From: a virus
Direction: 5' to 3' (one strand)
Virus record (IMG/VR): IMGVR_UViG_3300042288_001085
Coordinates: 1 to 40,701 of that record
DNA length: 40,701 nt
Under the pieces are notes generated by a model, which was given only the letters and a program-made list of their open reading frames with translations, had not been told where the DNA came from and ran no database searches. The position numbers and the translations under genes were made by a program. Shown here piece by piece: positions 1 to 40,701 of the stretch; within the stretch, counting starts at the first letter, position 1, and every line of letters starts with the position of its first letter.

Positions 1-127
1 GCGCACAACAAGTGATGGCCGCTATCGAAGCTCGCAAAGCCAAACAGGTCAACGACCAGTTAGAACACTGCACTGTAGACGGCATCGGTCAGCACGTTAT
101 GGACGTTCCGGCCGATGCTTATTTTGC
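1..127. repeat. Terminal overlap, copy 1 (circular contig end)
   Basis: These 127 bases are identical to the last 127 bases of the window (40575-40701). A single exact terminal overlap of this size is what an assembler leaves when it closes a circle, and 127 is a common maximum k-mer. It therefore shows a circular or circularly permuted molecule of 40,574 bp. It is less likely to be a biological direct terminal repeat, because it lies inside a reading frame that stays open across the join. Confidence 0.93.
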
Positions 128-248
128 ATGGCAGAAGCATCTAGGTGACGGCTGCTGGTCTGACAAAACATTCCGCCACTGGTTTCTAAAACGGAACCCT
201 GAGTGCGCGATTAAGTATACCCCGCGCAAAACCACCGTCCTGATCTAA
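1..248 (+). CDS. 3' part of a small head-module protein of unknown function, continued from 40487
   Basis: The frame is already open at base 3 (codon gca). On the circle it continues the gene that starts with ATG at 40487, giving one 111-aa protein. The first codons visible here (GTG at 12, ATG at 15) are internal, not the start. The protein begins with an acidic helix-forming stretch (MSDQIFSDLVGDMDDELA) and ends in a basic, aromatic tail. It sits between the capsid genes and the portal, and its TAA overlaps the portal ATG (TAATG). I do not recognise the family. Position suggests a head or neck accessory role, which is inference. Confidence 0.8.
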   Translation, partial: AQQVMAAIEARKAKQVNDQLEHCTVDGIGQHVMDVPADAYFAWQKHLGDGCWSDKTFRHWFLKRNPECAIKYTPRKTTVLI

Positions 249-2347
249 TGAAACTCGACCGCGACAAAATCACGCGCATGATCAGCGACATCGATCAGGC
301 GGACCACGACGGCTCCGGCTACCTGCATCGCAAGCTCAAAAACTTCAACGTCAGGTATTGTATCTGGGCCGGACAGAGCGACGACGGCCGTAAGCACCAA
401 GCCTTCTACGGCAAGAAAGTTTTTCCTTGGGAAAATAGTTCGGACGTTTCCGTGCGAATGGCTGAATCGATAATTCGGGAGAGGGTAATTTCTCTCACGT
501 CCGCATTCTTCAAGTCGCGCCTGCAAGTCCAGCCGGTCGAGGTGATGGACGCTCCCAAGAAGAATGCCGCCGAGACTGTGCTTCGCTGGCTCCTGCACAG
601 CCACTGTGCCGACGACATGCGCCGCGAGATCCGCTTGGCTGCCGAGTTTAGAGAGACCTATGGCCTCGCCGTCATGGCCGTGGATTGGGAGCGCCAGACC
701 CGCGTCGAGGTGAAGCGGTTCACGCTCGAAGAGGCCATGATGATGATCGAGGAGACGCAAGATCCCAACCTGCAGGCGCTCCTCGAAGTCGTCCTCGATC
801 CGGCTCAGGAAGAGCTAGCCGCGGAGTTGCTCGGTCAGGTGGTGCCGGAGCTGGGCAGCGTCTCCAAGGTTCGCCAACTCCGCGAGAAGGGCGAGGTCGA
901 GTGGGAAAGCCCTTATATTTTCTCCAGCAAGCCGGTGGTGCGCGCCCTCGAAGCATGGGAAGACGTGATTTTCCCAATCCAGACAGACTCCCTGCAAAGG
1001 GCGCCCTTCATCGCCCGCCGCGAGCTGCTCAGTGAGTTCGAGCTGCGTGAGCGTGCCGCGCTGGAAGGCTGGGACAAGGAGTGGGTCGAGCGCGCGGTGA
1101 AGCATCGCGGCGAGATGAAGCGCATCCACATGAATATCCACCGCTCGGACCAGTTCCTGTACGAGCAGATGCGCGACCTTATCGAAGTGTGGCATGTGTA
1201 TCGCAAGGAACACGACGATCGCACCGGAGCGACCAAGGTCACCCGCACCGTCGTCAACTACAGCATCACCGACTCCGTCGCCCTGCATGAGCTGATGCCG
1301 TACGAGCATCAGATGTATCCATTCATCGAGCTGCCCCGCGAGCGCAACACCCGCCCGCTTCTCGAAAGCCGCGGCATCCCTGAGATCGTCCAGTCGGCGC
1401 AGGAAGAGGTGAAGGTGCAGCGCGACTACCGCGTTGACCGCGCCAGCATCAGCATCATTCCTCCGCTCAAAGTGCCCGCTTCAAGAGGTCGCCTAGATCT
1501 CGTCCTCGGACCCGCCATGCAGATCCCTGAGAGGCGCCCGAATGAGATCAACTGGATGACGCCGCCGCCGTTTGACCAAGGCTCTATCGAGGTCGAGCAG
1601 GCAACCCGCGCGGACGTTGACAGATACTTCGGCCGCATGACTGAGAGCGTCAACCCCAACATCGCCATGCTGCACATGCAGGACTTGGCCGACTCGTGGC
1701 TCCTCGACATGAAGGTCATGATGATCCAGATCCTCGCCTTGGCGCAGCAGTATATGTTGCCGGAGGAAATTTCTCGCGTCACCGGAAACGCCACGCCGTT
1801 AGCAGAAGGCGCCGCCGACATCCGCGGTCGCTATGACATCACTGCCGAGTTCGACGCGAGAACCCTCGATAACGCCGCCTTGGAGGCCAAGATGACGTTC
1901 CTAACTCAAAATTTAGTGCCCCTTGACTCGATGGGAGTGATCGACCGCGCGCAATTGATCAAGGTCATGCTCGGCTCAGTAGACCAGAACCTCGCCAACC
2001 TTCTTGTCAGGGACATCGGCGCCGCGACGCAGATGGAGCAAGAAGACGAACAAACCGCCTTCGCAAAAATCGCCGCAGGCACCGAACCCCCGCTCAAGGA
2101 GGGCGGCCAAAACGCGCAGGTAAGACTGCAAACCTTGCAGCAAATCATCCAGTCCAACCCCGCCGTCCAGCAGCGGTATCAGCAGGACGAAATCTTCCGC
2201 AAGATGATCGACGCCCGCGCGCAAGCCTTCCAGTTCCAGCTCCAACAGCAGCAAAACGCAGTCATCGGCCGCACCGGCGCCCAGCCCGCGCTGCAAAAGA
2301 TGGCGCAAGACCAGCAACTCGGCATGACCGCCGCACCCGCCGCCTAA
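248..2347 (+). CDS. Portal (head-tail connector) protein, podovirus type
   Basis: The 699-aa product is in the size range of podovirus portals (T7 about 540, P22 about 725). It forms the dodecameric ring at the capsid vertex through which DNA is packaged and ejected. It has an N-terminal segment with WAGQSDDGRKHQAF and FPWENSSD, a long alpha/beta body, and a Gln-rich helical C-terminus (about residues 620-690, QFQLQQQQ) like the barrel or crown helices of portals. The start ATG overlaps the upstream stop. It follows scaffold, capsid and accessory genes on the circle, the usual place for a portal. Assignment rests on length, motif feel and context; a profile search would settle it. Confidence 0.82.
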   Translation: MKLDRDKITRMISDIDQADHDGSGYLHRKLKNFNVRYCIWAGQSDDGRKHQAFYGKKVFPWENSSDVSVRMAESIIRERVISLTSAFFKSRLQVQPVEVMDAPKKNAAETVLRWLLHSHCADDMRREIRLAAEFRETYGLAVMAVDWERQTRVEVKRFTLEEAMMMIEETQDPNLQALLEVVLDPAQEELAAELLGQVVPELGSVSKVRQLREKGEVEWESPYIFSSKPVVRALEAWEDVIFPIQTDSLQRAPFIARRELLSEFELRERAALEGWDKEWVERAVKHRGEMKRIHMNIHRSDQFLYEQMRDLIEVWHVYRKEHDDRTGATKVTRTVVNYSITDSVALHELMPYEHQMYPFIELPRERNTRPLLESRGIPEIVQSAQEEVKVQRDYRVDRASISIIPPLKVPASRGRLDLVLGPAMQIPERRPNEINWMTPPPFDQGSIEVEQATRADVDRYFGRMTESVNPNIAMLHMQDLADSWLLDMKVMMIQILALAQQYMLPEEISRVTGNATPLAEGAADIRGRYDITAEFDARTLDNAALEAKMTFLTQNLVPLDSMGVIDRAQLIKVMLGSVDQNLANLLVRDIGAATQMEQEDEQTAFAKIAAGTEPPLKEGGQNAQVRLQTLQQIIQSNPAVQQRYQQDEIFRKMIDARAQAFQFQLQQQQNAVIGRTGAQPALQKMAQDQQLGMTAAPAA

Positions 2348-2350
2348 CCC

Positions 2351-2560
2351 ATGCATCCCAACGTCTCAGTCAGAAACATCGCCGGTCTAAACATCCCGCA
2401 GCATAACGCGGTTGAGCTGAATTACGTCTCCACGACAAACAACCTTTCCACGGTAGTCTACAAGGAAGGCAGCCAGACAGTCGCCACGCTCACCTTCACC
2501 TATGTCGGCGGCACGCCGTCCTCGGATGACGCCAACATCGCCACCGTCACCCGCAGCTAA
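2351..2560 (+). CDS. Small virion-associated protein, unknown
   Basis: The 69-aa product is rich in Thr, Ser, Val and Asn (ELNYVSTTNNLSTVVYKEG), typical of a small beta-sheet structural or fibre-base protein. It starts 3 nt after the portal stop, and its TAA overlaps the next ATG (TAATG), so it is part of the translated structural operon. No catalytic motif or membrane segment is visible. I do not recognise the family; a neck or fibre-attachment role is inference from position. Confidence 0.62.
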   Translation: MHPNVSVRNIAGLNIPQHNAVELNYVSTTNNLSTVVYKEGSQTVATLTFTYVGGTPSSDDANIATVTRS

Positions 2561-3081
2561 TGGCCATCAAATTCAATCCGCTGACAGGAAACTTCGACTT
2601 CACCGGCTCCGGCGGCGGCGGCGGCGCGTCCTATATCGACGGCGAGGTGCAAAACTTCAGCGCACTGCCCACCGCCAACCCGCCAGCCGTAGACAGCGCC
2701 TACCTCGTCCGCGAACCCGAAGGCACTTGGCTCATCAACCGCAAGCCCGCGGGCATCTACATTCGTGTTGCCACCACCGGAACACGCGCAACTGACTGGA
2801 CCTACGCGGGGATTCTGCCGGATGTCTTCAACGACGCCAACTTCCTCCTCTACGACAACGGCGACAGCTCCAAAAATCTAGCCTTCCAACTCTCCGGCAT
2901 CACCACCGGCACCACCCGCACGCTCACGGCCGCCGACCGCTCCGGCGTCAACGTCGTCAGCGACACCGGCGCAGGCAGCGGCAGCGATGTCGTCAACAAC
3001 ATCGTGAGCCTCACGCAAGCCGAATACAACGCCATCGGAAGTCCCGACGCGGCCACGCTCTTCCTCATCACCGATCCGTAA
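2560..3081 (+). CDS. Fibre-like virion protein with N-terminal anchor motif
   Basis: The 173-aa protein opens with MAIKFNPLTGNFDFTG, a start seen in many small phage tail or fibre proteins, followed by a poly-Gly linker (residues about 17-23). Its C-terminus, LTQAEYNAIGSPDAATLFLI, matches the short terminal motif found on minor tail and upper-fibre proteins of many phages. The middle is beta-rich (TGTTRTLTAADRSGV). I infer a short fibre or fibre connector. It is translationally coupled to the gene before it. Exact function and partner are unknown. Confidence 0.65.
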   Translation: MAIKFNPLTGNFDFTGSGGGGGASYIDGEVQNFSALPTANPPAVDSAYLVREPEGTWLINRKPAGIYIRVATTGTRATDWTYAGILPDVFNDANFLLYDNGDSSKNLAFQLSGITTGTTRTLTAADRSGVNVVSDTGAGSGSDVVNNIVSLTQAEYNAIGSPDAATLFLITDP

Positions 3082-3084
3082 GCC

Positions 3085-3924
3085 ATGGCCCTCCTGCAAA
3101 AAGCCTATCTCGGATCGACCGCGCTGTTCCGCAACACGTCGTTCTTTGAAGACAACGCCGCCACGCTGGTCAACTCCACGACCGGCGCCAGCGTTACCGC
3201 CAGCGCCAGCACGCACACCAAGGGATCGTGGTCCCAATTACTGGCCAGCACGTCAGCCAATGCCTCCCTGCTTGTCATTGCGGTCAACAATTTCGCCAAC
3301 GCCACCGACACCTCATCGCTGCTCGACATCGGCACCGGCGCCAGCGGCAGCGAAACCGCGCTCATTTCCAACATCGCCATCGGCGGCCATGGAACGACCA
3401 ATGCCAACGCCAGCGTTTATTTTCCCGTTCCGATCAAGATTGCCAGCGGCACCCGCATCGCCGCCCGCATTCAATCCGTTGTCGCCAGTCGTGTCGCCAC
3501 CGTTCGCATCTATCTCATCGACACCGGCGACTACAACCAAGCGCCCACCAGTGTCGATGTCATCGGCACCGACACCGCCACCAGCAACGGCACCCTCATG
3601 TCCGGCGCCTCTGGCACATGGGTCCAAGTGACATCGTCCACCAGCCGCGCCTACCGCGCCGTCACTATCGTTCCCAGCTTGGCCTCCAACGATGTCGCCA
3701 ACATTCAGCCCATGGAATACGCCCTCGCCACGGGAGCCAGCGGCAGCGAAGTCGAAATCGGAAAAATGGAATCCGACACCAGCGTTTCCGAGTTTGTCTG
3801 CATCAGGCCAAGCCTCTCGCCCCTCATCGCCAAAAACATCGCCAGCGGCACCCGCCTCGCCATCAAGCACAACATTCCGGCAAACCCCAGCCGCTACGGC
3901 GTCACCCTCATCGGCATCCCATAA
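3085..3924 (+). CDS. Virion protein made of two tandem copies of one domain
   Basis: The 279-aa product is a beta-rich Ala/Ser/Thr protein. It contains a visible internal duplication. The first half has GSWSQLLASTS, then TGASGSETALISN, then IASGTRIAARIQS. The second has GTWVQVTSSTS, then TGASGSEVEIGKM, then IASGTRLAIKHNI, in the same order at similar spacing (about 130-140 residues apart). The DNA shows the same repeat near 3330-3480 and 3730-3870. Such duplicated beta-domains occur in phage neck, decoration and fibre proteins. The role is inferred from the surrounding virion genes; I do not know the family. Confidence 0.68.
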   Translation: MALLQKAYLGSTALFRNTSFFEDNAATLVNSTTGASVTASASTHTKGSWSQLLASTSANASLLVIAVNNFANATDTSSLLDIGTGASGSETALISNIAIGGHGTTNANASVYFPVPIKIASGTRIAARIQSVVASRVATVRIYLIDTGDYNQAPTSVDVIGTDTATSNGTLMSGASGTWVQVTSSTSRAYRAVTIVPSLASNDVANIQPMEYALATGASGSEVEIGKMESDTSVSEFVCIRPSLSPLIAKNIASGTRLAIKHNIPANPSRYGVTLIGIP

Positions 3925-3927
3925 GTC

Positions 3928-4365
3928 ATGCAAAACTGGCACCTCCTTTATAACACCGAAAGCGGCCAAAGCGTCAGCATCGGCACCGTCATCGCCGATC
4001 CGCTACCGGAAGGCATCACCGCGCTCCCGCTCACCGACGCCGAAGGCGAAGGCTTACAAAACGGCAGCCTCCTCTGGGACGCCGCCACCCGCAGTCTCAT
4101 CCCCACGCCGCCGCCCAGTGTCACCGCCGAAGAACACCTCCGCAGTGTCGGCCTCGCGGGCGACCGCCAGCCCACGCTTTTGTATTTGCGCCAAGGCCTC
4201 ACCGCCGCAGGCAAAACCAGCCCCGAGCTGGACGCCGTCGAAGCCTACTTGCAGCAGATCCTCACCATGTTCGCCGCTAATCCGGCGCCGCGTAACGACT
4301 GGCCGAATCCCAGCGTCACCTTTGAAGCCGCCGTGCAGTCGGCCATGAACGCACTCAACAGCTAA
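3928..4365 (+). CDS. Virion-module protein, unknown (possible fibre accessory)
   Basis: The 145-aa soluble protein has an N-terminal beta-like part (WHLLYNTESGQSVSIGTV), a Pro-rich linker (TPPPSVTAEEH, about residues 60-70) and a helical C-terminal half (ELDAVEAYLQQILTMFA). The layout recalls fibre-assembly or fibre-base proteins but no family is certain. It begins 3 nt after the previous stop, and its TAA overlaps the ATG of the tail adaptor gene (TAATG at 4363-4367). Confidence 0.6.
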   Translation: MQNWHLLYNTESGQSVSIGTVIADPLPEGITALPLTDAEGEGLQNGSLLWDAATRSLIPTPPPSVTAEEHLRSVGLAGDRQPTLLYLRQGLTAAGKTSPELDAVEAYLQQILTMFAANPAPRNDWPNPSVTFEAAVQSAMNALNS

Positions 4366-4982
4366 TGCGCACTGTAACCCTACAATCTATCCTCCTCCGC
4401 GCATGGCAACGTGTCGGCAACGATGCGAGCACCATCGACGCAATCCCATCCGGCGCAAGAACCATGATGACCGCCGCCGCCAACGAACGCATCGCCGACT
4501 GCTGGGAGTGGGCCGATTGGCCTGAACTCATGCGCGTCGAAAGCCGCACCGTGCAGGGCGATGCTACGAACGGCTATTATATCGACTACGAACAGTCCGG
4601 CCAGACCGCCATGGGCGAGGTCTTTGGCGTTTTAAGAGACAACCCTGCAACACACGCCGCGCCCCGCGCCATTGGCTATACGCTCCTCGGAGATGCCATT
4701 CGCTTCCCCGAAGACACCGACCTGCCAACTAGCGTCTACGTCAACTACCGCATCCGCCCGACCGAATACAGCGCAAGCAACCTCTCCGCGACAGTGCCCG
4801 CCGTCATCGCAAAAGCAGTCGCCCTCATGCTGACCTCCGATCTCCTCACCGAAGACGGACAGCTCGACAAAGCACTCGCCATGGAACAGATGGCCGAGTC
4901 CGAGCTGATCTCCCAGCGCGACAAATATTATTTCCAACAAGGGCAACCCTCCATGTGGACCGCCCGAATCAACCAATACTAA
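4365..4982 (+). CDS. Head-tail adaptor, tail tubular protein A-like
   Basis: The 205-aa protein has the features of the gp11/tail-tubular-A adaptor family. It has an N-terminal helical part (LQSILLRAWQRVGND), an aromatic segment (CWEWADWPELM), a central YVNYRIRPTEYS motif, and a long C-terminal helix (VPAVIAKAVALMLTSDLL then AMEQMAESELISQRDKYYFQ). Such proteins form the ring below the portal in short-tailed phages. Length fits (T7 gp11 is about 196 aa). Together with the 672-aa nozzle-like protein at 8714 it indicates a podovirus tail. Assignment is by eye. Confidence 0.68.
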   Translation: MRTVTLQSILLRAWQRVGNDASTIDAIPSGARTMMTAAANERIADCWEWADWPELMRVESRTVQGDATNGYYIDYEQSGQTAMGEVFGVLRDNPATHAAPRAIGYTLLGDAIRFPEDTDLPTSVYVNYRIRPTEYSASNLSATVPAVIAKAVALMLTSDLLTEDGQLDKALAMEQMAESELISQRDKYYFQQGQPSMWTARINQY

Positions 4983-4987
4983 ATCCT

Positions 4988-5245
4988 ATGGCACACCCCA
5001 ACGCACGCATCACCAACAGCCTCTCCGGCGCCCAATACATCGGCGGCACATCGCCCACCAATGGCGAGTGGTCCGCCATCCAAGCTGTCACCGACACCAA
5101 ATTCCACACACTCACCGGCAACGTCACTGGGCTGGCCAACACCGCCCTCGGCAGCGCCATCGAGGTGCCCGCAGGCTTGGTCATTTTCGGCTTCTTCACC
5201 GCGCTCCAGCTGCACAGCGGCAGCGTCATCGCCTACAACAAATGA
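4988..5245 (+). CDS. Small virion protein, unknown
   Basis: The 85-aa product starts at ATG 4988, 5 nt after the previous stop; an earlier in-frame codon at 4955 lies inside the adaptor gene and is not needed. It is beta-rich with a hydrophobic C-terminal half (VPAGLVIFGFFTALQLHSGS), but the hydrophobic run looks like buried strands rather than a membrane anchor. Its stop TGA overlaps the ATG of the fibre gene (ATGA at 5242-5245). I infer a small structural protein from its place between adaptor and fibre. Confidence 0.62.
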   Translation: MAHPNARITNSLSGAQYIGGTSPTNGEWSAIQAVTDTKFHTLTGNVTGLANTALGSAIEVPAGLVIFGFFTALQLHSGSVIAYNK

Positions 5246-6528
5246 TCCAAGGCTTCTCCGGCGGCTTGCTTAACCGCGAGCTGATTTACCAGACGGATCT
5301 GCCGTCCTTCCAGCGCGACTTCGCCTCGCTGAAGACGCTTGACCACGGCACCGGCCCGAACATCACGTTTACGCGGGCAAGCAACGCGACATACTTTGAC
5401 GCAGATGGTGTGCTGCAAACGGCCAGCAATAATGTCCCACGCTTCGACCACGATTCGGCCAACGGAAATTCGCTTGGGCTTCTCATCGAGGAGGCGCGGA
5501 CGAACAGCATCCGCAACTCGCAGGCTGGTGGGGCTGGAGCAGGAACATTGTCAACGAACTGGACTGCAACCCCCACGACTAACAACGTGACACGAACTAT
5601 CGTTGGCGGTGGAACCGAAGGCGGCATGTCCTATCTTGAAATCAAATACGCAGGGACGCCAACGGCTACTGCAAGCGTTACAATCGGTTTTGATACAACA
5701 ACACAAGTTGTAGCCGCCAATGGGCAAACATGGTCTGGCTCTTTGTATTGTCGCCTTGTTGATGGCTCTTTATCTAATGCGACAGTTGCGCTGCTGACAA
5801 GCGGGCGCGATGTGTCTGGCAATTCTGTTGCTGGCCAAGCCACAAATACAACAATTACTCCAACATCGAGTGCGCTGATAACGCAAAGGTTTTCATCAGT
5901 TGTTGCATTTTCTAACGCATCTGTTGAACGAGTGATGGTTTTTCTTACAATCTCCTACACCAACGGCGACCCCATCGACCTAACCCTCCGCATAGCCGCC
6001 CCGCAGCTTGAGCAAGGCGCCTTCGCCACCAGCTACATCCCGACGACATCCGCCGCCGCCACCCGCGCAGCGGACAGTGCGGTCGTCACGCCGATCTCTT
6101 CGTTTTATAATCAAGCGGAGGGGACTTTGTTTGCGGAGTGGGTTTCTGGCGTAAGCGCAGCCTCGCGTGCCATAGTTGACCTTAATAATTCAAGCATCAC
6201 AGAACGTCTCGGCATAACAACCACTGCATCAAGCATTCCGAGCGCAATTGGAAGAAACGCTGGAAGTATTTTCGACATTACAATCGGGACTGCCATTTCT
6301 TCTGGGGCGATCACCAAAATGGCGGTTGGGCTTGCGACAGACAATTACCAAGCAGCGCGGGACGGATCTCTTGGGACAGCAGACACTTCTGGAGCCATGC
6401 CATCCATAGCCGTTTTGCGCTTTGGAAACAACAGTAGCGGAACGGTCACGCTCAACGGCCACCTCCGCAAAGTCGCCTACTGGCCCCGCCGCTTGAGCAA
6501 CACGCTGCTGCAACAACTCACGACTTAA
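5242..6528 (+). CDS. Tail fibre / receptor-binding protein with lectin-like (LamG-type) region
   Basis: The 428-aa protein is read from ATG 5242, which is coupled by ATGA overlap. An open frame extends upstream to 5068, but that part overlaps the previous gene. Residues about 44-85 carry FTRASNATYFDADG and GLLIEEARTN, the standard opening of many phage fibre proteins with concanavalin/LamG-like domains. A later APQLEQGAFATSYIPT segment (about residue 255) is the usual junction to the next sugar-binding domain. The two variable-looking stretches (about 5585-5960 and 6110-6430) are clearly richer in A and T than their flanks, suggesting exchanged receptor-binding domains. Confidence 0.78.
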   Translation: MIQGFSGGLLNRELIYQTDLPSFQRDFASLKTLDHGTGPNITFTRASNATYFDADGVLQTASNNVPRFDHDSANGNSLGLLIEEARTNSIRNSQAGGAGAGTLSTNWTATPTTNNVTRTIVGGGTEGGMSYLEIKYAGTPTATASVTIGFDTTTQVVAANGQTWSGSLYCRLVDGSLSNATVALLTSGRDVSGNSVAGQATNTTITPTSSALITQRFSSVVAFSNASVERVMVFLTISYTNGDPIDLTLRIAAPQLEQGAFATSYIPTTSAAATRAADSAVVTPISSFYNQAEGTLFAEWVSGVSAASRAIVDLNNSSITERLGITTTASSIPSAIGRNAGSIFDITIGTAISSGAITKMAVGLATDNYQAARDGSLGTADTSGAMPSIAVLRFGNNSSGTVTLNGHLRKVAYWPRRLSNTLLQQLTT

Positions 6529-6529
6529 C

Positions 6530-6805
6530 ATGAAGGACTTTCTCTACAAATTCCCAAGCGAGGCCACGGCGCAAACTGTTCTGGCCGATTACTACGATGC
6601 CGCAACTGGATGGAAGACCAGCGGAGAAGGCTATGCGCTTGATCCGGTGGGCATCCTCACCGACACCGACAACAGCGACCCCGAGAACCCCGTGAGCACG
6701 CTCCTCGACGGCTGGCACCTTAATCTGCGCGTGACTGACGACCGGCCAGATCCGGCGGCAGACTACAGCGTCACGCCGACCCAGCAGCGGAGGGTGTGGC
6801 TATGA
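6530..6805 (+). CDS. Small protein following the fibre gene, unknown
   Basis: The 91-aa acidic soluble protein (MKDFLYKFPSEATAQTVLAD then TDTDNSDPENP) begins 1 nt after the fibre stop. Small proteins of this kind often follow fibre genes and act as assembly helpers or fibre caps, but no family is certain. Its TGA overlaps the holin-like ATG (ATGA at 6802-6805), linking fibre and lysis genes in one translated unit. Confidence 0.62.
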   Translation: MKDFLYKFPSEATAQTVLADYYDAATGWKTSGEGYALDPVGILTDTDNSDPENPVSTLLDGWHLNLRVTDDRPDPAADYSVTPTQQRRVWL

Positions 6806-7011
6806 CGGCGTGGCACTATCACATGACAACGACCGAGAAGGGTGTCATCGGCACCGCGACAAGCATCGGATCGTCCATCTTTTCAATGTTACCGCACTTT
6901 GAAGCAACCCTCCGTATAGGCGGACTCATCATCGGAATTTTGGTCGGACTGGCCACGCTCATCAGCGTCCTTCACGACATCAGAAAGAAACAGAAAGAAC
7001 TAAACAAATGA
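6802..7011 (+). CDS. Holin-like membrane protein
   Basis: The 69-aa product starts at ATG 6802 (a GTG at 6796 is possible but lacks the overlap). It has a weak first hydrophobic stretch (GTATSIGSSIFSMLP, about residues 17-31), a strong membrane segment (IGGLIIGILVGLATLISVL, about 41-59) and a basic C-terminal tail (RKKQKELNK). Size, topology and its position at the head of a lysis cassette fit a small phage holin, which makes the inner-membrane lesion that frees the endolysin. ATGA overlaps join it to both neighbours. Confidence 0.68.
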   Translation: MTAWHYHMTTTEKGVIGTATSIGSSIFSMLPHFEATLRIGGLIIGILVGLATLISVLHDIRKKQKELNK

Positions 7012-7181
7012 GAAACTGGAAAACGAACCTGCTCGGAGCACTCACTATCATCGCCAGCTTGTCCACGGCCGGACGCGAATTTCTGGCCAGCGGCACAATC
7101 CCTGACCTCGGCCTCGTCGGCGCAAGTCTACTCGCCGGATGGGGCTTGCTGATGGCGAAGGACCACAACGCCCGCCTCTGA
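7008..7181 (+). CDS. Second small membrane protein of the lysis cassette
   Basis: The 57-aa product begins at ATG 7008, overlapping the holin-like stop by ATGA. It shows two hydrophobic stretches: LLGALTIIASLSTAG (about residues 8-22) and LGLVGASLLAGWGLLMA (about 34-50), with a basic end (KDHNARL). It may be a second holin, an antiholin or a pinholin-type partner. Function is inferred only from its size, membrane pattern and location between holin and endolysin candidates. Confidence 0.58.
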   Translation: MRNWKTNLLGALTIIASLSTAGREFLASGTIPDLGLVGASLLAGWGLLMAKDHNARL

Positions 7182-7185
7182 CTCC

Positions 7186-7341
7186 ATGAGCGTCCGCGCC
7201 ACAAAACTCATTGCAGTTGCGATCCTCGCCGTGAGCTGGGCTGTCGCTGCGGCTGGCTGCGTGACCATCGGCTATGACTTCCTGAAGCAGCAAGCCACCG
7301 TCACATTCGACGCCAAGACTGTCAAAGAGCCAACCAAGTGA
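7186..7341 (+). CDS. Small lipoprotein, candidate outer-membrane spanin subunit
   Basis: The 51-aa product starts at ATG 7186. It has a basic N-terminus (MSVRATK), a hydrophobic core and a lipobox AAGC, with the lipidated cysteine at about residue 25, leaving a mature peptide of about 27 residues. In diderm phages a lysis-cassette lipoprotein of this size is usually the outer-membrane spanin (Rz1-like). I see no separate Rz-like inner-membrane partner, and the mature part is not proline-rich, so the role is tentative. The following gene starts with GTG overlapping its stop (GTGA at 7338-7341). Confidence 0.55.
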   Translation: MSVRATKLIAVAILAVSWAVAAAGCVTIGYDFLKQQATVTFDAKTVKEPTK

Positions 7342-7901
7342 TCCCCAAAAGCCGACCACAACAAAAGCGCGACGAGACGCTGAAGCAGCTCAAGGCTGCC
7401 AACGTCAGCGATCCGGTGTGCTTGGTCGGCATTCGTGGCTACTACCGCGACAGCATGGGCGCCAAGGGCAAGCAGGATCGCGGAATATATGACGACGCCA
7501 TCATCCTTGTCTCGCCCAACGCGCACGTTGCCTTCAACGCAAACGTCGATCCGGCCCGCTACGGAATTAACCCCAAGATCGGCAAAGGCTACGCATCGCT
7601 CAAGTCAGGGGTCTACCGCTACAAGCTGGGCAAGCACGGCACTCGGAGCGGCAACCCTTACAAGGCTCTGGTGCAAGGCGGTGCAGTCACCGTCCAGCGC
7701 GACGGCGGCAAGGAGGAGACCGGCTTCTTCGGCATCAACATCCATCGCGGCGGAATCACCCGCACCAACAGCGAAGGCTGCCAGACCCTTCCGCCCGCCC
7801 AATGGCCCGCCTTCATCTCGCTCGTTGAGTCCGAGATGAAAAGGAATAACGCCAAAACCGTCAGCTACGTTTTAACACAACCAAGAAAGGACATCGCCTA
7901 A
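7338..7901 (+). CDS. YkuD/L,D-transpeptidase-like enzyme, candidate endolysin
   Basis: The 187-aa protein starts at GTG 7338, overlapping the lipoprotein stop. Its key motif is INIHRGGITRTNSEGCQTLP, with His136 and Cys148 in an S-x-G-C block. This matches the catalytic His and S/T-x-G-C of L,D-transpeptidase-fold proteins, although the His-to-Cys spacing is shorter than in classical YkuD enzymes. Such enzymes act on the peptide cross-links of peptidoglycan. There is no signal peptide, so export would need the holin. As the only wall-active candidate in the cassette, I infer it is the lysis enzyme. Confidence 0.68.
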   Translation: MIPKSRPQQKRDETLKQLKAANVSDPVCLVGIRGYYRDSMGAKGKQDRGIYDDAIILVSPNAHVAFNANVDPARYGINPKIGKGYASLKSGVYRYKLGKHGTRSGNPYKALVQGGAVTVQRDGGKEETGFFGINIHRGGITRTNSEGCQTLPPAQWPAFISLVESEMKRNNAKTVSYVLTQPRKDIA

Positions 7902-7902
7902 C

Positions 7903-8706
7903 ATGGCCAAAACAATCGGACAACTAACACAAGCAACAACCCTCGCATCCGGCGACGAGTTCGTCATCGAGCAGAGCGGACTGACCAAGCGTGTCGCCGC
8001 CTCCGTAGTGCGCGGCGGACTGGTCAATGCAGATATTGATGCGGCGGCGGCCATCGCCTTCAGCAAGCTCGCTGCTCTCGACAGCGCCAACCTCCTCGTT
8101 GGCAACGGCAGCAATGTGGCGACCAAGGTTGCTGTGACTGGCGACGTGACGATCAGCAATGCCGGTGTGACGGCGATTGGGAGCAGCAAGGTTGTCACGG
8201 CGATGGTCAACGATGCGGCGATTACTCCGGCCAAACTGTCTCAGCCTCTCACCCTCGCCACCGCCCAAGCAACCACCAGCGGCACGAGCATCGACTTCAC
8301 CGGCATCCCGTCTTGGGTGAGGCGGATTACGGTGATGCTGAATGGAGTGTCAACAAATGGAAGTAGCGCATTGCTGGTGCAGGTGGGATCGGGAAGTGTG
8401 ACGACAAGTGGATACAGTTCTGCGGGTGGCACCTTCAACTATAGCAACCAAACTGCGGGAACAACTTCTACAGCGGGCTTTTGCATTTTTAACGTATCTT
8501 CATATGCAGTCGCCGGACACATGATTCTAACACTTGTGTCTGGAAACACATGGGTGTCGTCACATGTAGTGCGATCGGGCGAAAGTGGGTCTGGAGGAGG
8601 CGTCAGTCCTGCACTGTCCGGCACCCTCGACCGCATCCGCCTAACCACGGTCAACGGCACCGACACCTTCGACGCCGGTAGCGTCAACATACTGTATGAG
8701 GGCTAA
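7903..8706 (+). CDS. Tail fibre protein 2
   Basis: The 267-aa protein starts MAKTIGQLTQATTLASGDEF, a common N-terminal particle-binding motif of phage fibres. The middle carries repetitive trimeric-fibre sequence (AFSKLAALDSANLLVGNGSN, then VTGDVTISNAGVTAIGSSK). The C-terminal domain starts near residue 125 with IDFTGIPSWVRRITVMLNGV, a receptor-domain opening seen in many phage fibres. The DNA for this last domain (about 8420-8580) is richer in A/T. It follows the lysis cassette by 1 nt after the stop. Confidence 0.74.
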   Translation: MAKTIGQLTQATTLASGDEFVIEQSGLTKRVAASVVRGGLVNADIDAAAAIAFSKLAALDSANLLVGNGSNVATKVAVTGDVTISNAGVTAIGSSKVVTAMVNDAAITPAKLSQPLTLATAQATTSGTSIDFTGIPSWVRRITVMLNGVSTNGSSALLVQVGSGSVTTSGYSSAGGTFNYSNQTAGTTSTAGFCIFNVSSYAVAGHMILTLVSGNTWVSSHVVRSGESGSGGGVSPALSGTLDRIRLTTVNGTDTFDAGSVNILYEG

Positions 8707-8713
8707 CATCTAA

Positions 8714-10732
8714 ATGCCTTTAGAAAGCCCCATCCTCCGCGACGGTGACGCCGGATTCGCAGGCTATGCCTCGCGCATCAATCCGGTTGCGTTGCCTGCT
8801 GGCATGCTCCAGCTCTCGGAGAACATGCGGCTCGACCGTGGAGTGGCGGTGACGCGCAAGGGCGCGAAGCGCATGGCGGATGCTATCAGCGTGGCCAGCT
8901 CGCCGCTCACGGTGCCCTTTGTGCTCAACCCTGCGCCCAACACGCCGATCGTGCAGAGTGTCTATAGCGGCGGCATCTTTGCGGCCAGCGTCTACCGCTC
9001 GCCGGATCAAGTGCAGAGCGCGGAGATCGTTGTGCTGGCGGGCGGCGACCGTGCTTACACTATTCTCCTCGACGACAACCAAAGTTTCGCCGGTGTCTGG
9101 GCGGGCGGCTTTCTGGTCACTGACACCGGAGAAGAAATCGTAGACGAGAACGGCGACACCATCGTCATCAGCGTGCTCCCGCAGGAGCTGGGCTACCCGA
9201 CATCGCCGGACGAGGTCATCGAGCCGACCGACACCGTTTCCATGGTGCAGGCCAACGACCGCCTTTACCTCTTCCGCGAAGCCGACGCCTCGCGCCCTAA
9301 CTGGGTTGTCAAAAACGTAACCACCGGCGGCATCACCGTGGCGTCCACCACGGCGACCGTCAACCTGACCGGCCACGGATTCCCCGCTGGCGCCCGCGTG
9401 CGCATCGAGGGGAGCAATGTCGCTGCCTTTGACGGCGTTGAGTATGACATCGCCACAATTTCAACGAACTCCTTCACGATCACCGTGCCGAGCGGCACTG
9501 CGACAGACGCCACGACCAGCGGCCGCACCATCCGCCGCGTCAAGGCGCCTCTCTACTGGGACGGCATCGCCACGGCTTTCGTCCGCAGCCCCGCAGGCGT
9601 GCCGACCGGACTCTCGGCCACCTACAAGACCATGCGGAGCACACCTTGGGGCACCTACGTCAACAACCGCCTCGTCCTGCCTGACGGCAAAAACAACGTG
9701 CTCATCTCGGACATCCTCGACGCCAATACCTACGATCCGTATTGGCAGTCCTTCCGCGCTGGCGCGGGCAGCAATGACTTCGTTGTCGCGGTGCATCCGT
9801 GGGTGGAGAACAGCTTCCTCGTCTTTTGCCGCAAGTCGATCTGGCTGGCCGAGGTCAACCAGTTCGCCAGCGTGGACGGCGCCAGCACGGCCATCGACAC
9901 CGCTCTCAGCAAGCTCACGCTCCTCACCGATGAGGTCGGCTGCGCGGCCCGCCGCTCCATCGCTACGGCGGGGCAGTTTGTCTATTTCCTCTCGGACTCC
10001 GGTGTCTACCGCTTGGACAGCCGCCTCGACTTAAAGCTACGCGGCGACACCAAGCCTCTCAGCGATCCCATCGCCAACCAGCTCGACGATCTCAACGCGA
10101 CCCTGCTCAAGAACTCGGTGGGCCTTTGGTATAGCAACCGCTACTACCTCGCCGTCCCGCTGGCCGGTGCCGACAACAACAACGGCGTGTTCATTTACAA
10201 TGCGCTCAACGAGCAGTGGGAAACCCGCGACATCTACGGATTCGGCGTGGATGACTTCGTAGTGGCCACCCGCGCCAACGAGCGCCGCCTCTTCGTCAGC
10301 AACAAGGCCGGTCGCCTCATGCTCCTCGACGAGATCGAGGAAGGCGACCAGTCGCCCGACGTGCAGGCCGATGTCATCACGCCGGTCGCTGGCCGCATTG
10401 TCACCCGCCGCTACGGCATGGGCAGCGGCATGATCGGCATGACAACGAAACGCTTCGTCCGCTCGCTCGCCGATGTCGTCTTGCCCAACACCGCATCGGT
10501 CACGGTTAAGGCTATTACCGTCAACCCCGATGCCGAGATCACGCTGGTGCAGGGGCAGACCAACACGTCCGGTCTCGCGGAAGACTACACGCTCAAGCAG
10601 CCGATCCGGCAGAAGGCGCACTACTGCGAACTGGAATTTCTAACCACGGCCAACCGGCCGGAGATTCGCAACGTCTCAATCGAGGCAGCAGGACCGAGCA
10701 ACCCGCCGACTGAGACGCGGAATGCAGCTTAA
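8714..10732 (+). CDS. Tail tubular protein B-like nozzle/stabilisation protein
   Basis: The 672-aa beta-rich protein resembles the gp12/tail-tubular-B or P22 gp10-type nozzle that extends below the adaptor in short tails. It has the opening GYASRINPVALPAGMLQLSE, then repeated propeller-like segments, for example NDRLYLFRE, NNRLVLPDGKNNVLISDI and ENSFLVFCRKSIWLAEV. These have the look of proteins that form six-fold nozzles. Length fits (T7 gp12 is about 794 aa, others 600-800). An inserted Ig-like stretch (residues about 205-275, TTATVNLTGHGFPAGARVRI) may be an extra surface domain. Confidence 0.74.
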   Translation: MPLESPILRDGDAGFAGYASRINPVALPAGMLQLSENMRLDRGVAVTRKGAKRMADAISVASSPLTVPFVLNPAPNTPIVQSVYSGGIFAASVYRSPDQVQSAEIVVLAGGDRAYTILLDDNQSFAGVWAGGFLVTDTGEEIVDENGDTIVISVLPQELGYPTSPDEVIEPTDTVSMVQANDRLYLFREADASRPNWVVKNVTTGGITVASTTATVNLTGHGFPAGARVRIEGSNVAAFDGVEYDIATISTNSFTITVPSGTATDATTSGRTIRRVKAPLYWDGIATAFVRSPAGVPTGLSATYKTMRSTPWGTYVNNRLVLPDGKNNVLISDILDANTYDPYWQSFRAGAGSNDFVVAVHPWVENSFLVFCRKSIWLAEVNQFASVDGASTAIDTALSKLTLLTDEVGCAARRSIATAGQFVYFLSDSGVYRLDSRLDLKLRGDTKPLSDPIANQLDDLNATLLKNSVGLWYSNRYYLAVPLAGADNNNGVFIYNALNEQWETRDIYGFGVDDFVVATRANERRLFVSNKAGRLMLLDEIEEGDQSPDVQADVITPVAGRIVTRRYGMGSGMIGMTTKRFVRSLADVVLPNTASVTVKAITVNPDAEITLVQGQTNTSGLAEDYTLKQPIRQKAHYCELEFLTTANRPEIRNVSIEAAGPSNPPTETRNAA

Positions 10733-10750
10733 CAACTAAGGAACAAAATC

Positions 10751-11446
10751 ATGGCAACCGTAACCGCATCTTACAACTGGGTCAGTGGCGAAACCGTCAC
10801 CCCCGCGAAACTCAACTCAACCGCCGCGCCGACTGTTGTTGTCGCGGACAATGAAGTCACGACCGCGAAGATTTTGGACGCGAACGTGACTAACGCCAAG
10901 CTCGCCAGCGGCATCGACGCCAGCAAGCTCACGACCGGCACTCTGCCGATTGACCGGATTGCTGACGGCGCCGTGGGCAACGCTAAACTGGCAGACGGGT
11001 CCGTAGTGCAGGTTGTGCAAGCTAACAGCGGAGCCAAGCTGTTTACGACGGCAGTTATCCCCGCCGACAATACATCGCCGCTGTCTACTGAAGGTGAGCA
11101 GGTGTTGTCACAGGCAATTACGCCCGCAACAACAGCGAATAAGGTGCTGGCAAGGGCTGTGGTTCCGTTTAACACAGCAAGTAATCCGAATGTTATTTTT
11201 GCGCTGTTTCGCGGAACGGCTTGTATTGCTACAACAATGGCAGCTCCAACCGGCGGGAACTATAGCCAAATTGCAGTGCTGGAAGTTTTAGATGCGCCTA
11301 ATACGAATTCCTCCGTCACTTATTCAGTGCGGGCGGGCACAAATAACGGAAGCAATGTTGTGGTCAGCGGGTATGGAGACGACACGGCATACTTTAACAA
11401 TACATATTTGCGCTCTCTAACCCTCACCGAAATCAAAGCCAGCTAA
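10751..11446 (+). CDS. Tail fibre protein 3
   Basis: The 231-aa protein has an N-terminal fibre part with repeating TTAKI/TNAKLASGIDASKL/GNAKLADG motifs (residues about 35-80), typical of trimeric shafts. A C-terminal receptor-domain-like half begins near TAVIPADNTSPLSTEGEQVL, a segment recurring in phage fibre tips. The DNA of the C-terminal half (about 11060-11420) is A/T-rich compared with its flanks. A weak AAGGAACA box lies before ATG 10751. Its TAA overlaps the next ATG (TAATG at 11444-11448). Confidence 0.72.
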   Translation: MATVTASYNWVSGETVTPAKLNSTAAPTVVVADNEVTTAKILDANVTNAKLASGIDASKLTTGTLPIDRIADGAVGNAKLADGSVVQVVQANSGAKLFTTAVIPADNTSPLSTEGEQVLSQAITPATTANKVLARAVVPFNTASNPNVIFALFRGTACIATTMAAPTGGNYSQIAVLEVLDAPNTNSSVTYSVRAGTNNGSNVVVSGYGDDTAYFNNTYLRSLTLTEIKAS

Positions 11447-11790
11447 TGACCCCATGGCAACGCGCAAAAGCATGGTGGGACAACCACAGCACGCAAGACT
11501 TCTGGGAGCTTGTCGGCGAGCATCTGTCTTCGGGCTTAGTCCACGCCACGCCGGAAGTCTTTCTGCTGGCCAGCGAGTTGCGGTGGAACGCGGAGGAGAA
11601 GTGCTTTGAAAGCGGCGAGCCAAATTGTTGGTTCGTCACTCTGGCTGCTGCTGTTGGCCGCGCAAACCCTGTGCGGGAGTTTATGCGCGTGGCGACACGG
11701 CCGCAGCAATACGCGGCATGGTGCCGACGTGGGAGCTTTGAGCCGCGAGTCTACGATTGGAACAAACTAATTAAGAAAACAGGAGGATAA
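11446..11790 (+). CDS. Small protein between tail and internal virion genes, unknown
   Basis: The 114-aa soluble protein is rich in Trp and Arg (MTPWQRAKAWWDNHST, CWFVTLAAAVGRANPV, QQYAAWCRRGSFEPRVYDW). It starts by TAATG overlap with the fibre gene. I do not recognise it. Position suggests a tail-assembly or internal-virion accessory protein. No catalytic motif, signal peptide or membrane helix is visible. Confidence 0.6.
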   Translation: MTPWQRAKAWWDNHSTQDFWELVGEHLSSGLVHATPEVFLLASELRWNAEEKCFESGEPNCWFVTLAAAVGRANPVREFMRVATRPQQYAAWCRRGSFEPRVYDWNKLIKKTGG

Positions 11791-11794
11791 TACT

Positions 11795-12886
11795 ATGGGA
11801 GGAAAAGGACCAAGCGCACCCGCGCCACAACCAGTGCCAGCGGCGCCCGCGCCAATCGATTACGATAAAATGGCCGCAGCGTCGATCCGCGTGGCCCAAG
11901 CACAATCTGCCGCCGAGGAGGCAGCGATCAAGCGGCTATACCCTGAGTATATCCGTATGCAGTTCGGCACGGCAGACCAGCTCGCTGGCAAGCTGGACAA
12001 CGAATACCTCCAGCGCACACGCGGTGTCATCGGCGAGGAGCTGCAAGCGGCGTCCGCGCCGAACGCCATCGAGGCGCAGCTCCAGCGGGATGCGGAGTCT
12101 GAACTGGCCCTTGGCCGGTCGCTGACACCGGAGCAGCAGCGTGAGGCGTCGCAGTCGGCACGCGCGGCCTTCGCGGCTCGCGGCCTTGGCACCTCGATGG
12201 GCAGCAGCGCGGCGGAAATCCTGAACCGCGATGCCTATGGGCAACAGCGTTTGGATGCGCGCCGAGCGTTTGCTTCCGGCGTCAACCAGATGGATCTGGC
12301 GCGCAGGCAGCGGCGGATTGGTCTGGCCGGTGCTTATACCGAGCTTGATCCGTTCCGGCAATCGATTGGTCCGGCGTTTGGACTGGGCGCTTCGACGCTC
12401 AGTAATACGACAGGACAGGTCGGCAGCATCTTTGGCGGATCACTGCGTCAAGCGGGCCTCGTCGATAGTTTCAACACGAATATGTTGGCGTCCAACCGCA
12501 ATGCCATCCTCAACAACAACGCCTCGCTGCAGGCTGCAGGCATGCAAGCCGGTGCGATGAACAATGCCGCTACCATGGGCATGATCGGCGGCATCGGCAG
12601 CGGATTGCTGCAAGGCGCCGGAATGTTCGCCCTCTCCGATAAGCGCGAGAAGAAAGACATCAAGCCGCTCGGCAAGGCTGGCAGCGTGCTTGGCCTCACC
12701 GCTTACGAGTTCAGCTACAAGGGCGATGACAAGAAGCACAAGGGTTTCATGGCTCAGGACGTTGCGAAGGTGCTGCCGGAGGCTGTCGCCGAAGTCGATT
12801 ACAAGGGCAAGAAACGTCTGGCCATCAAGCCAGCGGTCATCGGCGCCGCCCTCGCTGAAGAATTGATGGCTGCGAAGGCGGCTTAA
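11795..12886 (+). CDS. Internal virion protein with C-terminal peptidase S74-type chaperone domain
   Basis: The 363-aa product is preceded by a strong ribosome site (AGGAGG, 9 nt before ATG 11795). It has a Pro/Ala N-terminus, a long Ala/Gln/Arg helical body (residues about 20-200), Gly/Ala/Met-rich membrane-active-looking sequence (about 245-280), and a C-terminal block LSDKREKKDIKPLG ... GFMAQDVAKVLPEAV. That block matches the intramolecular chaperone (peptidase S74) domain, normally found on trimeric spikes and some ejected proteins. The helical body and gene order favour an ejected or needle-type internal protein. Confidence 0.7.
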   Translation: MGGKGPSAPAPQPVPAAPAPIDYDKMAAASIRVAQAQSAAEEAAIKRLYPEYIRMQFGTADQLAGKLDNEYLQRTRGVIGEELQAASAPNAIEAQLQRDAESELALGRSLTPEQQREASQSARAAFAARGLGTSMGSSAAEILNRDAYGQQRLDARRAFASGVNQMDLARRQRRIGLAGAYTELDPFRQSIGPAFGLGASTLSNTTGQVGSIFGGSLRQAGLVDSFNTNMLASNRNAILNNNASLQAAGMQAGAMNNAATMGMIGGIGSGLLQGAGMFALSDKREKKDIKPLGKAGSVLGLTAYEFSYKGDDKKHKGFMAQDVAKVLPEAVAEVDYKGKKRLAIKPAVIGAALAEELMAAKAA

Positions 12887-12902
12887 TTAGAAAGACAAAA
12901 CT

Positions 12903-13424
12903 ATGTTTGCTTATAACCCCTCAGTGAATGACAATAGCGGCCAGATCCTTGCCGCAGGACAGGTCGGTGCCGCGCAGGCCAATGCCCAGATGATGGGACA
13001 AATGGGAGAAAATATCGGCGGCGCGCTGCAAGCCATCGGCGGCATGTATGGCGAGATTGAAAGCCAGAAAGCCAAAGGCCGCGCGTTCAAGGACGTGTTC
13101 AAGGTCGTCTCGCCGTCTCTCGGTATGTCTATGGAGCAGCTTGAGTCGGTCGCTGGCGGGAAACTTAAAAACGACCGCGATTGGTTCAAGGCGTCAGAGA
13201 TGCTGATGCCGATGATGCCTGCGCTGATCAATTCGCAGCTTGGGCAGCAACGCATGGAGCAGGCTCCCGCGCTGCAGGATCAGCGCACAAACGACCAGCG
13301 CGACATAATGTATGAGCGCGAGCGTCTGCAACGTGAGCGCGAGGTGATGAACACGCCGCAGGCTCCTTCACCTGTTGCTGTTCCGACAGCAATGCGCCGA
13401 TTCAACCAACCATCGACTCGCTAA
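12903..13424 (+). CDS. Internal virion (DNA ejection) protein, unknown family
   Basis: The 173-aa protein is Gln/Met/Ala-rich and mainly helical (AQANAQMMGQMGENIGGALQ, then RDIMYERERLQREREVMNT). This composition is typical of small ejection proteins such as T7 gp14 or P22 gp7/gp20. It is preceded by TAGAAAGA seven bases before ATG 12903, a motif shared with the capsid and accessory genes. It lies in a run of internal-protein genes. Assignment to this class is by composition and position only. Confidence 0.62.
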   Translation: MFAYNPSVNDNSGQILAAGQVGAAQANAQMMGQMGENIGGALQAIGGMYGEIESQKAKGRAFKDVFKVVSPSLGMSMEQLESVAGGKLKNDRDWFKASEMLMPMMPALINSQLGQQRMEQAPALQDQRTNDQRDIMYERERLQREREVMNTPQAPSPVAVPTAMRRFNQPSTR

Positions 13425-13427
13425 TTT

Positions 13428-14453
13428 ATGTCTAAGCGTAACCGACTTCCAGATCCGGTGGAGCCTCCGCTTCCTCCGTATGACCCCAGCGACACCAGCG
13501 TGTCCAACTCGCTGGCCGAAATGGACGCTGGCTATGCGCCCCCGATGAGCGATGAATACATGGACACCGCACCGGAAGATGTCGTCAACGATGTGGCAGA
13601 GCAAGCGGAGGTGCGTCGCGCTGAACCCGCCGAGCGTCGCGTCACTTCGTCCACGATGGATCTTTCGTTCATCAACAAGCTCAACGATCCAAACCTGACC
13701 GAAGAGCAGGCCACAGCGGAATACAACAAGCTGCCGCCCGCGTTGCGCTACGTCTACGACCGCGTTGCTGACTTTTCGTACAACAATGAAGGCAGCGAGA
13801 CTCCGGCGCAGCTAGACCCGCGTGATGCCAACCGGTGGCTCGATGAGTTCTACGAGCGCGAGACGAAGGCCAAGCCGGAAGACAAGGCCAACAAGCCGCT
13901 CGGCCCGCGCGAGCTGCAGGTCGCCATGGATGACGTGGCGCTGATGCGCAACACGATTGATGCCATCAAGAACCATGAGGGAAGATCCAAGGCGCTCGGA
14001 TACCGCGGACCTTTCAACGTCGCTGCGCCTTCCTATTGGGGTGGTGTGGTCGATCAAGAGACCGGAAAGCAGCGCCCCGCCGCGGGAACTGCCGCCGCTG
14101 GATTCTCCAGCCTGATCGACAGCTCGCGCGCCAAGGTCTTCCTGCCGGTCATCCAGCGTATGCGTGGCTTCGGCTCGATGCAGGTGCGCGAGGCAGAGGC
14201 GGCGGTCAATTCGGCCAACCGTCTGTCGCTTGAATTGAGTGACTCCGACTTCGGCGCCGCTTTGGCAGAGGTTGAAGACTTCGCCGACCGCTTCGAGGCG
14301 AGATCGAAAGGTGTGCCGGTGGAAGAGATCAAGGCCGCAAGGACCGGAGGCCAGCCACAATCCGGCGGCGCCGCACCGGCTCGCAACACATTCGTTTACG
14401 ACGGCTCTACCTACGAGCGCCTGCCGGACGGAACCGCCCGACTTATCGAATAG
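13428..14453 (+). CDS. Internal virion protein, unknown family
   Basis: The 341-aa acidic protein has a Pro-rich opening (PDPVEPPLPPYDPSDTS), a charged helical body (residues about 75-300) and a short beta-like end (NTFVYDGSTYERLPDGTARL). It starts 3 nt after the preceding stop and lies just before the giant protein. It has no signal peptide or membrane helix. By order it corresponds to the middle internal-virion gene of T7-like phages, but I see no sequence evidence for the lysozyme-like domain that T7 gp16 carries. Confidence 0.62.
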   Translation: MSKRNRLPDPVEPPLPPYDPSDTSVSNSLAEMDAGYAPPMSDEYMDTAPEDVVNDVAEQAEVRRAEPAERRVTSSTMDLSFINKLNDPNLTEEQATAEYNKLPPALRYVYDRVADFSYNNEGSETPAQLDPRDANRWLDEFYERETKAKPEDKANKPLGPRELQVAMDDVALMRNTIDAIKNHEGRSKALGYRGPFNVAAPSYWGGVVDQETGKQRPAAGTAAAGFSSLIDSSRAKVFLPVIQRMRGFGSMQVREAEAAVNSANRLSLELSDSDFGAALAEVEDFADRFEARSKGVPVEEIKAARTGGQPQSGGAAPARNTFVYDGSTYERLPDGTARLIE

Positions 14454-14459
14454 CACGAC

Positions 14460-17400
14460 ATGCCGCCAAAAATACTCACGGCGGAACAGGTCGCAGAGAT
14501 TGATCGGCAGCAGCAGAAGCCGGTCAATTGGAGCGCCGTAATTCCGCAAAAGGAAGACGTTCTGACCGCCCGCGTTAACCGCGAGGCGGCGCGTCAGGAT
14601 GCTCCCCCTATGCTGACGGCCGAGCAGGCTGACGCTGCAGAGGCGCAGAACAGCGTGGCGGCTGAGACGTCTTTTGGCCGCGCTATGGGCGCTCGCCCTG
14701 ACCGCTCGGTCGGCCCTCAAGTCCCTGCCCCCAAGAGAGTGCTTTCCGCCGCGGAGGTAGACCAAGCGGACTACGAGCGGGTCGGCGACATCTCTTACAT
14801 TCCCACCAAGGACGAGTGGAAGCGCTACAGCGAAGTGCGCCAGCGCCGCGATGACAAGGTCGGCAAGTTCATCGAGGCGGGCCAAGCAATAGCTGGTGGT
14901 CTTGTTCAAGCGGCGGCGGCGACCGCCTATGCACCCTTTGACTTTGTAACCCGCGGCACCAAAGCCTACGACGAGTGGGTCAATTCCTCCGCGGAAGGAT
15001 TGCGTCAGGCGAGCATCAGCACCGCAGAGCTGTACTCATGGGCCGGTGATATGGTCAATGACGGCGTCCGAGAGACCGAGCGCGTCAACGTGATCGACAA
15101 CCAACTGCGCCAGCGACTTGCCGCGGAGAACAAGTTCACCGGCAACGCTCGGGCGGATGCTCAGATTTTCGCTCAGGCCAGAGAGCGGGCCATGGCGTCC
15201 GGTGCCTACGAAAAGACGCGGGAGCAGGAAGCGAGCGACGAGGACACCCAATACCAGCGCTTCATCCGCGACCGCTCGTTCCAGCAGCAGGCGGCGAACG
15301 TCACCGAGACCAACATCGGCACGCTGCCGGATGGCCGCGCGGAGATGGGCATCGATGAGTCGAAGCTCAACGAGGGTCTAGTGCTTGGCAGCGCACTTGT
15401 TTTAGATCCCCTAAACATTGCCATTCCGGCGGGCCTTGGCGCCGTCAACAAGGTCAGGTTGCTACGTCGCGTTGGCAGTCTCGCGGGCACACCGCTCAAG
15501 GGTGCGTCGAAGGTTGCCGGTTACGCGGCAGGCAAAGCGGAAGGATGGTACGGCAAAATCGTTGACGGAGTTGAATCCGCAACCGGCCTGACCGGCTCGC
15601 AGCAGATGTCCGCCCTGAGCAGTGTTTCATTCAAAGCGGCGGCGGCGATGGCTGCGCTGAAAAAGTCAGGCGCCGTTCTTCGGGCAACCGAGCGCGGACT
15701 AAAGACCGGCAGCATCCTCGCCCGCGAGATCGGCATCGGCGGTGTCGGTGCATCGCGCGTTGAGGCGGCGAGCAAGCTGCGCAGCGCTCCCATTCCTGAG
15801 CGCTACCGCCGTGCCTACGATGGCTTTTTCACCTCCGCGGACAGCACGCTGCGCCGCGTCAGCGAGACGCAGGGACTTTCGCCCATCGCCCGCCGGTCGG
15901 CCGCAACGCTCGACAAGCTGGGCGCCACGCAGGCATTCCGACTGGCCGACGACGCAGTGAGCGGAGCTGTAGCGACGGCGCCCATCGCTGTGCCGCTGGC
16001 AGCCATTGCACCCGAAGAGCGCCAGCCGGAGATCCTTGGCGCGATCATGACTGTCGGCGCCGGTGCCGGTGTGATCGGCGGCAAGATGCGCCGCATGTCG
16101 GAGTTCGATGACGCATTGGTAGCCAAGATGCTGGCTGACGCGGAGATCTCCGGCGGCGACGCCACATCGATGGCCAACATGATGCCGCACGACAGGCTCG
16201 TCAACATGGCTCGCATGCAGTCGGTCATCTCGCCCAAGGCGGACTTCATTCCCCTGCGCGCTACGGACTACGAGATCAACACCACGGTCAAGGAAGCCAT
16301 GGGTCTCGGCACGCGCGGCATCTATGTTGACGCCAAGAAGGGCCAGCGCCCGCGGATCTTCGTTAACCTAGACAAGATGGCGACCGGCGACGTGGCTGGC
16401 CATGAGATCGGCCACGCCATCCTCAAGAGCGACATCCTCGGCGGCGAGGTGAAGCGCGGCATGCGGGCCATGGTTGACCAGCAGTATGGCACCGATGGAG
16501 TCGCCGCCCGCGGACGCGAATACGTCACAGCGAATCTCACGCAGGAAGTGCGCGACGGCACAACCGGTATCCAATTGAACGTGTTGCGCCCCGATGAGGT
16601 GACGCGCATTGCCGCGGCCGGTGGCGACGAAGCGGCCGAGCAGGCGCTGAAGAATGAGTTTATCCGCGAGCGCTGGGCCAACGACACCGACTGGCGCAAG
16701 CAGGCCATCGAGGAGCGCGCCGACATGCTGAACCAAGAGCGCTTGGCGCAGGGCGAGATCTCTTGGGACTGGGCGCGCGACGAGATTGCCGCGGAGACAT
16801 TCAGCGGGCTTGGCAAGGGTCTCAACCTTTCCGGCGTTCGTGCCAGTGGTCCGCTGAGTCGCGCGGTTGGCGCTGCCTCTGCAGGCTTCGAGGCCATGGG
16901 CGCTCGGATGCGCGGCAACGGCCGACTGGAGACACCCAACCGGCTCTTCGTGGAAAACCCGCTCTTCGACACGCCGGAGATGCGCAAGGCGGTCAACAAC
17001 TACGTCAAGACGTTCGACCGCTATCTGGTCGGTCTGGAAAAGGAAGGCTCCGTCAAACAGCGCGGCACGCCGATTGCGCCGACCGGCAAGGCCAGCGATG
17101 CCATCCGCAGTCCTCACACTCGCCTGCACAAGAACGGCAATGTGGTTGAAAACGATTTGTTCTTTCAGCGTCCAGACGGAACAGTCGTTCCTAAGTCACA
17201 GCAGCAGATCAATACGCAGGACAAGTCGCGCGCTGCCACGATTAAGTCGATCAATGACCGGACCAAGTTCGTTAACGAGAACAGCAACGAGTGGGGCGCT
17301 CGCAAACTTAGCAATGGCCGCGTCGAAGTTGGCGGACCCAACCTGCCGCCCCAGTTCGACTACTTCATCCAGATACCGGAGTACCATCGCAATCTCGTTC

Positions 17401-20400
17401 GAGAGTTTGAGGCCGGACGCGCAGAAGGTCGCAGCTATTTGTATTCCATCAACGTCATCGGCAGCCGCGACTCAGGAACGTACAAGGTCACAAACTACGG
17501 CAACATCGAGGCCAAGACCGGCGAGATGGTTCCCTTCGGTGCCGCCGTCTCGACCAAGAATCATGTGCTGATCAAGGCGATTGACCTTAACTCGTTCCGC
17601 GCTTCGGCCATCCGCGCTATCGACAACGAGCAGCTCGGCGAGTTTGGCAATGACCTCCGCGCGGTGGAGACCGGCTTAAAGCAACTTCTCAGCAACTACG
17701 AGAACGGCGTTGCGGGCGAGACAGGACTAGGCGTGACGCGCAAGAACATCCTCAACGGATTGCTGGGCACCGGCACGGTGATGCAGCGCCAGAGCAACCC
17801 CGCTTGGCACACGCTGAACAACCAAGGCAGCGTCCGCACGTTCCGTCTGGACCGCATCAACTACGCGGAGCCATACGGCACCGGCTACTTCCCGCACTAC
17901 AACAAGATCAACATCAACGCGCTGCCGGACGACGCCGGTCGCATGTCTCTGGATCAATACGGACAGTTCGACGCCGACCGTAAGGCGGCTTGGATGAACA
18001 AGGAGGCGGTGAAGCGCGGCTTTAGCAACGCAACCAATTGGCAAAACGCAGACGCGCAGGGATTCCAAGCGGCGGATGGGCAGTATCGGCAGCAGTTTCC
18101 GGCGGGCGGTGCGGCGCAGCGTGGGAGCGCTATGCCAGATGCTACAACCACATCAAAGGCTGCTAAAACGCTGGAAGACCTCAAGCGCACTTCGTTCATT
18201 CCTACCAAAGTAGCGTCTGATGTTCTTGGAGGGTTTCCAGAATATCTAAAGCCGGTTGCGCAGTTTATTGCAGATCAGCGCGGCAAGCTCGTCGAGGGCA
18301 AGATGAACATGCGCGACATCACCAAGGCTTATGTGATGACGATTGCTTCGCAAGGCTCTGGAGCGAGAGCCGTTGAGGTTATTGCCAGCAACTTGGCCAA
18401 GAAGGACATTCCATTTGCCCCCACTCAGGAGTTTTTGACCACAGACAAACAGGGGCGCGCGGCAATTCGTCCCGAAGAAGCTGCCGCCTATTGGCTTGGC
18501 ACCGAAGCAGGACAGCGCGCCCTCAACAACGCGGAGAGCGGCGTGTTTAATCCCAGCGACTGGCAGGAGATGGTCGCTCTGCGCAAGGCATACGGAGATG
18601 ACAGGTTTGCCACTGTGCGCGCATTTTCGCCGGAGAACATCGCACGCATTCCGCAGGTTCTTGCCGATATCAATGCAAGCCGCGGCAACACCGACGCCGT
18701 ATTGACAGCCGTACAAAAGCTCAACGGAATTTCTACAGGCAAGAAGGGCTTCATTTCACACCTTCTCGGCATTGGCGACGTGCCGACGATTGATGCTGTG
18801 GAGATCAATTTTTGGCTGACCGGAAAAGGAGACGTTGGGAAGCTCAACACTAAGCGCGCCGACCTTGTTCGCCGCGTCAAGGAGTCGGTCAGCGACAGGC
18901 GCGTCAGCGAGGAGTTGTTCCGGCGCATTGACAACCGCATCAACGGATTGCGCGATCAGGTGCAGGGAGGGGCTGAGGTCGATCCAGAGGTCTGGTCGCA
19001 CGTCATGCATCACTGGCTTTGGGACAAGGCCAAGAAGATCGAGACGACACACGAAGGCATGTACAGGGCGCAGGCCAGCTTTTTGCCGGACACCGTCATC
19101 AGCGACGAAGGCGGCACCGTCTGGCGCACGCTGCAAGAGGCTCCTGTTATTACGCTCAAAGACCTGCGCGGGAGAAAGGTCTTTGCGTCCTTCGCGGACC
19201 TTACAAGCGCGGGCAAGTTGTACAGGGGTATTGATTCAAGCGAGGTGGCTATACCGGTGCGAACACACGGCGGACCAGAATGGCCGTTGCTACAAGCAGA
19301 GCGTGTTGGCGAGGAAACCAACGTGTGGTCTAATCAAGGCGCCGGAGTTTCAACAACCAAAGCCAAGCGCGCAGACGAGGGCGCAATCATGCTCGTCGCG
19401 GCCATGCACAAAAACGCGCACGTCAGCAACACGGAAACGTCCACGGCGGTCATTGCAACAAACGCAGCCTATGCGCGCGATGGAAGAATTGCCGGAGACA
19501 ATTTGCAGCGCCTCGATGACATGATTCGCGCGGAGATGCCTGACTTTGTTGGTATCGAGTCGCCGGACGTCATGGCGTACGTCAACAAGCTACCGTTCCA
19601 AGGAGAAAGAAGCAGAAGTCGCATCGCGCAGATTCTCGGATCGAAAGAAGCCGAAGCTCTGGGGGCGCCAAACTTGCAGCGCATATTGGACGAGATGCGC
19701 TCCTCGGAGTTTGACGGACTACGGATCGGCGACGCGGTCATGGCTATCGAGCTAACGGCGGGCGCTCCGGTTCTTAAGCTCGGAGAGAATGGAACGCTGA
19801 AGCATCCATCTTATCAATACGCCGTGCGCGGAAGAGTTCTCGGCCGATTCGCGCGCCCCATTAACGTCGAGACGATCTTCGATGACTTTTACGCGCAGAG
19901 AAGGGCGCAGGGTAAGCCGCAGCAAGGAGACAGACGCGCGCTTGACTTGGCAAAGCCTGTGCAGGTGATCACTGACGCTATTGCTGACAGGATTCCAAGC
20001 ACCGCATACACGGCGATCAAATCTCCGCGGCATGCGCAGCTTATCAACATGGCCGTCAACGATCAGTGGCGCTCTACCTCGGCAAGCGTGAAGCAGGGAG
20101 GCGTTAGTCCGGCAGACATTGTTAGCGCGCTGAATGCATCTCCCGCCAAAGTGGCTCTTTCTAGGTATGATCTAAAAACCCTTAGCGGCAAGGTGCGCGC
20201 AAAAGAGCTTGAGGTCTTCCAGCTAGGCGACTCCGGCGTGTACTTCGGAGTGCGGAAGGGCGATCCGGCGTCAGACTATGGTCTGGCTCCAGATGCGTAT
20301 GGCTTTGGGCCGGATGAGCGCACGCTGACGCTGGTGATGAATAACGAGCGCAAGGCCGGAGGAATGGCCGACGCCATTGTCGTCAAGGCGCTGCAAAATG

Positions 20401-20915
20401 GTGTGACGGCGCTGGACTGTTTCGCCGTTAAAAGCGGCAGGTCTCCGAGTGGATTTTTGCCAGAGCTTTACGAGCGCTTTGGGTTTCAGAGGGTTGGAGA
20501 GATACCATTTGATCCTTCTTTTTACTCGAAAACCGAGCTTGCGGATCTGAGGAAATACTGGAAGAGTACAGGGTGGGACGAGTCGGCAGGAATGCCTTCA
20601 ATCGTCCTGATGAAATGGAAGGGAACTAATGAACAAAGACCAAAAAGCCTACGAGAACTTGTTGGCCAAAGTTCGTCAGGTGTTCGCCAAGGAGATAAAC
20701 GAGGGTCTCTATTCCGAGACGCAGAAGGATCTTCTGGACGGCTTCCTAGACGACGCGGTGGCTCGCAGCGGCGGACCGGACAAGGTGACGCTGGAGCAGG
20801 TCAAGGGGTGCAAGGATCTGATGCAGGAGTGCGGCTTGGCCGCGGCATCCTAGGTCCGGTTGAGGAGCTGATCGGATTGTCTCCGGCCGAGCTGCGCAAC
20901 CTCGGCATTCAATAG
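14460..20915 (+). CDS. Giant internal virion / polyvalent-like protein with HEIGH zincin motif and GNAT-like domain
   Basis: This is a 2151-codon frame and the largest gene of the phage. In order: three spaced motifs ILTAEQVAEID, MLTAEQADAAE and VLSAAEVDQAD (residues 5, 51, 94); helical N-terminal region; hydrophobic stretches near 305-330 and 503-541 that could insert into membranes; HEIGH at 648-652 (zinc-metallopeptidase-like); long mosaic segments resembling the large associated domains of polyvalent proteins (about 1000-1170 and 1300-1360); and a GNAT-like block near 1960-2024 (NNERKAGGMADAIVVKAL, LYERFGFQRVGE). It is probably ejected into the host with the DNA, bringing enzymatic domains. 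From residue 2056 on, the sequence looks like a shadow frame of the gene at 20629. Confidence 0.75.
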   Translation: MPPKILTAEQVAEIDRQQQKPVNWSAVIPQKEDVLTARVNREAARQDAPPMLTAEQADAAEAQNSVAAETSFGRAMGARPDRSVGPQVPAPKRVLSAAEVDQADYERVGDISYIPTKDEWKRYSEVRQRRDDKVGKFIEAGQAIAGGLVQAAAATAYAPFDFVTRGTKAYDEWVNSSAEGLRQASISTAELYSWAGDMVNDGVRETERVNVIDNQLRQRLAAENKFTGNARADAQIFAQARERAMASGAYEKTREQEASDEDTQYQRFIRDRSFQQQAANVTETNIGTLPDGRAEMGIDESKLNEGLVLGSALVLDPLNIAIPAGLGAVNKVRLLRRVGSLAGTPLKGASKVAGYAAGKAEGWYGKIVDGVESATGLTGSQQMSALSSVSFKAAAAMAALKKSGAVLRATERGLKTGSILAREIGIGGVGASRVEAASKLRSAPIPERYRRAYDGFFTSADSTLRRVSETQGLSPIARRSAATLDKLGATQAFRLADDAVSGAVATAPIAVPLAAIAPEERQPEILGAIMTVGAGAGVIGGKMRRMSEFDDALVAKMLADAEISGGDATSMANMMPHDRLVNMARMQSVISPKADFIPLRATDYEINTTVKEAMGLGTRGIYVDAKKGQRPRIFVNLDKMATGDVAGHEIGHAILKSDILGGEVKRGMRAMVDQQYGTDGVAARGREYVTANLTQEVRDGTTGIQLNVLRPDEVTRIAAAGGDEAAEQALKNEFIRERWANDTDWRKQAIEERADMLNQERLAQGEISWDWARDEIAAETFSGLGKGLNLSGVRASGPLSRAVGAASAGFEAMGARMRGNGRLETPNRLFVENPLFDTPEMRKAVNNYVKTFDRYLVGLEKEGSVKQRGTPIAPTGKASDAIRSPHTRLHKNGNVVENDLFFQRPDGTVVPKSQQQINTQDKSRAATIKSINDRTKFVNENSNEWGARKLSNGRVEVGGPNLPPQFDYFIQIPEYHRNLVREFEAGRAEGRSYLYSINVIGSRDSGTYKVTNYGNIEAKTGEMVPFGAAVSTKNHVLIKAIDLNSFRASAIRAIDNEQLGEFGNDLRAVETGLKQLLSNYENGVAGETGLGVTRKNILNGLLGTGTVMQRQSNPAWHTLNNQGSVRTFRLDRINYAEPYGTGYFPHYNKININALPDDAGRMSLDQYGQFDADRKAAWMNKEAVKRGFSNATNWQNADAQGFQAADGQYRQQFPAGGAAQRGSAMPDATTTSKAAKTLEDLKRTSFIPTKVASDVLGGFPEYLKPVAQFIADQRGKLVEGKMNMRDITKAYVMTIASQGSGARAVEVIASNLAKKDIPFAPTQEFLTTDKQGRAAIRPEEAAAYWLGTEAGQRALNNAESGVFNPSDWQEMVALRKAYGDDRFATVRAFSPENIARIPQVLADINASRGNTDAVLTAVQKLNGISTGKKGFISHLLGIGDVPTIDAVEINFWLTGKGDVGKLNTKRADLVRRVKESVSDRRVSEELFRRIDNRINGLRDQVQGGAEVDPEVWSHVMHHWLWDKAKKIETTHEGMYRAQASFLPDTVISDEGGTVWRTLQEAPVITLKDLRGRKVFASFADLTSAGKLYRGIDSSEVAIPVRTHGGPEWPLLQAERVGEETNVWSNQGAGVSTTKAKRADEGAIMLVAAMHKNAHVSNTETSTAVIATNAAYARDGRIAGDNLQRLDDMIRAEMPDFVGIESPDVMAYVNKLPFQGERSRSRIAQILGSKEAEALGAPNLQRILDEMRSSEFDGLRIGDAVMAIELTAGAPVLKLGENGTLKHPSYQYAVRGRVLGRFARPINVETIFDDFYAQRRAQGKPQQGDRRALDLAKPVQVITDAIADRIPSTAYTAIKSPRHAQLINMAVNDQWRSTSASVKQGGVSPADIVSALNASPAKVALSRYDLKTLSGKVRAKELEVFQLGDSGVYFGVRKGDPASDYGLAPDAYGFGPDERTLTLVMNNERKAGGMADAIVVKALQNGVTALDCFAVKSGRSPSGFLPELYERFGFQRVGEIPFDPSFYSKTELADLRKYWKSTGWDESAGMPSIVLMKWKGTNEQRPKSLRELVGQSSSGVRQGDKRGSLFRDAEGSSGRLPRRRGGSQRRTGQGDAGAGQGVQGSDAGVRLGRGILGPVEELIGLSPAELRNLGIQ
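20629..20853 (+). CDS. 74-aa protein overprinted on the 3' end of the giant virion gene
   Basis: This frame has a good ribosome site (GGAAGGGA, 5 nt before ATG 20629). It encodes a balanced, helical, charged protein (MNKDQKAYENLLAKVRQVFA, then SETQKDLLDGFLDDAVARSG). In contrast, the overlapping giant frame reads Arg/Gly/Ser-rich sequence (RLPRRRGGSQRRTGQ). I infer that this frame is the conserved one here. ACTAATG at its start contains an out-of-frame TAA at 20627; one base shift would make the giant gene end there by the TAATG overlap common in this phage. The function is unknown. Confidence 0.62.
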   Translation: MNKDQKAYENLLAKVRQVFAKEINEGLYSETQKDLLDGFLDDAVARSGGPDKVTLEQVKGCKDLMQECGLAAAS

Positions 20916-21165
20916 CTGCATAACTTTTCAAGCATTCCGCAGGGAAGACTCTAACGTGTCGCGCTCGGTGCGAAGCCTTGGACAGACCCCAAGTAGGTGA
21001 TCTGATTATGGCCCAAGGCAAAGAGCGCTGCTTGATAAATTTGCTGTAGCACAGACGACAGTCGGTAGCGCTCCGACCGCCGCCGGTTGTAAAACCGTCA
21101 AAAACGGCACTGCCAGATAAGGTGCCAGAGTGCCCGCCAACCCGCATGAATGCTGGGTCCGCAGA
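20916..21165. other. Intergenic stretch between virion genes and attP
   Basis: No convincing gene lies here. Short frames on the minus strand are by-products of the tRNA-like sequence. Visible structure includes an imperfect inverted repeat at about 21141-21159 (ACCCGCAT..ATGC-T-GGGT), immediately beside the tRNA half, and short stems around GGTTGTAAAACC (about 21085-21096) and CCGTCAAAAACGG (about 21096-21108). These could be part of the P-arm of attP or a transcription end for the virion operon; neither is certain because there is no clear U-tract. Confidence 0.4.
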
Positions 21166-21206
21166 TGATTACAAATCAGGTGCTCTACCAGCTGAGCTAT
21201 ACCGGC
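21166..21206 (-). other. attP: attP core: 5' half of tRNA-Thr(UGU)
   Basis: Read on the minus strand, 21206 to 21166 has the 5' acceptor strand GCCGGTA, a complete D-arm (GCTCAGCTGGTAGAGC), the 5' anticodon stem CCTGA and the loop TTTGTAA with anticodon TGT (Thr). It then continues for only TCA. The remaining anticodon stem, T-arm and 3' acceptor strand are absent, so it is not a functional tRNA. It lies 160 nt before the integrase start. Integrases commonly recombine within tRNA genes near the anticodon loop, so this is best read as the phage attachment site. Confidence 0.8.
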
Positions 21207-21232
21207 GACTCTCAAATTCCAGAGAAAAAACC

Positions 21233-21262
21233 TGTCCGCACTTGTCCGCATGTATCCGAGTG
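21233..21262 (+). promoter_or_regulatory. Tandem GTCC operator-like array, site A (before integrase)
   Basis: TGTCCGCACTTGTCCGCATG at 21233-21252, followed by ATCC, gives boxes at 10-nt steps (GTCC 21234, GTCC 21244, ATCC 21254). The same spacing occurs at the minus-strand promoters and before the helicase and head operons. Here it lies between the attP core and the integrase. It may control integrase transcription or act as an accessory-protein site for recombination. No good -35/-10 pair is visible around it. Confidence 0.55.
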
Positions 21263-21272
21263 TGGCATGTCG

Positions 21273-21317
21273 TTTGGCAGACAATCGGCCAAGATTTGCC
21301 AAACTTGCCAGCCAAAC
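21273..21317. promoter_or_regulatory. Candidate integrase arm-type binding sites
   Basis: This A/T-rich stretch contains TTGCCA twice in direct orientation (21296-21301 and 21305-21310), TTTGGCA in the opposite orientation at 21273-21279, and GCCAAAC at 21311. Clusters of short direct and inverted repeats beside an attP core are the usual arm sites bound by the integrase N-terminal domain. The assignment is by position and pattern only. Confidence 0.4.
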
Positions 21318-21366
21318 TGACAAACTTTACTTGCGATGATTGGAAATCCGGTGCATTGGGTGAGGC

Positions 21367-22488
21367 ATGGAAACCACTCACCCGATTAAATCCAGTTCGA
21401 TCAGCGGCAAACTCTACAAGACCGATGCGTCGCCCTTTTGGCAGCTCCGGTTCCACCACCCCAGCGACCGCAAACGCAAGCGCATCAGTCTTGGTACAGA
21501 AGACCTCGCGCTGGCGAAGGCCCGCGCCAAGGTCATTCTTGACGACACCGCCGCCAAGGGACTTGAAGCCCTGCGCGATCACGCGCGGCGCGACACATCT
21601 GAGTCGATTGGGAGAGCGATTGCGCATTACGAGAAGTTCAGCAAGATCATCAGCACCCGCGACAATGTCAATTGTATGCTCCGATTCCTGCGATGCGCGC
21701 TTGAGATCGAGGACAACGAGGTCATCAAGCAAAAGCCGCTTTCCATCCTCACGCCAGCCCTCATCTCCAAATACATGCGGAACTACAAGGGTAGCCCCTA
21801 CTCCGTCCGTACTAACCTAGCTTCGACCCGCGCCATTTTCGCCCACAGCCTCGAATGGGAAGGCTTTAATTTGCCCGACAACATTTCCAAGTTCTGCGAG
21901 GCGACAACAGGCATGAAAGCGCCAGTCAGCACCTTTGTCCGCATCGCGCCGGAGATTCTCGACAAGATGGAAGAAAGGAGCGCGGCAATCGGCGACTCCA
22001 CGCGCCGCGCGTATTTACTAACTCGATACCTCGGTATGACCCCCTCGGAGTGTGCCGCCGCCCGCAAGTCATGGATCGAGGACAGAGAGGACCGCAAGGT
22101 GATCGTCATTATCGAGCGGCCAGAGGAAGACGTGACGCTGAAGACCGGACACAATCGCGGTCGAGTCATGTCGCTTCCGAAGTGGATGTCCGCCGAGTTG
22201 CTAAATGTCGAGGGCGACTACTTAATCACCGGCAAGACGTTTGAGACGCGCAAACGATTCATGGAGCGGTTTTTCAACGCATGGGTCCGCGAGTTCATCC
22301 CCGACCGGCGCTCTGCAGCCTACGAGCTGCGCCGCCAAGCCGGTTCCGACATGTTGAACGCGACCGGCAAGATCTCGCTCGTGCAGCACATGCTTGGCCA
22401 TACGAGTCCGCAGACGACCGCTAGGTTCTACGCGGTCTATGACCGCGAGGTGGACGTCGCGTCAGTATGGGATAAGTCCACCAATTAG
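21367..22488 (+). CDS. int: Tyrosine-family site-specific integrase (atypical active site)
   Basis: The 373-aa protein has an N-terminal DNA-arm-binding part (LYKTDASPFWQLRFHHPSDR, then SLGTEDLALAKARAK), a core-binding domain (about 90-185) and a C-terminal catalytic domain. The catalytic block shows YELRRQAGSD (Arg322), QHMLGHTS (His345) and TARFYA (Tyr355 as nucleophile). The first catalytic arginine normally sits in a G-L-R-x-x-E motif; the aligned sequence here is LGMTPSEC with Thr225 in its place. A His before the second Arg is replaced by Tyr319. It is adjacent to the tRNA-Thr attP. Confidence 0.88.
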   Translation: METTHPIKSSSISGKLYKTDASPFWQLRFHHPSDRKRKRISLGTEDLALAKARAKVILDDTAAKGLEALRDHARRDTSESIGRAIAHYEKFSKIISTRDNVNCMLRFLRCALEIEDNEVIKQKPLSILTPALISKYMRNYKGSPYSVRTNLASTRAIFAHSLEWEGFNLPDNISKFCEATTGMKAPVSTFVRIAPEILDKMEERSAAIGDSTRRAYLLTRYLGMTPSECAAARKSWIEDREDRKVIVIIERPEEDVTLKTGHNRGRVMSLPKWMSAELLNVEGDYLITGKTFETRKRFMERFFNAWVREFIPDRRSAAYELRRQAGSDMLNATGKISLVQHMLGHTSPQTTARFYAVYDREVDVASVWDKSTN

Positions 22489-22525
22489 ACATGTCCGGCG
22501 CGACGTGTCGAAGAAACGCCGAAAT

Positions 22526-22750
22526 TTAGACATATGCCGCTTCCATGCGGCAAATGTGCGCCTCAATCGCCGCAACTTTTTCGGCGTATGGCAGGACATC
22601 GAGTTCTAGGCAGGCGTTGCGTACGCAGCCGTCGCTCAGGCACAGGCGGCGCATCATCGAGAACAGCTCCGGCGAGTCAAAGACGCGACCGGCGTGGCGC
22701 AGGCCGGACCATGGAAAGGTGCCGGTGGCGAAGTAATCGTGGCGCATCAT
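22526..22750 (-). CDS. Small protein at the end of the minus-strand block, unknown
   Basis: The 74-aa product is read from ATG 22750, overlapping the lipoprotein stop (ATGA). It contains five Cys/His-rich positions but no clear zinc motif (RRLCLSDGCVRNACLELDVL). A small hairpin (GCCGC..GCGGC) near 22534-22549 lies in its last codons, facing the convergent integrase gene. Codon use and the overlap support a real gene; the function is unknown. Confidence 0.58.
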   Translation of the reverse strand: MMRHDYFATGTFPWSGLRHAGRVFDSPELFSMMRRLCLSDGCVRNACLELDVLPYAEKVAAIEAHICRMEAAYV

Positions 22751-23130
22751 CGGACCTGCAGGGTTTGCGCGGTCTGTGGCGCCTTCGGTTGCGTCGCCGA
22801 GTACCAGTGCGTGTAGCGCGGAACGCGCAGCAGCAGGCGAGACGGCACGCGGGAGCCGGAGGGATACAGCGCCTCCTCGTAGCTCTGCGTATCGTGCGGG
22901 ACGTACGCTTGGAAGCGTGTCGGCTTCTGCCAGTTGCCAAACTTGTCGGCGACGACCTTGAGCTGCAGCGGTGTGGTGCCGACATACTCCGCGTTCATGT
23001 AGATGACGGCGCCGGTCGGAATGCTGCGGATGTCAATCGTCAGGACCGGCAGCGCCTGCTCGGTGTTGTAGTCGTTGGGTGTGGCGGCACAGCCTGCCAA
23101 GGCCAGCGCGAGGATGGCGAGCGGTCTCAT
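22747..23130 (-). CDS. PEGA-domain lipoprotein
   Basis: The 127-aa protein starts MRPLAILALALAGCAATP, a lipoprotein signal with lipobox LAGC and lipidated Cys14. Residues about 30-60 (LTIDIRSIPTGAVIYMNAEY, then VGTTPLQLKV) match the PEGA domain, a beta-sandwich found in surface and S-layer-associated proteins. It is transcribed from the minus-strand block next to the repressor rather than with the virion or lysis genes, so expression in the lysogen is likely. I infer a lysogenic-conversion or superinfection-related surface protein. Confidence 0.72.
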   Translation of the reverse strand: MRPLAILALALAGCAATPNDYNTEQALPVLTIDIRSIPTGAVIYMNAEYVGTTPLQLKVVADKFGNWQKPTRFQAYVPHDTQSYEEALYPSGSRVPSRLLLRVPRYTHWYSATQPKAPQTAQTLQVR

Positions 23131-23312
23131 GCGACCTCCTCGATGGGCAGCATCAGTTGCGGGTCCGCGGCCTCCTTGCGGGCGAGCTGCACCATGTGCG
23201 CGTGGCTGATGACCAGCTCGGTCAACTTGAGCGCCGCCTGCAGATCGTAATCATGGTCCGCGTTGAACGTGGCCGCGGACTGCGCGATGGCGTGGGTGTT
23301 GAGGGTGGTCAT
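23127..23312 (-). CDS. Small protein of the minus-strand block, unknown
   Basis: The 61-aa product is read from ATG 23312, which overlaps the upstream stop by ATGA; an earlier in-frame codon at 23363 lies well inside the upstream gene. It is a helical protein (MTTLNTHAIAQSAATFNADH, then KLTELVISHAHMVQLARKEA). Its stop overlaps the lipoprotein ATG. No family is recognised. Confidence 0.58.
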   Translation of the reverse strand: MTTLNTHAIAQSAATFNADHDYDLQAALKLTELVISHAHMVQLARKEAADPQLMLPIEEVA

Positions 23313-23527
23313 TTTGTTTGAACGGTTGCGCCAAATAAGTCGCGCAGGTTTGCGCCGCGCCAATGCACTCGATCTTCAAAGCCAAAGATTCCGGCATTAA
23401 CGCGAACAGGCGTGTAAATGTACCAGCCGTCTATGCAATCGCATATGCGTGCATTTTTCCCAAACTTGTCGCGGATTCTTTTTTCGTAGTGCCGCGCCTC
23501 GTTCAGTCTTTGCAATTTTTTATTCAT
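23309..23527 (-). CDS. Small basic protein of the minus-strand block, unknown
   Basis: The 72-aa product has a basic helical N-terminus (MNKKLQRLNEARHYEKRIRD) and a beta-like C-terminal half (DGWYIYTPVRVNAGIFGFED). It may bind nucleic acid, judging by charge only. It starts 6 nt after the stop of the preceding gene and overlaps the following gene by ATGA. Confidence 0.58.
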   Translation of the reverse strand: MNKKLQRLNEARHYEKRIRDKFGKNARICDCIDGWYIYTPVRVNAGIFGFEDRVHWRGANLRDLFGATVQTK

Positions 23528-23533
23528 GACGAT

Positions 23534-24061
23534 TTACGCAGCCCTCCGGTTCAAGACAGGTATCTCCGAGTTCGCCGAGATGGCAACGCACTTCGGCTTG
23601 GCCTTCACGGTCACCGTCTGGCCCATCAGGGTGGTGAACGTGCGGGGTTCGACCGGCAGCGCAATGTAGGCTGCCGTGGGTGTGACGCGCTCGACGCGCA
23701 CCGGTCGGCCGTCGTAGCGGACGAGGTCGCCGGTGCGGAGGCGGGTGAGTTGCTGGTTGAAGTTCCAGCGGATGGTGGGCAGCGAGCGCTGGTGCGGAAC
23801 GCGCCGCTCGTTGTCGTAGTGGGCATGCACACAATGCGTTCCATCCGGCGTGTGCCCATTGTAGTGCGCGCGGCCGGACGAGAACTTCGTGCTGCCGCCC
23901 TCACGAATCCAAGCGATCACATCCTGCGCCTGCTCCTCGGTTGCGAAGTAGATCCACTCCCAATTTCCACCGCCATCGCGGGAGATGTATTTGTGCGGGC
24001 ATTGGTCTTGTTGCGCAGCCGTGGTGTTCGCTGCGTCCGTTGTGGTGTATGTGTTTTGCAT
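23534..24061 (-). CDS. Minus-strand block protein with SH3-like region, unknown
   Basis: The 175-aa product is read from ATG 24061; this start fits the promoter 10 nt upstream, while an open frame up to 24169 crosses the promoter. It has an N-terminal Thr/Ala stretch and a segment that recurs in phage proteins of unknown role (WEWIYFATEEQAQDVIAWIR). A small beta-barrel-like region (LRTGDLVRYDGRPVRVERVT, about residues 108-127) resembles SH3-type folds. The mRNA appears leaderless or nearly so. Function is unknown. Confidence 0.66.
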   Translation of the reverse strand: MQNTYTTTDAANTTAAQQDQCPHKYISRDGGGNWEWIYFATEEQAQDVIAWIREGGSTKFSSGRAHYNGHTPDGTHCVHAHYDNERRVPHQRSLPTIRWNFNQQLTRLRTGDLVRYDGRPVRVERVTPTAAYIALPVEPRTFTTLMGQTVTVKAKPKCVAISANSEIPVLNRRAA

Positions 24062-24100
24062 AACAGTGAGGACTTTAGAGGACGACTGTGGACGTGTCAA
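24062..24100 (-). promoter_or_regulatory. Promoter with tandem GTCC operator, site B, near-leaderless start
   Basis: On the minus strand a consensus -35 TTGACA (24100-24095) is followed by a 17-nt spacer and -10 TAAAGT (24077-24072). Only 10 nt separate the -10 from ATG 24061, so the 5' leader is at most a few bases and there is no ribosome site. Three GTCC boxes at 10-nt steps (GGAC on + at 24070, 24080, 24090) fill the spacer and -10. With site C, 33 of 42 positions are identical from -35 through ATG. Confidence 0.72.
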
Positions 24101-24671
24101 ATAAATATTTTGAGGCGGGTTCCCCTGCCCCGACCGGCGCCGCCGCCGACTTGGCGGGGCGCTTGGCAACGGTGCCGGACTTGGTGAGCGTGGACTGGTA
24201 TGCCAGCGCTGTCCGGCGCAGGTCCGCCCTCTGCTCGGCCGTCAAGGAGAAGCGCGCCCTGCTTTGCCCAAGAAAGCCGCCCTGCGTGTATTTTTTGCCG
24301 TCCTTGAACACGGCGTGAACGCGGACGCACTTGAGGTCAGGCGAAGAGATGTGTCCGGCCTCCGCGCCGGTCAGGTGCTCAACTGACTCAACCTGTGCCC
24401 AGCCAGAGGGCATGCTGAATGATCCGGCCGAGACACCCTCCGAAAAGATCCAGTCACCGGCTTGGAAGTCTTCGAGCGGCTTGCGGCGGCGCTCGTCCAG
24501 CCACGTCTGCGCAGCGCGGCCGCGTTTGGTAAGCGTGGCCCCGCGGCCGTGGCACTTGAAGCACACGCCGCCGTAGACGGAGTACGGCATGCGTCCGTCG
24601 CCGCCACAGCGCGTGCAGGTTGTGTTTTCAAATAGCAGCTTGCGCTGCGCCGGTTGGGTTTGTGTGTTCAT
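24075..24671 (-). CDS. DnaJ-type zinc-finger protein of the minus-strand block
   Basis: The 198-aa product has a cysteine pattern like half of the DnaJ central zinc domain: CTRCGGDG at 19-26 and CFKCHGRG at 37-44, which should bind one zinc. The rest includes a beta-rich part (FQAGDWIFSEGVSAGSFSMP, then HISSPDLKCVRVHAVFKDGK) and a basic Ala-rich tail. There is no J-domain. Phage proteins with such isolated zinc ribbons often bind nucleic acids or partner proteins; the role here is unknown. Promoter B lies inside its last codons. Confidence 0.68.
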   Translation of the reverse strand: MNTQTQPAQRKLLFENTTCTRCGGDGRMPYSVYGGVCFKCHGRGATLTKRGRAAQTWLDERRRKPLEDFQAGDWIFSEGVSAGSFSMPSGWAQVESVEHLTGAEAGHISSPDLKCVRVHAVFKDGKKYTQGGFLGQSRARFSLTAEQRADLRRTALAYQSTLTKSGTVAKRPAKSAAAPVGAGEPASKYLFDTSTVVL

Positions 24672-24694
24672 GTGGTGTGGTGGTTAGTGGTTGT

Positions 24695-24715
24695 GCGCGG
24701 GGATTGGACCCGCGC
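24695..24715 (-). promoter_or_regulatory. GC-rich hairpin between minus-strand genes
   Basis: GCGCGGG and CCCGCGC pair as a 7-bp perfect stem around a 7-nt loop; on the minus strand the loop reads TCCAATC. It lies in the 52-nt gap before ATG 24671. There is no following U-tract, so it is not a classic terminator. It may attenuate or protect the downstream message. The loop resembles a tRNA T-loop but the rest of a tRNA is missing. Confidence 0.45.
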
Positions 24716-24723
24716 GGGTTGAA

Positions 24724-25089
24724 TTAGGCAGCGAGCGTTCCGAGTTGTTTGCGGTTTTTGAACCACTTGCGACCATCCTGCGTCTTGGGGATGCGCAGGT
24801 TGTTATCGATGCGAATCTCGTCACCGACGATGTGGGCGACCGAGAACGGCGAGTCGCTGAGGCAGCTCATGAAAGGCTCGAACTTGTGGAGCAAGTCGAT
24901 GTCCGCGCTGTAGACGTAGTAGACGTCGCCATTGTCGAGCACCGCCGCTTGGCTGCAGTGGCGGTCGATGTCGGCAATCGTGCGCTTGGCTTCGGCAGGA
25001 TTGTAGCTGAGGTCCATGCCGCTGGCGGCGACTGCGTCAGCGAGCTTGGTGTGGTGGCTTTTGATTTGGTGTGTGGTGTGTGTATTCAT
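24724..25089 (-). CDS. Minus-strand block protein, unknown
   Basis: The 121-aa product is read from ATG 25089; an open frame extends to 25128 but would cross the -10 region. It is a mixed alpha/beta protein (LDNGDVYYVYSADIDLLHKF, then VGDEIRIDNNLRIPKTQDGR) with a basic end. It is the first gene behind promoter C, and its mRNA should be leaderless. The family is not recognised. Confidence 0.64.
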   Translation of the reverse strand: MNTHTTHQIKSHHTKLADAVAASGMDLSYNPAEAKRTIADIDRHCSQAAVLDNGDVYYVYSADIDLLHKFEPFMSCLSDSPFSVAHIVGDEIRIDNNLRIPKTQDGRKWFKNRKQLGTLAA

Positions 25090-25128
25090 TACAGTGAGGA
25101 CATTAGCGGACATCTGTGGACTGCACAA
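25090..25128 (-). promoter_or_regulatory. Promoter with tandem GTCC operator, site C, near-leaderless start
   Basis: On the minus strand -35 TTGTGC (25128-25123), a 17-nt spacer and -10 TAATGT (25105-25100) are followed after 10 nt by ATG 25089. GTCC boxes recur at 10-nt steps (GGAC on + at 25098, 25108, 25118), in the same register as site B. The shared GTCCTCACTGT just before ATG takes the place of a ribosome site. The weaker -35 than site B suggests lower basal strength. Confidence 0.68.
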
Positions 25129-25149
25129 GGAATATTTTAGCCCTTACAT

Positions 25150-25181
25150 GAAAAAGTGCCTTTTACTCTGTAAATCAGGCC
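25150..25181 (-). terminator. Intrinsic terminator after the RHH gene
   Basis: On the minus strand, 25180 to 25158 folds as GCCT-ga-TTTAC, loop AGA, GTAAA-a-AGGC, followed by AC and TTTTT (25155-25151). It lies 9 nt after the stop of the RHH gene and before promoter C, so it would isolate repressor transcription from the minus-strand block. The stem has a small internal loop. Confidence 0.6.
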
Positions 25182-25188
25182 AAAAAAA

Positions 25189-25449
25189 TTACTGCTCGGC
25201 GAGAAACTGCTGCAGTTTTTCCTGCGTTTGCTTGAGGTGCCGCACCGTCATGCCTCGGAACTGGTCCGTGAGCGGCCCTCCGAATGCCTCCTCGCAGTCG
25301 AGAAAGAATTCGAGCGCCATCTGCGCATACCGGTTGTTGCTCACGCGGTGCGCGGGCGCAGCTCGCATGATTCTGGCGTGTAGCGTGGGCAGAAGCGAAA
25401 CCGTGACGCGCTTGCTGTCGGGACGTGCTGCCCTTGTTTTGGTTTTCAT
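25189..25449 (-). CDS. Ribbon-helix-helix DNA-binding protein, candidate phage repressor
   Basis: The 86-aa basic protein is read from ATG 25449, 9 nt from a candidate -10. Residues about 12-50 have the Arc/CopG/MetJ-type pattern: a short strand KRVTVSLLP, then helix A (LHARIMRAAPAHRV) and helix B (NNRYAQMALEFFLDCEE). Such dimers bind DNA through paired strands and often occupy tandem direct repeats spaced near one helical turn. A helical C-terminus (TVRHLKQTQEKLQQFL) may support oligomerisation. Its promoter is overlapped by a three-box GTCC array. I infer an autoregulated lysogeny repressor; this is not shown by sequence alone. Confidence 0.7.
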   Translation of the reverse strand: MKTKTRAARPDSKRVTVSLLPTLHARIMRAAPAHRVSNNRYAQMALEFFLDCEEAFGGPLTDQFRGMTVRHLKQTQEKLQQFLAEQ

Positions 25450-25487
25450 ACGTCCGCAAACGTCCGCCCAAGTCCTCACGATGTCAA
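25445..25487. promoter_or_regulatory. Divergent switch region with GTCC array, site D
   Basis: Three GTCC boxes at exact 10-nt steps (25452, 25462, 25472) lie between ATG 25449 (minus, RHH) and ATG 25481 (plus, leader frame). Minus promoter: -35 TTGACA at 25487-25482, 17-nt spacer, weak -10 GACGTT at 25464-25459. Plus promoter, aligned to sites B and C: weak -35 TTCATA (25445-25450), 17-nt spacer, -10-like CCAAGT (25468-25473). One bound array would block both promoters. Confidence 0.6.
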
Positions 25488-25603
25488 CACCGGCCCATGC
25501 GCCGGACATGGGGTCTTCACCCTATGACGCACGCCCCCCAAAAAAAAGATTTGCACGCCGGTCCGCATTGTGTGCACCTTTGCATACGCCATTACTTTTA
25601 TGA
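25481..25603 (+). CDS. 40-aa leader peptide upstream of the HTH gene
   Basis: The frame starts at ATG 25481, 5 nt after the last GTCC box (same layout as sites B and C), and its TGA overlaps the HTH ATG (ATGA at 25600-25603). The peptide is Pro/Arg-rich (MSTPAHAPDMGSSPYDARPP, then KKRFARRSALCAP). An A-rich run (about 25546-25554) lies inside it. It probably serves to couple translation into the HTH gene; a standalone function is unknown. A degenerate GTCC-like site lies at 25561. Confidence 0.45.
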   Translation: MSTPAHAPDMGSSPYDARPPKKRFARRSALCAPLHTPLLL

Positions 25604-25791
25604 CCACACCTCTTGTACTAACTGTCACCGAAGCGGCCAAAGCTGTCCGCTGCCGCCGCACCGTCCTCGAAGACTTCATCCGCACCGGAGAACTCACCGC
25701 GTTCTCGGTGGGCGGACAACGAGGGACGCGCATCTCTCACCGCGCGCTCGAAGCCTTCATGACCAAGCGCGCCCTGCGCACCAGCAAGTAA
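25600..25791 (+). CDS. Small helix-turn-helix protein (excisionase/MerR-like)
   Basis: The 63-aa product is read from ATG 25600; an earlier codon at 25570 is in frame but the ATGA overlap favours this one. The pattern VTEAAKAVRCRRTVLEDFIR, then GELTAFSVGGQRGTRISHRA, is that of the HTH_17/excisionase (winged-helix) family: a helix-turn-helix, then a wing with RISHRALEAF. It is the first full gene of the + strand early operon, divergent from the repressor candidate. It could be an excisionase or a Cro-like regulator. Confidence 0.72.
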   Translation: MTTPLVLTVTEAAKAVRCRRTVLEDFIRTGELTAFSVGGQRGTRISHRALEAFMTKRALRTSK

Positions 25792-25796
25792 CCTTT

Positions 25797-25928
25797 ATGA
25801 CAAACACACCCACCATGCTCGAAGCACTGAGCTACCTCACCGACACGACGTTTGTGTCCGTCGTCGCGCTGACGTTCAGCGTGTTCCTCGCCCTCGAAGC
25901 CATCAACCGCATCGGAGGACGGTCATGA
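25797..25928 (+). CDS. Single-span membrane miniprotein
   Basis: The 43-aa product has one hydrophobic segment (TFVSVVALTFSVFLALEAI, about residues 19-37) and a basic end (NRIGGRS). ATG 25797 lies 5 nt after the HTH gene stop, and its TGA overlaps the next ATG. It may be a small early membrane protein affecting the host; the function is unknown. Confidence 0.5.
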   Translation: MTNTPTMLEALSYLTDTTFVSVVALTFSVFLALEAINRIGGRS

Positions 25929-26230
25929 TCGACATGAGCTACTACCAGCAGGAGATGTGCGAGTGCGGAGACCCTGAGTGCCTCGGCTCAACGCACGTCG
26001 CCGCGGCGATGGTGCAGACACTGCCGGTCCTGCGCGCCCCCATGCAAAGACTGCTCAACGAGCGCGACGAGGCGCGCCGGATGTGCGAGGTGCTGGCCGC
26101 GGCGCTGCCGGACCTAGCGCACGTCACGACCTCGCCCAAGGCGATGGCCGCGGCGAGCAATGAGATCCACACCGCGCTGCTTGCCTATGTGAAGCTGCGC
26201 AAGGGTTGGGATGAAGGGAGCGCGAAGTGA
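25925..26230 (+). CDS. Early-operon protein, unknown
   Basis: The 101-aa product has a Cys-rich N-terminus (MCECGDPECLGSTH, three Cys within ten residues, possible metal site) and a helical remainder (RLLNERDEARRMCEVLAAAL). Coupled starts on both sides (ATGA, GTGA) support translation. The family is not recognised. Confidence 0.6.
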   Translation: MIDMSYYQQEMCECGDPECLGSTHVAAAMVQTLPVLRAPMQRLLNERDEARRMCEVLAAALPDLAHVTTSPKAMAAASNEIHTALLAYVKLRKGWDEGSAK

Positions 26231-26553
26231 GCGACGCCGAGCGCATTCAACAGCTCGAAGCGCGACTGCGCAACACCGAAGAGCAGCTCACCACCTACAA
26301 GGACAAGATCGACAAGGACGATTTGATCCGCTGCCTGCGCGCATCCCGCGACAGCTACCGGAACGAGACCATTCAACTCAAGGACAGGATCGCTGACCTT
26401 GAGCAACAGAACGACGGACTGCGCGACGACAACATGAAGTGCGACGCGATGATGCGAGAAGCCCGCAGTGAGAGCCGCGACCTAAGAGCGCAGCTTGTCC
26501 GCGCCGCATGTGGCGAGATCAACCGGCTGCAACGCATGGAGGTCGCAGCATGA
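26227..26553 (+). CDS. Coiled-coil early protein
   Basis: The 108-aa product starts at GTG 26227 (GTGA overlap). It is almost entirely heptad-like coiled coil (RIQQLEARLRNTEEQLTTYK, then QLKDRIADLEQQNDGLRDDN) with a short end after RAACGEINRLQRM. Such proteins are common in phage early operons and may scaffold replication or transcription complexes; no specific role is evident. Confidence 0.62.
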   Translation: MSDAERIQQLEARLRNTEEQLTTYKDKIDKDDLIRCLRASRDSYRNETIQLKDRIADLEQQNDGLRDDNMKCDAMMREARSESRDLRAQLVRAACGEINRLQRMEVAA

Positions 26554-26867
26554 CGACCGCGCACCGACTCACCCACCGCGCCAAGGCGTTCAGCCTTGAG
26601 ACCTACGAGAGCAGCTCCCGCTGGCGCTCGAATGCGGCCATGGCCATGGATCGCGTGAGCGACGGCACTGAGATCCTTGCCGACCTCGTAGACCATGTCT
26701 CGCGCGCTTTCCGCAAGGGACGCGCGTCCGCTCACCTCACCCGCAAAGAAGCCTACTTTGCGGCGCACGCATCCGGTCGCCGCGAAGCCTTCATGAGTGG
26801 CTACCGATTTGCCCTGAGATACCAACGCCCAAGCCTAACCCCACATGAATATCGGAAAGAAAACTAA
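26550..26867 (+). CDS. Early-operon protein, unknown
   Basis: The 105-aa product is read from ATG 26550 (ATGA overlap with the coiled-coil gene). It is a basic, Arg/Ala-rich helical protein (TTAHRLTHRAKAFSLETYES, then HLTRKEAYFAAHASGRREAF). It has no membrane helix. The family is not recognised; the net positive charge is compatible with nucleic-acid binding. Confidence 0.6.
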   Translation: MTTAHRLTHRAKAFSLETYESSSRWRSNAAMAMDRVSDGTEILADLVDHVSRAFRKGRASAHLTRKEAYFAAHASGRREAFMSGYRFALRYQRPSLTPHEYRKEN

Positions 26868-26955
26868 GACCTATCGAGGTGCCGCCCCAACGGTGCCTGC
26901 GCACATCATGCTAGTCATCGCGCAGCGCATTTGGAGGAAGCGTCGCCGTGGCTGA
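26845..26955 (+). CDS. 36-aa basic miniprotein
   Basis: Starts at ATG 26845 inside the end of the previous gene and ends in TGA 26953-26955, overlapping the next GTG start (26948). The peptide is basic with a short hydrophobic middle (VPAHIMLVIAQRIWRKRRRG). The chain of overlaps supports translation, but so short a frame could be incidental. Confidence 0.4.
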   Translation: MNIGKKTKTYRGAAPTVPAHIMLVIAQRIWRKRRRG

Positions 26956-27070
26956 CCTCGGCTTCATCTTCATCGGCTTCGCCGCGGGTATGCCTATTGG
27001 CGCGCTCGCCGCGTACGGCTTCATGTTCCTCTGGGCTATCCGGTGCGGGCGCGAGGAGGACGCGGAGTGA
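26948..27070 (+). CDS. Single-span membrane miniprotein with glycine-rich helix
   Basis: The 40-aa product starts at GTG 26948 and has one long hydrophobic segment (GFIFIGFAAGMPIGALAAYG, about residues 5-24, continuing FMFLWAI), then a charged tail (RCGREEDAE). Its stop overlaps the next GTG (GTGA at 27067-27070). It probably sits in the inner membrane during early infection; the role is unknown. Confidence 0.5.
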   Translation: MADLGFIFIGFAAGMPIGALAAYGFMFLWAIRCGREEDAE

Positions 27071-27399
27071 CGACGAACAGCGTCAACCCGAAGACCGGCC
27101 TGACGCGGTATCCCGCGGCGCTGTGCTACTGGAACACCAGCGGCAAGCGCTGGGTGATCCAAAGCCGCGTGCAGGAGCTGTCCAGCGCGCTGCGTCGCAT
27201 CAAGGGCGCGCGGCGCTTCGGATACGCCATCATGGGCGGTCACCTGACCCTCTGGGCGATGGATTGCACCGCGGCCAAGGCCAAGAGCGTGATCAGGGGT
27301 CTGACCAAGATTTTGCGCGACATCTCAGCGCAGAACGCACCGGCTAAAATCAAGCAGGAGCCACTTTGTTTGAGCGGCAGGGTAGGAGGAGCGAAATAA
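27067..27399 (+). CDS. Early-operon basic protein, unknown
   Basis: The 110-aa product is read from GTG 27067 (overlap with the membrane miniprotein stop); an earlier ATG at 27043 lies inside that gene. It is basic and mixed alpha/beta (YPAALCYWNTSGKRWVIQSR, then LTLWAMDCTAAKAKSVIRGL). The family is not recognised. Confidence 0.58.
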   Translation: MTTNSVNPKTGLTRYPAALCYWNTSGKRWVIQSRVQELSSALRRIKGARRFGYAIMGGHLTLWAMDCTAAKAKSVIRGLTKILRDISAQNAPAKIKQEPLCLSGRVGGAK

Positions 27400-27401
27400 T
27401 C

Positions 27402-28019
27402 ATGGGAAGACCTAAAACACGCAGCAAGCCGAAGGGCACAGCGAAGAGCACGAAGCTCATCGAGGCGGAAGACGGACGCACCATCGTGAGCGTCCAAGGC
27501 CACACCGGAGAAGACGTCCCACCGGCCAAGGCCGCGGAGATCCTCGCCGCCCACGTCGCCGGTATGCCCGCCACACGCATCGCACGCGCTTTCAACACGT
27601 CCTACCACACCATCATTGCCCTGATCCGCAACCGACCAGAAGCGCTAGAGAAGGCACGCCAGACGGCAGCCAACAACTGGAAGACGCTCGCAGCCGTTGG
27701 CACCGCCGAATTGCTTGATCGTGTGCCGGATATGAAAGACCACGGCTTGGTCATTATGTCGGCAGTGGCGACCGAGAAGGCCGAGCTACTCTCAGGCGGC
27801 GCCACGCAGCGCGTCGAGCATGTCACGGCACCGGCCGCAGAGGCTTGGGATACGTTCGTGGCCGGACTCAAGGCGCGTGGCGATGTGGTGGATGTGGCGT
27901 TTGAACCGGTCGAGGTGGGCGGAGACACGCCCCAAAAGACCGCTTCCGCCCTCCCGCCGGTCAACTCCACCCCGAAACCGGAGATCATCGATGCTGATGT
28001 TCAACGACTTACGCTATAA
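27402..28019 (+). CDS. HTH DNA-binding protein, candidate small terminase subunit or regulator
   Basis: The 205-aa product has a clear ribosome site (AGGAGG, 12 nt before ATG 27402). After a Lys-rich N-terminus (GRPKTRSKPKGTAKSTK) it has a helix-turn-helix-like region: AAEILAAHVAGMPATRIARA, then FNTSYHTIIALIRNRPEAL (about residues 43-82). A helical part with ELLDRVPDMKDHGLVIMSAV follows. The HTH plus helical oligomerisation part and the length fit a small terminase, but it lies far from the large subunit, so a gene regulator is equally possible. Confidence 0.58.
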   Translation: MGRPKTRSKPKGTAKSTKLIEAEDGRTIVSVQGHTGEDVPPAKAAEILAAHVAGMPATRIARAFNTSYHTIIALIRNRPEALEKARQTAANNWKTLAAVGTAELLDRVPDMKDHGLVIMSAVATEKAELLSGGATQRVEHVTAPAAEAWDTFVAGLKARGDVVDVAFEPVEVGGDTPQKTASALPPVNSTPKPEIIDADVQRLTL

Positions 28020-28171
28020 CCGAATACTATGTCCAGAATGTATAATGGAGCCACAGCGATTAACCCCTCGCACATTCCTCTGTACAGAGGGGGGGGAGGG
28101 GGTCTGACTTGATTTTTTCTTCGCAAACCCCCGACCGGTAAGCCCTCGCAAAATTTTTCACAAAAACACCC
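28020..28171 (+). promoter_or_regulatory. Untranslated gap with palindrome and consensus -10
   Basis: A perfect -10 TATAAT lies at 28041-28046, though no good -35 is found 16-18 nt upstream. Downstream is a perfect 14-nt palindrome, CCTCTGTACAGAGG (28077-28090), running into a G-tract and then TTTTTT. A second pairing of GGGGGT (about 28097) with ACCCCC (about 28127) is possible. It could be a promoter/attenuator leader for the replication genes, or a regulator site. No gene is seen. Confidence 0.45.
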
Positions 28172-28648
28172 ATGCAAAACCTCATCGAAAAAGCCAAAGC
28201 CGCCTTCAAGCCTCAACCCCAACCCGCCCCCAAGCCAGCATCCGGTCCTAATCCGGTGTCCGAACAGGTAGCCGCCCTGCCGGTCGAGCCGGTGACGGCC
28301 GCAGAGCCGAAGCCGGAAGCCAGCCTAGTCGCCGCCCCCAAGTCCGCCAAGGAGCTGGCCGAGGAGACAGCGCGGCAGGTTGGTTTCCGGCAGGGCGACG
28401 AGTTCGCCAACATCAGGCTGTGCAAGGCTCAGACCCCGCGGAACTCGCACATGCTCTACATTGAGAACCTTCCGAACTGGTCAGAGCGGGCGATTTGCTG
28501 GGTGAAGGACGCTGAGAGCTGGAAGCCGGTGTGCCCGCCGCATGACAAGCTGAAGGTTAAATACACCGGCATGGCGAACGCGGACGGCGTTTTGATGTTC
28601 GAGTCGTCGGACATCTCGAAGCGCAACCGTCTCAGGAGGGCACAATGA
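28172..28648 (+). CDS. Early protein with Pro-rich N-terminus, unknown
   Basis: The 158-aa product has a flexible N-terminal part rich in Pro, Ala and Lys (FKPQPQPAPKPASGPNPVSE, residues about 12-55) and a folded C-terminal half (NIRLCKAQTPRNSHMLYIEN, then DAESWKPVCPPHDKLKVKYT). It lies just before the replication initiator and overlaps it by ATGA. It may be a replication accessory protein; that is inference from position. Confidence 0.62.
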   Translation: MQNLIEKAKAAFKPQPQPAPKPASGPNPVSEQVAALPVEPVTAAEPKPEASLVAAPKSAKELAEETARQVGFRQGDEFANIRLCKAQTPRNSHMLYIENLPNWSERAICWVKDAESWKPVCPPHDKLKVKYTGMANADGVLMFESSDISKRNRLRRAQ

Positions 28649-29493
28649 GCGTCGCCGCGACCTCTTACGTCTGGGAGAAGAGCGCGGCGGAAGGCGCCGA
28701 CCGGCTGGTGCTGCTCGCGCTGGCTGACTTTGCGGATGAGTACGGCAACTGCTTTGGATCTTGGGGCAAGCTGTGCAGCAAGACGCGCTTGGCTCGCTCA
28801 ACCGTTGCCCGCTCTTTGCGCCGCCTGCAGGATTTCGGCGAGCTGGCCATGGTCGAGAAGGGGCATCGCCGCATCGCCGGAAACGGCTCCGAGGCGACCG
28901 TTTGGCGCATTGTCGGACTGGCGCCGGAGATAGGTGTCAAATTGAGACGGGTCCAAAATTTGGACCCAAGTAGTGTCACGATTGGACCCAAGGAGTGTCA
29001 GAATCGGACCCCAACTATAAGTAACAATAAGGAACATCTATTAGGTGACACTCCGGCGACTCCGTCGCCTTCGCATCCTCCCAAAAAGGACGAGGCAGCA
29101 ACCGGCGCCCCCGAACCTAAACCGCGCAAGGCCAAGGTTCCGGTCGAGGTTGTCGGCCCCGATTCGCTTCCCCTACCCCACTCCGGCTCCGGCTTCCACA
29201 AATGGTGGGGCGAGTTTTGCGAATTTCGCACCGGCAAGATCCGCGGGCGAAACAACCCCATGACGTTGCGCGCCGCCAAGATCATCTTGGACGAACTGGC
29301 GACCGTCAACGAATGGCAAGCCGTCGAGGCGATCAAGACCGCCATCGCCTGCGCTTACGTTAAGCCCTACACCGACAAATACCGCGACAAGCGCGGAGGA
29401 GTGCATAACCCGCAGCCTCTGCCGCAGCAGACGTCCGGCCCCAGCGCCCTAGAGCGCAGCCTGCAGCGCGCGCGCATGGAGGTAGCAGCGTGA
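28645..29493 (+). CDS. Replication initiator, O-like winged-helix protein
   Basis: The 282-aa product has an N-terminal winged-helix/HTH_36-type domain (about residues 8-95: LALADFADEYGNCFGSWGKL, then TRLARSTVARSLRRLQDFGE). A low-complexity linker (about 100-180) is followed by a C-terminal domain (HKWWGEFCEFRTGKIRGRNN, then TLRAAKIILDELATVNEWQA), as in phage replication proteins of the lambda O/DnaD type. The linker DNA carries the iteron cluster described separately. It stands upstream of a DnaB helicase, as expected for an initiator that loads it. Confidence 0.72.
   Translation: MSVAATSYVWEKSAAEGADRLVLLALADFADEYGNCFGSWGKLCSKTRLARSTVARSLRRLQDFGELAMVEKGHRRIAGNGSEATVWRIVGLAPEIGVKLRRVQNLDPSSVTIGPKECQNRTPTISNNKEHLLGDTPATPSPSHPPKKDEAATGAPEPKPRKAKVPVEVVGPDSLPLPHSGSGFHKWWGEFCEFRTGKIRGRNNPMTLRAAKIILDELATVNEWQAVEAIKTAIACAYVKPYTDKYRDKRGGVHNPQPLPQQTSGPSALERSLQRARMEVAA
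28934..29051. other. ori: Candidate replication origin (iterons inside the initiator gene)
   Basis: Three direct copies of GGACCC at 28962, 28984 and 29006 sit at exact 22-bp steps. Each of the first two is followed by AAGNAGTGTCA (GTGTCA at 28973 and 28995), with another GTGTCA at 28934 and an inverted GGTGACAC at 29044. A perfect 19-nt inverted repeat (GGGTCCAAA-A-TTTGGACCC) spans 28950-28968. An A/T-rich stretch (29012-29048) adjoins. Repeats in the linker of the initiator gene plus an A/T-rich side reproduce the layout of the lambda origin in gene O. Confidence 0.72.
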
Positions 29494-29960
29494 TAAACCG
29501 GATGGCCGAGTTTGACCTGTCGGCGTGCCGCAAAGGCGAGATCTCCGAGCAACTGTTTGCGGTCGGCGCCATGGTCCGCGACTTTGAGATTTTCGCACCG
29601 CGCGGGCACTCACAGACAGCCGACCTGTGCATTATCAAGGCGGGTCAGCGCCCGCTCATGGTGCAGGTCAAGACCGCTTACTTTGACGGCGTGCGCGGTG
29701 AGTATTCTATAAACGTCGGACGAGGGCGCTCAAGCAAGTCAGCCTACCTAAAGGGCGACTTTGACATCCTCGCCGCTTACCTGCCGGATCGAAATCAGTT
29801 TGTGCTTTGGACGCTCGAAGATCTGAAAGGGCGCAAAAAGGTCCGCTACTCCCCCACAAGACATCGAGCACCCAATAACTGGGACTTGCTAGACGATGTT
29901 GCACAATCGCTAACTAATTCTAGGGGTATGACAGCCCCTGTCCCACCCCCTTCTTTATAG
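29490..29960 (+). CDS. PD-(D/E)XK nuclease-fold protein 1
   Basis: The 156-aa product starts at GTG 29490 (GTGA overlap) or ATG 29502. It has the restriction-endonuclease-like pattern: Glu17/Glu20 in KGEISEQLF, Asp45 in SQTADLCII and VQVKT at 58-62, with Gln59 where Glu is usual and Lys61 kept. This resembles the PDDEXK_5 group of small phage and archaeal nucleases. A beta-hairpin and helix follow (YSINVGRGRSSKSAYLKGDF). Role could be recombination, host DNA attack or packaging. Confidence 0.66.
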   Translation: MINRMAEFDLSACRKGEISEQLFAVGAMVRDFEIFAPRGHSQTADLCIIKAGQRPLMVQVKTAYFDGVRGEYSINVGRGRSSKSAYLKGDFDILAAYLPDRNQFVLWTLEDLKGRKKVRYSPTRHRAPNNWDLLDDVAQSLTNSRGMTAPVPPPSL

Positions 29961-29971
29961 TTTCCCACATC

Positions 29972-30151
29972 ATGAAAAACCGTAAGACCAAACCCAAGTC
30001 GTCTCAGCCCAAGCTCGCTGAATACACCATCAACATGGAAACCATCACCGCGTCCGTGGACGACGCCAAGGCCACCCTCGACGCGCTCTACCTGCTGCTC
30101 AACGCAGTCATCGAGCAGCTCGCCGCGGCGCAAGGGAGGGCCAAGAAGTGA
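29972..30151 (+). CDS. Small basic/helical protein, unknown
   Basis: The 59-aa product has a Lys-rich N-terminus (MKNRKTKPKSSQPK) and a C-terminal helix (DDAKATLDALYLLLNAVIEQ). ATG 29972 lies 11 nt after the previous stop; its TGA overlaps the next GTG. The family is unknown. Confidence 0.55.
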   Translation: MKNRKTKPKSSQPKLAEYTINMETITASVDDAKATLDALYLLLNAVIEQLAAAQGRAKK

Positions 30152-30396
30152 ACCCTGACCTAGTAGTCGGCGAGATCGGCTTCGGTAGCAACTTCGGCTC
30201 CTCCGCGGAGCTGGAGTTCTACCGAGCGGAGGACAAGCGCAACTCGGCCGAAATGGCCAACCTCGAAGCGGAGAAGCGCGAGCTGATTAAGCGCGTCAAT
30301 CGGCTCAAGCTCGTCTTGAAGCGGTGCGCGGCGCTCTCTCCCGACGTCAGCGACGAGAAGCACGAAGCCCTGCTCGCCGTGGAGGAGCCGCTGTGA
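30148..30396 (+). CDS. Coiled-coil protein, unknown
   Basis: The 82-aa product starts at GTG 30148 (GTGA overlap). Its second half is coiled coil (AEMANLEAEKRELIKRVNRL, then KLVLKRCAALSPD). Its TGA overlaps the next GTG. No specific function is evident. Confidence 0.56.
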   Translation: MNPDLVVGEIGFGSNFGSSAELEFYRAEDKRNSAEMANLEAEKRELIKRVNRLKLVLKRCAALSPDVSDEKHEALLAVEEPL

Positions 30397-30593
30397 GCGC
30401 CGGAAAAGGCGACGCCCCGCGGCCGATAGACGGCTCAAAATACCGCGAAAACTGGGACGAAATTTTTTGCAGAAAACGCTTAAAAGTTGTTGCCCCTATG
30501 TCCGCATTTGTCCACACTTGCACGCATCAAGACCCACCGGCTGCCACCACGCCGAACGACGTAGAAACGGCAGCCGATGAGACCCGAACTTAA
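30393..30593 (+). CDS. Small conserved-type phage protein (GKGDAPRP / NWDEIF)
   Basis: The 66-aa product starts at GTG 30393 (GTGA overlap). Its first half, GKGDAPRPIDGSKYRENWDE, resembles a short family found in many phage early regions (G-K-G-x-x-P-R-P ... N-W-D-x-I-F). In relatives the protein ends soon after that motif; here the frame runs on through a GTCC operator (site E), so the last 35 codons may be regulatory DNA rather than selected protein. Confidence 0.55.
   Translation: MSAGKGDAPRPIDGSKYRENWDEIFCRKRLKVVAPMSAFVHTCTHQDPPAATTPNDVETAADETRT
30499..30524 (+). promoter_or_regulatory. Tandem GTCC operator-like array, site E (upstream of helicase genes)
   Basis: TGTCCGCATTTGTCCA at 30499-30514 is identical over 16 nt to site F at 37751-37766 and nearly identical to site A. 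GTCC boxes fall at 30500 and 30510, with a degenerate third at 30520 (GCAC). The stretch before it is A/T-rich (about 30440-30492). No convincing -35/-10 pair was found, but the position ahead of the DnaB operon fits an early-gene control site. Confidence 0.55.
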
Positions 30594-30783
30594 ACAAACC
30601 CTGAAAAGCGTATGGCCCCATGTAGCAGACGATGTCATAGCGGTGGACGAAGCGTGCGACCGCTGGCTCAAGCGTCGCTACGAAATGCGTCAGCGACGGA
30701 GGGAGCGCAATGAGTCCGGTGCAGACTTTCATCTACCTAGCTTTCCTCGCCCTGCTGGTTCTCGCCGTGCTGGCAGCGAGTGA
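30577..30783 (+). CDS. Small basic protein, unknown
   Basis: The 68-aa product has a plausible helical N-terminal part (MRPELKQTLKSVWPHVADDV, then EACDRWLKRRYEMRQRRRER). The last third overlaps the next miniprotein and looks like shadow sequence. It starts inside the previous frame at ATG 30577. The high Arg content suggests nucleic-acid contact. Confidence 0.45.
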   Translation: MRPELKQTLKSVWPHVADDVIAVDEACDRWLKRRYEMRQRRRERNESGADFHLPSFPRPAGSRRAGSE

Positions 30784-30808
30784 TGACGACGACGACAACT
30801 TTGTATGA
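30710..30808 (+). CDS. Single-span membrane miniprotein with acidic tail
   Basis: The 32-aa product has a good ribosome site (GGAGGGAG, 4 nt before ATG 30710), one hydrophobic helix (FIYLAFLALLVLAVLAA) and a DDDDDNFV tail. Its TGA overlaps the helicase ATG (ATGA at 30805-30808), so translation of the helicase is probably coupled to it. The function is unknown. Confidence 0.55.
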   Translation: MSPVQTFIYLAFLALLVLAVLAASDDDDDNFV

Positions 30809-32208
30809 AAACCACCACCACCCCGCAAAGCCCAAACACCGAGAAGGCGGTCCTCGGCACACTCATGGCCGAACCAAAGCTCGCCGATGAGGTTGCCGGT
30901 CTGCACGCTGATCTTTTTTACACTCCGGCGCATCGCGCGATTTTTGATACTATCACCGAGATCCGCGCAGACGGCGGTGTGCCGAATATCATCGCGGTCA
31001 CGCAGAGGCTCGACGCGCAGAAAAAGCTGATTTTTGTCGGCGGCGCCGGAGCTATCACCGAATTTCTTTTGCAAGCGTGCGGTGGTCTGGCCGCGCTTGA
31101 GTACCATGCCCAAACCTTGCGCGATCTGCACGGCCGTCGCTCGATTATCTCCGCGGCAGTCGCCATGCAAGCGGCGGCGCACGACATGGCCGCGAACGCC
31201 GACGAGGTGCTGCAGTCCGCCGGAGAGAGTGTCCTGTCGCTCAGTCTCGGCGCGCCGACCGACTCGATGCGCAGCGCGGCCGACATCGTGCCCTCGCTTC
31301 TCGAAGAGCTGGAAGCGCTGATGGACAACAAGCAGACGCTCGGCCTGCGCACCGGCTTCGCCGATCTGGATCAGGTGACCGGCGGTCTGCGCGGCGGCAC
31401 GTTGACCGTCATCGCAGGACGTCCGGCCATGGGTAAGAGCGCGCTGATGATGAACATCGCGGACAACCTGATGCGCCGCAAGGTGCCGGTGCTCTACTTC
31501 AGCCTCGAAATGCCCGCCAATGAGTTAGCCGCTCGCGTAGTGTTGTCGCGCGCCAACACCAACACCGAGCTGGTCCGCAATGGATTTGTCGATCACGCCG
31601 GAAAGCGCCGCATCGGTTCCGCCGCTTTGGATTTTTCCGGTGAGCCTTTGTACATAGATGACCGCTGTGGCATGAGTCTCTTGGACATCCGCGGACGTGC
31701 AAGGTTGGCCGTTCGCAGGTGGGGCGTGAAGATTGTCTTTGTTGATTATTTGCAGCTCGTCTCGCACTCGAATGCGAAGTCGCGCGAGAATGAGGTCGGC
31801 TTTGTCAGCCGCGGATTAAAGGCCATGGCCATGGAGCTAGGCATTCCAGTGGTCGCCGCCGCGCAGTTAAACAGGCAAGCGGAGAACCGGCCCGACAACC
31901 GGCCGAAGCTCTCCGATCTGCGCGAGAGCGGCAGCATCGAACAGGATGCCGATCTGGTCGCTCTCGTTCATCGCCCCGCTTACTACGCGGTCGCCGACGA
32001 GGAGCCAGAACCACAGGACGCGGAGTTAATCATTGCGAAACACAGGGCCGGACGAACCGGCACCTTGAATATGACGTGGCGCCCCAGCCTGACGCGCTTC
32101 GACGCGAAGGCGCCGGTCAGCAACATCGTCTCCGCGCCACGCCTGACTGACGAGGGCAACAGCGTCTACGCACCGGACAAACAGCTCTGGGAGGCCATCA
32201 ACGAATGA
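30805..32208 (+). CDS. dnaB: Replicative DNA helicase, DnaB family
   Basis: The 467-aa product has the two-domain DnaB layout. The N-terminal helical domain (about residues 1-110) opens NTEKAVLGTLMAEPKLADEV. The RecA-like ATPase domain has Walker A GRPAMGKS (205-212), EMPANELAARV, Walker B VFVDYLQL (Asp314), and the later motifs AQLNRQAENR and SGSIEQDADLV. It is a full-length hexameric 5'-3' helicase for the fork. The initiator upstream and the SSB-like protein downstream complete a replication set that lacks a primase or polymerase. Confidence 0.93.
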   Translation: MKTTTTPQSPNTEKAVLGTLMAEPKLADEVAGLHADLFYTPAHRAIFDTITEIRADGGVPNIIAVTQRLDAQKKLIFVGGAGAITEFLLQACGGLAALEYHAQTLRDLHGRRSIISAAVAMQAAAHDMAANADEVLQSAGESVLSLSLGAPTDSMRSAADIVPSLLEELEALMDNKQTLGLRTGFADLDQVTGGLRGGTLTVIAGRPAMGKSALMMNIADNLMRRKVPVLYFSLEMPANELAARVVLSRANTNTELVRNGFVDHAGKRRIGSAALDFSGEPLYIDDRCGMSLLDIRGRARLAVRRWGVKIVFVDYLQLVSHSNAKSRENEVGFVSRGLKAMAMELGIPVVAAAQLNRQAENRPDNRPKLSDLRESGSIEQDADLVALVHRPAYYAVADEEPEPQDAELIIAKHRAGRTGTLNMTWRPSLTRFDAKAPVSNIVSAPRLTDEGNSVYAPDKQLWEAINE

Positions 32209-32582
32209 TCAACTCCCGCCAGAAGGGCGCCTCGTTCGAGCGCGAGGTTGCCAAGGCTCTGACCGCTGAAGGTTTTTCGGCAAAGCGGGGCGCGCAGGTC
32301 TCGCAGGGATCTTGGGGGATCTCCGCACCAGACGTGATTGTGCCCTGCTTGCCGGACTGGCACTTCGAGTGCAAACGCCACGGCCGCGCGCGCTTCGACC
32401 TCGATGCGGCTATCGCTCAAGCCTACCGCGACGCCGAGCGCAAAAACTGTGCCGTGATCCATCGCAAGGATCACTGCCGCATGCTGGTCACCCTCACGTT
32501 CGAGGACTTCTGCGAACTCATGCGCCACAGCGATTTTCCCATCCAACCAAAAACACCAAACCCACATACACAAAATGAATAA
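32205..32582 (+). CDS. PD-(D/E)XK nuclease, candidate Holliday junction resolvase
   Basis: The 125-aa product overlaps the helicase stop (ATGA). The active-site pattern is complete: Glu14 in FEREVAKAL, Asp43 in SAPDVIV, Glu55-Cys-Lys57 in HFECKRHG. A QAYRDAERKNCAVIH helix/strand follows. Size and pattern match archaeal-type/phage Holliday junction resolvases or related structure-specific nucleases. In this setting it would resolve replication or recombination intermediates before packaging. Confidence 0.74.
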   Translation: MINSRQKGASFEREVAKALTAEGFSAKRGAQVSQGSWGISAPDVIVPCLPDWHFECKRHGRARFDLDAAIAQAYRDAERKNCAVIHRKDHCRMLVTLTFEDFCELMRHSDFPIQPKTPNPHTQNE

Positions 32583-33144
32583 AACCCTAACAACACCCGC
32601 GGGCGTCGCTCGCTATCCCAGACTCAACTCGCCGGACACCAAGTTCAGCGAGGAGGGCCAATACAAAGTAGACCTCGAAATGTCCGCCGAAGACGCGGAG
32701 CCGTTTCTCAAACAGATCGAGGCCATGTTCTCGGAGTTTGTCGCTGACAAAAAGCGCGAGCTGAAAAAAGACACGCTCAAGATCCACGCAGCGCCATGGT
32801 CCGAAAACGACGGACTGGTGCAGCTCAAGCTGAAGGTCAAAGCGACCGGCAAGAGCAAGGACGGCGAGACGTACACGCGCCAACCGAAGCTGTTTGATGC
32901 TTCCGGTCAGATCACCAACGAAAACATCGGCGGCGGGAGCAAGCTCAAGGTCGCTGTGGTGCCATACTTTTGGTACACCGCGTCGCTCGGCGCCGGAATC
33001 ACCTTGCAGCCCAAGGCAGTCCAGATTTTGGATCTCGTCACTTGGTCTAGCGGCGGCACTGCCGAGGCTTACGGCTTCGAGGTAACTGAGGCGCCTCGCG
33101 CATCGGTCAAAACCGGAACCAACAACGAAGAGGTCGAGTGGTAG
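32575..33144 (+). CDS. Single-stranded DNA-binding protein (gp2.5/DUF2815-like)
   Basis: The 189-aa product has an OB-fold-like beta pattern (GVARYPRLNSPDTKFSEEGQ, YKVDLEMS, LVQLKLKVKAT, GSKLKVAVVPYFWY) and an acidic terminus ending NNEEVEW, the typical protein-interaction tail of phage SSBs with a final aromatic residue. It stands between the resolvase and the exonuclease, the common place for a phage SSB. It overlaps the preceding gene by 8 nt. Confidence 0.72.
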   Translation: MNKTLTTPAGVARYPRLNSPDTKFSEEGQYKVDLEMSAEDAEPFLKQIEAMFSEFVADKKRELKKDTLKIHAAPWSENDGLVQLKLKVKATGKSKDGETYTRQPKLFDASGQITNENIGGGSKLKVAVVPYFWYTASLGAGITLQPKAVQILDLVTWSSGGTAEAYGFEVTEAPRASVKTGTNNEEVEW

Positions 33145-33146
33145 CC

Positions 33147-33911
33147 ATGGCAACCACACGCAAAAGGGGGGCGGCAAAACGCCGCTCCCCTTCGGCCAAG
33201 GCCGCGGAGCCTGCGCCGGAGCGTTTCGCTGCAGACGGACGCAAACTCGTACGTTTGGAGAAGTTGAAAGCGCACCAGAAGTATATCCTCAAGGACGGCA
33301 CGCAAGTGGTCGGCGCCTCGACCATCTCCAAGATCGGCGATGACCAGAGCAACTTGATCCACTGGGCATGGGGGCTTGGCAACAAGAACCAAGACTACCG
33401 CAAAGTGCGCGACCGCGCGGCCGACATCGGGACGATCACGCACTTCTTAATCGAGTGCTTTTTCCACGGTTGGGCGGCTGACCTCTCCGAGTTCGCACCG
33501 GCCGACATCGAGAAGGCGGGCGTCGCGTTCGCCAACTTCCTGTCTTTCTGGGAGGAGCAAGGTCTCACCGTGTTAGAACCGGAAGTGCAGCTCGTCAGCG
33601 AGGCGCACCTGTTTGGCGGCACGATCGACGCGCCGTCCGTAGACAAGGAAGGCCGCATTGTCTTGCTCGACTGGAAGACATCAAGCGGCATTTACCTGTC
33701 GCAAAAGCTGCAGCTCGCAGCCTATGAGCGCCTATGGAATGAGAACCGGCCGGAGCAACGTGTTCAGCGCCGCGCCGTCGTTCGCATCGGCAAGGAAAAG
33801 GCAAACGACCACAGCATCGAGTGGATGTTCTCTTCGGACAACGAGTGGGATCTGTTCAAGGCCCGCCTTGATCTGCACTACGCGAACCTCCGCTACAAGA
33901 AAGCCGCCTGA
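33147..33911 (+). CDS. RecB/Cas4-like PD-(D/E)XK exonuclease
   Basis: The 254-aa product (read from ATG 33147; a GTG at 33138 is also in frame) has a basic N-terminal tail. Active-site elements follow in order: GTITHFLIECF (His/Glu helix), Asp161 in FGGTIDAP, Asp175-Trp-Lys177 in LLDWKTSS, then YLSQKLQLAAYERL (Q-x-x-x-Y motif of RecB-like nucleases). Paired with the SSB-like protein it probably resects ends for single-strand annealing recombination. Downstream genes are coupled (TGATG). Confidence 0.78.
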   Translation: MATTRKRGAAKRRSPSAKAAEPAPERFAADGRKLVRLEKLKAHQKYILKDGTQVVGASTISKIGDDQSNLIHWAWGLGNKNQDYRKVRDRAADIGTITHFLIECFFHGWAADLSEFAPADIEKAGVAFANFLSFWEEQGLTVLEPEVQLVSEAHLFGGTIDAPSVDKEGRIVLLDWKTSSGIYLSQKLQLAAYERLWNENRPEQRVQRRAVVRIGKEKANDHSIEWMFSSDNEWDLFKARLDLHYANLRYKKAA

Positions 33912-34159
33912 TGCCTCGCCGCAAATACATAGCCATCATCCGTAGGAAGCTCGGCCGCGAAAAGGCGGACGGACTCACTATGGGTGATGGCCGCGTGTTC
34001 ATTGATCCGCGGCAAAGCGGCATCAACGAGCTGGACACCATCGTCCATGAGTTGCTGCACGACTGTTTCCCCCACCTGAGCGAAGAGGCCGTCGCCGATG
34101 CCGCCGGAGTCATGGCGCGCAGCATGTGGCGCGACAAATGGAGGAGGGTCATGGAATGA
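33911..34159 (+). CDS. Small HELLH zinc-metalloprotease-like protein (SprT-like)
   Basis: The 82-aa product contains LDTIVHELLHDCFPHLSEEA with HELLH at residues 46-50 and acidic residues at 58-59, the zincin signature of short phage proteins related to SprT/wss domains. It is too short for a full peptidase domain with a separate zinc ribbon but similar minimal forms occur in phages. Overlaps with both neighbours (TGATG, ATGA) support translation. Confidence 0.66.
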   Translation: MPRRKYIAIIRRKLGREKADGLTMGDGRVFIDPRQSGINELDTIVHELLHDCFPHLSEEAVADAAGVMARSMWRDKWRRVME

Positions 34160-34311
34160 CGTCCGCAATCCTCATCGCCTTGGTCGGACTGGCTTACTTT
34201 GCCGTAGCCGTCGATCAATTCTGCATTCAGCACAACTTTTGGGCCGGTGTGGTCTGGTTTGGCTACAGCGTTAGCCAGATCGGTCTTTGGCACATGACCA
34301 TCCGGCCATGA
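34156..34311 (+). CDS. Two-span membrane miniprotein, unknown
   Basis: The 51-aa product is read from ATG 34156 (ATGA overlap). It has two hydrophobic segments: AILIALVGLAYFAVAV (about residues 4-19) and FWAGVVWFGYSVSQIGLWH (about 28-46). The function is unknown; early membrane proteins often modulate the host. Confidence 0.55.
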   Translation: MTSAILIALVGLAYFAVAVDQFCIQHNFWAGVVWFGYSVSQIGLWHMTIRP

Positions 34312-34314
34312 TTC

Positions 34315-34470
34315 ATGAGTAAATACAGTATTATGACAGACGAAATTGCCGAAATCGACAAGACCATCGCCCTGCTGAAAACGCAGCGCACCAAACTTGT
34401 CGCCGCGGCGGCAAAGAAGAAAGCGGATGCGTTGTGCGCGGAGATGCGCAAGCGCAAGCAAGCGAAATGA
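34315..34470 (+). CDS. Small coiled-coil protein, unknown
   Basis: The 51-aa product (ATG 34315; a second in-frame ATG at 34333 is possible) is helical and basic at its end (EIAEIDKTIALLKTQRTKLV, then KKKADALCAEMRKRKQAK). It follows the previous stop by 3 nt. The pattern suggests a short coiled coil. Confidence 0.55.
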   Translation: MSKYSIMTDEIAEIDKTIALLKTQRTKLVAAAAKKKADALCAEMRKRKQAK

Positions 34471-34667
34471 ATTTTCTGATGGCAAAAGCGGGTTCGTGCA
34501 GGCGCGCATGGTGGTGTGCGCCTCGGAGCAAGCCGGTATGCCCAGCCCCACGGAGCACGACCAGTGGGGCGCCATCAAACTTTAGAGCGTCAGGGAATGC
34601 GGCGGACGTTGTGGTCTGGTCATTTCATCACCCCGCTCCTGTAACCGCATAAAACAGGAGCCGCTCT
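34471..34667. other. Gap without a confident gene
   Basis: Two frames cross this stretch, one starting at ATG 34467 by ATGA overlap (62 aa) and one ending at 34585. The first reads like non-selected sequence (Cys/Arg/Pro-rich). The second has a better-looking end (MPSPTEHDQWGAIKL) but no clear start. I cannot choose between them and treat the stretch as unassigned. A ribosome site (AGGAG) for the next gene lies at its end. Confidence 0.4.
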
Positions 34668-35084
34668 ATGTATTTTGAAACCGAACAACACCGCGAGGTC
34701 GAGGCGCGCATGCTGCAGGAGGTCGCCGACAAATACGGCTACACAGTCGAGCGCTGCAGCAAGGCGTATCCGGTGGACGCCGTCTTCATGCGCAACGGCG
34801 TGGCCAAGCGTCTGGTCGAAGCGCGGCGCCGCTACAACTCGAAGGACGCATACCCGACGCTTTGGTGGAGCCTGCAGAAATACGTCAGCCTTTCCCAATA
34901 CAGCCAGATCCTGCCGACCACGCTCATTGTCGAATGGACCGAGGGCATCTACGCGCTCGATATCACGCGCAAAGCGTATCCTGTTATTTATATGAGGCGC
35001 CCGAACGGCCGTTGCGCCGCGGACAATGAGCCGTGTGTAGACATACCGGTGTCGGACTTTAAGGCGGTCATCGAGCGACAATGA
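34668..35084 (+). CDS. PD-(D/E)XK-like protein with altered active site
   Basis: The 138-aa product follows AGGAG by 9 nt. It has a nuclease-fold order: helix (QHREVEARMLQEVADKYG), Asp37 in AYPVDAVFM, then VEARRRYN (Glu51-Ala-Arg53), where Arg replaces the usual Lys. The helical and strand elements after it (YPTLWWSLQKYVSLSQYSQI, TTLIVEW) fit the fold. It could be an inactive or unusual nuclease. It overlaps the next gene by ATGA. Confidence 0.6.
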   Translation: MYFETEQHREVEARMLQEVADKYGYTVERCSKAYPVDAVFMRNGVAKRLVEARRRYNSKDAYPTLWWSLQKYVSLSQYSQILPTTLIVEWTEGIYALDITRKAYPVIYMRRPNGRCAADNEPCVDIPVSDFKAVIERQ

Positions 35085-35296
35085 TTAGCTGGTCACCATA
35101 CCCCATGCGCGCCGAAGTCGCCGGTGTCGGCACCGCGTGGCTGCTCTACGTTCAGCCGCAGGGCGGCATGGCGAACGACATTTGGACTTTTGTGCCGGAG
35201 TCCACCGGCCAACCGCTGCACGTCCGCAGCGACCAGTTTCATTTTTCCGAGAATCCGACTTTAGACATAGCAACTTTGGGCGCTGACACGGCTTAA
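35081..35296 (+). CDS. Small protein before terminase, unknown
   Basis: The 71-aa product (ATG 35081, ATGA overlap) is beta-rich (AEVAGVGTAWLLYVQPQGGM, then NDIWTFVPESTGQPLHVRSD). Its last codons include one arm of an 11-bp inverted repeat that continues into the gap before terL. The function is unknown. Confidence 0.55.
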   Translation: MISWSPYPMRAEVAGVGTAWLLYVQPQGGMANDIWTFVPESTGQPLHVRSDQFHFSENPTLDIATLGADTA

Positions 35297-35341
35297 CAAA
35301 TCGGTTCTGGGAGGGACCGCGCGTCAACCAGTCAGCGCCCA
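35277..35341. repeat. Long inverted repeat just upstream of terL
   Basis: TGGGCGCTGAC (35277-35287) and GTCAGCGCCCA (35331-35341) are perfect 11-bp complements separated by 43 nt. The loop itself can form a smaller hairpin (CGGT...ACCG, about 35302-35319). It spans the end of the preceding gene and the 90-nt gap before terL. It may be an RNA structure controlling late expression, a terminator without U-tract, or part of the packaging recognition site. Confidence 0.55.
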
Positions 35342-35385
35342 TTACATTTTAGAGGGGAGAGCGCAGCGGAGCCTGCGCAGGGGGA

Positions 35386-37017
35386 GTGAACGAACAGAAA
35401 CAACGGTTTCAGCCGACCGAGCACCCTGTCATGAAGATCGACACCGATCTTCTGAGCAAATTGGGGCCGGAGGAAGGCTGGCAATATCTCAAAACGAGGG
35501 AAGAGCTGATTGCGCGCGAGGCGAGCGATCCGTTCCGCTTTGGTTATGTGCCGCCTATGTGGAAAAAGGCGAGCGAGCTGCTCGAAAAACATCGAGAAAT
35601 TCTAATTCTTGGGGGCAACCGCAGCGGAAAAACGGAGTGGGCGGCGAAAGAGGTTATTAAATTGATGCACAGCAAGGCCGGAGCCGTCGTCTGGTGCTTT
35701 GCCGAGACATCCGCGACCAGTATCGAGTCGCAGCAGCCGCGTCTTTGGAAATTTATGCCCCCTGAGTGGCGTAATGCGCGCAAAAGTCAGGTGACGAACA
35801 TAAGTTTCACGGTCAAAAACGGATTCAGTGAGGCCAAGTTCGTGGCCCCCAATGGCAGTATCTGCTGCTTCAAAAATTACGCACAGGATTTGAGTGTCAT
35901 AGAAGGCGCCGAGCTGGACATGGCATACTGCGACGAATTGGTGGGTCTTGACCTGCTAGACACGCTGCGATTCCGACTAATTGACCGCAATGGGCGGCTC
36001 GCGGTGACGTTCACGCCGGTCCAAGGCTACAGCCCGACCGTCGCGTCCTACTTGAACGGCGCAAAAACAGTCGAGGACGCCGACGCCGAGCTGCTGCCGA
36101 AGCGCGCAGAGAAGGACGGCGAGCAAATCATCACCGGATACGAAAAGGTGCCGGTCCTGCAGATGAGCACGCGCAACCGGCCGGTGCTCTACTTCCACAC
36201 GCGCGCCAATCCATGGGCCGGATGGTCTCGCATGCGCAAGGAGCTGCAGAACGAGACCCGCGAGCGGATACTTTGTCGCGCCTATGGTGTGCCGACCAAG
36301 GCCATCTCTGGCCGCTTCCCCCTATTCAATGAGAAGGTCCACGTCATCAGGCATAGCGACGTGCCGGAGGGTACGCGGTATCACTGGGTCGATCCTGCCA
36401 GCGGCAGAAACTGGTTTCAGCTCTGGTCCGTCCACGACTCGGCTGGTCGCTGCATAATTTATCGTGAATGGCCAAGCATGGATGACTACATCCCATCGAT
36501 TGGCTTCGCAGGCGAGTGGGCGCTGCCGGATGGCAAGAAGATGGACGGAAAAGCGGGACCGGCGCAGAGCGACTTCGGTTTCGGCTTGGAGCGATACGTC
36601 GAAGAGATCAAGCGCGTCGAGAACGGCGAGAAGATCTTCGAGAGATACATGGACAGCCGTTTTGGCAACGCGCCGACGCTCGCGCGCGAGATGCCGACGA
36701 CCCTAATCGATGAGATGGGCGAGCTGGGTGTGGACTTCCTCGCCGCACCGGCCGACTCGATTGACGAGGGCATCGCCATGGTCAACTCCATGCTGCACTA
36801 CAACCCTGAGCAGCCGGTCAACGCGCTTAACCAGCCGAAGCTCTACATCTCGGAGCGCTGCAAGAACACGATCTACGCGCTGGCGACGTATACCGGAGCG
36901 GACGGCAAGAAAGGCGCGACGAAAGATCCGGTTGACTGCGTGAAATTCATCGCGCTCTCCGGCGCCGGAAACGTGGACGGCGAGACGCTCATGTCCCGCG
37001 GAGGAGGAAGCTACTAG
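35386..37017 (+). CDS. terL: Terminase large subunit
   Basis: The 543-aa product starts at GTG 35386 (the purine-rich GGGGGA touches it, so ATG 35431 is an alternative). The ATPase has Walker A GGNRSGKT (76-83) and Walker B LDMAYCDE (Asp183-Glu184). The nuclease half starts near Asp336 in WVDPASGRNW and continues through acidic clusters such as DSRFGNAP. It is the packaging motor that cuts and translocates DNA into the prohead. Its stop TAG overlaps the next GTG (TAGTG). Confidence 0.92.
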   Translation: MNEQKQRFQPTEHPVMKIDTDLLSKLGPEEGWQYLKTREELIAREASDPFRFGYVPPMWKKASELLEKHREILILGGNRSGKTEWAAKEVIKLMHSKAGAVVWCFAETSATSIESQQPRLWKFMPPEWRNARKSQVTNISFTVKNGFSEAKFVAPNGSICCFKNYAQDLSVIEGAELDMAYCDELVGLDLLDTLRFRLIDRNGRLAVTFTPVQGYSPTVASYLNGAKTVEDADAELLPKRAEKDGEQIITGYEKVPVLQMSTRNRPVLYFHTRANPWAGWSRMRKELQNETRERILCRAYGVPTKAISGRFPLFNEKVHVIRHSDVPEGTRYHWVDPASGRNWFQLWSVHDSAGRCIIYREWPSMDDYIPSIGFAGEWALPDGKKMDGKAGPAQSDFGFGLERYVEEIKRVENGEKIFERYMDSRFGNAPTLAREMPTTLIDEMGELGVDFLAAPADSIDEGIAMVNSMLHYNPEQPVNALNQPKLYISERCKNTIYALATYTGADGKKGATKDPVDCVKFIALSGAGNVDGETLMSRGGGSY

Positions 37018-37223
37018 TGGCCATCTCCGGTGTTGTTCCCCCGCCCCCGCGCGCGCGTCCTCCCAAAAGGCGCAGGGATGAGCCGCCTCGCTGTGGTGTC
37101 TGTACCAAGCCGCTTGGCATCGAAGACATCCACGGCATCGACAACCAGCTCGGTGCGGTCTGCCACGAGTGTGGCCCACACGTCGTCGCAGCCAACAGCA
37201 TTATGTATCCGTTCTACATCTGA
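37017..37223 (+). CDS. Small zinc-ribbon protein
   Basis: The 68-aa product (GTG 37017, one-base overlap with terL) has a basic Pro/Arg-rich N-terminus and two CxxC pairs: CGVC at 26-29 and CHEC at 49-52, forming a likely zinc ribbon. Such proteins beside terminase may help packaging or bind DNA, but the function is unknown. Confidence 0.62.
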   Translation: MAISGVVPPPPRARPPKRRRDEPPRCGVCTKPLGIEDIHGIDNQLGAVCHECGPHVVAANSIMYPFYI

Positions 37224-37227
37224 CCTT

Positions 37228-37512
37228 ATGTTCACAAAAACCAAAACCATACCGGTGGACCGCTATGCCGTGTCCGACAACTACGACCCCAAGGGCGCTC
37301 TCGCGTTCAGCCGCGAGCAGGCGCCCAATGCCTACTTGGCCGTGATGACGGAGCTGCAGGACCGCATCGCCGACGCCGTCACGCTGTGCAGCACGATGGC
37401 GACATCGAAGGAGGGCGGATACCTCGCACACGCCGCCGGTCAGCTCTGCGCGCTGCAGGAACTGTGGGACGCGCTCGAAGCTCGGCGCGCGGAATCACAT
37501 CGGGTGGAGTAG
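37228..37512 (+). CDS. Small soluble protein after terminase, unknown
   Basis: The 94-aa product starts at ATG 37228, 4 nt after the zinc-ribbon stop; the open frame extends upstream inside terL but that part is shadow sequence. It is helical (QAPNAYLAVMTELQDRIADA, then HAAGQLCALQELWDALEARR). The family is not recognised. Confidence 0.6.
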   Translation: MFTKTKTIPVDRYAVSDNYDPKGALAFSREQAPNAYLAVMTELQDRIADAVTLCSTMATSKEGGYLAHAAGQLCALQELWDALEARRAESHRVE

Positions 37513-37865
37513 TTTTTGCGCAGTAGTTAAAGCGTGGCTTGAACTAATCGGAACAAGGTATGCGACGAAAGAAAAAGTGCATACGTTTTGTATCAAAAAC
37601 ACCGCACAAAAAGTGACACAAACTGTCATCACTTGCGCAGAAGTGTGTGCGATTCTATCCAAATGTCGCACGACGACATAAGCGATGTATCGCATAGCGA
37701 CACCTTCCCGCCGCTGGCCTAACAGCTCCCTAAAAATACCACTGGACATTTGTCCGCATTTGTCCAATACTTGATATATCAACGTGGAGTCGCGCCCTCA
37801 TGGCGCACAGGTGTTGATCGGACTGAGCGACGAACGCTCTGGCACCATCTTGGGAGGTTTAGACC
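37513..37865 (+). promoter_or_regulatory. Regulatory gap before the head operon, with inverted repeats and GTCC site F
   Basis: This 353-nt stretch has no gene. It holds a dyad AGTGA-C-ACA..TGT-CA-TCACT (about 37609-37630), GTGCGA (37647) paired with TCGCAC (about 37665), a short palindrome GCGATGTATCGC (about 37682), and TGTCGC..GCGACA further out. TGTCCGCATTTGTCCA at 37751-37766 repeats site E. A promoter reading + may use TTGTCC near 37759 with GATATA/TATATC near 37782. A ribosome site GGGAGG precedes ATG 37866. It is the likely late promoter and control region for head genes. Confidence 0.6.
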
Positions 37866-38900
37866 ATGGCGGAAGGGAAAGTGGCGTCGAACGACGCTGA
37901 TGTAGATGTAGTTTCACTAGCTATTCAGGAGCTGTCTGGCGGCATGCCGGAACAGAAACTGGAAGAAGTGAAGTCGGCTGACGAAGCCGAAGATCTTTTA
38001 CAAGACGAGACAAACGAAGAGGAGACCGAGGAGAACACCGAGGAAACCTCCGAAGAGGACAGCACAGAAGAGTCTGGCGAGGAATCCGAAGATTCCGAGG
38101 ACAGCGAGGACGACGACAAGCCGGTCAGTCACGATAAGGTTCAGAAAAGAATCGATAAGTTGACCGCGCAAAAACGCGCCGCAGCCGAAGAAGCCGCCAC
38201 CGTCAAATCGCAATACGAAGAAGCGCAAAAGCGCCTTCAAGAGCTGGAATCGCAGGTCAATGAGGCTTCGCGCCCGATCCTGCAGCCTAGCGCGGAGAAC
38301 CCGCTCGCCGACGTCGATACCGCCGAAGCGCTTGATGCGAAAATCAAGAGCGCTCAGGAGGTTCGCCGCTGGGCTTTGCGCAACACAGACGGCGCCACGG
38401 TCAAACGGCCGGACGGCACTGAGGTCTACGTTGACGCCGATGAGGTAAAAAATTACCTGATTCGCGCGGACGACGTCCTGACAGTGCATGCTCCCGCTCG
38501 ACGCGAATGGCTCTCTCAGAGGCAGCCAGCAGTCGAAGCGGCCAAGAACCTGTTCCCCGACCTCTTCACAAAAGGCAGTGCGCTCAACCAAGCGTTCCAA
38601 GCGACCGTAAAACAAGCGCCGGAGCTACTGAAGCTCCCGCAAGTTGAATACTGGGTCGGCTTGGCGCTCTACGGAGAGTCGCAGCTCATGGCCAAGCAGG
38701 CAGCGTCCAACGCTAAAGCCGCCGCGTCGAAGAAAGTCTCGTCTAATAAGATCGCAAAGACACCTACCCCAGCGAATCCGATTAGCGCACCGAAAACTTC
38801 TACCAAAGGAGCCGTTTCTAAAGCGGCAAGAGACAGAGTTATGTCGAGTGGCAGGGTTGATGACCTTGCCGATTACGTCTCGGAAGCTCTGTTTAGTTAG
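37866..38900 (+). CDS. Scaffolding protein
   Basis: The 344-aa product has a very acidic N-terminal third (runs of E/D/S around residues 35-90), long coiled-coil stretches (KVQKRIDKLTAQKRAAAEEA, then YEEAQKRLQELESQVN), and a basic C-terminus (KAAASKKVSSNKIAK, then KAARDRVMSSGRV). This is the usual composition of phage scaffolds: acidic body, helical middle, basic end that binds the capsid protein. It lies directly before the major capsid gene. A strong ribosome site (GGGAGG) precedes it. Confidence 0.8.
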   Translation: MAEGKVASNDADVDVVSLAIQELSGGMPEQKLEEVKSADEAEDLLQDETNEEETEENTEETSEEDSTEESGEESEDSEDSEDDDKPVSHDKVQKRIDKLTAQKRAAAEEAATVKSQYEEAQKRLQELESQVNEASRPILQPSAENPLADVDTAEALDAKIKSAQEVRRWALRNTDGATVKRPDGTEVYVDADEVKNYLIRADDVLTVHAPARREWLSQRQPAVEAAKNLFPDLFTKGSALNQAFQATVKQAPELLKLPQVEYWVGLALYGESQLMAKQAASNAKAAASKKVSSNKIAKTPTPANPISAPKTSTKGAVSKAARDRVMSSGRVDDLADYVSEALFS

Positions 38901-38931
38901 CAAAACCTCACACTAGAAAGAAAAACTTACT

Positions 38932-39954
38932 ATGGCAGCTCCCGCGGGACAATTGTTCCCCTCAGTTGGAAATAGGGAGGACATCCTTGATGTTCTTACC
39001 TACGTCGATAACAAAAACACGCCCATCTCTTCGAGCATCGCTCGCGTAGGTGCGGACATCACCAATCCTTCGGTTTACAGCTATTTGGCCGATTCCTACA
39101 GCGCTCCGTCCACAGACGGCGTTGTTGATTCCTCCGATGTGACCGACTTCTCGGACGCAGCCGCAAACCGCGTTCTTCTCAGCGCTCGCGCTCAGAAAAT
39201 TCGCCGCACTGCCCGCGTGTCGGACTTCCAAGCGAACCTCGCCGACGTTGCCGCCATCGGCCGTCGCAAGGAATTTTCCAAGGCCATCGCCAAGACGATC
39301 TTGGAAGTCAAACGTGACGTCGAAGCGACCATCAGCTCGGACAACGAATCCGTCGAAGGCTCCGGCAGCGTGGCCTATAAAACTCGCGGCTTGGGCAAGT
39401 GGATCGCGACGGCCGGTTCTCAAACCGACCTTCCGGTTCCGACCTCGCAGGCGACTCCTTCCGCCAGCATCAACACGACCGCGACCGCTTCGCTCACCGA
39501 AAGCGCCCTGCAGAACGTCTTGCAGAGCATCTATGAGCAGACTGGTAGCCAAGACCGCTTGGTGCTTGTTGCTGGCCCTTCCCTGAAGAAAGCCATCACA
39601 AACTTCACGCGCTTCACGGTCAACAGCACCTCGAACGTGTTCAACCTCCGTCAGACGGCGCAAGCCGCCAGCTCGGATCGTCTCGTCTCGAATATCTCGT
39701 TCTATGAGGGCGATTTTTCGACGCTCGAAATCGTGAGTAGCCTATTTTTGGCTGCCAACGCCACGACCGACGCCGAGAAGTATGCTCGCGGTTACATCAT
39801 GTCGCCTGAGAGCGTCATGCTTCGCTACGGCCGTAAGCCGCGCTTCCAAGAGCTGCAAGACAGCGGTGGCGGACCTCGCGGTCTCGTCGATTGCATCGTG
39901 TCGCTCGCGGTTATGTCGCCCAAAAATATGGGCAAGTTCGCAGCCACTGCCTAA
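38932..39954 (+). CDS. Major capsid protein (SU10/DUF5309-like HK97 fold)
   Basis: The 340-aa product resembles the SU10/DUF5309 capsid group: NKNTPISSSIARVGADITNP near the N-terminus, a long spine-helix-like part (KEFSKAIAKTILEVKRDVEA), and a beta-rich end (KYARGYIMSPESVMLRYGRK, then DCIVSLAVMSPKNMGKF). It follows the scaffold, has no evident protease delta domain of its own, and is preceded by TAGAAAGA ten bases before ATG 38932. Confidence 0.84.
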   Translation: MAAPAGQLFPSVGNREDILDVLTYVDNKNTPISSSIARVGADITNPSVYSYLADSYSAPSTDGVVDSSDVTDFSDAAANRVLLSARAQKIRRTARVSDFQANLADVAAIGRRKEFSKAIAKTILEVKRDVEATISSDNESVEGSGSVAYKTRGLGKWIATAGSQTDLPVPTSQATPSASINTTATASLTESALQNVLQSIYEQTGSQDRLVLVAGPSLKKAITNFTRFTVNSTSNVFNLRQTAQAASSDRLVSNISFYEGDFSTLEIVSSLFLAANATTDAEKYARGYIMSPESVMLRYGRKPRFQELQDSGGGPRGLVDCIVSLAVMSPKNMGKFAATA

Positions 39955-39986
39955 TCGTAACAACTAACTAGAAAGATCACACTATT

Positions 39987-40427
39987 ATGGAAATCTTCGA
40001 ACTCCCAGTTGAGACGAAATCAGCGACCGGTTATACACACAAGGCCATCGTCACGCACGCTGACCTGACTGAGACCACCGCCAACACAGCGCAGTCCATC
40101 ACCCTGTTGACGCTCGCCGCTGGCGATGTCGTTCACTCCGGTGCGTACAAGCTCGTCACGCCGTTCCAAGACACGGCTGACGCCGCGTTCAACACGACCG
40201 CCGTTACCACGAACGCCGCCGGTTCCGCTCTCATCAGCGCGACCGAGACCAACGTGAACGGCACGGAAGTGTTCTACAAAGCGCACACCGCGACCGCCCC
40301 GCTGACCGCCACTAGCGCCAGCACGGTTGCCGCCTCGTTTGCCGCTATGTCGGCGAAGAGTCTGTCCGCCCTCAACGCGGGAGAAGTTCACTTCTTCTTC
40401 AGCGTGAACAAGCTGGCGAACCTCTAA
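39987..40427 (+). CDS. Head accessory/decoration protein
   Basis: The 146-aa product is a beta-rich Thr/Ala protein (THADLTETTANTAQSITLLT, then AGEVHFFFSVNKLANL), typical of the small proteins encoded just after podovirus capsid genes. It carries the same TAGAAAGA box ten bases before ATG 39987. It could be a capsid decoration or a head-completion protein; family not certain. Confidence 0.66.
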   Translation: MEIFELPVETKSATGYTHKAIVTHADLTETTANTAQSITLLTLAAGDVVHSGAYKLVTPFQDTADAAFNTTAVTTNAAGSALISATETNVNGTEVFYKAHTATAPLTATSASTVAASFAAMSAKSLSALNAGEVHFFFSVNKLANL

Positions 40428-40440
40428 GACAAACGTCTTA
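40425..40440 (+). repeat. Perfect hairpin at the end of the head operon
   Basis: TAAGAC-AAAC-GTCTTA forms a 6-bp stem that includes the TAA stop of the decoration gene. With the second hairpin at 40447-40477 it makes a double stem-loop between the head genes and the portal operon. There is no U-tract. Confidence 0.55.
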
Positions 40441-40446
40441 ACACAC

Positions 40447-40477
40447 AGCGCCGTCAGCTTTCTTGTCTGGCGGCGCT
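40447..40477 (+). terminator. Strong stem-loop after the head operon (terminator or processing site)
   Basis: AGCGCCGTCAG and CTGGCGGCGCT pair as an 11-bp stem with one G-U pair around a 9-nt loop (CTTTCTTGT). A following U-tract is missing (GAAGTTAGG), and the next gene starts only 9 nt later, so partial attenuation or mRNA stabilisation of the abundant capsid message is more likely than full termination. Confidence 0.5.
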
Positions 40478-40486
40478 GAAGTTAGG

Positions 40487-40701
40487 ATGTCAGATCAAAT
40501 ATTCTCCGATCTGGTCGGAGACATGGATGACGAGCTGGCTCACCTTGTAAAAGAAGAGCTGCAGACAGGATGGCGCGCACAACAAGTGATGGCCGCTATC
40601 GAAGCTCGCAAAGCCAAACAGGTCAACGACCAGTTAGAACACTGCACTGTAGACGGCATCGGTCAGCACGTTATGGACGTTCCGGCCGATGCTTATTTTG
40701 C
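40487..40701 (+). CDS. 5' part of the junction-spanning small head-module protein
   Basis: ATG 40487 (preceded by TTAGG, a weak ribosome site) opens a 111-aa frame that continues at base 1 on the circle and ends at 248. The N-terminus (MSDQIFSDLVGDMDDELAHL) is acidic and helical. It lies between the hairpins that end the head operon and the portal gene. The function is unknown. Confidence 0.8.
   Translation, partial: MSDQIFSDLVGDMDDELAHLVKEELQTGWRAQQVMAAIEARKAKQVNDQLEHCTVDGIGQHVMDVPADAYF
40575..40701. repeat. Terminal overlap, copy 2 (circular contig end)
   Basis: Identical to bases 1-127; see the entry at base 1. Feature coordinates here and at base 1 describe the same DNA. Confidence 0.93.

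Follow-up and report, generated by a model that had tools for sequence, protein, structure and literature searches.

A 187-aa protein encoded by the last gene of a compact lysis cassette is predicted from sequence comparison, with a probability of roughly 0.86, to be the endolysin of the phage that carries it, a role supported both by its gene context and by its exact exchange with an Amidase_2 endolysin in sister phages. The phage is represented by the window, that is, the whole stretch of 40,701 nucleotides that was analysed (IMG/VR record IMGVR_UViG_3300042288_001085), which constitutes a complete phage genome with identical 127-base ends that form a direct terminal repeat. As an endolysin, the protein falls into a family of known but unusual fold, and it is not a classical YkuD enzyme by motif. 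It matches phrog_3000 over residues 14–179 (PHROG scan, E = 1.2e-19) and is by sequence a member of this family, with nothing essential differing. Scans with Pfam and NCBIfam returned nothing meaningful for the protein, PF03734 (YkuD) gave no match at E ≤ 1, and sequence searches of the PDB, with the single sequence as well as with a profile, found no relatives.

The cassette consists of four small genes on the plus strand, with a tail gene on one side and the structural region on the other. An earlier note on this DNA had placed it between two fibre genes, which is roughly right: the gene before it encodes phrog_5939, a tail protein, and the one after it is structural or of unknown function. 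All four open reading frames that the note had listed at 6802–7901 are present, and the features of the region are the following:

Positions 6802 to 7011, plus strand: 69-aa small membrane protein, probable holin (open reading frame, hydrophobic segment, ATGA overlap).
Positions 7008 to 7181, plus strand: 57-aa small membrane protein, probable second holin or antiholin (open reading frame, ATGA overlap).
Positions 7186 to 7341, plus strand: 51-aa lipoprotein with the lipobox AAAGC (sequence, conservation).
Positions 7338 to 7901, plus strand: 187-aa phrog_3000 protein, predicted endolysin of L,D-transpeptidase fold (PHROG, AlphaFold2, Foldseek, invariant residues, amidase replacement).
Positions 7305 to 7902, plus strand: block whose place is taken in sister phages by a segment with an amidase gene (blastn).

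The start of the 69-aa gene overlaps the stop of the open reading frame at 6530–6805 (ATGA), a further ATGA overlap joins the 69-aa and 57-aa genes, a 4-nt gap separates the 57-aa gene from the lipoprotein gene, and the 187-aa gene begins with GTG at 7338, overlapping the lipoprotein stop (GTGA); within the cassette, the ATGA/GTGA overlaps described earlier are those of the first and the last gene pairs. In the three small genes, changes relative to their relatives fall mostly at the third codon position, and synonymous single-base changes outnumber non-synonymous ones (198/53, 2028/720 and 456/214, the second pair of counts being that of the 57-aa gene). This third-position bias, together with the synonymous excess, indicates that the three small genes are real. 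Elsewhere in the structural region, at 14460–20915, the window encodes a 2151-aa protein that has no Pfam or PHROG match and is possibly an internal virion or ejection protein.

The cassette would operate as a host-lysis module, in which the two small membrane proteins provide a holin and a probable antiholin or second holin. The 69-aa protein is probably the holin, as judged from context and hydrophobicity; its PHROG holin match is a weak one (E = 0.39), and its homologues adjoin phrog_3000 genes in very distant phages. The 57-aa protein, probably a second holin or an antiholin, is conserved across the 153 loci in which 1.3 kb or more of downstream sequence was available. A degenerate search from a mixed holin alignment yielded no stretch that was conserved enough. 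Across the family, the phrog_3000 gene is no more than 1.2 kb away from a gene for a small membrane protein in 27 of the 33 cluster representatives, and transmembrane segments are found in 48% of the small open reading frames near a phrog_3000 gene versus 16% of those far from one (odds ratio 5.0, p = 1.3e-10).

The 51-aa lipoprotein, whose mature part comprises about 28 aa, is a candidate for a factor that disrupts the outer membrane or acts in the manner of a spanin, and it probably aids lysis at that membrane; in agreement with the earlier note, the window cassette contains no Rz-like inner-membrane coiled-coil partner beside it. Rz-like proteins are present in the relatives L107 and L221, the order in L107 being the phrog_3000 gene, a membrane protein, an Rz-like protein and an overlapping Rz1-like lipoprotein. 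In two further loci (L101:2942–3481 and L100:3142–3678), an open reading frame of ~180 aa with hydrophobic stretches in its C-terminal part stands in place of the short lipoprotein, flanked by the 57-aa gene and the enzyme gene. The 187-aa protein itself has no signal peptide, SAR or transmembrane segment, and no hydrophobic segment is found in representatives (N-terminus, MIPKSRPQQKRDET). Given these features, cytoplasmic build-up and holin-dependent release are expected, such that the endolysin would stay in the cytoplasm until the holin opens the inner membrane and gives it access to the wall.

In sister loci without a phrog_3000 gene, the same slot is filled by a protein of 194–198 aa, and the three slot proteins tested match Pfam Amidase_2 with E values of 1e-19 to 1e-21. 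When loci were gathered through the 69-aa holin-like protein, and not through the enzyme gene, which leaves the set free of bias towards phrog_3000, 38 of the 67 with enough downstream sequence carry the amidase and 29 carry phrog_3000, with no locus having both and none having neither (13 further loci were left out as too short). The loci anchored on the 57-aa gene with at least 1.3 kb downstream, a set biased to phrog_3000 because many of its members were fetched with it, include 115 with the amidase and 38 with phrog_3000 among 153, again with none having both or neither; counted as distinct sequences, these are 78 and 29 of 107.

The borders of the exchange were located by blastn. Homology between the window and four amidase-type sisters (L325, L330, L312 and L343) stops at 7304, and with L325 and L330 it is back at exactly 7903, with none in 7305–7902, the swapped block being the enzyme gene plus the final dozen lipoprotein codons. 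The last ~12 lipoprotein residues (window 7305–7341) track the type of enzyme in every typed locus: tails of the FDxKxxKEPxK type go with phrog_3000, and those found with the amidase are mostly VNPPxKGxAK or VTPSTKGYAK. The Amidase_2 endolysins of the sister phages, which are of the T7-lysozyme/PGRP type, share with the phrog_3000 protein the slot, the neighbours, a similar size and the lack of an apparent signal peptide, whereas they are zinc amidases that cut another bond and are unrelated to it in sequence and fold. The proposal that the 187-aa protein is a lysis enzyme, put forward in the earlier note, thus gains support from its gene context and from this one-for-one exchange. A contig of 48,181 bp (G001, with loci L004 and L388) was considered as a case of co-occurrence and rejected: each of its ends carries its own version of the lysis region, phrog_3000 being present in one and the amidase in the other, and it is over-length or a strain mix, and was hence left out of the co-occurrence count.

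When the main and plausible open reading frames of the window genome were scanned with Pfam and PHROG, no enzyme acting on the wall, such as a lysozyme or an amidase, was found, and targeted searches found no match to GH24, M15 (two models), GH19, SLT or CHAP. Since the genome is closed by the 127-bp repeat, this absence is meaningful, and the earlier observation that no lysozyme or amidase gene is present holds for the complete window genome, while a GH19 enzyme does accompany relatives in one other lineage. Among 45 to 46 phage records bearing phrog_3000, the GH24, M15 (two of them), GH19 and SLT models gave some match in eight, seven of them to GH19 and one a sub-threshold match to GH24; six of the GH19 records belong to one lineage by size and context, and the remaining one is a 219-kb genome that also matches GH24. 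An Amidase_2 search of a near-identical record set matched nothing beyond an amidase-type control and that over-length contig, and a GH108 search was uninformative, its controls being silent. No further enzyme of the families searched is thus present in 37 of the 45 records to which all these searches were applied, the window included, the co-occurrence counted in this way being a lower bound, as some records are fragmentary and the count covers these families only. In the phages of this GH19 lineage, which are 36–38 kb in size and of which L103, L105 and L159 were read in detail, a GH19-like enzyme of 200–215 aa is encoded ~2.5–3 kb upstream of the phrog_3000 gene, and in these three the GH19 gene lies apart from the cluster of membrane genes and phrog_3000. 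The presence of GH19 and GH24 enzymes in relatives implies that the phrog_3000 protein can be a second enzyme and is not always the only lysin.

The structure of the 187-aa protein was modelled with AlphaFold2 from a viral alignment (pLDDT 92.5, pTM 0.88). In a Foldseek search of this model against 350,542 PDB chains, Csd6 of Helicobacter pylori (PDB 4XZZ) ranked first with a probability of 0.91 and DpaA of Escherichia coli (also LdtF or YafK; PDB 8IKR) second with 0.82, the remaining matches listed all being below 0.1. A divergent phrog_3000 relative with 34% identity to the window protein was also modelled (pLDDT 96.3), the two models being taken from opposite ends of the family. Its top five PDB matches, LdtGo (0.99), two entries of Ldtfm (0.90), Csd6 (0.69) and LdtMt1 (0.41), are all of the L,D-transpeptidase fold, with nothing comparable below them. 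The E-values of these PDB matches are modest (0.003–0.09), with TM-scores of 0.36–0.45, which indicates a distant relation, although two independent queries concur. On the strength of these models, an L,D-transpeptidase-like fold is almost certain for the 187-aa protein, as the earlier note had suspected, the leading PDB matches of both models having that fold. Among viral models, the relatives of the 187-aa protein include DUF5675 (probability 1.00, E = 5e-4) and a protein named 'Lysin'. DUF5675 (PF18925) was also tried as the parent family and rejected, as no profile match was obtained in the window, Bdellovibrio phage phi1422 or the crAss-like phages Rudgehvirus jaberico and cr271_1.

The two known proteins closest in fold differ from the 187-aa protein in several respects. 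Csd6, a YkuD-family L,D-carboxypeptidase, is a cell-shape enzyme that trims stems and does not lyse cells, and sequence similarity to it was undetected. DpaA, a YkuD-like hydrolase that detaches Braun lipoprotein, has no significant sequence similarity to the 187-aa protein, possesses a signal peptide, cuts a protein–peptidoglycan bond and is not known to lyse cells. Alignments with hhalign against the single E. coli sequences of DpaA and LdtB were not significant, the sole aligned stretch beginning in both cases at the catalytic SxGC.

In the family alignment of 65 diverse sequences, G31, D53, H100, A110, V119, R121, H136, S145, G147 and C148 are invariant. His136 and Cys148 are spaced by 12 residues in the window protein, a value shared by 278 of the 332 motif-bearing relatives (11–18 in the remainder) and shorter than in classical members, as had been noticed earlier, given a spacing of 16 in E. 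coli LdtB; that of the hydrolase DpaA, 8, is shorter still. LdtB reads SHGC-V-R and DpaA SIGC-Y-A, and neither SHGC nor an Arg two positions after the Cys occurs in any of the 332 motif-bearing relatives. This Arg is common in transpeptidases and missing from DpaA, a hydrolase that resembles the 187-aa protein in having SxGC without the His and without the Arg (PMC10653827). The label 'YkuD-like' given in the earlier note is thus apt for the fold and for the invariant His and Cys and inapt for classical YkuD membership by sequence or motif, and a hydrolase is the better reading than a transpeptidase.

Because His136 and Cys148 are kept while the SHGC-then-Arg signature is absent, we infer that the 187-aa protein would act as a thiol hydrolase whose acyl-enzyme intermediate is resolved by water, so that stem-peptide crosslinks are cut. 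Its exact specificity is predicted more tentatively, at somewhat below an even chance, to be that of an L,D-endopeptidase, which would cut on the carboxyl side of the meso-DAP L-centre and break 3-3 crosslinks as well as the donor side of 4-3 crosslinks. This specificity is favoured since the same bond is used by the fold elsewhere, and L,D-endopeptidase activity has been reported for some YkuD enzymes (PMC12729407, PMC10727944). The fold is also common to crosslinking enzymes, two of which (LdtGo and Ldtfm) match the divergent relative, and the protein might then be a true L,D-transpeptidase or a wall modifier that resides in the lysis region to strengthen or remodel the wall, or to block superinfection, and is not a lysis enzyme. 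Such a role is very unlikely in view of the exact one-for-one exchange with an amidase endolysin, the complete window genome, in which no further endolysin was found, and the absence of both SHGC and the Arg common in transpeptidases from all 332 motif-bearing relatives.

Relatives of the 187-aa protein are numerous: IMG/VR contains at least 554 confirmed candidate stretches, and another 226 were found in contigs of bacterial genomes, among them Verrucomicrobiota, Bacteroidota, Proteobacteria and others. They include gp76 of Bdellovibrio phage phi1422 (40% identity) and proteins of R. jaberico and cr271_1, all of which share the invariant residues of the 187-aa protein. In public phage records, these relatives are 'hypothetical protein' or without annotation, and no annotated endolysin is found in the records of phi1422 or R. 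jaberico. One table of the phi1422 paper seems to give 'Lysin' for this phage, but the same table counts zero lysis genes, and the text of the paper names none either (PMC3391216). In papers on these two phages and on YkuD lysins, no experimentally determined function was found for phrog_3000.

Some bacterial relatives lie outside obvious prophages. A Sinorhizobium plasmid protein annotated as 'lysozyme' is a fusion of a GH24 Phage_lysozyme domain (residues 5–128, E = 5.5e-34) and a phrog_3000 domain (residues 188–374, E = 4e-53), an arrangement that counts in favour of the endolysin reading. The fusion loci (L389:4443–6173, from a Sinorhizobium fredii plasmid, and L390:4413–6179) are on conjugative rhizobial plasmids, with DUF2235 and DUF1353 genes adjoining the fusion gene in L389. 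In Acinetobacter modestus and Olivibacter chromosomes (L246:5288–7979 and L243:5309–6579), the relatives follow a membrane protein of ~150 aa with a weak DUF4231 or 8xMP match, and the Acinetobacter relative is followed by a patatin phospholipase and lies in no evident prophage; these loci are possibly a domesticated lytic or conflict module. The neighbourhoods of the non-prophage Acinetobacter relatives (the DUF4231-like membrane protein and patatin) and of those on rhizobial plasmids (DUF2235 and DUF1353 proteins) would fit an anti-bacterial effector or toxin module instead of a phage lysis gene, an interpretation that is barely credible for the window gene, which sits amid the structural genes of a complete phage genome and has conserved lysis-type neighbours.

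In Pseudomonas sp. TH43, an Amidase_2 gene adjoins the phrog_3000 relative. Together with the rhizobial fusion to a GH24 lysozyme, the GH19 enzyme found alongside in one lineage and the L,D-carboxypeptidase nature of Csd6, this is what would be expected if the 187-aa protein were a second lysin or an accessory enzyme akin to an L,D-carboxypeptidase, helping a principal endolysin. Such a subsidiary role is rather unlikely, as the window and 36 of the 44 other records have no further enzyme of the searched families at E ≤ 1e-3, and as the phrog_3000 gene in the window's own group replaces the amidase instead of joining it. The preferred reading is that the 187-aa protein is the endolysin itself. 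Phage lytic proteins of the YkuD type in PhaLP likewise contain a lytic domain of L,D-transpeptidase fold, but they are recognised by the YkuD, cd16913 and PF10908 models, and the 187-aa protein matches neither of the Pfam models; they are rare there, with 10 entries compared with 2309 for Amidase_2 and 1834 for GH24 (PMC8310338).

It is tempting to extend this reading to the whole of phrog_3000, a proposal held at slightly less than even odds. The family would then be a large, unrecognised one of stand-alone endolysins, in which an L,D-transpeptidase fold has been turned into a crosslink-cutting hydrolase that is interchangeable with an amidase. It would serve phages whose hosts are Verrucomicrobiota, Bacteroidota (crAss-like phages among them), Proteobacteria and Bdellovibrio, and would form the first class of phage lysins in which the L,D (meso-DAP) bond is the target of the sole lysis enzyme. 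Few phage proteins have been studied as closely as endolysins, which are in development as antibacterials. For phrog_3000, which is listed as of 'unknown function' in PHROGs v4 and missed by standard Pfam models, a likely role is now proposed, and its swap with an amidase between otherwise similar phages offers a ready natural experiment. If confirmed, the finding would give those crAss-like and Bdellovibrio phages that have no annotated lysin in public records a probable lysis enzyme, and it would mean that a fold that builds crosslinks can also serve the destruction of the wall.
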